From Methylobacterium sp. Leaf108 (lineage in GTDB: Bacteria > Pseudomonadota > Alphaproteobacteria > Rhizobiales > Beijerinckiaceae), in NCBI RefSeq assembly GCF_001423265.1, contig NZ_LMND01000032.1:125149-189148 (forward strand): a DNA stretch of 64,000 nt, in the 5' to 3' direction. Position numbers and translations under genes: made by a program. Every line of letters begins with the position of its first letter. Position 1 is the first letter of the stretch. The notes under the pieces are model-generated. The model made no database searches. It had not been told where the DNA came from and saw only the letters and a program-made list of their open reading frames with translations. Positions 1 to 64,000 of this stretch are shown here, piece after piece.

Positions 1-594
1 CTTGAACTCGGGGTTGAGCAGTTCCTTCCAGCTGGTGATCGGGCGCTTGATCAGGTCCGGCCGGATGCCGAGCGTATCGGCGTTGTAGGTGGTCGGGATC
101 AGGGTGATCCACTCGGTGGGCGAGGTGGCGAAGGTCTTGGCGCTCTGGCCTTCCAGGTAGAAGACCTTCTTGGGCGCGGTGCCCTGGTCGCCGATTTTCT
201 TGCCGTTCAGTTCGCCCTTCGTGAACACGCTGGTGATGTTGTCGGCCTGTTTGATGCGCCGGGCGTCCATGCCCATCATGTTGCCCGAGGGGATCAGCTT
301 CTTGAGGCTGAAGTATTCGGAATCGACGATGTCGAACGAGTTCGGCTGCGTCACGACGCGCTTGGAGACCTCGTCGGTGACCACCGGGATGTACTCGATG
401 ACGATACCGAGATCCTCCTTCACCTTGCGGGCGATGTCGGCGGACTGGTTCACGGCGGTGCCGAGGTAGCGCAGGGTCACCGGCTCGGCGGCGATGACGT
501 TGGGAAAGCCGGTGATCGGCCCGGCCCCGAGGGTCAGCCCGGTGGCGCCGGCGCCCTGGAGCAGCGTGCGCCGGCTCAGCTTGATCGTGGTCAT
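1..594 (-). CDS. ABC transporter substrate-binding protein, PotD-like (partial, C-terminus outside window)
   Basis: This is the periplasmic binding protein of a spermidine/putrescine-type ABC importer. Only the first 198 codons are in the window; the gene runs off the left edge. The N-terminus MTTIKLSRRTLLQGAGATG carries a twin-arginine signal (SRRTLL) and a hydrophobic stretch, so it is probably exported by Tat. The mature part begins near EPVTLRYLGTAVNQSAD, as expected for this fold. The ATP-binding gene lies 37 nt upstream on the same strand, with hydantoinase and ring-opening amidohydrolase genes before it. A ureide or cyclic-amide ligand is therefore more likely than a polyamine, but this rests on context only. 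Confidence 0.85.
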   Translation of the reverse strand, partial: MTTIKLSRRTLLQGAGATGLTLGAGPITGFPNVIAAEPVTLRYLGTAVNQSADIARKVKEDLGIVIEYIPVVTDEVSKRVVTQPNSFDIVDSEYFSLKKLIPSGNMMGMDARRIKQADNITSVFTKGELNGKKIGDQGTAPKKVFYLEGQSAKTFATSPTEWITLIPTTYNADTLGIRPDLIKRPITSWKELLNPEFK

Positions 595-631
595 GGGTCG
601 GTCCTCTGGTCGCGTCGAAGGGCAGGGGGGC

Positions 632-1621
632 TCAGGCCGTGAGGCGGTGGGCGGCCTCGGCGTCCCAGCCCACGGGGACGGTCTGGCCGAGGGCGAAGGG
701 GCGGGCGGCGAATGTGTCGTCGGGCAGGATCGCGGTGAGCGCGGTGCCGTCCTCGGCCAGCCCCTTCGCCTCGAGGCCGACGTGGACGCTGCTGCCCTGG
801 TACTCCACCGAGACGATGCGGGCGGGCACGGCCTCGGCACCGGCCCGGTCGCCCAGCCGCATGCGGTCGGCGCGCACCGCCACCCGGCGGTTGCCGGGCA
901 GGACGATGACGTTGTGGCCGCCGATGAAGCGGGCGACGAAGGCGCTGGCCGGACGCTCGAACACCGTGCGCGGGTCGCCGGCCTGCTCGATGCGCCCGCC
1001 GTTCATCACCACCACGAGGTCGGACAGCGCCATGGCCTCCTCCTGGCTGTGGGTGACGTGGATGAAGGTGAGGCCGAGATCCTTCTGCAGCCGCTTCAGC
1101 TCGGTCCGCATCCGCACCCGCAGGAACGGGTCCAGCGCCGAGAGCGGCTCGTCGAGGAGCAGGACCTTGGGTCCGGTGACCAGCGCGCGGGCGAGCGCCA
1201 CGCGCTGCTGCTGGCCACCGGAGAGCTGGGCCGGCAGGCGCTCGGACAGATGCGTCATCTGGACGAGGTCGAGCATGGCCATGGCCTTGGCCCGGCGCTC
1301 GGTCTTGCCGACCCCCCGCATCTTGAGGCTGAAGGCGACGTTGTCGCGACAGTTCAGGTGCGGGAACAGGGCGTAGCTCTGGAACATCATGGCGGTGCCG
1401 CGCTCGGACGGGGCGGCGTCGCCGACCGCGCGCGGACCGATCACCACGTCGCCGCTCGACACGGTCTCGTGGCCGCCGATCATGCGCAGGGTCGTGGTCT
1501 TGCCGCAGCCCGAGGGGCCGAGCAGGCAGCAATAGTCCCCCGACCGGATCCTGAGGTCGATGCCGTCCACGGCGGTGGTGGAGCCGTAGCGCTTGGTCAG
1601 GCGGATGAGCTCGACGTCCAT
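632..1621 (-). CDS. ABC transporter ATP-binding protein (PotA-like)
   Basis: This ATPase subunit energises the importer whose binding protein follows. It has 329 residues from MDVELIRLTKRYGS. The Walker A motif GPSGCGKTT, signature LSGGQQQRVALARAL, Walker B VLLLDEPLSALD and switch His in THSQEEAMAL are all intact. The C-terminal ~90 residues form the TOBE-type regulatory domain usual for PotA/FbpC/CysA ATPases. The ATG at 1621 is preceded by GAGGGAG at good spacing; the frame stays open further upstream but that part is low-complexity and unlikely to be translated. No permease is seen here; permeases presumably follow beyond the left edge. Confidence 0.93.
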   Translation of the reverse strand: MDVELIRLTKRYGSTTAVDGIDLRIRSGDYCCLLGPSGCGKTTTLRMIGGHETVSSGDVVIGPRAVGDAAPSERGTAMMFQSYALFPHLNCRDNVAFSLKMRGVGKTERRAKAMAMLDLVQMTHLSERLPAQLSGGQQQRVALARALVTGPKVLLLDEPLSALDPFLRVRMRTELKRLQKDLGLTFIHVTHSQEEAMALSDLVVVMNGGRIEQAGDPRTVFERPASAFVARFIGGHNVIVLPGNRRVAVRADRMRLGDRAGAEAVPARIVSVEYQGSSVHVGLEAKGLAEDGTALTAILPDDTFAARPFALGQTVPVGWDAEAAHRLTA

Positions 1622-1675
1622 GCGGTGCTCCCTCGCAAGGCGATCAGCAAAGGTCGGGCCAGAGCGCCATCGGCA

Positions 1676-1701
1676 TTCCCTCCCCGCGAGGGGAAGGGAG
1701 G
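1676..1701. repeat. REP-like GC hairpin
   Basis: The sequence reads CCCTCCCC-gcga-GGGGaaGGGAGG and can fold into a stem-loop. It lies between the hydantoinase stop and the ATPase start. Similar CCCTCCCC/GGGGAGGG hairpins occur near 8031, 54331, 58218, 60449 and 62411, so it looks like one member of a dispersed family. Confidence 0.55.
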
Positions 1702-1706
1702 CCGCC

Positions 1707-3131
1707 TCACCGTCGCCGCGCCGCCGGCTCGACGGTCCGGTCGAGCACCCGCCCATGACCGACCGCCCCGGTGACCCGCCCGTCCTGCGCGATCACCTCG
1801 CCGCGCGCGATCGTCATCACCGGCCAGCCCGTCACCGCGAACCCCTCCCAGGGCGTGTAGTCGGCGCCGTGGTGGAGGTGCTCCTGGCGGATGGTCTCGC
1901 GGCGGTTCGGGTCCCACAGGGTGAGGTCGGCGTCGAAGCCGGGGCCGATCGAGCCCTTTCGCGGGTAGAGCCCGTAGAGCTTGGCGTGGTTGGTGGACGT
2001 GAGTTCCACGAAGCGGTTGAGCGAGATGCGGCCGGCCGAGACCCCCTCCGAGAACAGCACCGGAAGCCGGGTCTCGATGCCGGGGATGCCGTTGGGCACC
2101 CAGCGGAACGAGGTCTTTCCCTTCGGGTTCAGCTTGCCGGCGGGGTCGTCGTAGCGGAACGGACAGTGGTCGGAGGAGACCACGTCGAACAGCCCGGTCT
2201 GGAGCCCGCGCCAGATCGCGGCCTGGTTGGCGACGTCGCGCGGGGGCGGCGAGCACACGTATTTCGCCCCCGCCATCGGGTCGTCGGACCCCAGCCCCTT
2301 CATGTGGTCGGCGGTGAGCGTCAGGTATTGCGGGCAGGTCTCGGCGCGGATGTCGAGGCCGCGCGAGCGGGCCCAGGCGATCTGCTCCATCGCCTCCGCG
2401 CCAGAGACGTGGACGATGACGATGGGCAGGTCGACGAGTTCGGCGTGACTGATCGCGCGATGCGCCGCCTCGCGCTCCACGAGCTGGGGCCGGGACAGGG
2501 CGTGGCCGTAGGGGCCGGTCTGCCCCGCCCGTTCGAGCTTGTCGGTCATGTAGCGGATGGCGTCGTAGCCCTCGGCATGGACCATGACGCGCGCGCCCTC
2601 GCGCCGCGCCAGGTCGAACACGTCGAGGATCTGGCGGTCGTTCAGCACGAGGTCGTCGTAGGTCATGAAGACCTTGAACGAGGTGTAGCCCTCGGCGATC
2701 AGGCCGGGCAGCTCCTGGCCGAGCACCGCCGGCGTCGGGTCCGAGACGATGAGGTGGATGGCCACATCGATGTGGCACTGCCCTTCCGCCAGCGCCCGGT
2801 AGGCATGGGTCGCCTCGCGCAGGGAGGCGCCCCGCGGCTGCAGGGCGAAGGGCATGACGCAGGTGTTGCCGCCGGCCGCCGCGGCGCGGGTGGCGGAGGC
2901 GAAATCGTCGGCCATGACGATGCCCGGGCCGGAGGCCTGCGCGATGTGGACGTGGCTGTCGATGCCGCCGGGCAGGACGAGGAGCCCGCCGGAGTCGATG
3001 GTGCGGGCGGCATCGGTGATCGCCTCCGCCACGGCGACGATGCGGCCGGCGCGGATGCCGATGTCGGCGCGCAGGGTGTCGGTGGCGGTCACCACCGTGC
3101 CGCCGCGCACGGCGAGGTCGAACTCGGGCAT
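1707..3131 (-). CDS. dihydropyrimidinase / hydantoinase
   Basis: A 474-residue cyclic amidohydrolase that hydrolyses six- or five-membered cyclic diamides (dihydropyrimidines, hydantoins, possibly allantoin) to N-carbamoyl acids. The binuclear-metal site is recognisable: HVH at residues 60/62 in PGGIDSHVHIAQ, the carboxylated lysine K153 in SFKVFMTY, H185 in MVHAEGYD, H241 in IVHVSG and D321 in SSDHCPF. The length is normal for the D-hydantoinase family. The gene starts 5 nt after the ring-opening amidohydrolase, with GGAGGG overlapping that gene's end, so the two are co-transcribed. The carbamoyl product could be handled by the divergent M20 hydrolase at 4514. The exact substrate cannot be fixed from sequence. 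Confidence 0.9.
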   Translation of the reverse strand: MPEFDLAVRGGTVVTATDTLRADIGIRAGRIVAVAEAITDAARTIDSGGLLVLPGGIDSHVHIAQASGPGIVMADDFASATRAAAAGGNTCVMPFALQPRGASLREATHAYRALAEGQCHIDVAIHLIVSDPTPAVLGQELPGLIAEGYTSFKVFMTYDDLVLNDRQILDVFDLARREGARVMVHAEGYDAIRYMTDKLERAGQTGPYGHALSRPQLVEREAAHRAISHAELVDLPIVIVHVSGAEAMEQIAWARSRGLDIRAETCPQYLTLTADHMKGLGSDDPMAGAKYVCSPPPRDVANQAAIWRGLQTGLFDVVSSDHCPFRYDDPAGKLNPKGKTSFRWVPNGIPGIETRLPVLFSEGVSAGRISLNRFVELTSTNHAKLYGLYPRKGSIGPGFDADLTLWDPNRRETIRQEHLHHGADYTPWEGFAVTGWPVMTIARGEVIAQDGRVTGAVGHGRVLDRTVEPAARRR

Positions 3132-3136
3132 GGCGG

Positions 3137-4243
3137 TCAGCCCTCCCTGCGGGCGATGATGGCCACCGGGCCGCCGCCGTCCGGCCCCTGGTGCTCGGCG
3201 CCGCCCGACACGAACAGGTCGGTGCGCCCGATGGCGGCGGCCGCGACCCCGCCCACCAGCGCGCGGGCGTGGCGGGTGGCGTTGATGTCGCTGTCGTCGT
3301 TCATGATGTGGCGGCGCCCGCGGATCAGCCCGTCGTGCGAAGGCTCGGCCTTGGCCAGGAGCGCGACGACCCGCTCGGACTCCTCCGGCGAGAGCTGGCC
3401 TCCGGTCGCAAAGCCGAGGTCCGACAGAACCTCCTGAATCGCGAAAAGATCGATGGCGTCGCGCATCACCCGGTGGGCGATCCGGCAGGGGCCGCTCCAG
3501 CCTTTCGCTTGCCCGAGTACGATGACCTCGTTGCGCATCAGCTCGATGCCCGCCGAGGCGCTGGCCCGGCCCGACCACAGGTCGCGGGACGAGCAGATCG
3601 CCGCGTCGCTCAAGGCCTCCCGCACGATCTCGCCCAGCGCCACGCCGATGCCCAGCGCCGAGGCACCGCGCGACAACCCCATGGAGGCGTAGGTGTCGTG
3701 GCTGACGACGCTCTGCCCGCGCGAGGCCGCCTCGAGGATGCGGGCGCTGGTGAGCAGCGGGCACTTCACCTGGACGAAGTGCACGTCCTCGGGGTCCTCG
3801 ATCCCGGCCTGCGCCATGGCGGCCGCCACCGCCGTCGCGGTGGCCTCCACCTGCGCCATCCGGCCGATCTCCTCGGGCGCGAAGTCGGGGGTGAAGGCGG
3901 TGCCCACCGCCAGGGCCGGGCCGTCGGGGCCGGCCGCGGCCTCGCGCCGGCCTAAGACGAGGAGATGGGGCGAGAGCCCGCCCTCGGTGCCGCCCGACAT
4001 GACGAGCGCGACGCGGGCCGCGACCTGCGCCCGCGTGCAGCCCAGCGCCTCGGCCAGGGCCCCCTCCAGCGCCATCACCGCGAGTTGCCGGGTGAAATCG
4101 TTGACGCAGCCGTTGCCCTCGGTCTTGCCGAAGATCGCCACGACCTCGTCGGGCCGGACCTGGCCGCTCTCGAACAGGGCGGTGAGCCCCGCGACGTCGG
4201 CCGGGTTTCGGGTGGGAACGCGCAGGACGAGGCATTCGGGCAT
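3137..4243 (-). CDS. ring-opening amidohydrolase (barbiturase / cyanuric acid hydrolase family)
   Basis: A 368-residue member of the rare AtzD/barbiturase fold, which opens cyanuric acid to 1-carboxybiuret or barbiturate to ureidomalonate. The protein is built of three similar domains, each contributing a Ser–Lys pair. All three appear present: K40 (FGKTEGNG) with S83 (VMSGGTEGG), K160 (VQVKCPL) with S230 (ASASAG), and K298 (LAKAEPS) with S346 (VSGGAEHQGPDGGGP). The length matches the family (~360–370). It is the first gene of a minus-strand operon with hydantoinase and ABC importer genes. Cyanuric acid and barbiturate cannot be told apart here. AtzE, AtzG, AtzH and allophanate-hydrolase homologues elsewhere in the window favour a cyanurate-like route, while the hydantoinase and M20 neighbours fit pyrimidine degradation. 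Confidence 0.9.
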   Translation of the reverse strand: MPECLVLRVPTRNPADVAGLTALFESGQVRPDEVVAIFGKTEGNGCVNDFTRQLAVMALEGALAEALGCTRAQVAARVALVMSGGTEGGLSPHLLVLGRREAAAGPDGPALAVGTAFTPDFAPEEIGRMAQVEATATAVAAAMAQAGIEDPEDVHFVQVKCPLLTSARILEAASRGQSVVSHDTYASMGLSRGASALGIGVALGEIVREALSDAAICSSRDLWSGRASASAGIELMRNEVIVLGQAKGWSGPCRIAHRVMRDAIDLFAIQEVLSDLGFATGGQLSPEESERVVALLAKAEPSHDGLIRGRRHIMNDDSDINATRHARALVGGVAAAAIGRTDLFVSGGAEHQGPDGGGPVAIIARREG

Positions 4244-4513
4244 CGGCGGGTCCGTGTCGGGGGCGGCGACGGGCGGTCGGCCGGGTCCGGTCTACCGCAT
4301 GCACGGTGCGCCGGGCGAGTGCCGGTTGGTGTGCAGTGTGATGCCGAAAACAGCACGCTCGCGCGCGAGTTTGAGCAGCGCCCGAGGATGAAACCTCGCC
4401 GCCGGGCGTGGCCGCCGGCAGCCGGCCTGCCGAACTTGCCTGCGGCGCCCGGGAACGGCACGAGTCCCGCGTCCGCAGGGGCGGCCGACATCCGGTGACG
4501 AGGGCAAAGGCGC
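4244..4513. promoter_or_regulatory. divergent promoter region of the ureide operons
   Basis: These 270 bases separate two divergently transcribed catabolic operons and must contain both promoters. A perfect 12-bp palindrome CTCGCGCGCGAG lies at 4358–4369, and an imperfect one (ACCGCATGCACGGT) lies near 4294. Either could be an operator. No regulator gene is adjacent and no riboswitch was recognised. Confidence 0.35.
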
Positions 4514-5830
4514 ATGCACGACGCACGACATAACCTGAAGGTCGACGGCTCGCGCCTATGGGCGACGATCCAGGAGACGGCGCGGTTCGGCGGCACTCCG
4601 GAGGGCGGCGTCGACCGGCTTACCCTGTCGGCCACGGACGGTCGGGTTCGCGACTGGTTCCGGGATGCCTGCGAGGCGGCCGGGCTCGAGGTGGCGGTCG
4701 ACGAACTCGGCACCCAGTTCGCCCTGCGGCGCGGGCGCGACATGAGCTTGCCCCCGGTCGCCTGCGGCTCGCACCTCGACACCCAGCCCACCGGCGGGCG
4801 CTTCGACGGCATCCTCGGCGTGCTGGCGGGCCTCGAGGTGATGCGCACCCTCGACGACGCCGGCATCGAGACGCAGGCGCCGCTCATGGTGGTCAACTGG
4901 ACCAACGAGGAGGGCTCGCGCTTCGCCCCCGCCACCATGGCCTCGGCCGCCTATGCGGGGCTGTTCACGGTGGCGGACATCCAGTCCCGGCGCGACGCCG
5001 CCGGGATCAGCGTCGGCGAAGCCCTGGACGCCATCGGCTACCGCGGGCCCGAGCCCACCGGCGCCAGGGCGATCGGCGCCTTCGTCGAGCTGCACATCGA
5101 GCAGGGGCCGATCCTCGACGCGGAGGGCGAGAGCATCGGCGTGGTCGACCGCTGCCAGGGGGTGGCCTGGTACGACGGCACCGTCACCGGTTTCGAGAGC
5201 CATGCCGGCACGACGCCGATGCCGCGCCGGCGCGACGCCATGGCGGGGCTGGCCGAGATCGCACTGGCGGCGGAGGCCGTCGCCATCGCGCACGGCCCCG
5301 CCGCGGTGGCGACGATGGGCGAGGCGACGATCGCCGCGCCGTCCCGCAACGTGGTGCCGGGGCGGATCGCCTTCACCCTCGACGTGCGCGACCCCGGACA
5401 GGCCACCCTCGACGCGATGGAGGCCGCCCTGCGTGAACGGATCGCCGAGATCGGCGCCCGCCGCACCCTCGCGATCACCCTCGACAAGATCTGGTCGCGG
5501 GCCCCGGTGGTCTTCCACCCGGAGGTGGTCGCGGCGGTGGAAGCCGCGACCCGCGGCCTCGGGCTGGCGCACCGGCGGATGGTCTCGGGCGCCCAGCACG
5601 ACGCCTGCAACATCGCCGACACGGTCCCCACGGCGATGATCTTCGTGCCCTGCAAGGACGGCATCAGCCACAACCCGGCCGAATCGGCGACGCAGGAGGA
5701 TTGCACCGCCGGGGCCGACGTTCTCCTACGGACCCTGGTGGCGCTGGCCGATGCGCCGCGATCTCAGAGCGCCAGCACCGTGTCGGGGATCGGCGCGAAC
5801 ACGCAATCGTCGGCCGAGCCGTCCTCGTAG
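4514..5830 (+). CDS. Zn-dependent M20-family hydrolase (N-carbamoyl-amino-acid hydrolase / allantoate amidohydrolase type)
   Basis: A 438-residue amidase/hydantoinase–carbamoylase protein that removes the carbamoyl group from N-carbamoyl acids. The bimetal ligands are visible: H87 and D98 in GSHLDTQPTGGRFDG, E132/E133 in NEEGSRF, H194 in ELHIEQGP, and the late ISHNPAE motif. The lid motif SHAGTTPMPRRRDA is also present. It is divergent from the hydantoinase operon, and the enzymes probably act in series. The last ~22 residues (after LVALADAP) exceed the family end and are encoded in DNA that overlaps allA on the other strand by 67 nt, so the natural stop may have been lost. A paralogue with a different specificity is at 25080. 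Confidence 0.88.
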   Translation: MHDARHNLKVDGSRLWATIQETARFGGTPEGGVDRLTLSATDGRVRDWFRDACEAAGLEVAVDELGTQFALRRGRDMSLPPVACGSHLDTQPTGGRFDGILGVLAGLEVMRTLDDAGIETQAPLMVVNWTNEEGSRFAPATMASAAYAGLFTVADIQSRRDAAGISVGEALDAIGYRGPEPTGARAIGAFVELHIEQGPILDAEGESIGVVDRCQGVAWYDGTVTGFESHAGTTPMPRRRDAMAGLAEIALAAEAVAIAHGPAAVATMGEATIAAPSRNVVPGRIAFTLDVRDPGQATLDAMEAALRERIAEIGARRTLAITLDKIWSRAPVVFHPEVVAAVEAATRGLGLAHRRMVSGAQHDACNIADTVPTAMIFVPCKDGISHNPAESATQEDCTAGADVLLRTLVALADAPRSQSASTVSGIGANTQSSAEPSS

Positions 5831-6246
5831 ACCAGCATCGCGAAGGTGCCCGGCGTCTCGCGGGTCATCATGTGGGCGTGCCAGGCGCCGGCCCGGTAGG
5901 TGATGCCGGTCTCGCCGGGAACCGAGAACGCCCGCAGGGTGGCAGGGTCGGGGGCGCCGTCCCGGTCCTCGGCCACCACCACGAGGTAGCCGGAGACGGC
6001 GAGCGGCAGGAAGGTCTGGCTGGAGAACGGGTGCATCTCCAGCCGCTTGAGCGGCATCAGCCCGGCGGCGGGATCGCTGCGGATCAGGGCGAGGTTGGGC
6101 GGGACGCCGGGCCTCGCGTTCTCGATGGGGCTCGCCCGGTCCTGTCGCGGCGCCGGCTCGGGCCGTTCGAGGAGGCTGCCGAACGGCGCGAAGGCCTCGG
6201 CGGTGATCGGCCGGACGACGAGGCGGACGACGGGCGATGCGGTCAC
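5764..6246 (-). CDS. allA: ureidoglycolate lyase (AllA-type)
   Basis: Releases urea from ureidoglycolate to give glyoxylate in allantoin breakdown. With the GTG at 6246 (MTASPVVRLVVRPITAEAFAPFG) the protein has 160 residues, the length of E. coli AllA. Family motifs include MHPFSSQTFLPLA, followed by YLVVVA and the cupin-core region ITYRAGAWHAHMMT with its metal/substrate histidines. The longer open frame upstream is not needed. The gene converges on, and overlaps the tail of, the M20 hydrolase. The pathway fits with uricase, OHCU decarboxylase/HIU hydrolase and allantoate amidohydrolase further along the window. Confidence 0.85.
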   Translation of the reverse strand: MTASPVVRLVVRPITAEAFAPFGSLLERPEPAPRQDRASPIENARPGVPPNLALIRSDPAAGLMPLKRLEMHPFSSQTFLPLAVSGYLVVVAEDRDGAPDPATLRAFSVPGETGITYRAGAWHAHMMTRETPGTFAMLVYEDGSADDCVFAPIPDTVLAL

Positions 6247-6312
6247 GGGACAGGCCGGGGCTGGGTCGAACCAAGGGGTATCGGCACAGGCAGGTTCCGC
6301 GCCGCGGACCAA

Positions 6313-8001
6313 GTGGCCGACCACTTGCATACACCCTGGCGTCACAGCGTACAGGAGGGTGTCATCAGCAGCTCGGCTCAGTTCACGAAGGCGAAGGCTC
6401 CTCTCACGGCCACGAAGGCCCTCGCCGCCGCCCTGCTCCTGTCGAGCCTCGCCCCCGCGGGTGCTCTGGCCCAGGGCACCCTTCGGATCGGCATGACCGC
6501 CTCCGACATCCCGCTGACCACCGGCCAGGCCGACAACGGCGGCGAGGGCATGCGGTTCACCGGCTACACGGTCTACGACGGGCTCATCAACTGGGACCTG
6601 TCGAGCGCGACGAAGCCCTCGGTGCTGGCCCCGGGCCTCGCCACCAGCTGGGAGGCGGACGCAACCGACAAGACCAAGTGGACCTTCAAGCTGCGCGAGG
6701 GCGTGACCTTCCACGACGGCTCGCCCTTCACCGCCGAGTCGGTGGTGTGGAACCTCGACAAGCTCCTCAAGACCGATTCCCCGCAGTTCGACCCGCGCCA
6801 GTCGGCGCAGGGGCGCTCGCGCATCCCGGCGGTGGCCAGCTACCGGGCGGTCGACCCGACCACGCTCGAGGTGATCACCAAGACCCCCGACGCGACGCTA
6901 CCCTACCAGATCGCCTGGATCATGATCTCCTCGCCGACGCAGTGGGAGAAGGTCGGCAAGAGCTGGGACGCCTTCGCCAAGACGCCGGCCGGGACCGGCC
7001 CGTGGAAGCTGACCCTGTTCGCCCCCCGCGAGCGCGCCGAGATGGCGCCCAACAAGGAGTATTGGGACAAGGCCCGGATCCCTAAGCTCGACAAGCTCGT
7101 GCTGGTGCCGCTGCCCGAGGCAAACGCCCGCGTCGCCGCCCTGCGCTCGGGCCAGGTCGACTGGATCGAGGCGCCGCCGCCGGACGCCGTCGCCTCGCTC
7201 AAGGGCGCCAAGTTCACCATCGTCACCAACGCCTATCCGCACAACTGGACCTGGCACCTGTCGCGGGCCGAGGGCTCGCCCTGGAACGACATCCGCATCC
7301 GCAAGGCCGCCAACCTCGCCGTCGACCGCGAGGGCATGAAGGAGCTCCTCGGCGGCCTGATGATCGCGGCCGAGGGCTTCATGCCGCCGGGCCACCAGTG
7401 GTTCGGCAAGCCGACCTTCAAGCCGACCTACGATCCGGAGGCCGCCAAGAAGCTCCTGGCGGAGGCCGGCTACAGCCCGGCCAAGCCCGTGACCACCAAG
7501 GTGCTGATCGCGCCCTCGGGCTCCGGGCAGATGCAGCCGCTGCCGATGAACGAGGTCATCCAGCAGAACCTCGCCGAGGTCGGGATCAAGATCGATTTCG
7601 AGGTGGTGGAGTGGAACACCCTCATCAACCTCTGGCGCGGCGGCTCCAAGGCCGAGATGTCGCGCAAGGCCACGGGGATGAACTTCTCCTACTTCATCCA
7701 GGACCCCTTCACCGGCTTCATCCGGCACCTGCAGTGCAACCTCGCCGCCCCCAACGGCACCAACTGGGGTCACTACTGCGACCCCGAGATGGACAAGCTG
7801 TTCGACCAGGTCCGCAACACCTTCGACACGGCCGAACAGGCCAAGGTGCTGGAGAAGGTCCACGAGAAATACGTGAACGACGCCCTGTTCCTGATGGTGG
7901 CCCACGACGTGAACCCGCGGGCGATGAGCCCCAAGGTGAAGGGCTTCGTCCAGGCGCAGAACTGGTTCCAGGACTTTTCGCCGATCACCGTGGAGAAGTG
8001 A
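6313..8001 (+). CDS. ABC transporter substrate-binding protein, Dpp/Opp family (SBP_bac_5)
   Basis: Periplasmic ligand-binding subunit of the importer encoded just downstream. A Sec signal is clear (TATKALAAALLLSSLAPAGALAQ), and the mature protein begins near GTLRIGMTASDIPL. Family features include LREGVTFHDGSPFTAESVVWNLD and the long C-terminal lobe. The start is uncertain: an AGGAGGG ribosome site at 6353–6359 is followed in frame by GTC and ATC rather than ATG/GTG/TTG. The nearest canonical in-frame starts are GTG 6313 and TTG 6325, which lie upstream of that site. The GTG at 6359 is out of frame. The ligand is unknown; allA and carbamoyl hydrolase neighbours suggest a ureide or peptide-like nitrogen compound. 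Confidence 0.87.
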   Translation: MADHLHTPWRHSVQEGVISSSAQFTKAKAPLTATKALAAALLLSSLAPAGALAQGTLRIGMTASDIPLTTGQADNGGEGMRFTGYTVYDGLINWDLSSATKPSVLAPGLATSWEADATDKTKWTFKLREGVTFHDGSPFTAESVVWNLDKLLKTDSPQFDPRQSAQGRSRIPAVASYRAVDPTTLEVITKTPDATLPYQIAWIMISSPTQWEKVGKSWDAFAKTPAGTGPWKLTLFAPRERAEMAPNKEYWDKARIPKLDKLVLVPLPEANARVAALRSGQVDWIEAPPPDAVASLKGAKFTIVTNAYPHNWTWHLSRAEGSPWNDIRIRKAANLAVDREGMKELLGGLMIAAEGFMPPGHQWFGKPTFKPTYDPEAAKKLLAEAGYSPAKPVTTKVLIAPSGSGQMQPLPMNEVIQQNLAEVGIKIDFEVVEWNTLINLWRGGSKAEMSRKATGMNFSYFIQDPFTGFIRHLQCNLAAPNGTNWGHYCDPEMDKLFDQVRNTFDTAEQAKVLEKVHEKYVNDALFLMVAHDVNPRAMSPKVKGFVQAQNWFQDFSPITVEK

Positions 8002-8030
8002 TCCTGGCCGGTCGGTCTTCGCTGGCGGGG

Positions 8031-8126
8031 CTCCCTCTCCCATGGGGAGAGGGCAGGGGTGAGGGGAGTGCCTTCTGCGAAGAGGTCACACACCTCACCC
8101 TATCCCTCTCCTTCCAGGAGAGGGGA
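8031..8126. repeat. compound REP-like inverted repeat
   Basis: The sequence begins CCCTCTCCC-at-GGGGAGAGGG and then carries caggggtgagg, with cctcaccctatccctctcc and a second hairpin (CCTCTCCttccaGGAGAGGGG) downstream. It lies between the binding-protein and permease genes. It may stabilise the upstream mRNA or attenuate expression, as known for REP elements in ABC operons. Confidence 0.55.
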
Positions 8127-8199
8127 CCCGAGCCCGGCAGACCGGCGTCGTGGACGATGGCAGCACACCTGAACGGACGGACCTGAGCGGAATGCCACC

Positions 8200-9153
8200 A
8201 TGCTGAGCTTCATTCTCCGGCGCCTCGTCGCCGTGACCCCGGTGGCGCTCGGCGTCAGCGTCGTGTGCTTCCTGCTGGTGCACCTGGCGCCGGGCGATCC
8301 CTTGAGCGCGGTGCTGCCGGTGGACGCCACCCAGGAGACCATCGACGCGATGCGCTCGGCCTACGGCTACGACAAGCCGCTGCCGGTGCAGTACTTCATC
8401 TGGCTCTGGCACGTGCTCCAGGGCGACCTCGGCACCTCGATCTCGAGCGGCCGGCTGGTGGTGTCGGAAGTGGGCCGCGCCGTGGTCAACAGCCTGATCC
8501 TGGCCTCGGTGGCCACGCTGATCGGCTTCACCTTCGGCACCTTCTTCGGTTTCGTGGCCGGCTACTTTCGCGATTCCGCCCTCGACAAGGTGGCGTCCGC
8601 CATCTCGGTCTTCGGCGTGTCGGTGCCGCACTACTGGCTCGGCATGGTGATGGTGATCATCTTCTCGGCCACCCTGGGCTGGCTGCCGCCCACCGGCGCG
8701 GGGCCGGACGGGTCGGGCAACTGGAAGCCCGACCTCGAACACCTGCGCTACATGATCCTGCCGGCGATCACGATGTCGGTGATCCCCATGGGCGTCATCG
8801 CCCGCACCATCCGGGCGCTGGTCGGCGACATCCTCTCGCAGGACTTCGTCGGCGCCCTGCGGGCCAAGGGCCTCTCCGAGTTCGGCGTGTTCAAGCACGT
8901 CGTCAAGAACGCCGCCCCGACGGCGCTGGCCATCATGGGCCTGCAGCTCGGCTACCTGCTCGGGGGCTCGATCCTGATCGAGACGGTGTTCGCCTGGCCC
9001 GGCACCGGCTTCCTGCTCAACTCCGCGATCTTCCAACGCGACCTGCCGCTGCTGCAGGGCGCCATCCTGGTGCTGGCGATGTTCTTCGTCGCCCTCAACC
9101 TCATCGTCGACGTCGTGCAGACGGCGCTCGACCCACGCATCGAGAGGGGCTGA
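8200..9153 (+). CDS. ABC transporter permease, DppB type
   Basis: A 317-residue inner-membrane subunit of a dipeptide/oligopeptide-type importer. It begins MLSFILRRLVAVTPVALGVSVVCF, the usual first membrane segment, followed by the family motif HLAPGDPL. About six hydrophobic segments are visible, and the EAA loop interacting with the ATPases is at DFVGALRAKGLSEFGVFKHVVKNA. Its stop overlaps the next permease start (TGATG). It belongs to a five-gene operon with one binding protein, two permeases and two ATPases. Confidence 0.93.
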   Translation: MLSFILRRLVAVTPVALGVSVVCFLLVHLAPGDPLSAVLPVDATQETIDAMRSAYGYDKPLPVQYFIWLWHVLQGDLGTSISSGRLVVSEVGRAVVNSLILASVATLIGFTFGTFFGFVAGYFRDSALDKVASAISVFGVSVPHYWLGMVMVIIFSATLGWLPPTGAGPDGSGNWKPDLEHLRYMILPAITMSVIPMGVIARTIRALVGDILSQDFVGALRAKGLSEFGVFKHVVKNAAPTALAIMGLQLGYLLGGSILIETVFAWPGTGFLLNSAIFQRDLPLLQGAILVLAMFFVALNLIVDVVQTALDPRIERG

Positions 9154-10076
9154 TGGCCGGAACGACCACTCCCGCCACGGCCGGTATCGACCCGGCCATG
9201 GGAACGACCCAGCCCGCACCCGAGGCCTTCGTCGCCTCGGTGGGCTTCTGGGGCAGCGTCGGGCGCAAGCTCGTGCGCGACCCCGTGGCGATGACGGCCG
9301 CGGCCATCATCCTCGTCATCGTCGTGGTGGCGATCCTGGCCCCCTGGATCACGCCGATGGACCCCTATCGCGGCTCGATGCTCCGGCGCCTCAAGCCGAT
9401 CGGCGACGCCACCTACATCCTCGGCTCCGACGAACTCGGGCGCGACATGCTCAGCCGCCTGATGATGGGCGGGCGCCTGTCGCTGTTCATCGGCGTCACC
9501 CCGGTGATCCTCGCCTTCATCATCGGCTCGGGCATCGGCATCCTGGCCGGCTACGTCGGCGGCTGGCTCAACGTGGTGCTGATGCGCACCATCGACGTGT
9601 TCTTCGCCTTCCCCTCGGTGCTGCTGGCCATCGCCCTGTCCGGCGCACTGGGCGCGGGCGTTCTCAACTCCATCGTCTCGCTGACCTGCGTGTTCGTGCC
9701 CCAGATCGCCCGCGTCGCCGAGAGCGTGACGACCCAGATCCGCTCGCGCGACTACGTCGACGCCGCCAAGCTCTCGGGCGCCTCCACCTTCACCATCCTG
9801 CGGGTGCAGGTGCTCGGCAACGTGCTCGGGCCGATCTTCGTCTATTCGACGAGCCTCATCAGCGTCTCGATGATCCTGGCCTCGGGCCTGTCCTTCCTCG
9901 GCCTCGGCGTGAAGCCGCCGGAGCCCGAATGGGGCCTGATGCTCAACACCCTGCGCACCGCGATCTACGTCAACCCGATGGTCGCGGCGCTGCCGGGCCT
10001 GGCCATCTTCATCGTCTCGATCTCGTTCAACCTGTTCTCGGACGGACTTCGCTCCGCCATGGAGGTCAAATCGTGA
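9153..10076 (+). CDS. ABC transporter permease, DppC type
   Basis: The second inner-membrane permease, 307 residues from the ATG at 9153, overlapping the previous stop by one base. The first membrane segment (AAAIILVIVVVAILAPWI) follows a ~45-residue cytoplasmic tail, as in DppC/OppC. The family motif LGSDELGRDMLSRLMMGGRLSL is present. The EAA loop reads DYVDAAKLSGASTFTILRVQVLGN. The C-terminus overlaps the following ATPase start (GTGA). Confidence 0.93.
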   Translation: MAGTTTPATAGIDPAMGTTQPAPEAFVASVGFWGSVGRKLVRDPVAMTAAAIILVIVVVAILAPWITPMDPYRGSMLRRLKPIGDATYILGSDELGRDMLSRLMMGGRLSLFIGVTPVILAFIIGSGIGILAGYVGGWLNVVLMRTIDVFFAFPSVLLAIALSGALGAGVLNSIVSLTCVFVPQIARVAESVTTQIRSRDYVDAAKLSGASTFTILRVQVLGNVLGPIFVYSTSLISVSMILASGLSFLGLGVKPPEPEWGLMLNTLRTAIYVNPMVAALPGLAIFIVSISFNLFSDGLRSAMEVKS

Positions 10077-11113
10077 CTACCGTCGCCGACATCCGCGATC
10101 GCGGCGGGCCGGCCCAGCCGCTGCTCACCGTCGACGGGCTCATCAAGCACTTCCCGATCAAGAAGGGCCTAGGGGGCAAGAAGGCGGTGGTGCGCGCCGT
10201 CGACGGGGTCGATTTCGAGATCCTGAAGGGCGAGACGCTGGGCATCGTCGGCGAATCCGGCTGCGGCAAGTCCACCACCGCCAAGCTGATCATGGGGCTG
10301 ATCGCGCACGATTCCGGCAACCTGCTGTTCGACGGCGAGACCATCGGCAGCCGCGCCCTGCCGATGCGCCAGTTCCGCGCCCAGACCCAGATGGTGTTCC
10401 AGGACAGCTACTCCTCCCTCAACCCGCGCATGACCGTGGAGGCCTCGATCGCCTTCGGGCCGCAGGTCCACGGCATCCCGACCCGGCAGGCGATCGAGCG
10501 GGCGCGCTCGCTGCTCGCCCGCGTCGGGCTCGAACCGACCCGGTTCGCCGCGCGCTATCCGCACGAACTCTCCGGCGGTCAGCGCCAGCGCGTCAACATC
10601 GCCCGGGCGCTCGCCCTGGAGCCGCGCCTCGTGGTCCTCGACGAGGCGGTCTCCGCGCTCGACAAGTCGGTGGAGGCGCAGGTGCTCAACCTGCTCCTCG
10701 ACCTCAAGCAGGACTTCAACCTCACATACCTGTTCATCAGCCACGACCTCAACGTGGTGCGCTTCATCTGCGACCGGGTCGCGGTGATGTACCTCGGCCA
10801 GGTCGTCGAGATCGGCCCGGCCGACACGGTGCTGGCCTCGCCCTCGCACCCCTATACCGCCGCCCTCCTGTCCTCGATGCCGTCGCTGGACCCGGACAAC
10901 CGCACGCAGGTGGCGCCGTTGGCCGGCGATCCGCCCAACCCCATCGACCCGCCCTCGGGCTGCCGCTTCCATCCGCGCTGCACCCTGGCCGAACCGGTCT
11001 GCTCCGCGAAGGTGCCGCCCCTCGACACCGTGGTCGACCTCCACCGGGTCGCCTGCCTCGCGCGCCAGCCGGGCTCCGGCCATTCGGCGGCCAACGCCCT
11101 GGTGGCGGCATGA
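10073..11113 (+). CDS. ABC transporter ATP-binding protein, DppF/OppF type
   Basis: One of two ATPases of this importer, 346 residues from a GTG at 10073 that overlaps the permease stop as GTGA. LTVDGLIKHFPIKKG is the typical OppF/DppF opening. Walker A GESGCGKSTT, signature LSGGQRQRVNIARAL and Walker B LVVLDEAVSALD are intact; VSALD replaces the commoner TSALD. The C-terminal oligopeptide-transporter domain with a Cys-containing RFHPRCTLAEPVC segment is present and may hold an iron–sulfur or metal site, as in other Opp ATPases. Confidence 0.93.
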   Translation: MTTVADIRDRGGPAQPLLTVDGLIKHFPIKKGLGGKKAVVRAVDGVDFEILKGETLGIVGESGCGKSTTAKLIMGLIAHDSGNLLFDGETIGSRALPMRQFRAQTQMVFQDSYSSLNPRMTVEASIAFGPQVHGIPTRQAIERARSLLARVGLEPTRFAARYPHELSGGQRQRVNIARALALEPRLVVLDEAVSALDKSVEAQVLNLLLDLKQDFNLTYLFISHDLNVVRFICDRVAVMYLGQVVEIGPADTVLASPSHPYTAALLSSMPSLDPDNRTQVAPLAGDPPNPIDPPSGCRFHPRCTLAEPVCSAKVPPLDTVVDLHRVACLARQPGSGHSAANALVAA

Positions 11114-12159
11114 CCGTGCCGGTCCCTTCCGCGCCGCTCTCGCCCGCGAGCCCCACCGGCCCGGCGGTGGCGATCCGCAATCTCAGCGTCACCTTCGGCG
11201 GCCGGGTCAGGGCTGTCGACGGGGTCGACCTCGTGCTCGAGCGCGGCCAGGCGGTGGCCCTGATCGGTGAATCGGGCTCGGGCAAGAGCGTGACCCTGCG
11301 CGCGATCATGCGCCTCAACCCGGAGAACAAGACCAAGATCGAGGGCACCATCACGGTGGCCGGGCAGGACGTGATGTCCATGTCCAAGAAGGAACTGACC
11401 CGCCTGCGCGGGCGCGCGGTGGCGATGATCTTCCAGGAGCCGCTGCTGGCGCTGGACCCGGTCTACACGGTGGGACGCCAGATCACCGAGGCGATCCGCC
11501 GCCACGAGGGCCTGGGCGAGGGGGAGGCACGGGCCCGCGCCCTCGAACTGTTCGAACGCGTGCGCATCCCGAGCCCGCAGCGGCGCCTCGACGCCTATCC
11601 GCACGAGATGTCGGGCGGCATGCGCCAGCGCGCGATGATCGCCCTGGCGCTGGCCTGCCGGCCCAAGGTGCTGCTGGCCGACGAGCCGACCACGGCGCTC
11701 GACGCCACCGTGCAGATCCAGATCCTGCTGCTGCTGCGCGAACTGCAGGCGGAGCTCGGCCTCTCCACCATCTTCGTCACCCACGACCTCGGGGCCGCGG
11801 TGGAGGTCGCCGACCGCATCGCGGTGATGTACGCCGGGCGCATCGTCGAGGCGGGCACCGCGCGCCAGGTGGTGCTCAGCCCCAACCACCCCTACACCAT
11901 CGGCCTGTTGAGCAGCCGGGCCGACGGCGCCCTGGTCAAGGGCTCGCGCCTCGAGACCATCCCCGGCAGCCCGCCCGATCTCGCCAACCGCAAGCCCGGC
12001 TGCCCGTTCGCGCCGCGCTGCTTCCTGGCGGTGGACAAGTGCCACAGGGAGGTGCCGCCCGCCCTCGAGGTGGCGCCGGGCCACGCGGTGGCCTGCTGGC
12101 GCTCGGACGACGCGGCGGCGGCGTTCCGCGAAAGGCTGGCCGCACCGGCGGCGGCCTGA
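11110..12159 (+). CDS. ABC transporter ATP-binding protein, DppD/OppD type
   Basis: The second ATPase, 349 residues, starting at an ATG that overlaps the previous stop (ATGA). Walker A is [10 protein letters not shown], the signature is [15 protein letters not shown] and Walker B is [15 protein letters not shown]. The C-terminal domain contains [15 protein letters not shown], the four-cysteine-type segment of this subfamily. It is the last gene of the operon and is followed by a hairpin terminator at 12164. Confidence 0.93.
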
Positions 12160-12163
12160 CAAA

Positions 12164-12201
12164 GAAGGACACCGGCTTTTCGTGAAAGCCCGTGTCCTTT
12201 T
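12164..12201 (+). terminator. rho-independent terminator after the Dpp-type operon
   Basis: The stem pairs aaggacaccggcttt with aaagcccgtgtcctttt around the loop tcgtg, and a T-run follows. It begins 4 nt after the last ATPase stop. Near symmetry (A-run before, T-run after) means it could also stop transcription from the opposite strand. The next 90 bases hold a smaller dyad (aaaggtctcgacctttt near 12251). Confidence 0.75.
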
Positions 12202-12297
12202 CACCAGGACATAGCCTTGACGGTGATTCCAGGGCTCTGCCTTGGACCCGCGAAAGGTCTCGACCTTTTGAAACCGAGATGACGTGGGTGTCCGGCT

Positions 12298-12870
12298 TTA
12301 GAAGAACCGTTCTTTCACGACGATGGTGTCGCCCGGGCGGACCGGATAGGTCATCGGCACGATCCCCGAGACCAGGCCCTTGGGGCCTTCGCGGGTGAGG
12401 ACGGCGTAGTCGCGGGCCGCACGGGGGCCGAAGCCCTGCGCGATCGCCACCGCCGTCTCGACGGCCATGCCGTTGACGTAAGGGTACTGGCCAGAGGTGG
12501 TGACCTCGCCCAGGATGTAGAACGGCCGGTAGGAATCGACCTCCACCGTGACGTGCGGCTCGCGCACGAAGCCGGAGGAGAGCTTGGCCTCGATGGTCTT
12601 GGCCGCCTGGACCGTCGACTGGCCGCCCACCTTCACCGTCCCGATCAGCGGCATCGCGATCTGCCCGGCCCCGTCGACCGCGTAGATGTTCGAGAGGTTG
12701 TCCTGCCCGAACACGATCACGCGCAGGCGGTCGCCCGCAGAGAGCGTGTAGCGGGCTCCGATCGACCCCGTGCCGGTGGCGTCGAGGAGCTCGGTCCGGA
12801 AATCCGGACGCAGGCATCCGCCGAGCGCGAGGCTGGAGGAGAGAGCGAGAAGTAATGCGCGCCGGTTCAT
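12298..12870 (-). CDS. polysaccharide export lipoprotein (Wza/ExoF-like)
   Basis: Outer-membrane secretin-like subunit for exopolysaccharide export, 190 residues from the ATG at 12870 (MNRRALLLALSSSLALGGCLRP). The lipobox LGGC marks a lipidated cysteine. The poly-export domain follows (YTLSAGDRLRVIVFGQDNLS) and then an SLBB-type segment (FYILGEVTTSGQYPYVNGM). The size is that of the short alphaproteobacterial form with one SLBB repeat. It is divergent from the Wzz/GumC-like gene, with which it should form the export channel. Confidence 0.9.
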   Translation of the reverse strand: MNRRALLLALSSSLALGGCLRPDFRTELLDATGTGSIGARYTLSAGDRLRVIVFGQDNLSNIYAVDGAGQIAMPLIGTVKVGGQSTVQAAKTIEAKLSSGFVREPHVTVEVDSYRPFYILGEVTTSGQYPYVNGMAVETAVAIAQGFGPRAARDYAVLTREGPKGLVSGIVPMTYPVRPGDTIVVKERFF

Positions 12871-13072
12871 CAGCACTGCCGCCGTTGGGACTCGATACGA
12901 TGAACGAGGCCTAACCGGGCATGGTTAAGGAACGATAAAGTCTCGTTTTCCCGCTCCACGACTTCGCGGCTCTTAACCTCCGGTCAACCCTAACGATGTC
13001 TGATGAGATCAAGGCCGATCGATCGGGTTCTCGCTCGCGATGGGTCATTTTTACCTTGCGTAAAGATCTCCC

Positions 13073-15664
13073 ATGCCTCGCACCCGCCTGCATCCCGCCC
13101 CGTTACACGCCGCCCAGGGGCACGGCGACGGCCTCGGCCTGACGCAGGTGGGGGGCCTCCTGCGCCGATCCTGGGCCTGGATCGCCCTGCCGACCCTGGC
13201 GGCGGCGGCCGGCGCGATCGTGTTCGTGCAGGTGGTCCCGCCACGCTACACCGGCGAGGCCAAGATCCTCCTCGAGAACCGCGAGGCCGCCTTCAGCCGC
13301 TCGGGCACCGAGCGGGCCGAGGCGAGCCTGCCCATCGACGAGCAGGCGGTGGCGAGCCAGGTCCAGGTGGTGATGTCGCGCGACCTCGCCCGCGAGGCGG
13401 TCCGCCGCCTCAAGCTCGCCGGCAACGCCGAGTTCGATCCGAGCGTCGACGGGGTCGGCGTGCTCCAGAGCATGCTGATCATGACCGGGCTCGCCAAGAA
13501 CCCGCTCGATCGCACGCCCGAGGACCGGGTGCTGGAGACCTACTTCGAGCGGCTCTTGGTCTATTCCGCCGGCAAGTCGCGCATCCTCACCATCGAGTTC
13601 CGCTCGCGCGACGCCGAGCTCGCGGCCCGCGCCGCCAACACGGTGGCCGAACTCTACATCGCCTCGCTGGAGGCGGCCAAGGTCGACACCGCGCGCTACG
13701 CCTCGACCTGGCTCGGCGGCAACATCGAGTCCCTGCGCAAGCGCGTCGCCGAGGCCGAGGCCAAGGTCGAGACCTACCGCAGCCGCAACGGGCTGATCGC
13801 CACCGGCGGCACCTCGAACCAGCCGCTGGGCGCCCAGCAGCTCGGCGAGATCTCGACGCAGCTCTCCCAGGCCCGCACCGTCAAGGCGGATCTCGCCGGG
13901 CGCGCCAAGCTGATCAAGGAGATGATCAAGGACGGGCGCGTCTTCGAGATCCCGGATGTGGCCAACAACGAGGTCATCCGCCGGGCGGTCGAGCAGCGCA
14001 TCACCCTCAAGGCGCAGCTCGCGCTCGAATCGCGCACCCTGCTGCCGGCCCATCCGCGCATCAAGGAACTGGTGGCGCAGGTCAACGACCTCGACGCCCA
14101 GATCAAGGCCACCGCCGACCGCGTCGTGCGCACCCTTGAGAACGACGCCCGCATCGCCGAGGCCCGGGTCGAGAGCCTCACGGCAGCGGTGGAGGCCCAG
14201 CGCGACGTCGTCGCCCAGGGCAACTCCAGCGAGGTCCAGCTGCGGGCCCTGGAGCGCGAGGCCAAGGCCGAGCGCGAACAGCTCGAATCCTACCTCTCGC
14301 GCTACCGCGAGGCGAGCGCCCGGGATGCCGAGAGCGCCACCCCGGCCGATGCCCGCGTGGTCTCCCGCGCGGTGGTGCCCGAGCTGCCGTCCTTCCCCAA
14401 GAAACTGCCGATCATCGCGCTGGCGACGCTGCTCGCCCTCATGTTCTCCATCGGTGCCATCCTCGCCCGCCACCTCCTGGCCAACCCGGAGGGCGTCGAT
14501 GGCGGGCGCCGCCGCGACGAGGACGAGGATGCGGCCGAAAGGCAGCGCCCGTTCTCCCGCGAGCCCGGCCCGTTCGACTTCCCCGAGGCCTCCGCCGCCC
14601 TGTCCCGCTCGGGCGCCACCTACGCCGGCACGGCCTATGCCGCGCAGCCCCCCGCCTGGGCCGCCTCCGTGGCGCGGGTCGAGGACGAGGACCGCCGGGA
14701 GGCCCCGGCCGCCGAACCGGACGGGCTCCATCGCGAAGAGCCGTCGATCGCGATCCCGGCGCAGGTCGAGGACGTCCGCGAGGCCGCCCGGGTCCGGGCG
14801 CCGGTGGTGCCGGCTGAGGCCGAAGAGCTCCCGGTGATCCTGGCCGGTCCTCCGCTGGCCGGTCCTCCGTCCGACCTCGCCCAGATCCCCGCCCAGATCA
14901 CCGCCACGACCCCCGCCATGGTCCCCGCCATGGTCCCGGCGACGATCCCCCTGCCGCCGCCCGCTGCCGCACCGGAGGAGGCCCCCGCCGCGGCCGTGGA
15001 CGAGCCCGCCGCCCCGCAGGCCGCCCCGGCCCGGTCCGACGCCGCCTTCCAGCTCGACCTGCTCGTCGCCCGCCTGCGGGAGGGCGGCGAGGGCCACACC
15101 GGTCCGCGCGTCGTCGTGGTCGAGACGGGGGAGGGCGGCGAGGAGAGCCTCGCCCAGACCCTGGCCGCGACCCTCTCGGCCTCCGGCAGCCGCACCCTGG
15201 TGGTCGATCTCAACGGGCCCGGCGACGACCTCGACGAGCCCGGCGTCACCGACCTCGTGGCCGGCGAGGTCGCCTTCCACGATGCGATCCAGCCGATTCC
15301 CGGCTCGCGCCTCCACGTCATCGCCCGCGGCTCGATCCCGGCGGAGATCCTGATCGAGGAGCCCCTGGCCCTCACCATCACCCTCGACGCCCTGGACGAG
15401 GCCTATGCCTGGGTGGTCTGCCGGATCGACGCCGCCCGCGGCTGGCCCGCCCGCGAGATCATGGCCGCCTGCATCGGGTCGACGACGGCGGTGGTGATCG
15501 CCTCGAATGCCGAGGCGCACGATCCCGCCCTCGTCGATCTCTACGCCCGGGCCGAGGATGCCGGCGCCGCCCTCGTCGTGGTGGCGCAGGACCGCCCGGC
15601 GGTCCCCGCCGAGACCGACTCCGCCGAGAAGACGGACCTGGGCCTGCGCCTCTCGGCCGCCTGA
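13073..15664 (+). CDS. exopolysaccharide chain-length/transport protein (Wzz–GumC family) with degenerate BY-kinase-like domain
   Basis: Inner-membrane polysaccharide co-polymerase of 863 residues. The Wzz domain begins with membrane segment 1 (about residues 33–55), a long periplasmic coiled-coil region (about 190–420), and membrane segment 2 at about 444–464 (LPIIALATLLALMFSIGAIL). A Pro/Ala-rich linker of ~200 residues follows. The C-terminal domain (about 677 onward) resembles CpsD/Wzc tyrosine kinases. It has a hydrophobic strand, GEGGEES where Walker A (GxxGxGKT/S) should be, and a Walker A'-like LVVDLN. The P-loop lysine and the C-terminal tyrosine cluster are missing, so kinase activity is unlikely. 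Confidence 0.88.
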   Translation: MPRTRLHPAPLHAAQGHGDGLGLTQVGGLLRRSWAWIALPTLAAAAGAIVFVQVVPPRYTGEAKILLENREAAFSRSGTERAEASLPIDEQAVASQVQVVMSRDLAREAVRRLKLAGNAEFDPSVDGVGVLQSMLIMTGLAKNPLDRTPEDRVLETYFERLLVYSAGKSRILTIEFRSRDAELAARAANTVAELYIASLEAAKVDTARYASTWLGGNIESLRKRVAEAEAKVETYRSRNGLIATGGTSNQPLGAQQLGEISTQLSQARTVKADLAGRAKLIKEMIKDGRVFEIPDVANNEVIRRAVEQRITLKAQLALESRTLLPAHPRIKELVAQVNDLDAQIKATADRVVRTLENDARIAEARVESLTAAVEAQRDVVAQGNSSEVQLRALEREAKAEREQLESYLSRYREASARDAESATPADARVVSRAVVPELPSFPKKLPIIALATLLALMFSIGAILARHLLANPEGVDGGRRRDEDEDAAERQRPFSREPGPFDFPEASAALSRSGATYAGTAYAAQPPAWAASVARVEDEDRREAPAAEPDGLHREEPSIAIPAQVEDVREAARVRAPVVPAEAEELPVILAGPPLAGPPSDLAQIPAQITATTPAMVPAMVPATIPLPPPAAAPEEAPAAAVDEPAAPQAAPARSDAAFQLDLLVARLREGGEGHTGPRVVVVETGEGGEESLAQTLAATLSASGSRTLVVDLNGPGDDLDEPGVTDLVAGEVAFHDAIQPIPGSRLHVIARGSIPAEILIEEPLALTITLDALDEAYAWVVCRIDAARGWPAREIMAACIGSTTAVVIASNAEAHDPALVDLYARAEDAGAALVVVAQDRPAVPAETDSAEKTDLGLRLSAA

Positions 15665-15676
15665 TCCGCCCGGCCG

Positions 15677-16921
15677 TCAGGCGGCGCGGTCGGTCGGCCG
15701 CCGCACCAGGCGGCCGAGGCGGCGGAAGATCCGAAAAAGGCGCGGGCTCGCCTTGATGCGCCGCTTGAGGCGGTTGCGCCCGACCGCCTGGGCGGTGACG
15801 AGCCGGCCGAGCAGGGTGATAGGGATCGCCACCTCGCGCAGTTCGATGGTCTCGTCGCAGATGCTGGCCTTGTAGCGCGCCTCTCCGACCCCGAGGTCGA
15901 AGGCCCGCCGTCCCCTCTCCGCCTGATACCGCACCAGGTGCTGGAGCAGGATGTCCCCGGGGCTGAAGCGGGCCAGGGCCGGGTCCTGGTCGAACGAGGT
16001 CATCATCCCGCTGTAGCGCCGGCCGTCCACGGCGCCCGCGAAGGTCGCCAGGATCCGGCCGTCGCCCCGTGCCACCAGGGCGCAGACCTCGATGGCCGTC
16101 CGGTCCTCCAGGCCCGGCACCGCCCCCACCGCCCGGGCGAGGAAGTGCCGGATGCCGGGAACCACGTAGGGATCGCAGACGCCGATGGTGGCGAGGCGGG
16201 CGGCCTTCTGCGCGTAGAACGCATCGAGGATGGCGCGGGCCTCGTCCGCCGTCGCGGCGACGCTGAAGCCGATCGGGCCGACCGCGTCCACGAGCTTCTT
16301 CTCCTTGCCGCGCAGCTTCTTGCGGGCGTCGGCACTGAAGACCCGCCGCACGGTGGCCTCGGCATCTGCGTCGGTCCCCAGACTCAGGCCGTAGGCGTTG
16401 CTGGGAGCCGGCTCGCTGCACTGGGCGAGGGGGTTGGCCACCCCGTCCCAGTGCCGGGGCTGATAGCCGAGCAGGTAGGCGTCGATGCCGGCCTGCGCCC
16501 CGGCCGCCCGCAGGGCCTCGACGACCTCGGGCCCGGCCAGGGCCGCCGCCTCGGGCGAGGCGAACAGCGGCATGTGGAAATTGGCATGGGCGGCGCCGAC
16601 CACGCGGGCGATCACGGCGCCGTGCTCGCGCCGGCACCATAACGGCAGGATCATCCGCACGCGCCCGGCGCGGTCGCGCAGCACGACGATCCGCACGGCC
16701 CCGGCCCGATGCTCGGCATCCGCCGCCGAGGCGCCCGCACAGAAGGCCGCGACCCAGTCGAACCGCTGGTAGGGCGTCGCCAGGACCGCCGGGTCGCTTT
16801 CGACCCCGCGCCACAGGGCCTCGACCGCCGACAGGTCGCGATGGACCTCGAACCGCAGGGCCGACCGGATCGACGCGTGGATCATGTCTGCCTGGGCCAG
16901 ATCATCGACAAGAGCCGCCAT
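15677..16921 (-). CDS. GNAT-family acyltransferase, CelD/BcsL-like
   Basis: A 414-residue protein of the GNAT superfamily group often annotated as cellulose/exopolysaccharide biosynthesis acetyltransferase. The C-terminal half contains the acyltransferase core (ALVARGDGRILATFAGAVDGRRYSG, then PGDILLQHLVRY and FDLGVGEARYK). The ATG at 16921 has GGGGAG nine bases upstream; an in-frame GTG at 16951 is less likely. It is flanked by polysaccharide export and deacetylase genes and converges on the Wzz-like gene (12 nt apart). The likely role is decoration of the exported polysaccharide; the acyl donor is unknown. Confidence 0.82.
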   Translation of the reverse strand: MAALVDDLAQADMIHASIRSALRFEVHRDLSAVEALWRGVESDPAVLATPYQRFDWVAAFCAGASAADAEHRAGAVRIVVLRDRAGRVRMILPLWCRREHGAVIARVVGAAHANFHMPLFASPEAAALAGPEVVEALRAAGAQAGIDAYLLGYQPRHWDGVANPLAQCSEPAPSNAYGLSLGTDADAEATVRRVFSADARKKLRGKEKKLVDAVGPIGFSVAATADEARAILDAFYAQKAARLATIGVCDPYVVPGIRHFLARAVGAVPGLEDRTAIEVCALVARGDGRILATFAGAVDGRRYSGMMTSFDQDPALARFSPGDILLQHLVRYQAERGRRAFDLGVGEARYKASICDETIELREVAIPITLLGRLVTAQAVGRNRLKRRIKASPRLFRIFRRLGRLVRRPTDRAA

Positions 16922-17184
16922 GACAACCACTCCCCCCCGATCATCCGGCACGATATCGCCGGATCGGGTCGTTCAGTCTCTAGGATGCCGAGCGTAAACC
17001 ACGGTTGAAGGCGGCCGGAAGGCAATCCCCGATCGGCGCGCGTGGGTAACGAAACCTTGCCGCTTTTCCCGGCACTCTCGGGATCCACGCCGTCCCGGCC
17101 GAATGGGACGAGCCGAGCGCCGGTCCGCCGAGGGGACCGCGGCCGGCGGCATCGCCACGAACGCCGGCAGGGGGAGGATCACCG

Positions 17185-18243
17185 ATGACCGCATCCCGCC
17201 ACCGCCTGCTGGCGGCCGGCTTTCGCGCCATCGCCGCGACGGGCGCCGACCGCTGGCTGCGCCCGCTCGCCCGCGGCGCCGGCGTGATCCTGACCTTCCA
17301 CCACGTCCGCCCCGAGCCGCCGGGGGCCTATGCGCCCAACCGCCTCCTGACGATCACGCCGGACTTCCTCGACAGGGTGCTGGTGCGGCTGGAGGCGGAG
17401 GGGTTCGCCATCGTCGGCCTCGACGCGGTGCCGGAACGGCTCGCCGCCGGTGGCGGCCCCTTCGCGGTCCTGACCTTCGACGACGGTTATCGCGACACGC
17501 GCGATCACGCCGCCCCGGTGCTGGCACGCCACGGGGCGCCCTGGACCCTGTTCGTCACCAGCGACTTCGCGGACGGGCGGGGACGGCTGTGGTGGATCGA
17601 GCTCGAACGCGCCATCGCGCGCCTCGACCGGGTCCGGCTGGCCGGCGACGACCGGGACGCGACAGGCCTCGACCTGCCGGCACGGAACGCCGACGAGAAG
17701 ACGGCCGCCTTCGAGGCGGTCTATCGCCGCCTGCGCGCGGGCCCCGAGGACAGGCTGCTCGACCGGATCGCGGCGCTCTGCGCCGAGGCGGGAATCGCGG
17801 CCGGTTCCGCGGCCGGCGACCTCTGCCTGTCCTGGCCCGAGCTGTCACGCCTGTCCGAGGACCCGGCGGTGACCGTCGGCGCGCATACGGTGAGCCACCC
17901 GATGCTGGCCAAGCACCCGGAGCGGCGCGCGGCCTTCGAGATCGGGGAGGGGCGCGACCGCATCGCGGCGCGGCTGGGAAGGCCGGTGCGACACCTCTCC
18001 TACCCGGTCGGCGACAGGACCTCGGCGGGAGGACGCGAGTTCGCCATCGCCCGCGACCTCGGCTTCGCCACCGCGGTGACGACCCGGCCGGGCCATCTGT
18101 TCGCGGGCCACGCCCGGCACCTGCACGCGCTGCCGCGGGTCTCGGTCAACGGCTGGCACCAGAACGAGGCGGCGTTGCAGGCCCTGCTCTCGGGCGTGCC
18201 TTTCCTGGCCTGGAACCGCGGCCGGCGCCTCGACGTGACGTGA
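17185..18243 (+). CDS. polysaccharide deacetylase (NodB domain, CE4)
   Basis: A 352-residue CE4 esterase that removes N- or O-acetyl groups from a polysaccharide. Motif 1 TFDDGYRD (about residue 97) supplies the catalytic and metal aspartates, and motif 2 HTVSHPML supplies the metal histidines. Later motifs include SYPVGDRTS. No signal peptide is evident, so it probably acts on lipid-linked or cytoplasmic intermediates. It sits at the end of the exopolysaccharide block, and a GGGGAGG ribosome site precedes the ATG. Confidence 0.88.
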   Translation: MTASRHRLLAAGFRAIAATGADRWLRPLARGAGVILTFHHVRPEPPGAYAPNRLLTITPDFLDRVLVRLEAEGFAIVGLDAVPERLAAGGGPFAVLTFDDGYRDTRDHAAPVLARHGAPWTLFVTSDFADGRGRLWWIELERAIARLDRVRLAGDDRDATGLDLPARNADEKTAAFEAVYRRLRAGPEDRLLDRIAALCAEAGIAAGSAAGDLCLSWPELSRLSEDPAVTVGAHTVSHPMLAKHPERRAAFEIGEGRDRIAARLGRPVRHLSYPVGDRTSAGGREFAIARDLGFATAVTTRPGHLFAGHARHLHALPRVSVNGWHQNEAALQALLSGVPFLAWNRGRRLDVT

Positions 18244-18253
18244 CGTGAGGGTT

Positions 18254-18673
18254 TCAGCGTCGGCGACGAAAGCGGCGATACGACCGGTTCTCGCCGCCGC
18301 CCACCGAGAAGGTCGCGCTCTGGCGTCCGCCCCGCGCATACGACCCGCGCCGGTGGCGCCGGCCACGCCGGGCCTCGGGCGCGGCCTCGTCGGCAGACGA
18401 CCCCGCCGTGGCCACGGCGGGCGGCATCGCCGGCGGCATGGCGGTGATGGCCGTTCCGGTGGAGGCCGCCCCTTCGCTCGGCGCGGCGGCGCCTCCGGCC
18501 ACGTTCCGGGCGGCCGGCCCGAACATCGACAGGCACTGGTTGTAGGCGAGGTCGTTCTTGAGCCGCTCGCAGTCGGAGGCCGAGCGCGGGCCGGCCTGCG
18601 CCGCGACTGGGTGATGGAGCACCGGCACGAGGACGAGGGCGAGGACGACGGGAAACGGGCTGAGACGAGGCAT
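18254..18673 (-). CDS. secreted hypothetical protein with basic C-terminus
   Basis: A 139-residue protein of unknown function. A signal peptide (MPRLSPFPVVLALVLVPVLHHPVAAQA) is followed by a short segment with two cysteines (SASDCERLKNDLAYNQCLSMFG), which could form a disulphide. Then come an Ala/Ser/Pro-rich linker and a very Arg/Gly-rich tail (GRRHRRGSYARGGRQ…RSYRRFRRRR). The arginine-rich tail might bind nucleic acid or acidic polysaccharide. It converges on the deacetylase gene with a 10-nt gap. Confidence 0.65.
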   Translation of the reverse strand: MPRLSPFPVVLALVLVPVLHHPVAAQAGPRSASDCERLKNDLAYNQCLSMFGPAARNVAGGAAAPSEGAASTGTAITAMPPAMPPAVATAGSSADEAAPEARRGRRHRRGSYARGGRQSATFSVGGGENRSYRRFRRRR

Positions 18674-18837
18674 GAAGCGGTGGAGCGACCTTCGGGAACG
18701 ACCCGGCGCGAGGGGATCGCGTCGCCACCGCGACGTCCCCGGCCGTGCGAGGTCCTGTTGCGAGACCGTCGGGCGCCCCCTCTGCCGGGGGAGTAAGGCG
18801 AAATCCCGGCGCGGCCCCGAGCCGGACCGTCGGCGTC

Positions 18838-19056
18838 CTACGGGCTCGGATCGGCGTCCGGGCGCTCCATCCAGCGGATCACCGGCATCAGCGGGAAGAT
18901 CCAGGCGATGCCGAGGATGCAATAGAGCACCGTCTGCACCGGGGCCGGGGTCTGCGAGATGCGGCTGTCGGCCAGCGCCATGGCCAAAGGCGCATAGACG
19001 ATCACGAACCCGAGGATCGCGACCGTGCCGATCAGGGTGCGGGTGCGGCGGCGCAT
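18838..19056 (-). CDS. DUF2842 small membrane protein
   Basis: A 72-residue protein with two membrane segments (LIGTVAILGFVIVYAPLAMALA and VLYCILGIAWIFPLMPVIRWM). It matches the pattern of the DUF2842 family, which is confined mostly to Alphaproteobacteria and has no known function. It lies divergent from ctaA. Confidence 0.75.
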   Translation of the reverse strand: MRRRTRTLIGTVAILGFVIVYAPLAMALADSRISQTPAPVQTVLYCILGIAWIFPLMPVIRWMERPDADPSP

Positions 19057-19235
19057 CGGGCTGTTCCTACCGTCGGAATCGAGGACGGCTCCTGCCTAGA
19101 ACCCGACGCGGGCAGTGGCAACGTCGCCCGCCGCCGCATCCCGGGTGCGGCACCGCCGGACGTTGCCGGCCGGACGCGGGCTCCTTAACTGGCGACCCAT
19201 AGGCTCGGCCCCCCTGTCAGACGAGATCCCGCGCG

Positions 19236-20357
19236 ATGATCCTGAGCGAGGCGTCCACCGCACACACGCCCGGCCGGTACCGGGGCGTGCGCGCCTGGCT
19301 CATCCTGCTGGCCGCCCTCGTGGTCTGCATGGTGGCCGTGGGCGGCGCCACGCGGATGACCGGATCGGGCCTCTCGATCACCGAGTGGCGGCCGGTGACC
19401 GGCGCGGTGCCCCCGCTCTCGGCGGAGGCCTGGGCGGCGGAATTCGACAAGTACAAGGGCACCCCCCAGTACCAGATCCTCAACCAGGGCATGGGCATCG
19501 CCGACTTCAAGGTGATCTATGCCTGGGAGTGGGGCCACCGCATGCTCGGCCGCGTCCTCGGCCTGGTCTTCTTCCTGCCGCTGGCCTGGTTCTGGTGGCG
19601 CGGCGCCCTCGACCGCCGCCTCGGCCTCGGCCTCCTCGCCCTGGGCGCGCTCGGCGGGCTGCAGGGTGCGATCGGCTGGATCATGGTCGCCTCCGGCCTC
19701 CAGCCCGGCATGACGGCGGTGGCGCCCCTGAAGCTCACCTTGCACCTGACCACGGCCAGCCTGATCCTGGGGGTGCTGGTCTGGCTCGCCACCGGCCTGC
19801 GGCAGCGGGCGCCGGAGCCGGCACCGGCGGGCCTGCGCAACGGCGCCTATGCGGTGGCCGCCCTGGTCCTGGTCCAGATCGCGCTCGGCGGCCTCGTGGC
19901 GGGCTCGCGCGCCGGCCTTGTCCACAACACCTGGCCGACCATGGACGGCCTGTTCGTTCCGCCGCTGTCCATGCTGTTCGCGGTGACGCCCTGGTTCGAG
20001 AACTTCGTCGACAACGTCACCCTCGTGCAGTTCGACCACCGCATCGCGGCCTATCTCCTCCTCGCCCTCGCCTTCGTCCATGCCATCGACGCGACGTGGC
20101 GCAGGCCCGGCACCGGCATCGCCCGCCGGGCCTGGGCCGTGGCCGGCCTCGTCCTCGCGCAGGCCGTCCTCGGCGTGACGACGCTGCTGTTGGCGGTGCC
20201 CCTCTGGGCGGGCCTGTCCCACCAGGTCTTTGCGATGGTGGTGCTGATCATGGCCGTCGTCCATGCCCGGCTCACCGTGGCCCAGGCGGCGAGGCCGGTC
20301 CCGACCGGTGCGGCGAGCCCCGCCTTCGGGTTCGAGTATCTCGGCGCCGCACGATAA
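19236..20357 (+). CDS. ctaA: heme A synthase (COX15/CtaA)
   Basis: A 373-residue inner-membrane enzyme that oxidises heme O to heme A for aa3-type cytochrome oxidase. Eight hydrophobic segments are visible. Family motifs are GGATRMTGSGLSITEWRPVTG near residue 35, EFDKYKGTPQYQ, EWGHRMLGR with a heme-ligand His, the second-half NTWPTMDG, and QFDHRIAAY with another His. The alphaproteobacterial (type 2) form lacks the cysteine pair of Gram-positive CtaA, as here. Transcription appears monocistronic. Confidence 0.94.
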   Translation: MILSEASTAHTPGRYRGVRAWLILLAALVVCMVAVGGATRMTGSGLSITEWRPVTGAVPPLSAEAWAAEFDKYKGTPQYQILNQGMGIADFKVIYAWEWGHRMLGRVLGLVFFLPLAWFWWRGALDRRLGLGLLALGALGGLQGAIGWIMVASGLQPGMTAVAPLKLTLHLTTASLILGVLVWLATGLRQRAPEPAPAGLRNGAYAVAALVLVQIALGGLVAGSRAGLVHNTWPTMDGLFVPPLSMLFAVTPWFENFVDNVTLVQFDHRIAAYLLLALAFVHAIDATWRRPGTGIARRAWAVAGLVLAQAVLGVTTLLLAVPLWAGLSHQVFAMVVLIMAVVHARLTVAQAARPVPTGAASPAFGFEYLGAAR

Positions 20358-20536
20358 TGCAGATGATGAAGATCGCCGCCTAATCCTGCAGGATACCGCG
20401 GCTTTTCGGATCTTTCGGCGTCTCGACGAATCGTGAGTGCCGCAGCGCACACGCTTATCGCAACGCGGCGAACCGACCGGACACGACGGCGTTCCTCCCC
20501 CACTCGGCCACAACCGGACCGGATGGAGAACAGCCT

Positions 20537-20707
20537 TTGAAGACCGTCGAACCGAACCGGGATACCGCCGCCGAGGGTCGCCACGTCCGCCCGACGAAGT
20601 CGCGCGAGCGGCTGTCGCGCCGCGCCGCGATCGCCCTGACGGGCATGCTCGGGGTCGCCTGGGCGGCCGTCATCCTCAGCCGCTATCCCACGCTCATCGC
20701 GGGCTAG
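20537..20707 (+). CDS. small single-span membrane protein (hypothetical)
   Basis: A possible 56-residue protein starting at TTG 20537, with GGAG eight bases upstream. It begins MKTVEPNRDTAAEGRHV, then a basic stretch (RPTKSRERLSRRAA) and one membrane segment (IALTGMLGVAWAAVIL) ending in SRYPTLIAG. The positive-inside charge pattern supports a real small membrane protein. Function is unknown. Confidence 0.5.
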   Translation: MKTVEPNRDTAAEGRHVRPTKSRERLSRRAAIALTGMLGVAWAAVILSRYPTLIAG

Positions 20708-20908
20708 ACTCGGCGCCGCCAGGCGGCGACATCCGCGCTCCGTAGGGCGCGCTTCACCATGACGCGGGTTTATCCGCCGGCTGTCCCATCCCGCGTAGTC
20801 CGACGCCGGAACGGGGTCGCGCCCTCCACGGTTAAGCTCCTACCACGCGACGGCCGGGGGTTAAGCCTCGCCGTCGCGGATCGCGGTGGCGACAGGGAAG
20901 GCTCCACG

Positions 20909-21589
20909 ATGTTCCTGGCGGAAGACGGTCGTCCCGCGGACCTGAAATGGAATTACACCCGCGGGGAGACCCTTGCGGACGGGGCGATCCACGTCATCGG
21001 CGTGACCCTGGGTCTGGCCGGAGCCATCGCCGTCGTGATGCTGGCGGCCATGGAGCCGCTGGGCTGGGCCGGGTGGGCCGCCGTGGTGGTCTATGCCGCC
21101 GCGCTGGTGTCGATGCTGGGGGTCTCGGCCACCTACAACATGTGGCCGGTGGGCCGGCGCAAGTGGATGCTACGCCGGGCCGACCATGCCCTGATCTACC
21201 TGATGATCGCGGGCACCTACACGCCCCTCGTCACCCTCGTGGGCACCGGCTCCTCGGCATGGGCGCTGCTCGCCGCGATCTGGCTGGTGGCGGGCGTCGG
21301 CATCGCCCTCAAGCTCCTGATGCCGGGGCGCTTCGACCGGGTCGCCATCGGCCTCTACCTGATGCTCGGCTGGAGCGGCGTGCTCGCCTACGACTCGATC
21401 ATCGCGGTGCTCACCCCGGACGCCCTCCGGCTGCTCGCCGCCGGCGGACTGCTCTACTCCTTCGGGGTGGTGTTCCACGTCTGGCGCAGCCTGCCCTACC
21501 AGAACGCGATCTGGCACGCCTTCGTCCTGGCCGCCACCGCCTGCCACTACGGTACGGTGCTGCTCACCGTGGTCGACACGCGGGTCTGA
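20909..21589 (+). CDS. hemolysin III family / TrhA-type membrane protein
   Basis: A 226-residue seven-span membrane protein of the PAQR-related hemolysin III (YqfA/TrhA) family, implicated in membrane-energetics homeostasis rather than proven toxicity. Conserved metal-site features are visible: GETLADGAIHVIG near the N-terminus, RRADHALIYLMIAGTYTP in the middle and WHAFVLAATACHY at the end. The ATG at 20909 opens MFLAEDGRPADLKWNYTRGE. The frame is open 50 codons upstream but without family similarity. Confidence 0.88.
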   Translation: MFLAEDGRPADLKWNYTRGETLADGAIHVIGVTLGLAGAIAVVMLAAMEPLGWAGWAAVVVYAAALVSMLGVSATYNMWPVGRRKWMLRRADHALIYLMIAGTYTPLVTLVGTGSSAWALLAAIWLVAGVGIALKLLMPGRFDRVAIGLYLMLGWSGVLAYDSIIAVLTPDALRLLAAGGLLYSFGVVFHVWRSLPYQNAIWHAFVLAATACHYGTVLLTVVDTRV

Positions 21590-21608
21590 AGCCCAAGTCA
21601 CACGGCGC

Positions 21609-22457
21609 TCACACCTCGGTCGACCGCCCCACCGTCGCCTCGATCTGCCCGTGCGGCTCGTCGGTGGGCAGGAACACCCGCCCGTCGCCGGCGAGGCCGA
21701 AGGGCGAGAGGTCGATCGGGATGTAGTGCTTGTTGGGCATCGCGAACCGGATCTCGGCGATCTCGGGGATCGCCGCCAGCACCGCCTCGCCCATCCGGTA
21801 CATGCTGTCCTGCACGCTCGGGCTGTAGGTGGTGCCGAACACCGCGACGAGGATCGCGAGTACCCGCGCGTTGGTGGCGACGGTGTCGGCGGGGACGTCG
21901 GACCATGTCCAGGTCGCGTCCATGCTGGTGGCGGCGATGCGATCGCTCGTATCGGCCAACGTCCGGTAGCCGTCGTCGACGAAGTCCGCCCAACCCGACT
22001 GCGTGGTCTTCATGAAGGTGTAGCCGCGCAGGCCCGATTGCAGCACCGAGCCGGAGCGGTCGGCCACCAGCTTGACGTAGCCGACGCCGTTCCCGTCGAG
22101 GGTGAAGGTGTGGCCGTGCGGCGTGCCGGAAACGGCATGGCGCAGCCAGCGGGTCTCGCGCACCTCCACCGAGATCTCGGAGACCTGCGGGTAGGTGTCC
22201 AGGAACACCTGCGCCACATGGCCGCCGAAGGCTTCCGCCTCGGCCTCCACGTGCTTGGCCGCCGTCACGTTGACGATGTTCTTGACGCTGTCGGTGGCGA
22301 CGCAGGTGCGGTTGTCGCCGTCCGTCCAGGCGCGGTCGAAGGCGCCGGTCATGAGGACCTCGAGGGTGAGCTCGCGCGGGGTGTGGTGGTCGCCGTCGCG
22401 GGCGAGCCGCATCACCCGCACCCGTCCCTTGCCGTATCGCGACGCCGTCAGTGCCAT
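21609..22457 (-). CDS. pucL: urate oxidase (factor-independent urate hydroxylase)
   Basis: Converts uric acid to 5-hydroxyisourate with O2 and no cofactor. It has 282 residues. The catalytic Lys (K10 in SRYGKGRVRV) and Thr (T55 in CVATDSVKN) are present, and the late His is in MPNKHYIPID. The uricase signature SGLRGYTFMKTTQSGW is also intact. The product feeds the fused HIU hydrolase/OHCU decarboxylase at 24190. A decayed purine permease lies directly upstream on the same strand, which suggests a former permease–uricase operon. Confidence 0.94.
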   Translation of the reverse strand: MALTASRYGKGRVRVMRLARDGDHHTPRELTLEVLMTGAFDRAWTDGDNRTCVATDSVKNIVNVTAAKHVEAEAEAFGGHVAQVFLDTYPQVSEISVEVRETRWLRHAVSGTPHGHTFTLDGNGVGYVKLVADRSGSVLQSGLRGYTFMKTTQSGWADFVDDGYRTLADTSDRIAATSMDATWTWSDVPADTVATNARVLAILVAVFGTTYSPSVQDSMYRMGEAVLAAIPEIAEIRFAMPNKHYIPIDLSPFGLAGDGRVFLPTDEPHGQIEATVGRSTEV

Positions 22458-22495
22458 CGTCGGTTCCTCGTTCGATCGGTCGGTCGCCCTCGGGC

Positions 22496-22985
22496 CTACG
22501 CGGCATGGACGACGCGGCATGGGCGACGCGGCATGGGCGACGCGGCATGGGCGACGTGGATCGGCTCCGCCCGGGCCGAGGCGGTGTCGCCCAGCCCGTC
22601 GAAGAACAGGGTGAGGACGTCGACGCAGATCGCGGCGAGCAGGATGCCGGATTCGAGCAGCGGATGCAGCATCCGCTTGAACAAGTTCGGCGCCACCAGC
22701 GGGATCGGGCCGAAGCCCACCGAAACCGCAACGATGAAGAGGTTGTTGCGGTTGGCCGCGATAATCCACCGCGCCGAGGATGCGCGCACGCCGGTGACCC
22801 CGACGAGGCCGATGTTCGGCGAGCCTGCTCGGGGGCGCCAGCCCCAACGCCCGCCCGACGATGAGCGGCTCCGCCACCGCGCCGGCATCCATCGCCAGCC
22901 CATGCTGCAGACCGAGGAGCCCGAGGGTGGCGGGGGGCACCTTCGTGATGGTGCCGGCGCCGGCGTCGGAGGGGTGAGCGCTCAC
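22496..22985 (-). pseudogene. NCS2 purine (urate/xanthine) permease pseudogene, heavily deleted
   Basis: Remnant of a ~460-residue nucleobase:cation symporter reduced to about 490 nt. From GTG 22985 the N-terminus reads KVPPATLGLLGLQH…AVAEPLIVGRALGLAP. Near 22830 the family similarity resumes in another frame at NIGLVGVTGVR, roughly 270 residues further on. It then jumps again to NRNNLFIVAVSVGFGPIPLVAP and HPLLESGILLAAI. At least two internal deletions and one frame change are therefore present. A functional transporter cannot be made. Its place next to uricase indicates urate or xanthine as the former substrate. Confidence 0.82.
22500..22555. repeat. 14-bp tandem repeat, four copies
   Basis: Four consecutive units of GCGGCATGGGCGAC (the first copy has one A for G) lie in the 3' part of the permease pseudogene, just upstream of the uricase start. 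The unit length is not a multiple of three, so copy-number change shifts reading frame. Confidence 0.9.
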
Positions 22986-23217
22986 GTGTCGGACCCTCCC
23001 GGCGACCCGGCCCTCCTCGCGGCGGTCGAGCAATCCCTATGCCAGGGATTCACATAACAAGCCTGGCCGCGGCGGAGCGATCCGCCGCGGCCAGGCCCTC
23101 ACGCTGGCTTCCTCATCCCATTTCCGGTTGATCACTTCGTGATGCGGACATGGGCTTCGCTCAGGCGCCGCGCGGGCTCGGTGAGACGGGTCCCGCTTGA
23201 TTCGAGCGGAAACCGTC

Positions 23218-24012
23218 TCACAGGATGAAGTCGCCCCGCGCGAGGTCGGTGGTGCCGCCCGCCAGGGTCACGTCGATCGCCATGTCGGCGGCGCCGCCGT
23301 CGACGTTGACGAAGACGGTCCAGTCGGTGCCCGAGCCGGTGGCCCAGACCGAGCCGGCGGCCGTGCTGGGACCGGTGGTCGAGAAGGTGAAGTCCTGGTT
23401 GTTGGCCCGGGTCAGGTCGGCATCCATGGCGTGGAGGTCGATCTTGTCGCCCTCGGTCCGGTTGAAGTCGAAGATCTCGTCGCGGGCGCCCGAGGCCGAT
23501 TCGAGGTGGTTGAAGTAGATGAAGGTGTCCGCGCCCGAGCCACCGGTCATGTCGTCGGCGCCGCGCAGGCCGATGATGCGGTCGTTGCCGCTCCCGCCGG
23601 AGATGGTGTCGTTGCCGCCGGCCACGAAGACGAGCGAGTCGCCCACGAGGTAGTCGTTGCCCTGGCCGCCGTAGATCAGGTCGTTGCCGAGCCCGGCCTC
23701 GACGCTGTCGTCGTCGAAGCCGGCGTAGACGGTGTCGTTGCCCGAGCCCAGCTGGATGGTGTCGTTGCCGGTGCCGCCGTAGACGGTGTGGCCGGCTTGG
23801 GCCGCGCTCGAGGTGGAGCCGATGTCGATGATGTCGTTGCCCCCTTGCGCGTTGATGAAGAGCGAGCGGGTGGACGGCGCCAGGAACAGCACGTCGCGGT
23901 CGTCGTCGAGGTTCTGGAAGCCGGTCCGGTCCTGGTCGTCGAAGAAGCGCTGGATCAGGTTGAGCTGCGCGCCGGTGAGCTGGGTGGTGTAATCGCGGTT
24001 GAAGTCGAACAT
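23218..24012 (-). CDS. RTX-type calcium-binding secreted protein
   Basis: A 264-residue protein without a Sec signal, as expected for type I secretion. The central part carries GGxGNDxIx-type nonapeptides (GGTGNDTI, GSGNDTV, GLGNDLI, GGQGNDYL, GGSGNDRI, GGSGADTF) that bind calcium. The C-terminal region (ARDEIFDFNRTEGDKIDLHAMDADL and onwards to DLARGDFIL) resembles the serralysin-type C-terminal secretion domain. No catalytic domain is visible. No type I ABC/MFP genes are in the window, so the exporter must be elsewhere. A surface or matrix role is plausible. Confidence 0.82.
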   Translation of the reverse strand: MFDFNRDYTTQLTGAQLNLIQRFFDDQDRTGFQNLDDDRDVLFLAPSTRSLFINAQGGNDIIDIGSTSSAAQAGHTVYGGTGNDTIQLGSGNDTVYAGFDDDSVEAGLGNDLIYGGQGNDYLVGDSLVFVAGGNDTISGGSGNDRIIGLRGADDMTGGSGADTFIYFNHLESASGARDEIFDFNRTEGDKIDLHAMDADLTRANNQDFTFSTTGPSTAAGSVWATGSGTDWTVFVNVDGGAADMAIDVTLAGGTTDLARGDFIL

Positions 24013-24189
24013 CGCGCTCTCCTCGTGTCGGCCGGTCGGTCGACCGGCATGAGGGGACCATGCCCGGCGATCGGCGCCCCTTCCGTGATCCGGATCACAC
24101 AAGCCCGAACAGGCGCCCCGTGGCGCGGAGCCTGCTAAGGGCTGGCGTCGGCGGGCGCGGCCCGGCCGTCCTCGTCATGGCGGAGCCTC

Positions 24190-25074
24190 ATGACCCTCTC
24201 GCTCGATGCCCTGAACCGGGCCAGCCTGCCCGATTTCGTGACCGCCCTCGGGGCGGTGTTCGAGCACGCCCCCTGGGTGGCCGAGGCCGCCGCCGCCGGC
24301 CGGCCCTACGCCACGGTGGAGGCGTTGTATTCCGGCATGCGCGGGGCGGTGGAGGCGGCGCCCGAGTCCTCGCGGCTGGCGCTCCTCAGCGGCCATCCCG
24401 AACTCGCCGGCCGGGCCGCGCGGGAGGGCGCCATCGCCACGGATTCCATCGCCGAACAGGCCGCCGCCGGGCTCGACCGGCTCTCGCCGACAGAATACGC
24501 CCGCTTCGAGGCCCTGAACGCCGCCTACCGCGAAACATTCGGGTTTCCGTTCATCCTCTGCGTCAGGCGCCACGGCCGCGCCTCGCTGCTGCGGTCGTTC
24601 GCGGCCCGGGTCGCCTCGGACGCGGCCACCGAACGCGCCACCGCGCTCACGGAGGTGTTGCGCATCGCCGCGATCCGGCTCGACGCGCTGGTGACGGGCG
24701 AGGGCCCCTTGCGGACCACCGGCCGGATCTCGACCCACGTCCTCGACACGGTGCGGGGCAGGCCCGCCGCCGGTGTCGCCGTCGACCTCCTCGAATGGGT
24801 CTCGGCCGAGGAGACGGTGCTGGTGGCGCGTGCGGTCACGAACGCGGACGGGCGCACCGACGCGCCCCTGATCGGCGGCCGGCCGGTGCCGATCGGCACC
24901 TACGAGCTGCGCTTCCACATCGGCGACCATTTTCGCAGGCTCGGCCTCGACACGGCCGAGCCGCCGTTCCTCGACGTCGTGCCCCTGCGCTTCGGGGTCG
25001 CCGAGCCGGAGGGGCATTACCACGTGCCCCTGGTGGCGACGCCCTGGAGCTACCAGACCTATCGCGGGAGCTGA
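24190..25074 (+). CDS. fused OHCU decarboxylase – 5-hydroxyisourate hydrolase
   Basis: Bifunctional ureide-pathway enzyme of 294 residues. Residues 1–~170 form the OHCU decarboxylase (UraD), with LLSGHPELAGRAA (H69, E71) and FEALNAAYRETFGFPFILCVR. Residues ~176–294 form the transthyretin-like HIU hydrolase (UraH), from RISTHVLDTVRGRPAAGVAVDLL (H183) to the diagnostic YRGS terminus. Together they turn 5-hydroxyisourate into S-allantoin, the next step after uricase. The domain order in the protein is the reverse of the reaction order. Gap to the allantoate amidohydrolase is 5 nt. Confidence 0.94.
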   Translation: MTLSLDALNRASLPDFVTALGAVFEHAPWVAEAAAAGRPYATVEALYSGMRGAVEAAPESSRLALLSGHPELAGRAAREGAIATDSIAEQAAAGLDRLSPTEYARFEALNAAYRETFGFPFILCVRRHGRASLLRSFAARVASDAATERATALTEVLRIAAIRLDALVTGEGPLRTTGRISTHVLDTVRGRPAAGVAVDLLEWVSAEETVLVARAVTNADGRTDAPLIGGRPVPIGTYELRFHIGDHFRRLGLDTAEPPFLDVVPLRFGVAEPEGHYHVPLVATPWSYQTYRGS

Positions 25075-25079
25075 CACCG

Positions 25080-26306
25080 GTGGATTTCGCTCCCCGCATC
25101 CAGGCGCGCCTCGACGCGCTGGCCGCCATCAGCGCCGAGCCCGGCGCCATCACCCGCCTCTACCTCACCCCCGAACAGGCCCGCGCCAGCGCCCTCGTCA
25201 TGGGCTGGATGCGCGAGGCCGGAATGAGCGCGCGCGTCGACGCCGCCGGCAACGTGATCGGCCGCCTGGAGGGCCCGGTGCCGGGGAGCCCCGCCGTGGT
25301 GATCGGCTCGCATCTCGACACGGTGCGCGACGCCGGACGCTACGACGGCCCCCTCGGCGTCGTCACCGGCATCGCCTGCGTCGAGGCCCTGGCGGCTTCC
25401 GGCGCGCGCCTGCCCTTCGCGGTGGAGGTGGTGGGCTTCGCCGATGAGGAGGGCACCCGCTTCGACGCGACCCTGATCGGCAGCCGGGCCTTCGCCGGCA
25501 CCTTCGACCCGGACAAGCTGGCCTGCCCGGACGGGCAGGGGATCACCATCGCGCAGGCGCTGCGGGCGGCCGGGTTCGACCCGGAACGGTTCCACGAGGC
25601 CGCCCGCCGCCGATCCGAGATCCTCGCCTATCTCGAACTCCACATCGAGCAGGGTCCGGCCCTGGAACGGGCGGGCCTCGCCGTCGGGCTCGTCACCGCC
25701 ATCAGCGGCGCCACCCGTCTGGCCGCGACCCTGGAGGGTGAGGCGGGGCACGCCGGCACCGTGGCGATGGACGGGCGGCGCGACGCGCTCGCTGGGGCCG
25801 CCGCCTGTATCCTGGCCGTCGAGGCGCGCTGCCGCGGCGAGGCCGGGCTGGTCGGCACGGTGGGGAGCCTCACCGCCAGCCCCGGCGCGGTCAACGTCAT
25901 CCCCGGCCGGGTCGCCTTCAGCCTCGACCTGCGCGCGCCCGACGACGGCCAGCGTGCGGCCGCGCTCGCCGACATCGCGGCGGCCTGGCGGTCCATCGCG
26001 GCCGAGCGTGGCCTGGCCCTCGCCTGGCGCACGACCCATGACGCTCCGAGCGTGCCCTGCGACCCGGCCCTCGCCGAGCGGATCGCCGCGGCGATGGCGG
26101 CGGAGGGCCATCCGGTGTTCCGCCTGCCGAGCGGGGCGGGGCACGACGGCATGGCGGTGGGGGCGCTGGCGCCGGTGGCGATGGTCTTCGTGCGCTGCCG
26201 CGGCGGCATCAGCCACAACCCGGCCGAGTTCGCGAGCCTGCCCGACATCGAGGCGGGCGCCCGCGTCCTGCTGGCGACCCTGCGCGGGCTCGGCGCGGAT
26301 GGGTGA
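25080..26306 (+). CDS. allantoate amidohydrolase (M20 family)
   Basis: A 408-residue hydrolase that splits allantoate to ureidoglycine/ureidoglycolate, CO2 and ammonia. Metal ligands are H78 and D89 (GSHLDTVRDAGRYDG), E123/E124 (ADEEGTRF), H188 (ELHIEQGP) and the late ISHNPAEF His. The start is GTG 25080 (MDFAPRIQARL), five bases after the uraD–uraH stop, so the two are translationally linked. Compared with the paralogue at 4514 it has AGHAGTVAMDGRRDA in the lid, typical of AllC-like enzymes. The allantoinase needed between the two steps is not obvious here; the hydantoinase at 1707 could substitute. Confidence 0.9.
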   Translation: MDFAPRIQARLDALAAISAEPGAITRLYLTPEQARASALVMGWMREAGMSARVDAAGNVIGRLEGPVPGSPAVVIGSHLDTVRDAGRYDGPLGVVTGIACVEALAASGARLPFAVEVVGFADEEGTRFDATLIGSRAFAGTFDPDKLACPDGQGITIAQALRAAGFDPERFHEAARRRSEILAYLELHIEQGPALERAGLAVGLVTAISGATRLAATLEGEAGHAGTVAMDGRRDALAGAAACILAVEARCRGEAGLVGTVGSLTASPGAVNVIPGRVAFSLDLRAPDDGQRAAALADIAAAWRSIAAERGLALAWRTTHDAPSVPCDPALAERIAAAMAAEGHPVFRLPSGAGHDGMAVGALAPVAMVFVRCRGGISHNPAEFASLPDIEAGARVLLATLRGLGADG

Positions 26307-26355
26307 CGCCCCCCTTCCGTAGGTTCGAGGAGCCCATGGAGGACCTTCGTCGGCG

Positions 26356-26407
26356 TGGACTTGCCGGCCCCGATGGACTTGCCGGCCAGATGGACTTACC
26401 GGCCCCG
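26356..26407. repeat. short tandem repeat, three copies
   Basis: Three near-identical 17–18-bp units (TGGACTTGCCGGCC followed by CCGA, AGA or CCG) lie in the 182-bp gap between two convergent genes. No gene is seen in this gap. Confidence 0.8.
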
Positions 26408-26488
26408 TTCTCGTGGTCGACGGGTCGTTGGCGGCCAACAGCTGCACCGGTCCGTCGCGACCGGGCACCGGTGCCGCGGCCTCCACCC

Positions 26489-27853
26489 TCAGGCCGTGCC
26501 GAACAGGCTATGGGCGAGGCGGGTGTGGGCCTCGCGCAGCCGGCCCGTCTCGATGCCGAGCGGCTGGCCGTCGATCACCCGCCAGCGGCCGGCGACCATG
26601 ACCCGGTCGGCCTTGTGGGCGCCGCACAGGACCAGCGCCGCCAGGGGATCGTGCGCGCCCGAGAACCGCAGTTCGTCGAGGGTGAAGAAGGCGAGATCCG
26701 CCTCGCGGCCCTCCTCGATCCGGCCGATGTCGGCGCGCCCGAGGCAGGCCGCCGACCCTTCCGTCGCCCAGCGCAGGGCGTCGAGATGGGTGACGCGTTC
26801 GGCCCCGTAGGTGAGGCGGTTGATCATCAGGGCGTGGCGCACGCCCTCCATCAGGTTGGAATTGTCGTTGGAGGCCGAGCCGTCGACGCCGAGCCCCACC
26901 GGGCTGCCGGCGGCCTCGAGCTCGCAGGTGCGGCACTGGCCCGACGCCAGCGTCATGTTCGAGGTCGGGCAGTGGCAGACCCCGACCCCGGCGCGCCCGA
27001 GGCGGGCGACCTCGGCGTCGTTGAAATGGATGCCGTGGGCGAGCCAGACGCGGTTCGTCATCCAGCCGACCTCCTCGAGATAGTCGACCGGGCGCTGGCC
27101 GAACGCCTCGAGGCAGTAGCGGTCCTCGTCGAGGGTCTCGCCAAGGTGGGTGTGCAGGCGGCAGTCGTGGCGCTCGGCGAGCGCCGCGCTCTCGCGCATC
27201 AGACGCTTGGTGACGTTGAAGGGCGAACACGGGGCGAGCCCGATCTGCACCATCGCGCCGGGCCTCGTGTCGTGGAACAGACGCAGCACGCGCTCGCTGT
27301 CCTCGAGAATGGTGTCGTCGCTTTGCGTCAGGCATTCGGGCGGCAGGCCGCCGTCCTTCACCGACAGGCTCATGGAGCCGCGGGTGACGACGGCGCGGAT
27401 GCCCAGGCCGCGCGCCTCCTCGACCTGGATGTCGACGGAACTCTCCAGGCCCTTGGGGAACAGGTAGTGGTGGTCCCCGGCCGTGGTGCAGCCGGACATG
27501 AGCAGTTCGGTGTAGGCGAGCCGCGTCGCGAGGCGGAACGCCTCCGGGTCCATCTTGTCCCAGACCGTGTAGAGGGCCTGCAGCCAGGGAAACAGCGGCT
27601 TGTTGATCGCCACCGGATGGGCGCGGGTGAGCGTCTGGAAGAAGTGGTGGTGGGTGTTGACGAGGCCCGGGATCACCACGTGGCGGCCGGCCTCGACGGT
27701 CTCGTCCACCGGCGCGGCGGGGCTCGCGCCCGCGGCCACCCGCTCGACGATGCGGGTGCCCTCGACGACGATGCCGCCGCCGGCGTCCTCGGCGAGGATG
27801 GCGAGGGGGTTCCTGATCCAGGTGCGGCCCGACTTCATGCCGACGTCGTCCAT
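26489..27853 (-). CDS. 8-oxoguanine deaminase (amidohydrolase family)
   Basis: A 454-residue amidohydrolase of the group known to deaminate 8-oxoguanine (and sometimes isocytosine or guanine) to urate. Metal ligands: HHH at 68–70 in PGLVNTHHHFFQTL, HTHLGET, WLAHGIHF and VDGSASNDNSN. The substrate-loop Cys-containing segments CHCPTSNMTLASGQCRTC and MSGCTTAGDHHYLF are typical. Product urate would feed uricase. The start may be ATG 27853 (MDDVGMKSGR) or 15 nt later. A Tsx-like porin lies 56 nt upstream on the same strand; two copies of GATGCCATCCGCGC lie between them. Confidence 0.87.
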   Translation of the reverse strand: MDDVGMKSGRTWIRNPLAILAEDAGGGIVVEGTRIVERVAAGASPAAPVDETVEAGRHVVIPGLVNTHHHFFQTLTRAHPVAINKPLFPWLQALYTVWDKMDPEAFRLATRLAYTELLMSGCTTAGDHHYLFPKGLESSVDIQVEEARGLGIRAVVTRGSMSLSVKDGGLPPECLTQSDDTILEDSERVLRLFHDTRPGAMVQIGLAPCSPFNVTKRLMRESAALAERHDCRLHTHLGETLDEDRYCLEAFGQRPVDYLEEVGWMTNRVWLAHGIHFNDAEVARLGRAGVGVCHCPTSNMTLASGQCRTCELEAAGSPVGLGVDGSASNDNSNLMEGVRHALMINRLTYGAERVTHLDALRWATEGSAACLGRADIGRIEEGREADLAFFTLDELRFSGAHDPLAALVLCGAHKADRVMVAGRWRVIDGQPLGIETGRLREAHTRLAHSLFGTA

Positions 27854-27909
27854 CCCATCCCCCTCATGCCATCCGCGCGATGCCATCCGCGCGATGCCCT
27901 GCCGGCCCC

Positions 27910-28701
27910 TCAGAAGACGTGGAAGGACACGCCCGCCGGGGCGGTCGTCTCCTCGGAGCCGGGCAGCCGCGCGGCGTCGTTGCCGAACTTGTTGCGCCAA
28001 TACTGGAAGCCCACGAACACGTCGACCTTGTCGGGCTGGCCGTAGACGATTCCGAGCTCGGGCATGGCGTCGAACTTGGTATCGCGGGCCGGCAGGGGCA
28101 CGGTGCCGTTGCGGTTGAACTCCCTGGAGGCGTGGACCGCGAGGTCGCGGAGGCCCGCCGGCACGTCGAAGGCGACGTTCAGCCCGGCGACGACGAGGTG
28201 CTTCTCGGAACCGAAGCTGGTGTTCTTCGAGTTGAGATCGGTGCCGTAGGAGAGCGAGACGTCCTCGACGAAGCCGGGGAGGGCGAAGGCCTCGGGGCCG
28301 GTGAGCGCGTTGCCGCTCAGGGTGGCGCGGTGGAGACCGCAGGCTTCCGTCGCGCCGATGCCGGTCTGGATGTCGAGGTTCGGGAACGCGTAGCCGCTCG
28401 GTTCCTGCGAGCCGGACCGGGGGATGTCGAGGGAGACGACGTCGGTGCCGTAGGCCCCGGCGTTGGCATGGCCGATGGTGAGGACGGTCTTGAGAATGCT
28501 GCGCCCGTTCAGCGAGTTGCCCCTGGTCGCCGGGACCCCGGGCTCGCGGGAATCCATCACCCGGCGGTCGCCGACCTGGGTGTCCGAGAACAGGAAGAAC
28601 GAGGACGGGACCGACGGCGGCGCGAGATCGGACGCCAGGGCCGGAACCGTGAACGGCGCCATCGCGGTGGCCATCGGAAAGCGGGAAAATCGATGGGTCA
28701 T
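27910..28701 (-). CDS. Tsx-like outer-membrane channel protein
   Basis: A 263-residue β-barrel candidate resembling nucleoside-specific channel Tsx-family proteins. Features in order: a signal-like N-terminus ending PALASD, SFFLFSDTQVGDRR, ILKTVLTIGHANAGAYGTDVVSLD, and many amphipathic strands. It ends in a strand with terminal Phe (GVSFHVF), the usual outer-membrane insertion signal. The signal peptide is short and contains prolines, so the start is somewhat uncertain. Being upstream of 8-oxoguanine deaminase, it probably admits purines or nucleosides. It is divergent from the GntR gene. Confidence 0.72.
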   Translation of the reverse strand: MTHRFSRFPMATAMAPFTVPALASDLAPPSVPSSFFLFSDTQVGDRRVMDSREPGVPATRGNSLNGRSILKTVLTIGHANAGAYGTDVVSLDIPRSGSQEPSGYAFPNLDIQTGIGATEACGLHRATLSGNALTGPEAFALPGFVEDVSLSYGTDLNSKNTSFGSEKHLVVAGLNVAFDVPAGLRDLAVHASREFNRNGTVPLPARDTKFDAMPELGIVYGQPDKVDVFVGFQYWRNKFGNDAARLPGSEETTAPAGVSFHVF

Positions 28702-29054
28702 CGGCCGTCCCCCGGGGGCTTGGTGGGGCCCTTGTGCCGGCACAGCAGCAACCGATATGCCAGCGGACGCGCCCGGCTCGCGGCCGGACCTCGCGCGGAA
28801 CGCGCGATGCAAATCGGCGACAAGACCCCGATCCCGCCCGCGACCCTCACCGAGCCGAGCCCGGACGGCAGGACCCGGCCGTCCGCTCGCCACGGGCCGA
28901 CGAGCGTCTCGGAGACCGGTTCGCGCCATGCCTGAGCGTCGTCTGCCCAGGAAAGCGGATGTCTGCCCCCCGATGCGCGCCGACGCCGGATAGGCTCCGG
29001 CGCGGTGCCCGAACGCGGGACGGCGCGGCCGGAACACCCGCCCACGTTGCGGCG
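28702..29054. promoter_or_regulatory. divergent intergenic region with 12-bp palindrome
   Basis: About 350 bases separate the porin/deaminase genes from the divergent GntR regulator. A perfect palindrome TGTGCCGGCACA lies at 28733–28744, 32 bases upstream of the porin start, in a sensible place for an operator. No small gene with convincing coding features was seen in the region. Confidence 0.4.
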
Positions 29055-29894
29055 GTGGCCGAAACACGGTCTAAGGGCCCCCGCGACACGCCCGCTTCCG
29101 GGCAACCGGCGCAGCGCTCCGAGAGCGGGTCGCGGCCGGATCGCATTCCCGTCCTCCAGCCCGAGATCCCGGTGCCCGCGCCCCAGACCCGCGCCGAACG
29201 CCTGGCGGACGAGATCGCCGCCGCCATCCTCTCGGGCGACCTGCCCCCGGGGCTGCACCTCGACGAGCAGGTGCTGGCCAAGCGGTTCGGGGTGTCGCGG
29301 ACCCCGGTGCGGGACGCCCTGCGCCTCCTCAGCGGCAGCGGCCTGATCGACCTGCGCCCGCGCACGGGCGCCACGGTCCGCACGATCACGGCGGAGGGGC
29401 TCGACATGCTGTTCGTCGCCACCGCCGAGATCGAGGCGACCTGCGCGCGCCTGGCCGCCCTCGGCATGACGGCCGCCGAGCGCAGCCGCCTGCGCGACCT
29501 CCACGAGGGCATGGCGCCCCTGGCCGCGGCCGGCGACCGCGACGGCTACATCACCGCCAACCGGGATTTCCACGCGCTCCTCTCCATGGGCACCCACAAC
29601 AGCGTGGTGGAAGAGATCGCCCGGTCGCTGCAGCGGCGCCTGACACCGTTCCGCCGGGCGCAGTTCCAGGCCGAGGGCCGCCTCGCGCGGTCGCACAGCG
29701 AACACGGCGCCGTGGTGCGGGCGGTGCTGGCCCGGGATGCCGCCGCCGCCAACGCCGCCATGCTGGTCCACATGAGCATCGTCGAGGATGCGTTCGAGAC
29801 CGTGGACGCAGCCCCCGCCGCGATCCGCGCCGTGGCCCGGGACCGCATCGTCCGTCCTCGCCGCGCGGAAGCGGTCGAGCGGGCGCGTCGCTGA
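29055..29894 (+). CDS. GntR-family transcriptional regulator (FCD/FadR type)
   Basis: A DNA-binding regulator with N-terminal winged helix (RAERLADEIAAAILSGDLPPGLHLDEQVLAKRFGVSRTPVRDALRLLSG…GLIDLRPRTGATV) and a C-terminal all-helical FCD ligand/metal domain (NRDFHALLSMGTHNSVVEEI, HSEHGAVVRAVLARDAAAANAAMLVHM). The histidines in these motifs are the usual metal ligands. The start is uncertain: GTG 29055 gives 279 residues; ATG 28959 with AGGAAAG upstream gives 311. It probably controls the divergent porin/8-oxoguanine deaminase genes and perhaps the AtzG–AtzE genes downstream. Confidence 0.87.
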   Translation: MAETRSKGPRDTPASGQPAQRSESGSRPDRIPVLQPEIPVPAPQTRAERLADEIAAAILSGDLPPGLHLDEQVLAKRFGVSRTPVRDALRLLSGSGLIDLRPRTGATVRTITAEGLDMLFVATAEIEATCARLAALGMTAAERSRLRDLHEGMAPLAAAGDRDGYITANRDFHALLSMGTHNSVVEEIARSLQRRLTPFRRAQFQAEGRLARSHSEHGAVVRAVLARDAAAANAAMLVHMSIVEDAFETVDAAPAAIRAVARDRIVRPRRAEAVERARR

Positions 29895-30029
29895 ACAGCC
29901 ACCGGCGCCGACGCGATCTGCCACCGATCGATACTGGGCGGAATACGATGTGGGCGCCGCAATCGGGGCCCCTGCGGACATGATCGCGCACGGCCTGGCG
30001 ATTCGCCCGGCGTCAGCCCCCGATGTGAA

Positions 30030-30315
30030 GGGCCCGCCAAGACCGTTACGCTCGCCGCGCAGCCCGCGCCTTTGGCCATCGATCCGGCCACCACGGCGCT
30101 GGTCGTCATCGACATGCGGCGCGACGTCATCGAGCCCGGCGGCTTCGGCGAGACGCCGGTCAACGAGGTCTCGCTTCTCGAGGCGGCCATCGCGCCGCGC
30201 CGTGCTCGCGGCCGCGCGCGCCGCCGGGATGCTGGTGGCGCACACGCGGCAGGGCCATGCCCCCGACCTCTCCGATGCGCTCCCGGCCAAGCTCGAACGC
30301 GGTGAGCGGGCATCG
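30030..30315 (+). pseudogene. isochorismatase-family hydrolase pseudogene
   Basis: Remnant of a cysteine hydrolase of the biuret/ureidoacrylate amidohydrolase type. The first part (KTVTLAAQPAPLAID…ALVVIDMRRDVIEPGGFGET…LLEAAIAP) is in one frame. Near 30200 it continues in another frame (AVLAAARAAGMLVAHTRQGHAPDLSD…AKLERG). The central and C-terminal parts, including the catalytic Cys, are absent. No proper start codon is left. Its position before atzG–atzE suggests loss of a biuret-type hydrolase from a ureide operon. Confidence 0.78.
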
Positions 30316-30415
30316 CCGTTCGGCTGCTGTCCTCACGCAACGGGGGTCGCTCGGCATCGATTTCGCTTGGGGCCGCTCCTGCGACGACAGCCGCCACAGC
30401 CGCCCCGGGACCCCG

Positions 30416-30607
30416 ATGCCACCGACACCCTTCGAGACGCGCGCCGCCTATGTCGAGGCCGCCGCCGGCCTGCTCGGGCTCCCCCTCGACCCGGCCTGGG
30501 CGGCGGGCGTCGCCGACAACCTCGCGGTGCTGAGCGCGGCGGCCGAGCGGGTGGCGGCGTTCCCGCTGCCCGACGAGGCCGAGGTGGCGCCGGTGTTCGA
30601 GGCCTGA
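30416..30607 (+). CDS. AtzG/HpxX-like small subunit (DUF4089)
   Basis: A 63-residue protein (FETRAAYVEAAAGLLGLPL…WAAGVADNLAVLSAAAERVAAFPL) matching the DUF4089/AtzG pattern. In Pseudomonas, AtzG binds AtzE like the GatC subunit of amidotransferases and is needed for its folding and activity. The stop is four bases before atzE, so the subunits would be made together. Confidence 0.82.
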   Translation: MPPTPFETRAAYVEAAAGLLGLPLDPAWAAGVADNLAVLSAAAERVAAFPLPDEAEVAPVFEA

Positions 30608-30611
30608 CGGG

Positions 30612-32009
30612 ATGAGCGACGATCCGGCCCTGATGCACGGCCACGCCATCGCGGCGGCCGTGCGCGACCGGCGCACGAGCGCCACGGCGGCGGTCACCGC
30701 GGCCCTGGCCCGCATCGCGCGGGTGGACGGCACCGTCAACGCCTTCACCGACGTCGTGGCCGAGCGCGCCCTGGCCCGGGCCGGATCGATCGACGCGGCC
30801 ATCGCTCGCGGCGAGGTTCCGGGGGCCCTCGCCGGCGTGCCCTTCGCGGTCAAGAACCTCATCGACGTCGCCGGCCTGCCGACGCGGGCGGGCTCGAAGA
30901 TCAACCGCGCCCGCCCCCCGGCCGCCCGCGACGGCGCGACCCTGCGCCGGATGGAGGCGGCGGGCGCCATCCTGGTCGGCGCCCTCAACATGGGCGAATA
31001 CGCCTACGACTTCACCGGCGAGAACGTCCACGACGGCGCCACGCGCAACCCGCACGACCTCGGCCACATGTCGGGGGGCTCGTCCGGCGGCTCGGGCGGG
31101 GCGGTGGGAGCCGGTCTCGTGCCGATCGCGCTCGGCTCGGACACCAACGGCTCGATCCGGGTGCCCTCGGCCTTCTGCGGCTGCTTCGGGTTGAAGCCCA
31201 CCTATGGCCGGCTGACGCGGGCCGGCAGCTTCCCCTTCGTCGGCAGCCTCGACCATCTCGGGCCGATGGCCCGCAGCGTCACCGATCTGGCGCTCGCCTA
31301 CGACGCGATGCAGGGCCCCGACCCCGAGGACGCTGCCACCACCGCCCGCGCGCCGGAGCCCGCGACGCCGGGGCTCGACGACGGGATCGCCGATCTGCGC
31401 ATCGCCGTGGCGGGGGGCTATTTCGCCACCGGCGGCGACCCGGAGGCCTTCGCGGCGGTGGCGGCGATCGCGGGCGCGCTCAAGGTCACGCGCCGGGTCG
31501 AGATCCCGGAGGCCGCCCGCGCCAGGGCGGCGGCCTATCTCATCACCGCCGCCGAGGGCGCCGCCCTCCACCTCGACCGGCTGCGGACCCGGGCGGACGA
31601 CTTCGACCCGGCGGTGCGCGACCGGCTCATCGCGGGCGCGATGATCCCCGCCCCCTGGGTCGAGGGCGCCCAGCGCTTCCGGCGCTGGTACCGCGCGGCG
31701 GTGGCCGAACTCTTCGCCGACGTCGACGTGATCCTGGCGCCGTCGACGCCGTGCCGGGCGCCGACATCGGGCCAGACCCATTTCGTCCTCGACGGCGTGA
31801 CCCTGCCGGTGCGGGCCAACATCGGCGTGTTCACCCAGCCGATCTCCTTCATCGGCCTGCCGGTGGTGGCGGTGCCGGTGCGGGTGGACGACGGCCTGCC
31901 GCTCGGCGTCCAGGTCATCGCCGCCCCCTGGAGGGAAGGATCGGCGCTGCGGGTGGCACGCCACCTCGAACGCGAGGGAATCGTGAGCGCCCCCGCGGCG
32001 GACCTTTGA
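30612..32009 (+). CDS. AtzE/HpxY-family amidase (1-carboxybiuret hydrolase type)
   Basis: A 465-residue amidase-signature enzyme. The catalytic triad is visible: K81 (VPFAVKNLIDVAG), cis-Ser S157 or S158 (HMSGGSSGGSGG) and nucleophile S181 (SDTNGSIRVPS). AtzE deaminates 1-carboxybiuret in cyanurate degradation; HpxY homologues act in oxalurate catabolism. The AtzG partner is directly upstream and an AtzH/HpxZ-like gene is 66 nt downstream. A ring-opening amidohydrolase at 3137 and allophanate hydrolase at 51252 would complete a cyanurate route, whereas the purine neighbours favour oxalurate. Confidence 0.88.
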   Translation: MSDDPALMHGHAIAAAVRDRRTSATAAVTAALARIARVDGTVNAFTDVVAERALARAGSIDAAIARGEVPGALAGVPFAVKNLIDVAGLPTRAGSKINRARPPAARDGATLRRMEAAGAILVGALNMGEYAYDFTGENVHDGATRNPHDLGHMSGGSSGGSGGAVGAGLVPIALGSDTNGSIRVPSAFCGCFGLKPTYGRLTRAGSFPFVGSLDHLGPMARSVTDLALAYDAMQGPDPEDAATTARAPEPATPGLDDGIADLRIAVAGGYFATGGDPEAFAAVAAIAGALKVTRRVEIPEAARARAAAYLITAAEGAALHLDRLRTRADDFDPAVRDRLIAGAMIPAPWVEGAQRFRRWYRAAVAELFADVDVILAPSTPCRAPTSGQTHFVLDGVTLPVRANIGVFTQPISFIGLPVVAVPVRVDDGLPLGVQVIAAPWREGSALRVARHLEREGIVSAPAADL

Positions 32010-32075
32010 CAACCGTCGTGATCCTCCCCTCCTGGACGCGAACGACGGCGTGACCGGCGAAACCACGAGACAGCC

Positions 32076-32459
32076 ATGACGATCGACGACCCCGCCGTGA
32101 AGGCCGAAGTCGAGGCGGCGTTCGCGGCCTACGAGGCCGCGCTCGACGCGAACGACGTGGCGACCCTCGAGGACCTGTTTCGCGACGATCCGCGCACCAT
32201 CCGCTACGGGATCGGGGAAAACCTCTACGGCATGGACGCGATCCGCGCCTTCCGCCGGGCCCGCTCGCCGCAGGGGCTGGCGCGCACGATCCACGACACC
32301 GTCATCACCACCTACGGGCGCGACACCGCCACCGCCATGACCCTGTTCCGGCGCGAGGGCGCCCCGGGCAAACTCGGCCGCCAGAGCCAGACGTGGGTGC
32401 GTTTCGAGGAGGGTTGGAAGGTGGTCGCCGCCCACGTCAGCCTGATCGAGGACGCCTGA
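32076..32459 (+). CDS. AtzH/HpxZ-like protein (DUF3225)
   Basis: A 127-residue SnoaL/NTF2-fold protein (VEAAFAAYEAALDANDVATLEDLFRDDPRTIRYGIGENLYGMDAIRAFRRAR). Homologues occur as AtzH (1,3-dicarboxyurea decarboxylase in the cyanurate pathway) and HpxZ (oxalurate catabolism). It is the last gene of the atzG–atzE–atzH cluster. Convergent with the orphan gene at 32460, which starts at the very next base. Confidence 0.85.
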   Translation: MTIDDPAVKAEVEAAFAAYEAALDANDVATLEDLFRDDPRTIRYGIGENLYGMDAIRAFRRARSPQGLARTIHDTVITTYGRDTATAMTLFRREGAPGKLGRQSQTWVRFEEGWKVVAAHVSLIEDA

Positions 32460-32990
32460 TCAGGTCTCGGCCGGGTCCTTGCGCGCCACGCGGCGCAGGC
32501 GCCCGTTGCGCTTCTCGTATTCGAACATCGCCGTCGTCGCCCGGTCGGCATCGGCGTCCACCGCCGCGGCCGGCACAGCGGGGGCAGGGGGCGTCCGCCG
32601 TTCCAGGGCGGCGCGGACCAGGGCGACGTCGCGGGCGATCAGGGCGGCGAGATCGGCCCGCACCGCGAGTTCGGCATCGGCACCGTCTTCGAAGGCGAGG
32701 CGCAGGAGCGTGGTGGGCGGCGTCGCCTCGAAGGCGCCGAGCCCGAACCCGACGGCGGAAGCGGCCACGCTCACGGGCTTGGGCAGGGCCTGCGCGCTGG
32801 CCAGCGCCCCCTGAAGGCCGCGCAGGAGATCGCCGCTCCAATGGGCGGGCGGTGCCGCGGGCTCCGGCAGGTCGAGGCTCGCCACGGTCTCAATGCCGCG
32901 CGAGGTCCCGTCGGGCATCGTGAAGAGCCCGTCCTCGTAGGCGCCCGCCCCGCTGCCGCAGGCGCCCCCTGCGATCCGGATGGCCGTCAT
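32460..32990 (-). CDS. hypothetical protein
   Basis: A 176-residue protein of unknown function. It begins MTAIRIAGGACGSGAGAYEDGLFTMPDGTSRGIETVASLDL, a possible β-rich N-terminal domain. A helical central part (DLAALIARDVALVRAALE) and an Ala/Pro linker follow. It ends with a short charged tail (MFEYEKRNGRLRRVARKDPAET). GAGG lies ten bases before ATG 32990; a start 18 nt upstream is possible. It is upstream of nothing recognisable on its strand and lies next to the toxin operon. The codon and base use resembles its neighbours. Confidence 0.6.
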   Translation of the reverse strand: MTAIRIAGGACGSGAGAYEDGLFTMPDGTSRGIETVASLDLPEPAAPPAHWSGDLLRGLQGALASAQALPKPVSVAASAVGFGLGAFEATPPTTLLRLAFEDGADAELAVRADLAALIARDVALVRAALERRTPPAPAVPAAAVDADADRATTAMFEYEKRNGRLRRVARKDPAET

Positions 32991-33054
32991 CGTCTGTCGT
33001 CCTCGCATGACGCGCCCACGGTGACGCGCCGATGTGTCCGAAACGCGGCGCGGC

Positions 33055-33375
33055 TCACGACGCGCGTCGGGCACGCTCGGCGAAGAAGTTGCGCAGGGTC
33101 GCCGCCACGAGGTCGTCCACCTGCGCGGCGCTCTTGGGTTCGCGCAGGACGAGGCTCGTCACCGCGTCGGGGTGGTTGCGGCGTTGCTTCGGGGTCCGGG
33201 CGTGGTTGGAGACCCGCAGGGCGAGGTCGCAGCCGGCGGTCTTGAGATAGACGGAATCGCCGCGGGTGTTGCGGGCCGCCTCGGCGAAGCCCTGTTCGGA
33301 CAGGCGTGCGAGCGCCCGCGCCATCGCGGCGGCCGGGTCGAGCGGGGGCGAGCCCCGCCGGTCCCCACCGGTCAC
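33055..33375 (-). CDS. hypothetical protein, third gene of a BrnT-type operon
   Basis: A 106-residue protein that starts inside the end of the antitoxin gene (ATGA overlap), so it is translationally coupled to it. Visible features are a short helix-rich N-terminus (AMARALARLSEQGFAEAARN), a β-like stretch (GDSVYLKTAGCDLALRVSNHART) with a basic patch (TPKQRRNHPDAV) and an acidic/basic helical C-terminus (SAAQVDDLVAATLRNFFAERAR). No family was recognised. The coupling suggests a third component or modulator of the toxin system. Confidence 0.6.
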   Translation of the reverse strand: MTGGDRRGSPPLDPAAAMARALARLSEQGFAEAARNTRGDSVYLKTAGCDLALRVSNHARTPKQRRNHPDAVTSLVLREPKSAAQVDDLVAATLRNFFAERARRAS

Positions 33376-33734
33376 GCGGCGATCGACGGCGCCCGCCCGA
33401 GGGCGCGCAGGGCCGCCTCCGGCTCGCGGTCGAGGATGTTGAGGAGCACCCGCACGTAGGGCGGCACCGAGGTGCGGCCCTGTTCCCAGTTCTTCAGGGT
33501 CGCGAGCGGCGCATCGATCAGCCGGGCGAATTCGACCTGCGTCAGCCCCAGGCGTTCGCGCACCCTATGCGGCGGCCGGACGACGACGGCCCCCTCCAGG
33601 TAGGAGGGGTCGTCGGGGTCGTAGCCGTCCTCGATCATGTGGCGCCGGATATCCTCCTCGGTGGTGGCATCGAGCTTGGCCTGGTCCACGTCGGCCGGCC
33701 GGGCGGCCAGTTCCGCCAATGTCACCCTCACCAT
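33372..33734 (-). CDS. antitoxin with HTH (XRE/BrnA-like)
   Basis: A 120-residue protein. The N-terminal part (LDATTEEDIRRHMIEDGYDPDDP) resembles the toxin-binding region of antitoxins paired with BrnT or HigB. The C-terminal part is a Cro/C1 helix-turn-helix (VRERLGLTQVEFARLIDAPLATLKNWEQGRTSVPPYVRVLLNIL). It would neutralise the upstream toxin and repress the operon. Its ATG overlaps the toxin stop by 7 nt. In many systems the antitoxin comes first; here it is second, the BrnTA order. Confidence 0.83.
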   Translation of the reverse strand: MVRVTLAELAARPADVDQAKLDATTEEDIRRHMIEDGYDPDDPSYLEGAVVVRPPHRVRERLGLTQVEFARLIDAPLATLKNWEQGRTSVPPYVRVLLNILDREPEAALRALGRAPSIAA

Positions 33735-33988
33735 TTCACGCGCTCCTTACGGTTCGAGAGCCAGGCCGTGATGATCCAGCGGACATCGCCGCGGTCCGTA
33801 TAGACGACGGTGTAGAACCGGCCGTCATACTGGCCCACGGCCGTCATGCGGACCTCGCCGTAATCCCAACGCGTATCCTGCCAGGTCACCACTCGCCCAA
33901 GAAAGATCCTGGCCGCAGTCCCGAGCCCGAAGCCGCGAGCGGATTTCACGAGGTCGGATTTTGCCGGGTCCCAGTCGAATTCCATCAT
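33728..33988 (-). CDS. BrnT-family toxin (DUF497, RelE-like RNase)
   Basis: An 86-residue predicted mRNA interferase. Features: MEFDWDPAKSDLVKSARGFGLGTAARIFLGR, VVTWQDTRWDYGEVRMTAVGQYDGRFYTVVYTDRGD and IITAWLSNRKERVKW, the last being the usual BrnT C-terminal Arg-containing motif. The family consensus start WDxxKxxxNxxKHGV is changed here to WDPAKSDLVKSARGF, losing the NxxKH motif, so activity is uncertain. It is the first gene of a three-gene overlapping operon. Confidence 0.82.
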   Translation of the reverse strand: MMEFDWDPAKSDLVKSARGFGLGTAARIFLGRVVTWQDTRWDYGEVRMTAVGQYDGRFYTVVYTDRGDVRWIITAWLSNRKERVKW

Positions 33989-34163
33989 CCACTCATACGC
34001 TCACAGCGTCCTTCGCACCAGCGGCGTGTTGCAACGAAGCGGTGGTGAGCGTGGGGCGGCGACCGGCAAGGCGCGTGCCGTGACACCCCCGCCTACCCTT
34101 GCTATGCCGCGCCTGACACGATGACGGCGCGTCCGTCGCAACCGCATGCCCCGGCTCCATCCG

Positions 34164-35912
34164 ATGAACATCTTCGCCACTTTCGAGGCGCGCGTCCGCG
34201 AGGCGTTGCAGGCGCTCACCCGCTCCGGCCACCTGCCCGAGGGGCTCGACCTGTCCCGCGTGGTGGTCGAGCCGCCGCGCGATCCCGCACACGGCGATCT
34301 CGCAACCAACGCCGCCCTGGTGCTGGCCAAGGAGGCCAGGGCCAACCCGAAGGCGCTCGGCGAGGCTCTGGCGGCGGAACTCCGCACCGACCCGCGGGTG
34401 GTCGAGGCGAGCGTGGCGGGGCCGGGCTTCATCAACCTGCGGCTGGTGCCGGAGGTGTTCCACGAGGTGGCGCGCGCCGCCCTGACGGAGGGCGCCGGCT
34501 ACGGCCGCGCCGCGATGGCCGGCGGCCCGGTCAACATCGAATACGTGTCGGCCAACCCCACCGGGCCGATGCACGTCGGCCACGGCCGCGGCGCGGTGTT
34601 CGGCGATGCGCTGGCCAACCTCCTCGCCTTCGCCGGCCGGGACGTGACGCGCGAGTACTACATCAACGACGCCGGCGCGCAGGTCGACGTCCTCGCCCGC
34701 TCCGCCCACCGGCGCTACCGCGAGGCGCTCGGACAGGACGTCGGCCCGGTGCCCGAGGGGCTCTATCCCGGCGACTACCTGGTTCCGGTGGGGCGGATGC
34801 TGGCCGACACCCATGGCCGCGCTCTCCTGGAGCAGTCCGAGGCCGAATGGCTGCCCGTGGTGCGGGCCTCGGCCATCGATGCGATGATGGCGCTGATCCG
34901 CGGGGACCTCGCGCGCCTCGGGATCCACCACGACGTGTTCTTCTCCGAGGCGACGCTGAAGGAGGCCGTCCCCGTCCTCCTGGCGGAGCTGCGCGACAAG
35001 GGCCTCGTCTACGAGGGCCGGCTGCCGCCGCCCAAGGGCCAGCCGCCGGAGGATTGGGAGGACCGCGAGCAGACCCTGTTCCGCACCCGAGAGTTCGGCG
35101 ACGACGTCGACCGGCCGCTCCTGAAGTCCGACGGCTCCTTCACCTATTTCGCCTCCGACATCGCCTACCACCGCGACAAGTGGCGGCGCGGCGCCACCGA
35201 CCTCATCGACGTGCTCGGCGCCGACCACGGCGGCTACGTCAAGCGGATGCAGGCGGCGGTGAAGGCGGTGAGCGGGGGCGAGGCCACCCTCGACGTCAAG
35301 CTCTGCCAGCTCGTGCGGCTGCTGCGGGCGGGCGAGCCCGTGAAGATGTCCAAGCGCGCGGGCGAGTTCATCACCCTGGCCGAGGTCGTGGACGAGGTCG
35401 GGCGCGACGCCATCCGCTTCATGATGCTCTACCGCAAGAACGACGCGACCCTGGATTTCGACCTCGCCAAGGTGGTCGAGCAGTCCAAGGACAACCCGGT
35501 CTTCTACGTGCAATACGCCCACGCCCGCTGCGCCTCGGTGTTCCGGCAGGCGCGCGAGGCGATGCCCGGCGAGGATTTTTCGCGCGCCGCCCTGCTGGCG
35601 CAGGCCGACCTGTCCCTCCTCGCCGACCCCGGCGAGGCCGAGATCCTGCGTCTCGTCGCCCAGTATCCGCGGGTGATCGAAGCGGCGGCGGCGGCGCACG
35701 AGCCGCACCGTGTGGCATTCTACCTCTACGAACTGGCCAGTTCCCTGCATGGTTTCTGGAACAAGGGCAAAGACTTGCCGCAATTACGGTTTGTTAATCC
35801 AACCGACAGAAACTCGACCCGGGCGAGATTGGCCCTCGTCGAGGCTTTGCGGGGCGTTCTCGCTTCGGGTCTCGGCGTCTTGGGCGTCACCGCGCCGGAC
35901 GAGATGCGGTGA
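34164..35912 (+). CDS. argS: arginyl-tRNA synthetase
   Basis: Charges tRNA-Arg. It has 582 residues from ATG 34164 ([15 protein letters not shown]), the usual size for the bacterial class I enzyme. The N-terminal tRNA D-loop-binding domain is followed by the HIGH-type motif [18 protein letters not shown]. Later come the KMSKS-type motif KMSKRAGEF and the DALR anticodon-binding domain at the end. It heads the conserved argS–SPOR–nagZ–tatABC arrangement of Alphaproteobacteria. Confidence 0.96.
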
Positions 35913-35941
35913 GGACACGCCGCGTGTAGAGGGATGCAGCC

Positions 35942-37465
35942 ATGACGCCGAACGCCTCGCGAGCGCCTGTCGACTTCGATGCGTTCGAGCGCGAGCTGCA
36001 GCAGCCGGCGCCGCAATCGGCACAGGCTGCGGCCAAGGGCGATCCGTTGGCCGAGCTCGCCCGCATCGTCGGCCAGGACGATCCGTTCCGGGCGCTGCTG
36101 CAGGTCCGTGACGCCCGCGCCGCCAGCCACCAGCAGGCCCAGGGCGGCCGCATCGAGCCGACGTTCTACGAAGACGCTCGCTACGAAGACGCGCGCTACG
36201 ACGACCGCCGGGCGGAAGGCTCCGGGGGCCATCCGCACCAGCCCCCGGCACACGCCCTGCAGGCGCAGGCCCCCGAGGGTCACGCCCCGCAGGACCCTGC
36301 GGCCGGCTACGGCCATGGCCAGCCCTACGACCCGACCTACGGCCACCCGCCGGATCTGTCGCCGGCGGACGCCTTCAACCAGTACCTCGCCTCGGTCGAG
36401 CAGGGCGGCTACGACGCGCAGGGCAACCCGCGTAGCCATGGCGCAGACGACGCAGGCCACGCATTCGCCGACGACGGCGCCGCCCCGCGCAACGCCGCGG
36501 CCGAGAAGCCGCGCCAGCGCAGCCGCCTCGTCTCGGTGGGTGCCGGGCTCGCGGTCCTCGTCGTCTCCGTCACCGGGGCGCTGACCTGGCGCAGCCTGCA
36601 CACGAGCGGCAACGGCGGCAGCGAAGGCGTGCCCACCATCATGGCCGACAAGGCCCCCCTCAAGATCGCGCCCAAGACCGCCGACGGCGTCGAGATCCCC
36701 GACCAGAACAAGCAGATCTACGACCGGACCGCCAAGGACGGCCAGATCCGCATCGTCAACCGCGAGGAGCAGCCGGTGGACGTGGCCCAGGCGGCCCGCG
36801 CCGCGCCGCGGCCGGCGGAATCCGCCGCCACGCCCGCCACCGCCACGCCGGGCACCCTCAACGAGTCGCTCGGCGAGCCGCGCCGGGTGCGCACGGTGTC
36901 GGTCAAGCCCGACACCCCGCCGCCGGCCCAGCAGCGCGACGTCCCCGCCCAGGCCGCCGATACCACCCCGGGGGCGGCGTCGACCTCGGTCATCCCGAGC
37001 ATGGTGATGCCCGGCGCGGGCAACGACGGCACCGCGACCACCGCCTCCCTGCGCCCGCGCAGCCCTAAAATCCCGCCCGCGGTCCCGGCCCCCGAGGCCG
37101 GCACCACGACGACCGCCGAGGCCCAGCCGGCCCCGGCCCAGAAGCCGAAGCCGGCCCAGAAGGTCGCGGCCCTGCCGGCCGAGACCGCCCCGGCGGCCGC
37201 GGTCCCGGTCACCTCCGGTCCGGTCGGCGGCTTCTCCGTCCAGCTCGGCGTGCGCACGAGCCAGGCCGAGGCCCAGGCCGCCTTCCGGCAGATGCAGACC
37301 AAGTACAGCCAGCTCAACGGCCAGCCGCCCCTGATCCGGCAGGCCGAGGTCAACGGCAAGTCGATCTTCCGCGTCCGCGTCGGCCCCCTGGGCAAGGACG
37401 AGGCGAACAGCCTGTGCAGCCAGATCCAGGGCGCGGGCGGCCAGTGCTTCGTGGCCAAGAACTAA
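35942..37465 (+). CDS. SPOR-domain membrane protein
   Basis: A 507-residue bitopic protein. A long disordered cytoplasmic N-terminus rich in His/Gln/Pro (with a short repeat YEDARYEDARYDDRR) precedes one membrane segment at about residues 196–216 (VSVGAGLAVLVVSVTGALTW). The periplasmic Pro/Ala-rich linker ends in a SPOR domain (about 428–507, FSVQLGVRTSQAEAQAAFRQMQTKY…FRVRVGPLGKDEANSLCSQIQ). SPOR domains bind denuded septal peptidoglycan, so a cell-division role is likely. It follows argS by 29 nt. Confidence 0.9.
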   Translation: MTPNASRAPVDFDAFERELQQPAPQSAQAAAKGDPLAELARIVGQDDPFRALLQVRDARAASHQQAQGGRIEPTFYEDARYEDARYDDRRAEGSGGHPHQPPAHALQAQAPEGHAPQDPAAGYGHGQPYDPTYGHPPDLSPADAFNQYLASVEQGGYDAQGNPRSHGADDAGHAFADDGAAPRNAAAEKPRQRSRLVSVGAGLAVLVVSVTGALTWRSLHTSGNGGSEGVPTIMADKAPLKIAPKTADGVEIPDQNKQIYDRTAKDGQIRIVNREEQPVDVAQAARAAPRPAESAATPATATPGTLNESLGEPRRVRTVSVKPDTPPPAQQRDVPAQAADTTPGAASTSVIPSMVMPGAGNDGTATTASLRPRSPKIPPAVPAPEAGTTTTAEAQPAPAQKPKPAQKVAALPAETAPAAAVPVTSGPVGGFSVQLGVRTSQAEAQAAFRQMQTKYSQLNGQPPLIRQAEVNGKSIFRVRVGPLGKDEANSLCSQIQGAGGQCFVAKN

Positions 37466-37561
37466 GTTCGAACGAGCCGACGAGCGAGCGCACCTGCGCG
37501 GCGGCGCGTTCCCGCCGCGCTGGTGTTCTTTCGTGACAGTCCCCGACGCGAGCCCCAGTCC

Positions 37562-38566
37562 ATGACCACCCGCGCCCTGATCCTCGGCTGTGCCGGCCGG
37601 ACCCTCTCGGCGGAGGAGACCGCCTTCTTCCGCGCGGTCCAGCCGTGGGGCTTCATCCTGTTCAAGCGCAACATCGGCACGCCGGACGAGGTCCGCGCCC
37701 TGACCGCGTCCCTGCGCGACATCGTCGGGCGTGCCGACGCGCCGATCCTCATCGACCAGGAGGGCGGCCGCGTGCAGCGCATGGGACCGCCGCACTGGCC
37801 GTCCTACCCGCCGGGCCGGATCTTCGGGCGGCTCGACGCCGCGGCCGCCACGGTGGCGCGCCTGGGTGCGCGCCTGATGGCCCACGACCTCGCCGACGTC
37901 GGCATCAACGTCGATTGCGCGCCCGTGCTCGACGTCCCGGTGGCCGGCGCCCACGACGTGATCGGCGACCGGGCCTACGGCGAGACCGTGGCGTCCGTCG
38001 TCGCCATCGGCCGCGCGGTGGCCGAGGGCCTGATGGCCGGCGGCGTCCTGCCGGTAATGAAGCACATCCCCGGGCACGGCCGCGCGGCCTGCGACAGCCA
38101 CAAGGGCCTGCCGGTGGTGGAGGCCGACCGCGACAGCCTCGAGCCCCACGACTTCGCGCCCTTCCGGGCGCTGGCCGACCTGCCCATGGCGATGAGCGCC
38201 CACGTCGTCTACGCCGCGATCGACCCCGCACGGCCCGCCACCCAATCGCCCCGCATGATCGCTGAAATCATCCGCGGCGCGATCGGCTTCCAGGGCCTCC
38301 TGATGACCGACGACCTCTCGATGCACGCGCTCAGCGGCACCTTCGCCGAGCGGACGCAGGCCGCCTTCGCGGCCGGGATCGACGTCGCCCTGCATTGCAA
38401 CGGCGATCTGGCGGAGATGGCCGGCGTGGCCGAGGCGACGCCGGGGCTCGCCGGGCAGGCCCGCGTGCGTGCCGATGCGGCCCTGGCGCGCCTGCGCCCG
38501 GCCGCCGACCTCGACGTGGCGCAGGCCCGCGCCGCCTTCGCCGCCGCGCTGACCCGGGCCGCCTGA
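37562..38566 (+). CDS. nagZ: β-N-acetylhexosaminidase (NagZ, GH3)
   Basis: A 334-residue glycoside hydrolase family 3 enzyme that removes GlcNAc from anhydromuropeptides during peptidoglycan recycling. The signature KHIPGHGRAACDSHKGLP (from K167) contains the substrate Lys/His and catalytic His loop, and the nucleophile Asp lies in LLMTDDLSMHAL. ILIDQEGGRVQRM is also diagnostic. No signal peptide, consistent with a cytoplasmic enzyme. It lies between the SPOR gene and tatA. Confidence 0.94.
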   Translation: MTTRALILGCAGRTLSAEETAFFRAVQPWGFILFKRNIGTPDEVRALTASLRDIVGRADAPILIDQEGGRVQRMGPPHWPSYPPGRIFGRLDAAAATVARLGARLMAHDLADVGINVDCAPVLDVPVAGAHDVIGDRAYGETVASVVAIGRAVAEGLMAGGVLPVMKHIPGHGRAACDSHKGLPVVEADRDSLEPHDFAPFRALADLPMAMSAHVVYAAIDPARPATQSPRMIAEIIRGAIGFQGLLMTDDLSMHALSGTFAERTQAAFAAGIDVALHCNGDLAEMAGVAEATPGLAGQARVRADAALARLRPAADLDVAQARAAFAAALTRAA

Positions 38567-38716
38567 GGGAAGCACGGTCGTACCGCCATCCCGCGTCGAT
38601 CGCTCCTGCGGCCTTTGCCGCTTCTTGTGTTCGTGGCGTCCGATCCTTAGGTTCGCCCCAATCCGATCGCACGAGACGCCGCCGCGCGGGTTCCGCCCGC
38701 GGCGCAGGAGGTTGCC

Positions 38717-38986
38717 ATGGGCAGCATGAGTATCTGGCACTGGATCATCGTCGCCGGCATCGTGATGCTGCTGTTCGGCCGCGGCAAGATCTCGGACCTG
38801 ATGGGCGACGTCGCCAAGGGCATCAAGGCCTTCAAGAAGGGCATGGCCGAGGACGAGACGCCCGCCGCCGTTTCCCCAGCCCAGCCGGTCACGCCCGTCA
38901 GCGCCACCGACCCGGTGCGCACGCTCCCGCACCAGGGCGAGCCGGCCCCGGCCAACACCGTCGCCGCCGACCGCAAGGTCGGCTGA
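38717..38986 (+). CDS. tatA: Sec-independent translocase protein TatA
   Basis: An 89-residue pore-forming Tat component. One membrane helix ([15 protein letters not shown]), the hinge [13 protein letters not shown] and the amphipathic helix ([14 protein letters not shown]) are present, followed by an acidic disordered tail. ATG 38717 has AGGAGG upstream; ATG 38726 (MSIWHW) is an alternative. Substrates in this window could include the twin-arginine binding protein at position 594. Confidence 0.95.
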
Positions 38987-39094
38987 CACTCGGGTTCGCA
39001 CGCCCCACGATGGACGGAGTCGAGCGGTCGGTCGGGAGTCGCCGCCGGATCGTGAGGCGGGCCATGCCGAAGAGCCCACGGGACGATCGACGCC

Positions 39095-39577
39095 ATGTTT
39101 GACATGAGTTGGGGCGAGGTGATGCTGATCGGCGGCATCGCCCTGATCGTCATCGGCCCGAAGGATCTGCCCAAGGCGCTGCGGACGGTGGGTCAGGTCA
39201 CCGGCAAGATGCGGCGCATGGCCGGCGAGTTCCAGTACCAGTTCAAGGAAGCGGTGCGCGAGGCCGAGCTCGACGAGGTCCGCCGCGAGGTCGACGGCAT
39301 AAAGCGGTCCGCCGGCACGATGGGGCCGGTGTTCGACCCGGTCCAGACCATCCGCAACGAGATCAAGGGCGCGGTCGAGGGCGGCCACGCCCAGTCGAGC
39401 ACGCAGCCGCTCGCCAATGTCGCGGCCCAGTTGGCGGCGGCCGAGAGCGAGACCCTCAGGGCCGGCCCCGAGGCCGCGCAGGCCCCGACGACGGCCTCCG
39501 AGGAATCCGACGCCCCGGCTCCGGCCTCCACCGACCCGGTCGCGCCGCGGCCGACGTCTCCGACCCCGGGCGCGTGA
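39095..39577 (+). CDS. tatB: Sec-independent translocase protein TatB
   Basis: A 160-residue TatB: MFDMSWGEVMLIGGIALIVIGPKDLPKALRTVGQ is the classic membrane helix and hinge, with the conserved Glu and Pro. A long amphipathic/charged helix (MRRMAGEFQYQFKEAVREAELDEVRREVDGI) and a disordered Ala/Pro tail follow. It binds signal peptides together with TatC, whose start lies 3 bases after its stop. Confidence 0.95.
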   Translation: MFDMSWGEVMLIGGIALIVIGPKDLPKALRTVGQVTGKMRRMAGEFQYQFKEAVREAELDEVRREVDGIKRSAGTMGPVFDPVQTIRNEIKGAVEGGHAQSSTQPLANVAAQLAAAESETLRAGPEAAQAPTTASEESDAPAPASTDPVAPRPTSPTPGA

Positions 39578-39579
39578 CG

Positions 39580-40380
39580 ATGAGCACCACCACCGACGAA
39601 GCCGACATCGAGGCTTCGCGCGCGCCCCTCATCGAGCATCTGATCGAGCTGCGTTCGCGGCTGATCAAGTCGCTGGCCGCCTTCATCGTGATGTTCTTCG
39701 TGTGCTTCTTCTTCTCGAAGCACATCTACAACATCCTGGTCTATCCCTACGTCAGCATCGTGGGTGCGGCCAACGCCAAGCTGATCGCGACGCACTTCCT
39801 CGAGCAGGTCTTCACCAACATCAAGCTCAGCGTCTTCGGCGCGGGTTTCCTCGCTTTCCCGGTGATCGCGACGCAGATCTACGCCTTCGTGGCGCCGGGC
39901 CTCTACAAGAATGAGCGCAAGGCGTTCCTGCCCTATCTCGTGGCCACCCCGATCTTCTTCTTCCTCGGCGCGCTGGTGGTGTTCTTCCTTGCCATGCCGC
40001 TGCTCATCCAGTTCTCGGTGAGCCTGCAGCAGATCGGCGAGCCGGGCGAGGCGACGATCTCGCTCCTGCCCAAGGTCGACGAGTACCTCTCGCTGATCAT
40101 GACGCTGATCTTCGCGTTCGGGCTGGCCTTCCAGTTGCCGGTGATCCTGACCCTGCTCGGCCAGATCGGCGTCATCGACACCGCCTTTCTGCGCGAGAAG
40201 CGCCGCTATGCCATCGTGCTGGTCTTCGTCGCCGCCGCGATCCTGACCCCTCCGGACGTGATCTCGCAGCTCTCGCTGGCCCTGCCGATGCTGCTCCTCT
40301 ACGAGGCCTCGATCTTCTCGGTGGCCCACGTGGAGCGGCGCCGTGCGGCCCAGCGCAAGGCCGAGGGGCTGGATCCGTAA
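39580..40380 (+). CDS. tatC: Sec-independent translocase protein TatC
   Basis: A 266-residue inner-membrane protein with six membrane segments, the receptor of the Tat pathway. The N-terminal PLIEHLIELRSRLIKS motif (with the key Glu) recognises the twin-arginine signal. FVAPGLYKNERKAFLPYL and RRYAIVLVFVAAAILTPPDVISQ are family hallmarks. A hydrophobic loop of ~25 residues in the third periplasmic part is normal for Alphaproteobacteria. Confidence 0.96.
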   Translation: MSTTTDEADIEASRAPLIEHLIELRSRLIKSLAAFIVMFFVCFFFSKHIYNILVYPYVSIVGAANAKLIATHFLEQVFTNIKLSVFGAGFLAFPVIATQIYAFVAPGLYKNERKAFLPYLVATPIFFFLGALVVFFLAMPLLIQFSVSLQQIGEPGEATISLLPKVDEYLSLIMTLIFAFGLAFQLPVILTLLGQIGVIDTAFLREKRRYAIVLVFVAAAILTPPDVISQLSLALPMLLLYEASIFSVAHVERRRAAQRKAEGLDP

Positions 40381-40460
40381 GGGGGTCCGGCGGCGCCTCC
40401 CGATTGATCGGGCGGCGCCATGCGATAGTGTCGCGGCCAAAGACCGCCCGGGAGGGGTCC

Positions 40461-42092
40461 ATGCGCCGCGAGACGATCTACGACCGGGACCTCGACAAGG
40501 TCCCGGCGAACTACCAGCCGTTGACGCCTCTGACCTACCTCGAACGGGCGGCGCGGGTGTTTCCCGACCGGATCGCCGTGATCCACGGCCCCCTGCGGCG
40601 GACCTATGCCGACCTCTACGCCCGCTCGCGCCGGCTCGCCTCGGCCCTGGAGCGGCGCGGCATCGGCCGGGGGGACACGGTGGCGGTGCTGCTCGCCAAC
40701 ACGCCGGCCATGATCGAGGCGCACTACGGGGTGCCGATGACCGGCGCGGTGCTCAACACCCTCAACACCCGCCTCGACGCCGCCGCTTTGGCATTCTGCC
40801 TCGACCACGCCGAGGCCAGGGTCCTGGTCACCGACCGCGAGTTCGCCCACGTGGCCGGGCCGGCCCTGGAAAAGGCCGGCGTCACCCCTCTGGTGATCGA
40901 CTACGACGATCCCGAATACGACGGCCCCGGGGACCGCCTCGGCACCCTCGACTACGAGGCTCTGCTGGCGGAGGGCGACCCCGACCACGCGTGGGCGATG
41001 CCCGCCGACGAGTGGGACGCGATCTCGCTCAACTACACCTCCGGCACCACCGGCGACCCCAAGGGCGTGGTCTACCACCACCGCGGCGCGGCCCTGCTGT
41101 CGCTCGGCAACGTCGTCACGGGGGACCTCGGGCAGCACCCGGTCTATCTCTGGACCCTGCCGATGTTCCACTGCAACGGCTGGTGCTTCACCTGGACCCT
41201 CTCCATCGTGGCCGGCACCCATGTCTGCCTGCGCCAGGTCAGGGCGGGGGCGATGTACCGGCTGATGGCCGAGCACGGGGTCACACACCTGTGCGGCGCG
41301 CCCATCGTGATGTCGCTCCTCGTCAACGCCCCGGCAGAGGAGCGCCGGCCGCTGCCGCACCGGGTGGCCTTCTTCACGGCCGCCGCCCCGCCGCCGGAGG
41401 CGGTGCTGGCCGGGATGCGGGAGGCCGGCTTTGCCGTCACCCATCTCTATGGCCTCACCGAGAGCTACGGCCCGGCGGTGGTCAACGCCTGGCACGCCGA
41501 ATGGGACGACCTGCCCCCCGACGAGCAGGCCGCCAAGAAGGCGCGCCAGGGGGTGCGCTACCCGGTGCTCGAAGGCCTCGACGTGCGCGACCCCGACACC
41601 CTCGAACCGGTGCCCGCCGACGGCACGACCCTGGGCGAGGTCATGATGCGCGGCAACGTGGTGATGCGCGGCTACCTCAAGAACCCGGCCTCGACGCGGG
41701 CGGCCTTCGCCGGCGGCTGGTTCCACACCGGCGACCTCGGCGTGAAGCACGCCGACGGTTACATCCAGCTCAAGGACCGTTCCAAGGACATCATCATCTC
41801 GGGCGGCGAGAACATCTCCTCCATCGAGGTGGAGGATGTCCTGTTCAAGCATCCGGCCATCGCCGCGGCCGCGGTGGTGGCGCGGCCCGACGAGAAATGG
41901 GGTGAGACGCCCTGCGCCTTCGTCGAACTCAAGGCCGGGGGCGAAGCCGGCGCCGACGAGATCATCGCCTGGTGCCGCGAGCGGCTCGCCCCCTACAAGC
42001 TGCCCCGCCACATCGTCTTCGGCGAATTGCCCAAGACCTCCACTGGCAAGGTGCAGAAATATCTGCTGCGCGAACGGGCGCAGGAGGGTTAG
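40461..42092 (+). CDS. acyl-CoA synthetase (AMP-binding, medium/short-chain type)
   Basis: A 543-residue adenylate-forming enzyme. The core P-loop motif YTSGTTGDPKGVVYHHR, the aromatic/acid motif LYGLTESYGP, the hinge motif GWFHTGDLGVKHADGYIQLKDRSKDIIISGGENISS and the C-terminal catalytic Lys (KTSTGKVQKYLLR) are intact. ATG 40461 follows GGAGGGG. It activates a carboxylic acid with ATP and CoA. The chain length cannot be read from sequence. It follows tatC but is probably separately transcribed. Confidence 0.9.
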   Translation: MRRETIYDRDLDKVPANYQPLTPLTYLERAARVFPDRIAVIHGPLRRTYADLYARSRRLASALERRGIGRGDTVAVLLANTPAMIEAHYGVPMTGAVLNTLNTRLDAAALAFCLDHAEARVLVTDREFAHVAGPALEKAGVTPLVIDYDDPEYDGPGDRLGTLDYEALLAEGDPDHAWAMPADEWDAISLNYTSGTTGDPKGVVYHHRGAALLSLGNVVTGDLGQHPVYLWTLPMFHCNGWCFTWTLSIVAGTHVCLRQVRAGAMYRLMAEHGVTHLCGAPIVMSLLVNAPAEERRPLPHRVAFFTAAAPPPEAVLAGMREAGFAVTHLYGLTESYGPAVVNAWHAEWDDLPPDEQAAKKARQGVRYPVLEGLDVRDPDTLEPVPADGTTLGEVMMRGNVVMRGYLKNPASTRAAFAGGWFHTGDLGVKHADGYIQLKDRSKDIIISGGENISSIEVEDVLFKHPAIAAAAVVARPDEKWGETPCAFVELKAGGEAGADEIIAWCRERLAPYKLPRHIVFGELPKTSTGKVQKYLLRERAQEG

Positions 42093-42103
42093 GCGCGGCG
42101 TCG

Positions 42104-42616
42104 TCACGGCCTCGGGACATCGAGAGGCTGGCGATGGTTGACGCCGCGATAGGCGCGCCAGGCCTCCACCGCTGCGATCCGGAGGGCCCGGCCAGGGCCG
42201 CCGCCAGCGCCATCGGGGGGATCGCCGCGCCGGCTGGTGCACCGGACAGGGGCTGGGCCGCCGCCACGGCGAGACCGCCCAGGACGATGGCACCCTCGCC
42301 GCCGATGATCACGCGCCCGAGCCGGGCGGGCAGGGCCACGCACAGGGCCGCGAACAGGATCGAGGCCGCCCGCTGCAGGCTGTTCTGGAGGGCGAAGGGC
42401 GAGCCGAAGCCGGCGGTAGACGAGGTCGAGGCAGGTGGCCGGCGAGTGCCCGAGGCCCGGCACGAACAGGCTGAACAGGGCGAGACCGGCGGCGGCCGCT
42501 CCGATCGGGATCGCGAAGGCCTCGGCGCGGCAGGCGAGCCAGGCCCTGGCCTCGCGGGCCGGCGACAGGCGCGCCTCGGCAACGATCCCGTGGCAAGGGG
42601 CGGCGTCGGCAGCCAC
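42104..42616 (-). pseudogene. nucleoside/sugar-type ABC permease pseudogene, truncated and frameshifted
   Basis: Remnant of a BMP/YufP-type permease. The first frame gives the N-terminus and membrane segment 1 (FAIPIGAAAAGLALFSLFVPGLG). The middle continues in another frame (FGSPFALQNSLQRAAS, FAALCVALPARLGRVIIGGEGAIVLGG). The end returns to the first frame (ALRIAAVEAWRAYRGVN). Two compensating frameshifts are thus present, and the rest (about half of a ~350-residue protein) is missing. Partner genes are not in the window. Loss of a nucleoside importer fits the other decayed purine genes here. Confidence 0.72.
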
Positions 42617-42715
42617 GTGATCCTCTCTCCTCGCGATGGCGGCGGGAGAGGCGTGAATTCCGTGCCAAGCCGGGGCGCAGGGCGCCCCGGGATCGGCTCG
42701 TTACGGCGTGGGCGG

Positions 42716-43189
42716 TTACGGCGTGGGCTTGGCGACGGCCGCCTGCTGGTTCACGTCCGGCACGCGGGTCCAGGTCTGCGAGCCGCACAGCACCTTGAGG
42801 AGGCAGCCGGAGACGCTGAGTTCGCTGCCGCTCTCGCGCTCGAGGCTGACCTGATAGGTCTTGCCTTCCTCGATGTTGTAGATGTCGCCCGAGAACTTGG
42901 CGTCGTCGGGCTTCAGGCCCTCCAGGAGCGGCAGGCCGAGCACCGGCCGGTTGCGCTTCTTGGGATCGGGATTCTTGAGATCGGTGCGCGGGCTGCCCGT
43001 CTCGGTGGTCGGCACCTTGAGCCAGACGACCTTGCCGCAGACCTGGGCGGCGCCGGGGCCGCAGCGGTCGATCCGGATCTTGGCGCGGCCGTCGCCGGTG
43101 AGCCAGGTGCCCGACGGGTCCTGGGCGGGTGCCGCGGCGGCGGCACCGAGGCCGGAGAGGAGGAGGGCGGCTGTCACGGCGACACGCAT
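42716..43189 (-). CDS. DUF2147 periplasmic protein
   Basis: A 157-residue secreted protein. A signal peptide ([23 protein letters not shown]) is followed by the lipocalin-like DUF2147 domain ([20 protein letters not shown]…CGKVVWLK). It contains the family segments [21 protein letters not shown] and [32 protein letters not shown]. Cysteines are paired, as expected for the periplasm. Function of the family is not established. Confidence 0.85.
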
Positions 43190-43425
43190 GGCTCGGATCT
43201 CCTTTGGATGAGGGGCTAGCGCCGGACCACGGGAGGGGCCGGCGCCGTCATCCGCCAGGAAGCCATCGCTTTCGGGCGATTTTCCGGCGGTGTTGCGTTC
43301 CTGCCATGATGAGCGCGATTCGGGCCTCGGCGCGATTCGGGCCTTGGGTTGAGGCACCGGGGCGTGCCGGCTATAAGCCCGGCGCCGAAGCCGTTTTCGG
43401 CTCACCGACCAGAACCGGACCGACC

Positions 43426-43848
43426 ATGGCCACCGAGCGCACCTTCTCCATCCTCAAGCCCGACGCGACCAAGCGGAACCTCACCGGCGCCGTCAACGCG
43501 CTGATCGAGAAGGCGGGCCTGCGCATCGTCGGCCAGCGCCGCATCCAGATGACCAAGGCCCAGGCCGAAACGTTCTACGAGATCCACAAGGAGCGCCCGT
43601 TCTTCGGCGAACTCGTGGACTTCATGACCTCCGGCCCCGTGGTGGTTCAGGTGCTCGAAGGCGACAACGCGGTCGCCAAGTACCGCGAGATCATGGGCGC
43701 CACCAACCCGGCCCAGGCCGCCGAGGGCACCATCCGCAAGACCTTCTCCGAGTCGGTGGGCGAGAACACCGTCCACGGCTCCGACAGCGCCGAGAACGCG
43801 GCCATGGAGATCGCGCAGTTCTTCAAGGACGGCGACATCGTCGGCTGA
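43426..43848 (+). CDS. ndk: nucleoside diphosphate kinase
   Basis: A 140-residue enzyme that balances nucleoside triphosphates by phosphotransfer through a histidine. The start [21 protein letters not shown], the helix–loop [20 protein letters not shown] and the active-site motif NTVHGSDS (H117) are textbook. It is a standard housekeeping gene with no visible operon partner. Confidence 0.97.
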
Positions 43849-43967
43849 TCGCGCCCCACGGAGCGATTGCCCGGGAGGTGTGGCGGCGTCGCCCTTGCGC
43901 CGCCACGGCTCTGCGCGTGAAAGCGGAATCGTTCGACGATCCCGCTCCACCGACCCGGATATCCTCC

Positions 43968-44345
43968 ATGCGCTACGCCCATCCGCGCACCGGCCGCCTT
44001 CTCCTGGCGGCCGGCCTGCTCTCCCTCGTCGCCGCCTGCAACTCCGCCAAGCCCGGCCCCACGGCGAGCCTCGAAGGCTTCACGCCCGACCCGGCGCTCA
44101 AGACCGCCTCGACGCGCAACCTCACCGGCCGCGTCAGCCGCGCCTGCGTCGTGACGCAGGGCCGCCTCCAGAGCGTGCCCGAGACCGCGCTCGCCCGCCC
44201 GTGCGGCTGCTACGCGCAGAAGACCCTGGCCTCCCTCGACCGGGGCGAGCTCGAATCCTACCGCACCTCCGGCTACTTCAACGATTCCGCCAAGGCCAAG
44301 GCGCTCGCGGCCCTCGACGCCTGCCAGCTGCCGCGTCCGGTCTGA
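43968..44345 (+). CDS. hypothetical lipoprotein
   Basis: A 125-residue protein from ATG 43968 with a lipoprotein signal (LLLAAGLLSLVAACNSAKPG; lipid-linked Cys in VAAC). The mature part is small and contains a disulphide-like group of cysteines (SRACVV, RPCGCYAQKTL, LDACQL). It resembles small envelope lipoproteins of Methylobacteriaceae, but no function is recognised. A perfect 9-bp stem-loop at 44477–44500 may end its transcript. Confidence 0.7.
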   Translation: MRYAHPRTGRLLLAAGLLSLVAACNSAKPGPTASLEGFTPDPALKTASTRNLTGRVSRACVVTQGRLQSVPETALARPCGCYAQKTLASLDRGELESYRTSGYFNDSAKAKALAALDACQLPRPV

Positions 44346-44476
44346 GGGCGCTTCGTTACGCGCGTCGATGACGGTTTCGTCCGGCTGTCGACGCGCGGTC
44401 TCCCTTTCCTGAACGGACAGGGCGCGCAGGCACGCCTCCCGCGATCGTTCGATCGACGGGATCGGAGCGATCGTGT

Positions 44477-44500
44477 CCTGTCCGGCCGGGTCCGGACAGG
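44477..44500. terminator. possible stem-loop terminator
   Basis: CCTGTCCGG at 44477–44485 pairs perfectly with CCGGACAGG at 44492–44500 across a six-base loop. There is no T-run afterwards, so termination would be weak or factor-assisted. It may separate the lipoprotein gene from btaA. Confidence 0.4.
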
Positions 44501-44534
44501 CAAAGCTCCCCGTTCGGGCGCGAGCCGGGGAAGA

Positions 44535-44552
44535 CCGTCACCGCACGGTCAC
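44535..44552 (+). promoter_or_regulatory. candidate PHO box upstream of btaA
   Basis: Two heptamers, CCGTCAC and CGGTCAC, are separated by four bases. This is the 11-bp direct-repeat spacing of PhoB sites (consensus CTGTCAT-N4-CTGTCAT). It lies about 45 bases before the btaA start. Betaine-lipid genes are known to be phosphate-starvation induced in related bacteria. Matches are 5/7 per half, so this is only a candidate. Confidence 0.5.
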
Positions 44553-44596
44553 GGGGATGACGTACCGGCGCTCGGATCAGGCAGTCGCCTCACCCC

Positions 44597-45859
44597 GTGA
44601 CCGAAGACCGCTCCATGACGCGTGCAGCACGTGCCATCCGCCGCGAGACCAGCCTGGGGCTGACGAGCGCGGTGCATCGCAACGCCGCCCTGTCGCGCGC
44701 CGGGCTCTCGGAACGGCTGTTCACCCTGGCCTTCAGCGGACTGGTCTACCCGCAGATCTGGGAGGACCCGGTGGTGGACATGGAGGCCCTGGCCCTCGGG
44801 CCTCGGGACCATGTGGTCGCCATCGCATCGGGCGGCTGCAACGTCCTGTCCTACCTCACCGCCGATCCGGCCCGGGTCAGCGCGGTGGACCTCAACGGTG
44901 CCCATGTGGCGCTCGGGCGCCTCAAGCTCGCCGGCCTGCAGGCGCTGCCGGACCACGGGGCGTTCTTCCGGTTCTTCGGCCGGGCCGACGCCGCCGAGAA
45001 CGTCGCCGCCTACGACGCCCTGATCCGGCCCCGGCTCGATCCGGTCTCGCGGGCCTATTGGGAGGCGAGGGGCCTCGACGGGCGCCGCCGCATCTCGGCC
45101 TTCGCCACCAACGTCTACCGCACCGGCCTGCTCGGGCGGTTCATCGGCGCGGGCCATCGCCTCGCCCGGCTCTACGGCCACGACCTCTCCGCGGTCCTGC
45201 GGGCCCGCACGCTTGCCGAGCAGCGCGCCGCCTTCGAGGCAGAGATCGCGCCGCTGTTCGAGAAGGCGTTCGTGCGCTGGCTGATCGGCAAGCCGGCCTC
45301 GCTCTACGGCCTCGGCATCCCGCCGGCGCAATACGGGGCGCTGGCGAACGACATGCCCGGCGGCATGGTGGCGGTGCTGCGCCACCGGCTGGAACGGCTG
45401 GCCTGCGATGTCGCGGTCAAGGACAACTACTTCGCCTGGCAGGCCTTCGGGCGCGGCTACGACCCGGCCCCCGACGCCGCGCTGCCGCCCTACCTGCAGC
45501 CGGCCCGTTTCGCGGCGGTGCGCGCCCGCGCATCCCGGGTGCGCTACGAGCAGCAGTCGATGACCGCCTTCCTCGCCGCCAGCCCCGAAGGCAGCGCCGA
45601 CGCCTACGTGCTGCTCGACGCCCAGGACTGGATGACCGACGCCGACCTCACCGCCCTGTGGACGCAGATCACCCGCACCGCGCGCGCCGGCGCCCGGGTG
45701 ATCTTCCGCACGGCGGCCGACGAGCGCTGCCTGCCCGGCCGGGTGCCGGACGCGATCCTGAACGCCTGGACCTACGAGGAGGCGACGAGCCGGGCGCTCT
45801 GCGCCCGCGACCGCTCCTCGATCTACGGCGGCTTCCACCTGTATCGGCTTCGCCCATGA
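44597..45859 (+). CDS. btaA: betaine-lipid synthesis BtaA (DUF3419, SAM:diacylglycerol 3-amino-3-carboxypropyltransferase)
   Basis: A 420-residue enzyme that transfers the aminocarboxypropyl group of SAM to diacylglycerol, making diacylglyceryl-homoserine. Family features: FTLAFSGLVYPQIWEDPVVDMEAL, the SAM-site motif VVAIASGGCNVLSYLTADPARVSAVDLNGAHVALGRLK, and LLDAQDWMTDADLTALW. Start may be GTG 44597 or ATG 44615. Its stop overlaps btaB (ATGA), so the two act as one operon. Betaine lipids replace phospholipids when phosphate is short. Confidence 0.92.
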   Translation: MTEDRSMTRAARAIRRETSLGLTSAVHRNAALSRAGLSERLFTLAFSGLVYPQIWEDPVVDMEALALGPRDHVVAIASGGCNVLSYLTADPARVSAVDLNGAHVALGRLKLAGLQALPDHGAFFRFFGRADAAENVAAYDALIRPRLDPVSRAYWEARGLDGRRRISAFATNVYRTGLLGRFIGAGHRLARLYGHDLSAVLRARTLAEQRAAFEAEIAPLFEKAFVRWLIGKPASLYGLGIPPAQYGALANDMPGGMVAVLRHRLERLACDVAVKDNYFAWQAFGRGYDPAPDAALPPYLQPARFAAVRARASRVRYEQQSMTAFLAASPEGSADAYVLLDAQDWMTDADLTALWTQITRTARAGARVIFRTAADERCLPGRVPDAILNAWTYEEATSRALCARDRSSIYGGFHLYRLRP

Positions 45860-46512
45860 CGGCGGCCGCGGCGGCGATGGACCGGATGTACCGGCGCCAG
45901 CGCCACATCTACGACGCCAGCCGCAAGTTCTACCTCCTCGGCCGGGACGCCGCCATCGACGCCCTGAAGCCGCCGGCGGGGGGCAGCGTGCTGGAGATCG
46001 GCTGCGGCACCGGGCGCAACCTCGTGCGCATCGCATCCACCTACCCGCAGGCCCGATGCTTCGGCCTCGACGTCTCGGCGGCGATGCTCGACACCGCCGC
46101 CCGGTCGGTGTCGCGGGCGGGATCCTCCGCGCGCATCCGGCTCGCCTGCGCCGACGCCACCGATTTCGATCCCCTGGCGCTGTTCGGCCGCCCCGCCTTC
46201 GACCGGATCGTCATCTCCTACGCCCTCTCGATGATCCCGCCCTGGGAGGCGGTGCTCGCCGAGAGCGCCGGATACCTCGCGCCGGGCGGCGAGCTCCACG
46301 TGGTCGACTTCGGCGGCCAGGAGGGTCTGCCGGGGCCGTTCCGGGCGGTGCTCAACCGCTGGCTGACGGCTTTTTCGGTGACGCCGCGCATGACATTGGC
46401 CGACGCGATGGCCGGGATCGCAGCGAGCCAGGGGTTCGTCTGCACGGTGCGCCAACGCTACCGCGGCTACTCGGTCCACGGGGTGCTGTCGCGGCGAGCC
46501 GGCCTCGACTGA
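45856..46512 (+). CDS. btaB: betaine-lipid N-methyltransferase BtaB
   Basis: A 218-residue SAM-dependent methyltransferase, translationally coupled to btaA. Motif I SVLEIGCGTGRNLVRIAS, the post-I acidic FGLDVSAAMLDTA and motif III-type LAPGGELHVVDFG are present. The N-terminal MDRMYRRQRHIYDASRKFYLLGR is characteristic of BtaB/PmtA-like phospholipid methylases. It methylates diacylglyceryl-homoserine three times to DGTS. Confidence 0.9.
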   Translation: MTAAAAAMDRMYRRQRHIYDASRKFYLLGRDAAIDALKPPAGGSVLEIGCGTGRNLVRIASTYPQARCFGLDVSAAMLDTAARSVSRAGSSARIRLACADATDFDPLALFGRPAFDRIVISYALSMIPPWEAVLAESAGYLAPGGELHVVDFGGQEGLPGPFRAVLNRWLTAFSVTPRMTLADAMAGIAASQGFVCTVRQRYRGYSVHGVLSRRAGLD

Positions 46513-46522
46513 ACGCCTCGGT

Positions 46523-48244
46523 TCACCCCTCCTCGGCCCAGGGCGCCAGGGTGCCCGCCGCGATCTGATCGACCGCGTGGCGGTGGCCGATGGCGGCGGT
46601 GGTCGCGTGCGAGGACCACGCCCTGAGGTCGATGCCGGCGAGCGGCGGCCGCAGCACGGCGGCGGCGTGACGGGAGGTCAGCGCCGTCTGCGCGTCCGAG
46701 GAGACGGTGGCGGCCCGCAGCAGCAGTTGCGCGATGCCCGGCGTCTCCTGGGGCGCACGGAGCCATTGGCGCAGCATGCGTCCGCGCCAGGACCGCGCCG
46801 GGACGCTCTGGAAGGCGAGGTCGCTGGCGACGTCGACGCCGAGGACGGGGCCGCGCTGGCGGCTCGCCATCACGTCCACCGGCAGGTTGTTCATCATGCC
46901 CCCGTCCACCAGGATGCCCTCGGGCGTGCACACCGGCGGCAACAGGCCGGGGATGGCGATGCTGGCGCGCAGCGCCGTGACGAGGTCGCCCGCCTCGTGC
47001 ACCATGGCGGTGCCGGTGGTGAGGTTGGAGGACAGGCAGAAGAACGGCAGCCACAGATCCTCGATCCGGGTGTCGGCGAAGGTGCGGGCGAGGCCCTCGT
47101 CGACCTTGGCGCCGCGGGTGAGGGCGAGGATCGGCAGGGTGTAGTCGTTCAGCGGGTTGCGCGACACGAAGGCGGCCACGGTCTGGTCGAGGATGCGCGC
47201 GCCGCTCCAGCCCATGGCGAGGCTCGCCGCCACGATGGCGCCCATGCTGGTGCCCCCCACCGCATCGATCGGCAGGCCCGCCTCCTCAAGGGCCCGGATG
47301 ACGCCCAGATGCGCGAACCCACGCGCACCGCCGCCACCGAACACCACCGCCCTGGCACAGCCGCTGGCGAGCCGCGCGAGGCGGCCGAGATCGTCGGCCC
47401 GGCCCGGCCTGACGTGGATGCGCAGGGAGACCGGCACGCCCGAGAACACCCGGTGGGCCGGGCGCGGCAGCACCGCGTCCGGGGCCTGGACCACGACGAG
47501 GTCGTGGCGGACCCAGTCCGAGGGCGTGCGGGCGGCGAAATCGGCGCAGGCGGGCTTGGGCGGCTGCCCGGCCGCGGCCAGGAGCAGGACGTGGTCGGAC
47601 CGGCGCAGGCACAGGCGGGTCCAGGCGCTGCCGGGCTCGTCGGCGCGGTAGACGACGCGGTCGTGCCCGCTCTCGAAGCGGTGGAACCAGGTCTCGTCCG
47701 CCTCCTCCGGCCAGGCGTCGAGATAGCCGACCTGGCCCGGCAGCGCCCCGGCGAAGCCGTGGGCGAGGGCGCCCGCGTCGATGCCGGCGGTCACCGGCAG
47801 CACCGTGAAGGTGCGGGGCGCATTGTCCAGGGCCGGGGCCTCGTCGGCCCGGCGCAGGCGGTCGGCGAGGAGGCGCGTGAAGTAGAGCATCGTCGAGGGA
47901 TGGCGCTCGACCAGATCCTCGAACGCCCGGCGGCTGAGGCGGTAGAGGTGCGAATCGCGCAGCGCCGTGGCGGTGGCCGAGCGCGGCCCCTCCGAGAGCA
48001 GGGCCATCTCGCCGACGGTGATCGGCGGGCGCAGGCGCGCGACCCGGCGGATGGCGCCGGTCCGGGGATCGCGCCGCGAGATGCCGATGGCGCCCGAGGC
48101 CAGGGTGTAGAGGGCGTCGGCCTCGTCGCCCTCGTGGAACAGCACCTGCCCGCCGGCCACCGCCACGGAGGCGAGCCGGTCGCGGATCGCCTGGGCGGCG
48201 TCCTCGTCGAGGTACCTCAGGAACGGGATATCCGGTTCGTCCAC
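46523..48244 (-). CDS. patatin-like phospholipase with N-terminal cyclic-nucleotide-binding domain (NTE type)
   Basis: A 573-residue protein. Residues ~1–125 form a cNMP/CRP-like domain (GGQVLFHEGDEADALYTLASGAIGISRRD, GEMALLSEGPRSATATALRDS). A central region of ~170 residues resembles the NTE linker. The patatin hydrolase contains the oxyanion loop GGGGARGFAHLGVIRAL (about residue 303), the nucleophile motif GTSMG (about 331) and the DGG Asp motif (about 445). It converges on btaAB with a 10-nt gap; phospholipid turnover might supply diacylglycerol for betaine lipid, but co-regulation is not shown. Confidence 0.9.
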   Translation of the reverse strand: MDEPDIPFLRYLDEDAAQAIRDRLASVAVAGGQVLFHEGDEADALYTLASGAIGISRRDPRTGAIRRVARLRPPITVGEMALLSEGPRSATATALRDSHLYRLSRRAFEDLVERHPSTMLYFTRLLADRLRRADEAPALDNAPRTFTVLPVTAGIDAGALAHGFAGALPGQVGYLDAWPEEADETWFHRFESGHDRVVYRADEPGSAWTRLCLRRSDHVLLLAAAGQPPKPACADFAARTPSDWVRHDLVVVQAPDAVLPRPAHRVFSGVPVSLRIHVRPGRADDLGRLARLASGCARAVVFGGGGARGFAHLGVIRALEEAGLPIDAVGGTSMGAIVAASLAMGWSGARILDQTVAAFVSRNPLNDYTLPILALTRGAKVDEGLARTFADTRIEDLWLPFFCLSSNLTTGTAMVHEAGDLVTALRASIAIPGLLPPVCTPEGILVDGGMMNNLPVDVMASRQRGPVLGVDVASDLAFQSVPARSWRGRMLRQWLRAPQETPGIAQLLLRAATVSSDAQTALTSRHAAAVLRPPLAGIDLRAWSSHATTAAIGHRHAVDQIAAGTLAPWAEEG

Positions 48245-48358
48245 CCGCGCGCCCTCCGTCCGCCGGGCGCTACTCGGGCCGAGGCCACGGCGCGCCCTTG
48301 CGAGCCAGGATGCGCCGCGAAGGTTGCGCGGGGATAGGGTGGAGTGAGGACATCCGCC

Positions 48359-49594
48359 TCAGACGAGGCCGTCGATCGCCACCCGCAGGGTCTTGGGGCC
48401 GCGTAGGGACGCGCCGTCCCGGTAGGGCGGCGGATCGTCCAGGAGGCGAGGCGCTTTCAGGCGGCGGGCCAGGGTGACGAGGGCGATCTCGGCCTCGATC
48501 CGGGCGAGCGGCGCCCCGAGGCAGTAGTGCAGGCTGCCGCCGAAGCCGAAGTGCTGGTTGTCCGCGCGGTCGGGATCGAACCGGTCCGGATCGGTGAACC
48601 GGTCGGGATCGCGGTTGGCGGCGGCGAACAGCAGCGCCACCGCGGCGCCCTCGGGGATGACCGTGCCGGCCACCGGGATGTCGCAGAGCGCCTTGCGGGT
48701 CCGGAAATGCACCGGCGGCTCGTAGCGCAGGCATTCCTCGATCAGCCGCGGCGCCCGCTCGGGGTCGCGGCGCAGGCGCTCCAACTCGTCGGGGTGGCGC
48801 AGCAGGGTGAGCATGCCGTTGGCGATCAGGTTCACGGTGGTCTCGTGCCCGGCCACCAGGAGCAGGATCGCCGTGGCGATGAGGTCGAAGTCGCCCATCC
48901 GGCCGGCGGGGGTCTCGGCGGCCAGCCCGCTGAGCATGTCGTCCACGGGCCTGGCGCGCTTCTCCTTGATCAGGTCCTTCATGTAGGCCGAGATGGCGTC
49001 GAAGGTCGTGCGCGTCTGCTTCTGCGTCTCCTCGTCGTGGCGGGCATCGGGTTCGAGCGCCGTGGCGAGCTGCGTCGCCCAGCCCTGGAAGGTCGGCTCG
49101 TCCTCGGGCGGCACGCCCAGCATCTCGCAGATGACGGTGACGGGAAGGGGATAGGCGAGGTCCTCGACCACGCAGATCGCGTCGCCGCCGCGGCGGCGGT
49201 CGAGGAGTTCGTCCACCAGGCTCTGCGTGCGCGCCTTCATCCCGTGGACGCGCTCGGGCGTGAACTGGGTCATCACGATCCGCCGCAGGGCGTCGTGGTC
49301 GGGGGGATCGCGAAAAATCAGCGGCCGGTGGCGGGTGACGATCTCGTCCTTGATCGGCCGCAGGATCCAGTCCTTGAACGGGTTGCCGGTGGCCGGGCTG
49401 TGGGCCGGCGGCAGGTCGGCCGAACTGATGCGCGGGTCGAACAGCAGCGCCCGGATCGCCGCATGCGAACTCACGAGGTAGCTGTCGTCGTCCTGGCGCA
49501 GCACGGGGTGGCCGCGCAGGCGGGCGTAGAGCGGATAGGGGTCGGCCCGGTTGGCCGGGTCCTTGATCTGGGCGAACAGGGTCGGGTCAGCCAC
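48359..49594 (-). CDS. cytochrome P450
   Basis: A 411-residue class I bacterial P450 starting at GTG 49594 (MADPTLFAQIKDPANRADPYPLYARLR). The I-helix oxygen-activation motif is AGHETTVN, the ExxR motif is EECLRYE, and the heme-binding loop is FGFGGSLHYCLGAPLAR with heme-ligand C358. The start overlaps the reductase end by 8 nt. Reductase, ferredoxin and P450 form a complete electron-transfer set. The substrate is unknown. Confidence 0.94.
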   Translation of the reverse strand: MADPTLFAQIKDPANRADPYPLYARLRGHPVLRQDDDSYLVSSHAAIRALLFDPRISSADLPPAHSPATGNPFKDWILRPIKDEIVTRHRPLIFRDPPDHDALRRIVMTQFTPERVHGMKARTQSLVDELLDRRRGGDAICVVEDLAYPLPVTVICEMLGVPPEDEPTFQGWATQLATALEPDARHDEETQKQTRTTFDAISAYMKDLIKEKRARPVDDMLSGLAAETPAGRMGDFDLIATAILLLVAGHETTVNLIANGMLTLLRHPDELERLRRDPERAPRLIEECLRYEPPVHFRTRKALCDIPVAGTVIPEGAAVALLFAAANRDPDRFTDPDRFDPDRADNQHFGFGGSLHYCLGAPLARIEAEIALVTLARRLKAPRLLDDPPPYRDGASLRGPKTLRVAIDGLV

Positions 49595-50912
49595 GGGCGG
49601 AAACCTCGGGAGGAGGGGTGGGCCAGGACGGGTCGAGCGTCCCGAGGCGCGAGGGCTGGTCGAGGGCGTTCGCGATCGGCGGGAACGGCGCTTTGGCGGC
49701 GATCGCCTCGGCATAGGCCGGCAGCCAGCGGGCGCAATCCACCGACAGGGCGGCGACGGTGCGCCCGGCCCGGCCGTAGACCGCCAGGAACCGCTTGTCC
49801 TTCAGCGAACCCTGCACGACGGCGAGGCTGTCGGCGCCCTCGGTCAGCCCGGCGAGCTTGATGGTGACCCCGAACTGGTTGGACCAGAACTCGGGCATCC
49901 CGGCGAAGGCCGGCCGGTCGCCGTCGCCGAGTGCCAGGGCCCGGCCGGCGTATTCGCCCTGCGCAACCGCGTTGCCCCAGTGTTCGAGGCGCACCATGCG
50001 GCCGTCGTAGAGGGGGTGCGGCCACAGGGCGACGTCGCCGGCCGCACGGATCTCGGGGTGGAGGCCGTCGTCCTGCGCCCGCACCCGGGCGTGCCCGTCG
50101 CAGACGAGGGCGCCGGATTCGAGCGCCAGGCCGGAGCCCTCGAGCCACCCGGTGTTGGGAACGGCCCCCAGCGCCACGACCACCACGTCGGCGGCGATGG
50201 TGCTGCCGTCGTCGAGGGTGGCGCCCACGACCCGGCCGTCGCGGCCGTCGAGGGAGCGCAGCCCCGTGTTCGACCTGACCTCGACGCCCGCCGCAGCGAT
50301 CCAGTCGCGCAGGAAGCCGGACACGGCCAGACCCAGCACCTTGGCCAGGGGCGCGGGCAGCGGATCGACCAGGGTCACGGGCAGTCCGAGGTCGCGGCAG
50401 ACCGAGGCGACCTCGCAACCGATGAAGCCGCCGCCGACGATCAGCACGCGCTTGGGCGCAGCGGCCAGGGCGGCACGCAGGGCCGCCGCGTCGTCGCGCC
50501 CGCGCAGGGTGAACACCCCTTCGAGGGTGCCCTCTGCCTCATCGTGCCAGGGCCGAGCCCGGGCACCGGTGGCGATCAGGAGGCGGTCGTAGGGCAGGCG
50601 CTCGCCGTCCAAGAGCACGATCGTGCGGGCCTGGCGGTCGAGGCCGGCGGCACCGGCTCCGAGCCGCCAGGCGGCGTCGAGATCGAGGCGATGGGGCAGG
50701 GTGGTGGCATCGGGCGCCATCTCGCCGGCGATGACGTGCTTCGACAGGGGCGGCCGGTCGTAGGGGAGATGCGGCTCGTCGCCGACGATGGTCAGCGGGC
50801 CGCGATGGCCGGCGAGCCGCAGGCTCTCCGCCCCGCGCAGTCCCGCCAGCGAGGCGCCGACCACGACGACGCGGGCGTCCTCATCGGCACGGGGGATCCG
50901 GGCGGAGGTCAT
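49587..50912 (-). CDS. FAD-dependent ferredoxin reductase
   Basis: A 441-residue pyridine-nucleotide disulphide-type oxidoreductase that passes electrons from NAD(P)H to the adjacent ferredoxin. The FAD motif VVVVGASLAGLRGAESLR is near the start, the NAD(P)H motif VLIVGGGFIGCEVAS near residue 155, and the second FAD motif around IRAAGDVALW. It starts within the ferredoxin stop (ATGA overlap) and ends inside the P450 start. Confidence 0.92.
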   Translation of the reverse strand: MTSARIPRADEDARVVVVGASLAGLRGAESLRLAGHRGPLTIVGDEPHLPYDRPPLSKHVIAGEMAPDATTLPHRLDLDAAWRLGAGAAGLDRQARTIVLLDGERLPYDRLLIATGARARPWHDEAEGTLEGVFTLRGRDDAAALRAALAAAPKRVLIVGGGFIGCEVASVCRDLGLPVTLVDPLPAPLAKVLGLAVSGFLRDWIAAAGVEVRSNTGLRSLDGRDGRVVGATLDDGSTIAADVVVVALGAVPNTGWLEGSGLALESGALVCDGHARVRAQDDGLHPEIRAAGDVALWPHPLYDGRMVRLEHWGNAVAQGEYAGRALALGDGDRPAFAGMPEFWSNQFGVTIKLAGLTEGADSLAVVQGSLKDKRFLAVYGRAGRTVAALSVDCARWLPAYAEAIAAKAPFPPIANALDQPSRLGTLDPSWPTPPPEVSARG

Positions 50913-51124
50913 CGGCCGGCGCCGGCGGCGGGCTCGTCGGCCTGAACGGTGATGGCGCGCACCGGGCAGGACTGGGCCGCACGCTCGATCCGGCCGCGGT
51001 GTTCGGCGCTCGGGGCGGGATCGTAGACCAGGATCTCGGCGCCGCGCAGTTCGAAGCTCTCGGGGGCGGCATAGCAGCATTGGGCATAGCCCTGGCAGCG
51101 GTTCAGATCGACGACGACGCGCAT
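50909..51124 (-). CDS. 3Fe-4S ferredoxin
   Basis: A 71-residue ferredoxin with C10-QGYAQ-C16 and C53 in SCPVRAI. The spacing and the Tyr in place of the second cysteine indicate a [3Fe-4S] cluster rather than [4Fe-4S]. Such ferredoxins pair with bacterial P450s. It is the first gene of the three-gene electron-transfer operon. C17 is an extra cysteine whose role is unclear. Confidence 0.9.
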   Translation of the reverse strand: MRVVVDLNRCQGYAQCCYAAPESFELRGAEILVYDPAPSAEHRGRIERAAQSCPVRAITVQADEPAAGAGR

Positions 51125-51251
51125 CTCACTCGTTTTCCGGCTTGGGAACATCGGGCCGTCCGCGCATCCTCGCGAAACGAGGACCGGCGCCGGAGGTGGC
51201 CCGCGACCACGAGATGGGGCGGGGACGCCGGCGATCCAACCGCCTGTGCAA

Positions 51252-53051
51252 TCATGCCGCCGCGAGATAGGCCCGCCACCCGCCGAACCGCGTGATCTCT
51301 TCCGCCCCCTCGACGGCATGGGCCTCGCACAGGAACCCGGACACGATGCGGCCGTCCGCCAGGACGACCTTGCCGATCCCGAGGGGGGCGGAGATCGCCG
51401 CCGCGAAGCGGCCGAAGGCGTCCGGCGACAGCCCCCAGACCTCGACCGCCAGCCCCGGCCCGGCAAAGCCGGGATCGCGCAGGAGCCCGGGCTTGGCGGG
51501 CCGGGTGCCGGGCAGGGCGTAGAGGCGGTAGTCGGGCGCGGTGCGTGCTTCGCCCATCAGCGTCGCCCCGAGGTCGACGAGCTGGTGGTTGAGGGCGAGC
51601 CCCGAGAGATGGGCGCCCACCACCACCAGAGGGATGGTGCCGGGCACGGGCGGAGCCACGCGGCTCGCCTCGGGCAGCGCCGCCGCGCGGTCGACGCCCA
51701 TGCCAGGGGCGAGCGCCCGGTGCAGGGTGTCGGCGAGGTGCCCCAGGGCGTCGTCGCTGAAGCCCGGCCCCACCATGGTGACGCCGCCGGGGATGCCGTC
51801 GGGCCGGAAGCCGGCGGGGATCGCGATGGCGGCGTAGCCCAGTAGGTTGGCGAAGTTGGTGTAATGCCCGAAGCGGCCGTTGAGGCGGAGCGGGTCGGCC
51901 AGCATCGCCTCCACCGTGTAGGTGGTGGGCGCGGTGGGCAGGAGCAGGATGTCGACCTGCGCGAAGGCCGCCTCGGCGCGGCGGCGCAGGGCCTGCAGGG
52001 CATAGAGGCCCTCGAAGGCGTCGACGGCGCTGTAGGCCCGCGCCGATTCGACGATGGCCCGCACGCTCGGATCGAAGGCGTCGGGGTGATCGGCGTGGAA
52101 GGCGGCCACCGCCGCCATCCGCTCGGCGACCCAAGGGCCCTGGTAGAGCAGTTCGGCGGTCTCGCGGAAGGGGGCGTAATCGAACGGCACCGCCACGGCG
52201 CCGGCCGCCTCCAGCCGGGCGACCGTGCCGTCGTAGAGCGCCTCGGTGCCGCGATCGCCGTGGAACTCGCGCTCGGCCGGCGTCAGCACGCCGACGCGCA
52301 GGCCGGCGGCGGGGAGGGCATGGGGCGCGGCGGGCCGCGAATAGGCGTCGGCCGGGTCGAACCCTTCCGCGATCCGGCGCACGGCCAGGCCGTCGCCGAC
52401 GGTGGCGGCGAAAAGACTGATGCAATCGAGGCTGCGGCAGGCGGGCACGAGGCCGGTGGTGCTGAGGAGGCCCGGCGTCGGCTTGATGCCAACGAGGTTG
52501 TTGAAGGCCGCCGGCACCCGGCCGGAGCCGGCGGTGTCGGTGCCGAGGGAGAAGCTCGCCAGCCCGGCGGCGACCGCCACCGCCGAGCCGGAGCTCGATC
52601 CCCCCGAGACGTAGGCCGCGTCGAACACGCTGCGCGGGGCACCGTAGGGGGAGCGGGTACCGTTCAGCCCGGTGGCGAACTGGTCGAGGTTGGTCTTGCC
52701 CGTCACGAGCGCGCCGGCCGCCTTGAGCCGGGCCACCACCGTCGCGTCGGTCGTCGGCCTGTAGGCGAAGGCCGGGCAGGCGGCGGTGGTGGGCAGGCCG
52801 CCGACGTCGATGTTGTCCTTGACCGCGAAGGGCACGCCCCACAGCGGCAGGGAGTTCGGCTCGGGGTGGCGTGCGACGAGGTCGCCCGCGGCGGCCACGA
52901 GGTCGGCCCGGCTCACGGGCGTGATGAACACCGCCGGGTCGGCGAAGGCCTCCATGCGGTCGGCGACCGCCTTTGCGAGATCCACCGGCGTGAGCCGGCC
53001 CGAGGCGTAGAGGTCGCGCAGGGTCGAGAGGTCGAGGATGGTCGGCAGCAT
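51252..53051 (-). CDS. atzF: allophanate hydrolase
   Basis: A 599-residue enzyme that splits allophanate to ammonia and CO2. The amidase domain has the triad K78 (VPFAVKDNIDVGG), cis-Ser S152 (SGGSSSGSA) and nucleophile S175 (DTAGSGRVPA). The C-terminal domain (about 470–599) is the extra fold found only in allophanate hydrolases. ATG 53051 has GAGG ten bases before; GTG 53060 overlapping the carboxylase stop is possible. It follows the biotin-dependent carboxylase directly. The symbol reflects homology to AtzF/DUR1,2-type enzymes; the carboxylase is the immediate source of allophanate. Confidence 0.93.
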   Translation of the reverse strand: MLPTILDLSTLRDLYASGRLTPVDLAKAVADRMEAFADPAVFITPVSRADLVAAAGDLVARHPEPNSLPLWGVPFAVKDNIDVGGLPTTAACPAFAYRPTTDATVVARLKAAGALVTGKTNLDQFATGLNGTRSPYGAPRSVFDAAYVSGGSSSGSAVAVAAGLASFSLGTDTAGSGRVPAAFNNLVGIKPTPGLLSTTGLVPACRSLDCISLFAATVGDGLAVRRIAEGFDPADAYSRPAAPHALPAAGLRVGVLTPAEREFHGDRGTEALYDGTVARLEAAGAVAVPFDYAPFRETAELLYQGPWVAERMAAVAAFHADHPDAFDPSVRAIVESARAYSAVDAFEGLYALQALRRRAEAAFAQVDILLLPTAPTTYTVEAMLADPLRLNGRFGHYTNFANLLGYAAIAIPAGFRPDGIPGGVTMVGPGFSDDALGHLADTLHRALAPGMGVDRAAALPEASRVAPPVPGTIPLVVVGAHLSGLALNHQLVDLGATLMGEARTAPDYRLYALPGTRPAKPGLLRDPGFAGPGLAVEVWGLSPDAFGRFAAAISAPLGIGKVVLADGRIVSGFLCEAHAVEGAEEITRFGGWRAYLAAA

Positions 53052-53056
53052 GGGGG

Positions 53057-56000
53057 TCACACCTCTTCGATCACCGCCACGAGGTCGCCGCCCCGCAGCG
53101 TCTGTCCCGGGCGCACCCGGATCTCACGCACGATCCCTGCCGCGGGGGCCGCCACGGGCACTTCCATCTTCATCGATTCGAGGATCGCCACCGTCTCGCC
53201 GGCCGCGATCGTGTCGCCCACCGCCTTTTCCACCCGCCAGACGTTGCCCGGCACGGTGGTCGCCACCCCGAGGCAGCCGGTGGGGACGGCGTCGGCCCCG
53301 GCTTCCGGCGCCGCCTCGTCGGGCACGAAGCTGTCGAGCCCCTGCTCCTTCCAGCGCCGGCGCTCGGCCTCGAAGGCGGTCTGCTGGCGCAGCTTGGCCG
53401 CGGCGATCTCGCCCGCGTTGGCGGCGAGTCCGGCCCGGTGGGCGGCATGGGAGAAGCTCCCGTCCTCGATCCGGATCGGGTAGGCGCCGTGCGGGAAGGC
53501 GGCGCGGGCCTCGGTGAGCTCGGCGTGGTCGACGGGGAAGAAGCGGATGCGGTCGAACGGCCGCAGCAGCCAGGGGTGGCCCGGCACGAAGTCGCGGGTC
53601 GTCCGCCAGGTGTTCCAGATCTGGATGGTGCGGCCGACGAGCTGGTACCCGCCCGGCCCCTCCATGCCGTAGATGCACATGTAGGCGCCGCCGATGCCGA
53701 CTGCGTTCTCGGGCGTCCAGGTCCGGGCCGGGTTGTACTTGGTGGTGACGAGGCGGTGGCGCGGATCGACCGGCGTCGCCACCGGGGCGCCGAGGTAGAC
53801 GTCGCCGAGCCCCATGACGAGGTAGCTCGCCTCGAAGACGATGCGCTTCACCTCCGCCTCCGAGTCGAGACCGTTGATGCGGCGGATGAAGTCGATGTTG
53901 GAGGGGCACCAAGGGGCGTTGGGGCGCACCAGGTCCTGGTACTGGCGCATGGCGCGCTCGGCTTGCGGGTCGTTCCAGGACAGCGGCAGGTGGACGATGC
54001 GGCTGGGCACCGTGACGTCGTCGACGCAGCCCAGCCCGGCCTCGATCTCGCGTAGCAGGCCGAGGAGGCGGGCGCGCGCCAGGACCGTGCCGTCGTAGTG
54101 GATCTGGAGCGAGCGGATGCCCGGCGTCAGGTCGAGGAGGCCGGGAAGCTTCGCCTCCGCCACCGCCTGCGCCAGGAGGTGGACGCGCAGGCGGATGCCG
54201 ATGTCCAGCGCCATCGGTCCGTATTCGACGAGGAGGTTGTCGTCGCCCTGGCGGCGGTAGACCACCTCGACCGGGCCTGAGACGTCGCGGGCGAGGATGG
54301 GGGAGCCTCGGACGGCAACCCCTGCCCCCAGCAGATCTCGGGCCTGCCCGAGATCTGCACTCCCCTGCGGAGGGGGGAGGAAACCCGCGCTCTCGCCGTC
54401 GACGTCACCGGGCCGCTCCACCGCCACGAACCGCACCCGGTCCCCCGGCCGCAGCTGACCCATCTTCCACAATTCGTCGCGGGCGATGACGCCGGGGCAG
54501 ACGAAGCCGCCGAGACTCGGCCCGTCCGGCCCGAGCAGGATCGGCATGTCGCCGGTGAAGTCGAGGGCGCCGACCGCGTAGGCGTTGTCGTGGAGGTTCG
54601 AGGGGTGCAGCCCGGCCTCGCCGCCGTCCTCCCGCGCCCAGCGCGGGGTCGGGCCGATCAGGCGCACGCCGGTGCGGGCGGAGTTGAAATGCACCTCGTA
54701 AGCTGCCGAGAACAGGTCGGCGATGTCGGCGTCCCGGAAGAAGTCCGGCGCCCCGTGCGGGCCGTAGACGAGGCCGATCTCCCAGTCCGCGGTGAGCGGC
54801 ACCGGCTCGGGCGAGGCCGGTTCCACCGCGGCGACGGCGCCGAGATGGAGGGTGTCGCCGGCCTTGAGCACGCCGGTGGCGTGCCCGCCGAAGGCCCCGA
54901 GCGCGAAGGTCGCCCGCGAGCCGAGCACCACCGGCGCATCGAAGCCGCCGCGCACGCCGAGGTAGCTGCGCATCCCCGGCCCCGCGATGGCACCGATGGC
55001 GAGCGTGCCGCCCGCCGGCACCGCGAAGGCCTGCCCGTGGGGCTGCACGACGCCGTCGAGCCGGGCGGTCATGGCCGCCCCCGACAGCGCCACCACGGTT
55101 TCGGCATGGAAGCGCAGGGTCGGGCCGGACACGGTGAGTTCGAGGGCGCAGGTGTCGGGCGGGTTTCCCACCAGCGCATTGGCCACCGCGAAGGAGCGCG
55201 CATCCATCGGCCCGCTCGGGGGCACGCCGACATGCCAGAGCCCGAGGCGGCCGGGCAGTTCCTGCAGGCTCGACTGGGGGCCGGGCGCCAGCACCGCGAC
55301 GCTGCGCGGCGTATATGCGACGTCGCGCAGGGCCGTGGTGGCGACACGCCCGCTCGCGAAGAGCTCCGAGGCCGCGATGGCGCGCAGGTAGCCGAGATTG
55401 GTCTCGATGCCGGCGACCACCGTCTCGTCGAGCGCCGCGCGCAGGGCGGCGATGGCCGCCGGCCGGTCCGCTCCGGTGACGATGATCTTGGCGAGCATCG
55501 GATCGTAGAACGGGGTCACCTCGGTGCCGGTGACGATCCAGCCGTCGACGCGGACGCCGTCCGGAAAGCGCACCTGCGTCAGCAGGCCGGCGCTGGGCGC
55601 GAAATCCGCATGCGGGATCTCGGCGTAGAGCCGCGCCTCGATGGCCGCTCCCTTCGGCACCAGCGGTCCGGCGGTGCCGATGGGGTCTTCGCCGGCGGCC
55701 TGGCGGATCATCCACTCCACGAGGTCGATGCCGAACACCGCCTCCGTCACCGGATGCTCGACCTGGAGCCGGGTGTTGACCTCGAGGAACGAGATATCCT
55801 GGCGGTCGGGATCGTAGATGAACTCGACCGTTCCGGCCGAGGCGTAGGACACGCTCGTCCCCAGGGCGACGGCCGCCGCGTGCAGCCGGGCGCGCACCGC
55901 GTCCGACAGGCCCGGCGCCGGCGTCTCCTCGACGACCTTCTGGTTGCGGCGCTGGAGCGAGCAGTCGCGCTCGCCGAGCGCCACGACGCGCCCCTGCCCG

Positions 56001-56644
56001 TCGCCGAAGATCTGCACCTCGACGTGGCGCGCGCGCGCCACGAAGCGTTCGAGGTAGACCCGCGCGTCGCCGAAGCTCGCCCGCGCGGTGCGCTCGACGC
56101 TGGCGTAATGCTCGGCGAGCTCGGCCGGCGAAGTGCACAGCCTCATGCCGATGCCGCCGCCGCCGGCGGTGCTCTTGAGCATCACCGGATAGCCGATCGC
56201 CTCGGCCGCACCGAGCGCCGTCGCGAGGTCGGGGAGGAGGTCGGTGCCCGGCAGGAGCGGCACGCCGCTGGCCTTCGCCAGTTCGCGCGCCGTGTGCTTG
56301 AGGCCGAAGGCGCGCAGGTGCTCGGGCCGCGGCCCGATGAAGACGATGCCCTCCGCCGCCAGGCGTTCGGCGAAGGCCACGTTCTCGGACAGGAAGCCGT
56401 AGCCGGGATGGACGGCCTGCGCCCCCGTCGCCCTGCAGGCGGCGATGACGGCGTCCACGTTCAGGTAGCTCTCGGAGGCGGGCGCCGGGCCGAGGCGAAA
56501 AACCTCGTCCGCCTCCAGCACGGCGGGGGTGAAGCGGTCGGCGTCGGAATGCACCGCCACCGAGGCGATCCCCATGCGCCTGCAGGTGCGCAGGATGCGC
56601 CGGGCGATCTCGCCGCGATTGGCGATCAGGATCTTTTGGAACAT
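53057..56644 (-). CDS. urea/guanidine carboxylase (biotin-dependent)
   Basis: A 1195-residue single-chain carboxylase. Order: biotin-carboxylase domain (MFQKILIANRGEIARRILRT, ATP-loop GGGGIGMR, EVNTRLQVEHPVTE), then the carboxyltransferase half with the allophanate-type KipI/KipA-like regions, and a C-terminal biotin carrier with ESMKMEV (biotin K1159). Usual length for urea carboxylase. With UAAP1 and UAAP2 the family is now known in several bacteria to carboxylate guanidine, not urea; a residue-level decision was not possible here. A REP-like palindrome (54331–54358) is read in frame, adding about 25 residues of low-complexity linker. Its start overlaps the UAAP2 stop (TGATG). Confidence 0.93.
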   Translation of the reverse strand: MFQKILIANRGEIARRILRTCRRMGIASVAVHSDADRFTPAVLEADEVFRLGPAPASESYLNVDAVIAACRATGAQAVHPGYGFLSENVAFAERLAAEGIVFIGPRPEHLRAFGLKHTARELAKASGVPLLPGTDLLPDLATALGAAEAIGYPVMLKSTAGGGGIGMRLCTSPAELAEHYASVERTARASFGDARVYLERFVARARHVEVQIFGDGQGRVVALGERDCSLQRRNQKVVEETPAPGLSDAVRARLHAAAVALGTSVSYASAGTVEFIYDPDRQDISFLEVNTRLQVEHPVTEAVFGIDLVEWMIRQAAGEDPIGTAGPLVPKGAAIEARLYAEIPHADFAPSAGLLTQVRFPDGVRVDGWIVTGTEVTPFYDPMLAKIIVTGADRPAAIAALRAALDETVVAGIETNLGYLRAIAASELFASGRVATTALRDVAYTPRSVAVLAPGPQSSLQELPGRLGLWHVGVPPSGPMDARSFAVANALVGNPPDTCALELTVSGPTLRFHAETVVALSGAAMTARLDGVVQPHGQAFAVPAGGTLAIGAIAGPGMRSYLGVRGGFDAPVVLGSRATFALGAFGGHATGVLKAGDTLHLGAVAAVEPASPEPVPLTADWEIGLVYGPHGAPDFFRDADIADLFSAAYEVHFNSARTGVRLIGPTPRWAREDGGEAGLHPSNLHDNAYAVGALDFTGDMPILLGPDGPSLGGFVCPGVIARDELWKMGQLRPGDRVRFVAVERPGDVDGESAGFLPPPQGSADLGQARDLLGAGVAVRGSPILARDVSGPVEVVYRRQGDDNLLVEYGPMALDIGIRLRVHLLAQAVAEAKLPGLLDLTPGIRSLQIHYDGTVLARARLLGLLREIEAGLGCVDDVTVPSRIVHLPLSWNDPQAERAMRQYQDLVRPNAPWCPSNIDFIRRINGLDSEAEVKRIVFEASYLVMGLGDVYLGAPVATPVDPRHRLVTTKYNPARTWTPENAVGIGGAYMCIYGMEGPGGYQLVGRTIQIWNTWRTTRDFVPGHPWLLRPFDRIRFFPVDHAELTEARAAFPHGAYPIRIEDGSFSHAAHRAGLAANAGEIAAAKLRQQTAFEAERRRWKEQGLDSFVPDEAAPEAGADAVPTGCLGVATTVPGNVWRVEKAVGDTIAAGETVAILESMKMEVPVAAPAAGIVREIRVRPGQTLRGGDLVAVIEEV
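54331..54358. repeat. palindromic element inside the carboxylase gene
   Basis: GCAGATCTCGGGC, a two-base loop, and GCCCGAGATCTGC form a perfect 13-bp stem. CCCTGCCCCC precedes it and CTCCCCTGCGGAGGGGGGAGG follows. The element lies in a coding region without breaking the frame. It encodes part of SAGFLPPPQGSADLGQARDL, a linker-like stretch. Confidence 0.85.
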
Positions 56645-57297
56645 CACAGTCCGTCCCGGATCGTCGCTCGGTCCCGGATGGTCGCTCGGTCCCGGATGGT
56701 CACCTGGATCGGCGTCGGGTTGAAGCCGTTGCAGGGGTTGTTGATCTGCGGGCAGTTGGAGATCACGCAGATCACGTCCATCTCGGCGGTGACCTCGACG
56801 TAGTCGCCGGGCGAGGAGACGCCGTCGACGATGGCGAGCTGCCCGTCCTGTTCGATCGGCACGTTCATGAAGAAGTTGACGTTGGGCGGGATGTCGCGCT
56901 TGGACAGCCCGTATTTGGCGACCTCCAGGGCGAAGTTCTCGCGGCAGGCGTGGAGGTACTTGGTGGCGTGGCCGAAGCGGACGGTGTTGGCCTCGCAGGA
57001 GCAGGCGCCCGCCGAGGTGTCGTGCCGCCCGCAGGAATCGGCCGTGACGACGGCCATCACCCGCCCCTCGTTGGAGACGAGCCGGGTGCCGGTGGTGACG
57101 TAGGCCGCCCCCTGCACCCGCAGGGTGTCCTGCGAGGAGTAGCGCTCGCCCATGTCGTCGGCGCGGTAGAACAGGGTGTCGACCGCCTGGCAGCCGTCGA
57201 GGTCGGTGATGCGCAGAATCTGGCCCTTTCGGACGAGGCCGGACCATGGCGCCTGCGCGGGCACGGTCGTGTCGAGGAGAGGGGGCTCTTCGGTCAT
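56644..57297 (-). CDS. urea-carboxylase-associated protein 2 (UAAP2, DUF1989; carboxyguanidine deiminase subunit)
   Basis: A 217-residue DUF1989 protein. It has the family motifs ITDLDGCQAVDTLFYRADD, ERYSSQDTLRVQG, SCGRHDTSAGACSCEANTVRFG, PPNVNFFMNVPI and VISNCPQINNPCNGFNPTPI, whose cysteines and histidines form the metal site. In studied systems UAAP1 and UAAP2 together deiminate carboxyguanidine. The C-terminus ends in a threefold TIRDRA-type repeat encoded by three 18-bp units, which is unusual. Start ATG 57297. Confidence 0.9.
   Translation of the reverse strand: MTEEPPLLDTTVPAQAPWSGLVRKGQILRITDLDGCQAVDTLFYRADDMGERYSSQDTLRVQGAAYVTTGTRLVSNEGRVMAVVTADSCGRHDTSAGACSCEANTVRFGHATKYLHACRENFALEVAKYGLSKRDIPPNVNFFMNVPIEQDGQLAIVDGVSSPGDYVEVTAEMDVICVISNCPQINNPCNGFNPTPIQVTIRDRATIRDRATIRDGL
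56653..56706. repeat. 18-bp tandem repeat at the end of the UAAP2 gene
   Basis: Three units of GTCCCGGATSGTCGCTCG (the last diverged in its final bases) lie end to end, encoding TIRDRA, TIRDRA and TIRDGL-like ends. The unit is a multiple of three, so copy number can vary without a frameshift. Confidence 0.9.
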
Positions 57298-57311
57298 GAC
57301 GTATCCTCCCC

Positions 57312-58136
57312 TTAAAAGCCGATGGCGGCGTTGTTGGAAAAGCCGCGCACGGCCTCGATGGTGGCGGTGCGGCAGAGGTCGTCCGGGCCTGGATGCGGTG
57401 CCCGGAAGCGCGTCGCCGTCACGGGGTTGGGGGCGTAGTCGGGGGCCGGATCGAGGGGGTGGGGGCAGTTGGAGAGGGTGACGACCAGGTCCATCTCGGC
57501 GCGCAGGTCGACGAAGTCGCCCGCCCGGCGCCCGGCCTCGTTCCAGGTGAAGCGCCCTTCGGCGCCGACGCTCACGGGGGCGAAGAAGGTGATCAGCGCG
57601 GGGATGTCGCGCCGGTCGAGCCCGGCCTTGAGGGCGGCGAGCACGAGGTTGTCGCGGGTGTTGCGGTGGGGGCCTTTCGCGTAGCGCGCGGCGTTGGAGG
57701 CGGCGTTGGAGCCGCCCGTCAGCGCGTCGTGGGCGCAGCAGGAATCCTCGATCAGCGAGAGCATCACCCGGCCCATGTCGGAGAACAGCACCCGGCCCTT
57801 TCGAAGGGCGGCGCTCCATTGCACCTTGACGGTGTCGGCGTAGTTCAGGCGCTCGGAGGTGTCGGCGGCGTTCCAGGCCACCAGGGCGACGCTCGACGGG
57901 CCGTGGTCGAGGGCGAGCCGCAGCGCGTCGCCGGCATGGAGTTCCGTGGTCCAGTACCAGCCGCCGGGGATGGTCTCGGCGTGCAGGATCTCCGCCTCGT
58001 CCAGCGGCAGGCCGCGCACCGAGGGCGGCGGCAGGGCGCGCGGCGCGTGCTCCTGCCCTTGCGCCTTCAGCGCCTCGTAACGGCGCCGGTTCTCGGCGAT
58101 GGTCTGTTGGATGGTGGTCGTCTCAGGTGTGGTCAT
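57312..58136 (-). CDS. urea-carboxylase-associated protein 1 (UAAP1, DUF1989)
   Basis: A 274-residue DUF1989 protein, the larger partner of UAAP2. Motifs: LHAETIPGGWYWTTELHAGDALRL, NAADTSERLNYADTVKVQW, LIEDSCCAHDALTGGSNAASN, PALITFFAPVSVG and LSNCPHPLDPAPDYAPNPV. It lies 14 nt before UAAP2. Together they probably act on carboxyguanidine. Upstream is a 117-bp gap with a GC hairpin, then the GS-like gene. Confidence 0.9.
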   Translation of the reverse strand: MTTPETTTIQQTIAENRRRYEALKAQGQEHAPRALPPPSVRGLPLDEAEILHAETIPGGWYWTTELHAGDALRLALDHGPSSVALVAWNAADTSERLNYADTVKVQWSAALRKGRVLFSDMGRVMLSLIEDSCCAHDALTGGSNAASNAARYAKGPHRNTRDNLVLAALKAGLDRRDIPALITFFAPVSVGAEGRFTWNEAGRRAGDFVDLRAEMDLVVTLSNCPHPLDPAPDYAPNPVTATRFRAPHPGPDDLCRTATIEAVRGFSNNAAIGF

Positions 58137-58253
58137 GCCCGTTCCTCACGTTCTCCGACGGGTCGTCCCGGCCGATGTCGCGCCCTGATCGCGAGGCCGG
58201 GTCGTCCCGGCCTTTTTCCTCCCCCGCTCAAGGGGGAGGGTTGGGGCGTCGCG

Positions 58254-59627
58254 CTAGAACATGTGGCTGTAGCGCTCGGTCTCCCAGGCGCTCACGGTGA
58301 GGTGGTACTCCTGCCATTCGGCGCGCTTGTAGCGGACGAACTCGTCGCGCAGCGCCGTGCCGAGGGTCCGCTCCACCAGCGGGTCGGCCGCGAAGGCGTC
58401 CACCGCCTCGGCCAGCGTCTGGGGCAGGAAGTCGATGCCGCGCTCGGCCCGCGCGGCGTCGGTGAGGTCGTAGAGGTTGTCCTCGTTGGGCGCGCCGGGA
58501 TCGATCCGCTCGCGGACGCCTTCGAGGCCCGCCGCCAGCACCAGGGCGGCGGCGAGGTAGGGGTTGACGGCGCCGTCCGCGTTGCGGCTCTCGCAGCGAC
58601 CGCCCCCGGCCGGCACGCGCACCGAATTGGTGCGGTTGTTCGAGCCGTAGGAGTTGAACACCGGCGCCCAGGAGAAGCCCGCCATGGCGCCCTGGCGCAC
58701 CAGGCGCTTGTAGCTGTTGACCGTGGGGGCGAAGGCCGCGCACAGCGCCCGCCCGTGGCGCAGGACGCCGCCGATGAAATGGTAGCCGGTCTCGGTGAGC
58801 CCGAGGCCGCGCGGATCGGCCGACGGATCGCAGGCGAAGACGTTCCTGCCGGTCTCCTTGTCGGAGAGCGACATGTTGAAATGCGCGCCGTTGCCGGTGC
58901 GGTCGGCGAAGGGCTTGGGCATCATCGTGGCGAGGAGGCCTTCCTCCTTGGCGTAGTGCTTGGCCATCATCCGGAAGAAGGTCAGCCGGTCGCACATGGT
59001 CAGCGCGTCGGCGTAGTTGAAATCGAACTCGAACTGGCCGCAGGCGTCCTCGTGGTCGAAGGAATAGAGGTCCCAGCCGAGGGCGTCGATCGTGGTGGCG
59101 ACCTTGTCGAGCCAGGAGAAGTTGTCGACGAACCCGCGCACGTCGTAGCAGGGTTTTTGCAATTTATCGTCGGCGACCGGCGTGTGCAGGGACCCATCGG
59201 CGGCCTGTCTCAGGAGAAAAATCTCACACTCGATGCCGAGGTTGAAGCCGAAGCCCATGTCCTCCGCCTCGCCGATGACGGTCTTCAGGGCGACCCGGGT
59301 GGAGAGCGGATAGGGCTGGCCCTGGAAGGTGAGGTCGGCCGGGCACCAGGCGAGTTTGGGCTCCCACGGCAGCTGGACGACCCGGGAGAGGTCGGGGACC
59401 GAGGCGAGTTCGTCCTCGTTGGGGGCCTGGCCGAGGCCGTCGAGCGCGTAGCCGGTATAGCGTTCGGAGCCGGCCGCCATCTGCGGCAGGTGGCCGATGG
59501 GCACCACCTTGGCCTTCTGGACGCCGTGGATGTCGACATAGGCGCCGATGACGTATTTCACGCCCTTGGCGCGCAGGTCGTCCTGCACGGCCTTGACGAC
59601 GGGGTCGATCTCGCTCGCATGAGCCAT
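58254..59627 (-). CDS. glutamine-synthetase-family ligase (GlnT/type III-like)
   Basis: A 457-residue member of the GS superfamily. The N-terminal β-grasp part ([21 protein letters not shown]) is followed by the catalytic barrel with [38 protein letters not shown] and [26 protein letters not shown]. The arrangement resembles GlnT or γ-glutamylmethylamide synthetase rather than the main GlnA. Within the operon it could fix released ammonia or make a γ-glutamyl amide. The TAG stop is followed by the intergenic GC hairpin at 58218–58239. Confidence 0.85.
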
Positions 59628-59644
59628 CGGCTCGCTCCTTTTCG

Positions 59645-60415
59645 TTACACGGACACGTCGTAGGGGTGGGGGAGGGGCGGGGTCTCGGTCAGCCCCCGCA
59701 TCACGAGGGCGGTGAGGTCCTCGACCATCCAGGCGAACAGGCGCCCGCCCTCGGTCGCGGTCGCCTGCGAAGGGCGTCCGGTGACGCCGTTGCGGCTGGT
59801 GCGGTTGACCGGGTGGGCGAAGACGAGACCCTGCGTGCGATCGGGATCGTCGGCCTCGGCGACCCGGTCGGGCCGCACCAAGCGCGGGGCCAGCGCCATC
59901 ATCAGGGCGGTCTCGGCGGCGTTGGCGTGCCAATCGTCGGCATCGGCGACATGGGCGGCGCGGACCCGCTCGCTCACCGTGGCCGAATTGACCAGCGCCA
60001 CCATGAGGTCGTCGTGGGCGGCGCGCAGCATCTCCAGCGCGCAGCGCAGGGGCGCGGCGTTGGTGACGTGGGCGTTGACGAGGAACAGCCGGCGCACGCC
60101 GGACCGGTGGGCGCCGGTCCCCACCTGCACGACGAGCTGCGTCATCACGAGCGGATCGAGGGTGATCGTGCCCGGCCAGCGCCGGCTGTGGCCGAGCGAG
60201 CAGCTGTAGGGAAGGGTCGGCAGCACCGGCACGCGGGTGGCCGCCGAGACCGCATGCGCCAGCATCTCGGCCAGCACGAAATCCATGCCGGTGCCCAGAT
60301 GCGGCCCGTGCTGCTCGGTGGCGCCGACGGGCAGGATCGCGGCCCCGCCCACCGCGGCGAGGTCGCCGGGGAGCTCGTCCCAGGTGCGCTCGGCCCAGAG
60401 GAGGGGGGCGGTCAT
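59645..60415 (-). CDS. creatininase-family amidohydrolase
   Basis: A 256-residue protein of the creatininase fold. E34 and H36 (ATEQHGPHL) and D45 (GTGMDFV) occupy the creatininase metal positions. H116 (VNAHVTN) and E168 ([10 protein letters not shown]) are the probable other ligands. The usual NGHGGN motif is altered to NAHVTN. Family members open creatinine or other cyclic amides and guanidine-like compounds. It lies 17 nt before the GS-like gene in the guanidine/urea operon, so a guanidino-compound substrate is plausible. Confidence 0.85.
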
Positions 60416-60512
60416 GCGGGTTCGCTCCGCTTGGGGAGACGGGCGCCATCCCCTCTCCCCGCAAGCTGGGAAAGGCGAGGGCGCGCGGGCGCGATAGGTG
60501 CTGGACGCGCCA

Positions 60513-61439
60513 TCATTCCACCTCGTCCCCGGCGGACGTCATCCGCGTCACCACGTCGGGGGCCACCGCCTCCTCGGCCTCGTCCTTGGGCGGGTGGATC
60601 AGCGCGTCGAGGCGCGCGCGGGTGGCACGGAACTCGGGCCCGAGGGCCTGGTCGTGGCTGCGGGGGCGGGGCACCGGCACCTCGATGAGTTCGGCGACCT
60701 CGCCCGGATGGGCGCTGAGCACCAGGATGCGGTCGGCCAGATGCACGGCCTCGTCGAGATCGTGGGTGATGAAGACGATGGTGATGTCGATCTTCTTCCA
60801 GATCTCGATGAGGTAGGCCTGCATCCGGGCGCGCGACTGGGTGTCGAGGGCCGAGAACGGCTCGTCCATGAGCAGGATGCGCGGCCGGGTGGCGAGCGCC
60901 CGTGCGATCGCGACCCGTTGCTTCATGCCGCCCGAGAGCTGGTGCGGGTAGGAGGCCGCGAAGGCCTCGAGCCCGATCAGCGCCAGCCATTGCCGCGCCT
61001 CGCGCTCGGCCTCGCGCCGGGGCGTGCCGTTCTCCTCGAGCCCGAAGGCGACGTTGCGCAGCACGCTGAGCCAGGGAAACAGGGTGTAGCCCTGGAACAC
61101 CATGCCCCGGTCGGCGCCGGGCCCAGAGACCGGCACGCCCTCGACGCTGACCACGCCGGAAGTCGCGGTCTCGAGGCCGGCGAGGATGCGCACGAAGGTG
61201 GACTTGCCGCAGCCCGACGGGCCGACGACGCACAGGAACTCGCGCCGGTGGGTGACGAGGTCGATGTCCTTGAGGGCCACCGTCACGCCGCCGTCGGCGG
61301 TGCGGAAGGTCTTCGTTAGCTTCTCGACCCTGAGCGCGACCTCGCGGCCCTTGAGCTTGGAAAAGCGCGCGCGGACCGGCTCGCCTTGCGTGCGGTAGTC
61401 GCAGGCGCCGGTCGGCGGGACGACGGGCCCGGCGCTCAC
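60513..61439 (-). CDS. ABC transporter ATP-binding protein, NitT/TauT type
   Basis: A 308-residue ATPase starting at GTG 61439, which overlaps the permease stop (GTGA). Walker A GPSGCGKSTF, signature LSGGMKQRVAIARAL, Walker B ILLMDEPFSALD and the His switch THDLDEAVHL are intact. The C-terminus has an acidic tail with no regulatory domain. It works with the permease and binding protein immediately upstream. The gap to the next gene holds a REP-like hairpin (60449–60482). Confidence 0.93.
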   Translation of the reverse strand: MSAGPVVPPTGACDYRTQGEPVRARFSKLKGREVALRVEKLTKTFRTADGGVTVALKDIDLVTHRREFLCVVGPSGCGKSTFVRILAGLETATSGVVSVEGVPVSGPGADRGMVFQGYTLFPWLSVLRNVAFGLEENGTPRREAEREARQWLALIGLEAFAASYPHQLSGGMKQRVAIARALATRPRILLMDEPFSALDTQSRARMQAYLIEIWKKIDITIVFITHDLDEAVHLADRILVLSAHPGEVAELIEVPVPRPRSHDQALGPEFRATRARLDALIHPPKDEAEEAVAPDVVTRMTSAGDEVE

Positions 61440-62473
61440 GCTTCGCTCCGATCGTAGGGAAAGAGCCGGCGGCCGATCAGGGCGAGCACGATGTCGGTGA
61501 TCGAGCCGACGAGGCCGATGATCAGGATCGCGGCGTAGACGTTCTCGAAGTGCTGGTAGCGGGCCTGCTGGGTGATGAAGAAGGTGATGCCCGAGGAGGT
61601 GCCGATGAGCTCGGCCACGATCAGGTAGGTCCAGGCCCAGCCGAGGAGGATGCGCTGGTCGCGGTAGAGCTGCGGCAGCATCGCCGGCACGATCACCCGG
61701 CGGATCAGGCGCAGGTTGCGTGCGCCCAGCGTCAGGGCCGCCTCGATCAGCAGCGGGTCGATGCGCCGCGTGGTGTTGGCGATCACCAGCACCTGCTGGA
61801 AGAAGGTGCCGATGACGATGATCGCGATCTTCGGGCCATCGTAGATGCCGAGGATCGCCACCATCAGCGCCCCGAAGGCGGGGGCGGGCATGTAGCGCAC
61901 GAACTCGATGACCGGCTCGGTGATGCGCGCCAGCGTCGCTTGCGCCCCGCACAGGATGCCGAGCGGCACGCCGACGATCGACGACAGCAGGAACCCCCAA
62001 AAGATGATCTGGATCGAATGCCACAGGCTCCAGGGCAGCCGGATCGCGTCGCGCTGGGTCGGCGCCGCGGTGAGCGAGGTCCAGAGCGCGATGGCGACCT
62101 CGTGCGGGGCCGGCAGGTAGACCGGGTTGGCGGGCGTGCCCACCGGGGGCGCGGTGTTGGCGGCGCGGGCCGATTCCACCTCCTCGGCGAAGGCCGCCGC
62201 GGGCAGGCGCATGCCGGGCTGGATCCAGGCGACGTCGCCCGGATCGGAGACCTCCACCAGGGGATGCCACAGGAACGGCAGGTAGGAGACCGCCGACCAG
62301 GCGAGGATCGGCAGCAGGAACGACAGGATCGTCAGGACGATGCGCCGGCGCGGCGCCAGGGGGCGGACGACGCCGACCCAGGAGCGGCGGCGGGGCGGCG
62401 GCGGACCTTTCCCTTCCCCCTCGACGGGGGAGGGTAGCCCACCCGCCAGGCCCTGGCGCATCTCCGCGCTCAT
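61436..62473 (-). CDS. ABC transporter permease, NitT/TauT type
   Basis: A 345-residue inner-membrane permease. A first membrane segment (IVLTILSFLLPILAWSAVSYL), a periplasmic stretch, and then about five more segments form the BPD_transp_1 domain. The EAA loop is EAALTLGARNLRLIRRVIVPAMLPQLY. The N-terminal 30 residues (AGGLPSPVEGEGKGPPPPRRR) are encoded by a REP-like sequence at 62411–62434. It starts within the binding-protein stop (ATGA). Confidence 0.92.
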   Translation of the reverse strand: MSAEMRQGLAGGLPSPVEGEGKGPPPPRRRSWVGVVRPLAPRRRIVLTILSFLLPILAWSAVSYLPFLWHPLVEVSDPGDVAWIQPGMRLPAAAFAEEVESARAANTAPPVGTPANPVYLPAPHEVAIALWTSLTAAPTQRDAIRLPWSLWHSIQIIFWGFLLSSIVGVPLGILCGAQATLARITEPVIEFVRYMPAPAFGALMVAILGIYDGPKIAIIVIGTFFQQVLVIANTTRRIDPLLIEAALTLGARNLRLIRRVIVPAMLPQLYRDQRILLGWAWTYLIVAELIGTSSGITFFITQQARYQHFENVYAAILIIGLVGSITDIVLALIGRRLFPYDRSEA

Positions 62474-63468
62474 TTGCCGTCGGTGAGCGCGGGGTCGATG
62501 GCGGCCTTCACGTCCTGGGCGGTCTTGTAGACATCGACCTTCACGTTGAAGGCGTCGGCGAAGCGGGTCGAGCCGTAGAGGGAGCCGAAGCCGTCGGCGT
62601 CCTTCATGACCTTGCGGCCCTCGGCCAGGGTCATGAGCTTGGTGCCCTTGAGGAAGCGGGTGAAGGTGGGCACGTCGATGCCGACCTTGGCCGCCATGAT
62701 CGCCACCGCGTCGGGTTGGGTCTTGGGGTCCTCGATGTAGGCGACGACCTTGTCCCAGACGCCGACGAACTTGATCCACTCGGCTCGGCGCGAGGCGAGG
62801 CTGGCGGGCGAGACCGTGACCACGTCGTAGATCAGCCCTGGCACGTCGGCGGAGGTGTAGAGGGGCTTGGCGCCGGCCGCCGCCTTCATCGCCTGGCCGG
62901 CGATGGGCTGCCAGGCGCCGACGGCCGCCACGTCGCCGGAGGCCAGCACCTGCGGCGTCTCGTTGGTCTTGGCGTTGACCAGCGTCACGTCGGTCTCCTT
63001 GAGGCCGATCTTGGTGAGGCCGTGGATGAGCAGAAGGTGCTCCACGAGGCCGACCTCGAGGCCGACCTTCTTGCCCTTGAGGTCGGCCAGCGTCTTCACG
63101 CCCGGCTTGCCGACGATCATGTCGTTGCCGTTCGAATAGTCGGTGAGCATGATCATGACGTTCTTGGCGCCGTTGCCGGCCATGACCAGGGCGTCGCCGT
63201 TGGTGCAGGTGACGGCGTCGAGCTTGCCCGCCGAGAACGCGTCCATCGAGGCCGAGTAGTCGAACCACTCGAACTTGGCGTCGACGCCGGCCTCCTTCAG
63301 CCAGCCCTTCTCGATGGCGACCTGCCAGGCGACCCAGCCCGGCCAGTCGCTGTAGCCGATGCGCAGGGGCTCGGCCGCGTGAGCGACCGGGGCGGCGACG
63401 AGGCCCAGGGCCAACAGGCCGGCGGCGACCCGCTTGCGGGCGGCGGAAGCGATCGTGGACAGGCGCAT
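62470..63468 (-). CDS. ABC transporter substrate-binding protein, NitT/TauT type (guanidine/urea-cluster)
   Basis: A 332-residue periplasmic protein. The signal peptide ends …LVAAPVAHAAEP, and the mature part begins LRIGYSDWPGWVAWQVAIEKGWLKEAGVD, the usual opening of the guanidine/urea-operon subgroup. LKGKKVGLEVGLVEHLLLIHGL follows. It is the first gene of the operon. A 28-bp palindrome lies 19–46 bases before its start. Guanidine or urea is the most likely ligand by context. Confidence 0.9.
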   Translation of the reverse strand: MRLSTIASAARKRVAAGLLALGLVAAPVAHAAEPLRIGYSDWPGWVAWQVAIEKGWLKEAGVDAKFEWFDYSASMDAFSAGKLDAVTCTNGDALVMAGNGAKNVMIMLTDYSNGNDMIVGKPGVKTLADLKGKKVGLEVGLVEHLLLIHGLTKIGLKETDVTLVNAKTNETPQVLASGDVAAVGAWQPIAGQAMKAAAGAKPLYTSADVPGLIYDVVTVSPASLASRRAEWIKFVGVWDKVVAYIEDPKTQPDAVAIMAAKVGIDVPTFTRFLKGTKLMTLAEGRKVMKDADGFGSLYGSTRFADAFNVKVDVYKTAQDVKAAIDPALTDGK

Positions 63469-63486
63469 CTGATATCTCCGAGGCGC

Positions 63487-63514
63487 GTAGTACGATTCGA
63501 TGAAATCGTAATAC
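63487..63514. promoter_or_regulatory. 28-bp NikR-like palindromic operator
   Basis: GTAGTA-N16-TAATAC, with the half-sites extended to GTAGTACGATTC and AAATCGTAATAC (10 of 12 bases symmetric). The half-site order and N16 spacing match the E. coli nik operator (GTATGA-N16-TCATAC). It lies between the ABC operon start (63468) and the NikR-like gene start (63579), so it could regulate both directions. Confidence 0.75.
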
Positions 63515-63578
63515 CGACGGCTTTTCAGGCATACAAGAGGCGTGCCAGATTCACATCGCAGCGAGGGAGCGGACGACC

Positions 63579-64000
63579 ATGGCGGATGCGAACACGGACG
63601 AGGGCGGCGCGGGGCGGCGCCGGCCGGTGAGCCGGATCAGCCTGTCCTTGTCCGAGGACCTGCTCGGCGAGCTCGACGCCATGGTGAGCGAGCGCGGGTT
63701 CGCCAGCCGCTCGCAGGCGGTGGCCACCGTCCTGCACCGGTCGCTGGTGGAGCACCGCCACGAGGTCGGCGACCGGGTGATGGTGGGCACGATCACCCTG
63801 TTTTACGACCACCTCGCCCACGGCCTGCAGCAGCGGCTGGCGGACCTGCAGCGGCGTCACATCGCCGAGGTGATCGCGTCGCTCCACGTCCACCTGATGC
63901 ACAACCAGACGCTGGAGGTGGTGCTGGTGCAGGGCCCGGCCACCACCTTGCAGACCATCGCCGACGCGATGATCACCGAGCGCGGCGTGATCTCGGGGCG
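63579..64000 (+). CDS. NikR-like ribbon-helix-helix regulator (partial at right edge)
   Basis: About 140 codons are in the window; the C-terminal end is cut. The N-terminal ribbon-helix-helix (SRISLSLSEDLLGELDAMVSERG…SRSQAVATVLHRSLVEH) and the C-terminal ACT-like metal domain (VMVGTITLFYDHLAHGLQQRL…ASLHVHLMHNQTLEVVLVQG) match NikR. Aligned to E. coli NikR, H87 and H89 are kept (H103, H105) but C95 is Thr (T111) and H76 is Arg (R92). GAGGGAG precedes ATG 63579. It is divergent from the guanidine/urea operon and probably binds the 28-bp palindrome between them. Confidence 0.85.
   Translation, partial: MADANTDEGGAGRRRPVSRISLSLSEDLLGELDAMVSERGFASRSQAVATVLHRSLVEHRHEVGDRVMVGTITLFYDHLAHGLQQRLADLQRRHIAEVIASLHVHLMHNQTLEVVLVQGPATTLQTIADAMITERGVISG

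Follow-up and report, generated by a model that had tools for sequence, protein, structure and literature searches.

The closest described relatives of the regulator studied here are the nickel-responsive NikR proteins, including those of E. coli (1q5v), P. horikoshii (2bj1) and H. pylori (2wvd). The regulator resembles them over nearly its whole length, with an RHH domain and an ACT-like NikR_C domain, and its candidate operator, like that of NikR, spans 28 bp with equally spaced half-sites. It differs in three respects: two to four of the nickel ligands are replaced in every sequence of the new type that was read, the half-site is GTATTACGAT rather than GTATGA, and the neighbors are guanidine genes and genes for an ABC transporter, a creatininase-family enzyme and a type III glutamine synthetase (GSIII). 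A second point of comparison is the Guanidine-I riboswitch (RF00442), which has the same regulatory place ahead of ABC transporter and guanidine-degradation genes, but is an RNA aptamer, whereas here we find a protein and a DNA operator. A third is MumR of Acinetobacter, which likewise is a transcription factor devoted to one operon, there with urea carboxylase and allophanate hydrolase genes; in contrast to our regulator, MumR is of the LysR family and is tied, in the accessible part of its description, to a manganese transporter and manganese starvation (PMC5050338).

Among the matches listed in the open-access literature (subscription papers and preprints lie outside it), we found no description of a NikR-like protein associated with operons for guanidine or urea carboxylase, and none of a transcription factor that responds to guanidine. 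The available portion of a 2025 review names no guanidine-binding regulatory protein (PMC12186494), and that of a 2009 NikR survey does not mention the group described below (PMC2667541). For Group I Methylobacterium, a syntenic urea carboxylase cluster has been described in a paper whose accessible text does not contain the term "NikR" (PMC5017803).

The locus lies at the right end of the window, by which we mean the whole 64,000-nucleotide stretch of Methylobacterium sp. Leaf108 DNA that was analyzed. Its features are listed in Table 1; other loci and genomes are cited by L and G numbers.

Table 1. Features of the regulator locus in the window
Feature	Position	Strand	Basis or remark
Allophanate hydrolase (AtzF-like)	51252..53060	-	Amidase, AH_C
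Urea/guanidine carboxylase	53057..56644	-	Asp695 at K. lactis urea carboxylase Asn1330
UAAP2	56644..57297	-	Reading frame; start codon estimated; second DUF1989-type match below UAAP1 cut-off
UAAP1	57312..58136	-	TIGR03425, 277.6 vs 205.95
Probable Guanidine-II riboswitch, two ACGA-loop hairpins, long linker	58155..58212	-	Just before UAAP1; homology to Rfam-passing relatives
GSIII	58254..59627	-	TIGR03105; start codon estimated
Creatininase-family amidohydrolase	59645..60415	-	PF02633, 3.9e-63
ABC ATPase	60513..61376	-	Reading frame, translation; start codon estimated
ABC permease	61436..62473	-	Reading frame and profile matches
ABC substrate-binding protein (SBP)	62470..63468	-	Profile matches; start codon 18 bp from operator
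28-bp operator-like palindrome GTAGTACGATTCGATGAAATCGTAATAC	63487..63514	.	Unique in genome, conserved in relatives
Sigma54-type -24/-12 element TGGCACGCCTCTTGTA	63532..63547	-	11/12 consensus positions
NikR-like regulator, first 140 codons	63579..64000	+	Full 159 aa = L005:1728-2207, same contig
Former nickel-site region	63852..63911	+	Alignment to E. coli, P. horikoshii and H. pylori NikR

The regulator and its former nickel site

The regulator gene starts with the ATG at 63579 and stays open to the edge of the window; the initial annotation had described a protein cut at the right edge with its ligand region complete, and the same contig supplies the remainder of its 159 amino acids. The protein matches the Pfam models NikR_C (PF08753, 83.6 bits against a cut-off of 22, 1.1e-23) and RHH_1 (PF01402, 22.5 bits against 20.5, 1.1e-4), and it aligns over nearly its whole length with NikR of P. 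horikoshii (3.6e-24) and of E. coli (4.8e-17). Based on the two domains, both over curated cut-offs, it is a member of the NikR family by descent, and it is the sole NikR_C match found in the 4.47-Mb genome. The NCBIfam models give a mixed result: NF003381, a model named nickel-responsive regulator, is passed (114.9 against a cut-off of 105), as is NF002815 (95.5 against 83), the TIGR02793 nikR score of 88 is below the cut-off of 175, and the cut-offs of NF002169 and NF001884 are not reached.

Alignment to the three solved NikR proteins (E. coli, P. horikoshii and H. pylori) places R92 (63852-63854) at E. coli H76, H103 (63885-63887) at H87, H105 (63891-63893) at H89 and T111 (63909-63911) at C95. 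The square-planar ligand set H76/H87/H89/C95 is therefore incomplete and reads R, H, H, T. The exchange of H76 for Arg and of C95 for Thr, together with the retained RHH and ACT-like domains and His-x-His of NikR, had been proposed from the window's letters and is borne out by this alignment and the Pfam matches; no alignment gives Cys or His at all four ligand positions. Judged by its ligands and its operator half-site, the regulator does not fall among the nickel-responsive NikRs; the equivalog scores are mixed.

A search of the family found a NikR match in 35 of 149 genomes, five of which have close relatives (72-100% identity, the window's own included); the remaining genomes have relatives of 25-40% identity. 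Scanning species genomes brought in another 28 loci, of which 27 are of the new type. Neither H76 nor C95 is kept in any of the 37 new-type sequences read, which include near-copies from Methylobacterium and Verrucomicrobiaceae. Position 76 is R in 22, F in 4, Y in 4, S in 2, V in 2, and L, G and A in 1 each; position 95 is T in 28, S in 5, V in 3 and I in 1. H87 is kept in 36/37 and H89 in 26/37, the other 11 having Leu, Phe or Asn. The NikR sequences of 25-40% identity have H76 and C95 in all 26 read, and H87 and H89 as well in 24 of these. In L024 and L027, two NikRs of that other lineage, H76 and C95 are kept and the His-x-His is replaced by Arg-x-Arg or Gln-x-Arg, a separate case in which the nickel site was lost in part.

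In a tree of 67 sequences, the 28 of the new type form one side of a branch with support of 99/97, and the nearest neighbors of the window regulator are from Methylobacterium; the Methylobacterium protein of L048 is 90-95% identical to it. The clade lies nearer to archaeal and H. pylori NikR than to proteobacterial NikR, a placement that is unsure because long branches meet there; with that warning, it led us to reject the idea that the clade branched off recently from the nickel NikR of its hosts. That a nickel NikR has simply decayed was rejected because domain, operator and neighbors are conserved clade-wide. Ligand-domain positions such as E98, L117 and Q119-P121 (L048 numbering) are invariant in 19 sequences, and E97 and Q118 are conserved in the clade.

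The clade ranges over Alphaproteobacteria, Gammaproteobacteria and Verrucomicrobiota, and its hosts include Methylobacterium, Beijerinckia, Hansschlegelia, Parvibaculum, one Granulosicoccaceae strain, and Methylococcaceae and Verrucomicrobiaceae MAGs. In a phylum survey of 398 genomes, 15 had a match: 9 have the new type (E <= 1e-22, among those read), G108, G899 and G792 have the nickel type, and G621, G725 and G751 were left out of the reading. All 9 new-type regulators of this survey adjoin UAAP or creatininase/GSIII genes.

The candidate operator and the sigma54-type element

The 28-bp palindrome with nik half-site spacing that the initial annotation placed between regulator and operon is found there, with arms symmetric at 9/10 positions. 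It keeps the NikR spacing over the same 28-bp span and has the half-site GTANTACGAT instead of the nik box; the GTATGA-N16-TCATAC operator of nickel-responsive NikR is not what stands at this position. The pattern GTANTACGATTNNNNNNAATCGTANTAC, with up to three mismatches allowed, occurs once in the 4.47-Mb genome (0 for a reversed-pattern control). Related genomes with the same gene pair have the site as well: all four close family relatives have it in the stretch that separates the regulator from the divergent operon, and so do further divergent loci. In L063, L066, L070 and L071, where the regulator is inside the operon, such a palindrome (a drifted form in L070) precedes the SBP gene at the head of the operon, at a distance of ~5 kb, and in L150, L151, L152 and L153 the operator heads separate units.

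The operator consensus was written after the five family loci had been seen and is circular for those, so that loci outside the family are the fair test. When 28 control stretches were shuffled, the best site was reached by 0/500 shuffles in 19 stretches and by 1-12 in 7; the site was not special in the other two, L070 with its drifted palindrome and the regulator side of L175, where the site lies upstream of the SBP gene instead. The control regions of L060, L061, L062 and L065 are off their contigs. At 37 distinct loci (41 rows) of other NikRs, the classic GTATGA-N16-TCATAC is perfect in 12 and has at most one mismatch in 20, and no new-type operator was found there at a score of at least 14/18. 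Mixed, GTATGACG-like half-sites occur only in L153 and the Verrucomicrobiaceae loci L072-L074, as an intermediate would have. Because it is unique in the genome, has NikR spacing and is kept at the operon head even with the regulator gene 5 kb away, the palindrome looks like a real operator. A chance palindrome was rejected on the grounds of this uniqueness and of conservation across loci, a form of footprinting by comparison.

Beside the candidate operator lies a sigma54-type element, scored against the -24/-12 consensus. In 20/21 loci such an element, with 9-12 of the 12 consensus positions, is found 3-17 bp upstream of the operator and aimed at the controlled operon, and in 17 of the 20 no more than 2% of block shuffles reach its score. 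L170 has one too (10/12); none was seen beside the operators of L171-L175 and L072. If the usual sigma54 geometry applies, the operator would extend roughly from the start point to +30, with the SBP start codon of the window following 18 bp past it. This arrangement suggests sigma54 nitrogen-limitation control combined with a specific block by the regulator.

The guanidine operon and its riboswitches

The operon divergent from the regulator had been described as one for guanidine/urea, and its gene order and profile matches are as described. The best solved relative of the GSIII is a glutamate-methylamine ligase. UAAP1 we take to be a carboxyguanidine deiminase subunit, and the match under its cut-off that we list as UAAP2 is at G000:C32:181804-182424. 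The carboxylase aligns with K. lactis urea carboxylase over its whole length, with Asp695 facing Asn1330, presumably the specificity position; Asp is found there in 25/25 carboxylase rows from 24 loci, in Guanidine-I-led and regulator-led operons alike. According to the accessible part of the 2025 review, Asp marks guanidine carboxylases and Asn urea carboxylases (PMC12186494). No paper confirming 1330 as the specificity position was found in the open-access literature. Because it has an Asp carboxylase, UAAP1 and UAAP2, an allophanate hydrolase and a probable Guanidine-II riboswitch, the operon is, by its sequence features, of the guanidine rather than the urea type. The association of NikR-like genes with UAAP operons that the initial annotation had proposed to check is seen across genomes: UAAP1 was found in 24/27 genomes with the regulator, compared with 41/397 genomes of the order over its cut-off.

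The hallmark of Guanidine-II riboswitches is a pair of hairpins with ACGR loops, and the segment at 58155-58212 has such a pair ahead of a guanidine gene. Both of its ACGA hairpins align with those of L048, L049, L051, L055, L040 and L041, all of which are over the Rfam threshold. The segment itself gives two partial RF01068 matches of 17.7 and 12.3 bits, below the gathering value of 32, and its best-scoring match is a sub-threshold sRNA family on the opposite strand (23.1 bits against 49.5). Shuffled versions of the segment fold equally well (z -0.52). The Rfam scan of the window gave 0 matches at gathering level, and a scan up to E 5 over 11 kb gave a single weak microRNA match. L052 has the same long-linker form and is likewise under the threshold. 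We conclude that 58155-58212 is probably a Guanidine-II element that falls below the Rfam threshold owing to its longer linker. Guanidine-II at gathering level lies inside the operon in L040, L041 and L071 (3/8) and in L048, L049, L051 and L055 (4/8), and was found in 0 of 8 further loci, which makes 7/24 loci besides the window.

Sister operons within the family have, in order, a Guanidine-I riboswitch, a more distant ABC transporter, UAAP1, UAAP2, the carboxylase and AtzF; the ABC proteins of regulator units and of Guanidine-I operons are about 28-47% identical. We collected 54 genomes with UAAP1, namely the 41/397 of the order survey and 13 from the family survey, one of these with UAAP1 in fragments. 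A Guanidine-I match over the cut-off is present in 45 of the 54. It lies upstream of UAAP1, on the same strand and within 6 kb, in 44/49 genomes that lack the regulator or have it at another place, compared with 0/5 in which the regulator heads the UAAP operon. Of the 54, 45 are without the regulator, and five of these show no Guanidine-I upstream of UAAP1; in one of the five, G459, the two are on different short contigs.

Exclusion between regulator and Guanidine-I fails at the level of whole genomes, since both occur in 4/54 UAAP1 genomes. In these four the regulator heads a separate unit, which led us, after the whole-genome form had failed, to compare genomes by linkage. Of 39 new-type genomes searched for Guanidine-I, 21 have UAAP genes that share a unit with the regulator (G000, G008, G528, G529, G531, G532, G534, G535, G035, G103, G540, G541, G550, G551, G552, G554, G664, G867, G827, G690 and G863), 11 have them transcribed apart from it (G537, G538, G542-G548, G149 and G489), and 7 are unclassed. 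Guanidine-I is present in 0/21 of the linked genomes and in 10/11 of the separate ones, the exception being G545 (1.9 Mb), counts that are inflated by shared ancestry, with Methylobacterium alone providing seven of the 21. No Guanidine-I was found in the 7 unclassed genomes, which are G530, G533 and G553 (contig ends), G536 and G539 (no UAAP1 found), G874 (outside the UAAP1 search) and G549, in which carboxylase and AtzF are convergent and no UAAP1 was found in a 1.7-Mb record.

The linked group spans Beijerinckia and other members of the family, Rhodospirillales MAGs, a gammaproteobacterium, Verrucomicrobiaceae MAGs and a further alphaproteobacterial group. In the last (G664, G867, G827, G690 and G863, loci L171-L175), the guanidine operon that contains the regulator has neither a creatininase nor a GSIII match, 28-bp sites lie upstream of the regulator (4/5) and/or of the SBP gene, and no Rfam riboswitch was found at these loci. 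As read from this distribution, regulator and Guanidine-I exclude each other at the same operon, and the regulator protein probably does the job of the Guanidine-I riboswitch.

The proposed mechanism and its signal

Family membership, lost ligands, operator, promoter element, neighborhood and riboswitch exclusion are established at the level of sequence comparison. We lean toward the reading that these describe a NikR-derived transcription factor dedicated to a guanidine import and assimilation operon, acting as its repressor at a sigma54 promoter and released by a guanidine-type compound. The regulator would bind the 28-bp operator as a NikR-type tetramer and, by covering the start point of the nitrogen-limitation promoter, would block transcription until released by a small molecule from the guanidine pathway, for which guanidine is the likeliest candidate. 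Nickel would not be the signal, because the square-planar site is gone. At such operons the protein would take the place that Guanidine-I has in the sister operons, and in several genomes it would act ahead of a Guanidine-II riboswitch. The hedged suggestion of the initial annotation, that a NikR derivative was perhaps recruited to sense something other than nickel and to control guanidine/urea use, fits the comparative evidence: H76 and C95 are lost in 37/37, the operator stays with the operon, the operon is of the guanidine type, and Guanidine-I is excluded from it. New relative to that annotation are the sigma54-type element, the Guanidine-II-like segment and the regulator's units in which ABC/creatininase/GSIII genes occur and guanidine genes are lacking. 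The more specific claim, that in this clade the nickel pocket of a NikR was remodeled to bind guanidine or another guanidino compound, giving a protein sensor of guanidine that takes over from Guanidine-I in several lineages, we regard as evenly balanced.

Several findings weigh against the proposal. Genomes with separate guanidine genes keep Guanidine-I alongside the regulator, and because it is kept, guanidine is already sensed there. The 5/45 UAAP1 genomes that lack both regulator and upstream Guanidine-I, and the operators of L171-L175 and L072 that lack a sigma54-type element, also count against it, as do regulator units without UAAP genes. The ABC transporter, creatininase-family enzyme and GSIII recur as a set beside the regulator, whether guanidine genes are present or not: ABC-creatininase-GSIII units without UAAP genes are found in Hansschlegelia plantiphila (L067/L150), Parvibaculum (L063) and L066, and creatininase-GSIII in L151 and L153. 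Finally, two Methylococcaceae MAGs have the regulator and no UAAP1 match. In these MAGs (L056:2244-4900 and L059:702-3150) the regulator adjoins a gene for a MOSC-FAD-ferredoxin fusion reductase, whose predicted start in L056 is preceded, at a distance of 137 bp, by a 17/18 operator. Because of the ABC/creatininase/GSIII partners, the units without UAAP genes and the MOSC-reductase neighbors, the signal might be a guanidino compound other than guanidine.

A related alternative, which we consider possible but rather unlikely, keeps the same regulator and operator and makes the effector the substrate of the ABC/creatininase/GSIII module, such as a guanidine with a substituent, a compound resembling creatinine or one from which methylamine is released, with guanidine sensed by Guanidine-II alone. 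The stand-alone units just listed, the kinship of the GSIII with glutamate-methylamine ligase and the distance of the ABC proteins from those of Guanidine-I operons all agree with it, but L040/L134 have the regulator with ABC and UAAP genes and no creatininase or GSIII match, L171-L175 are plain guanidine operons, and UAAP1 accompanies the regulator in 24/27 genomes.

It is improbable, in our judgment, that the regulator still senses nickel or another metal through a different coordination and so ties a nickel-independent nitrogen route to metal supply. Such a role would be consistent with the retention of H87 in nearly all and of H89 in most new-type sequences, with the absence of a second NikR_C match from the window's genome, with the NF003381 score and with the metal link known, from the accessible part of the MumR paper, for a urea carboxylase operon in Acinetobacter (PMC5050338). 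Also in its favor, the regulator is flanked by a convergent urease cluster, both just past the right edge of the window (matches to ureG, F, E, C and B, L005:2313-7901) and in L048. These are 2/32 loci, some of the 32 on short contigs, and urease was rejected as the regulator's target on this count. A metal role is also opposed by the absence of C95 and H76 from 37/37 sequences, by Leu, Phe or Asn in place of H89 in 11, and by a half-site unlike the nik box. That the regulator has no specific ligand, or reads general nitrogen status as a layer on sigma54 control, is very improbable: the sigma54-type element does adjoin the operator in 20/21 loci and Guanidine-II could supply the specific signal in several, but in L171-L175, with neither that element beside the operator nor a riboswitch, the regulator is the only specific switch seen, and the ligand-domain residues (e.g., E98, L117 and Q119-P121 of L048) are conserved over 19 sequences.

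The clade is a concrete candidate for a guanidine sensor, with a defined operator and target. If the proposed reading of it as a guanidine-responsive regulator is true, a metal sensor would have turned into a small-molecule sensor, and lineages would differ in whether an RNA or a protein performs one and the same control job.
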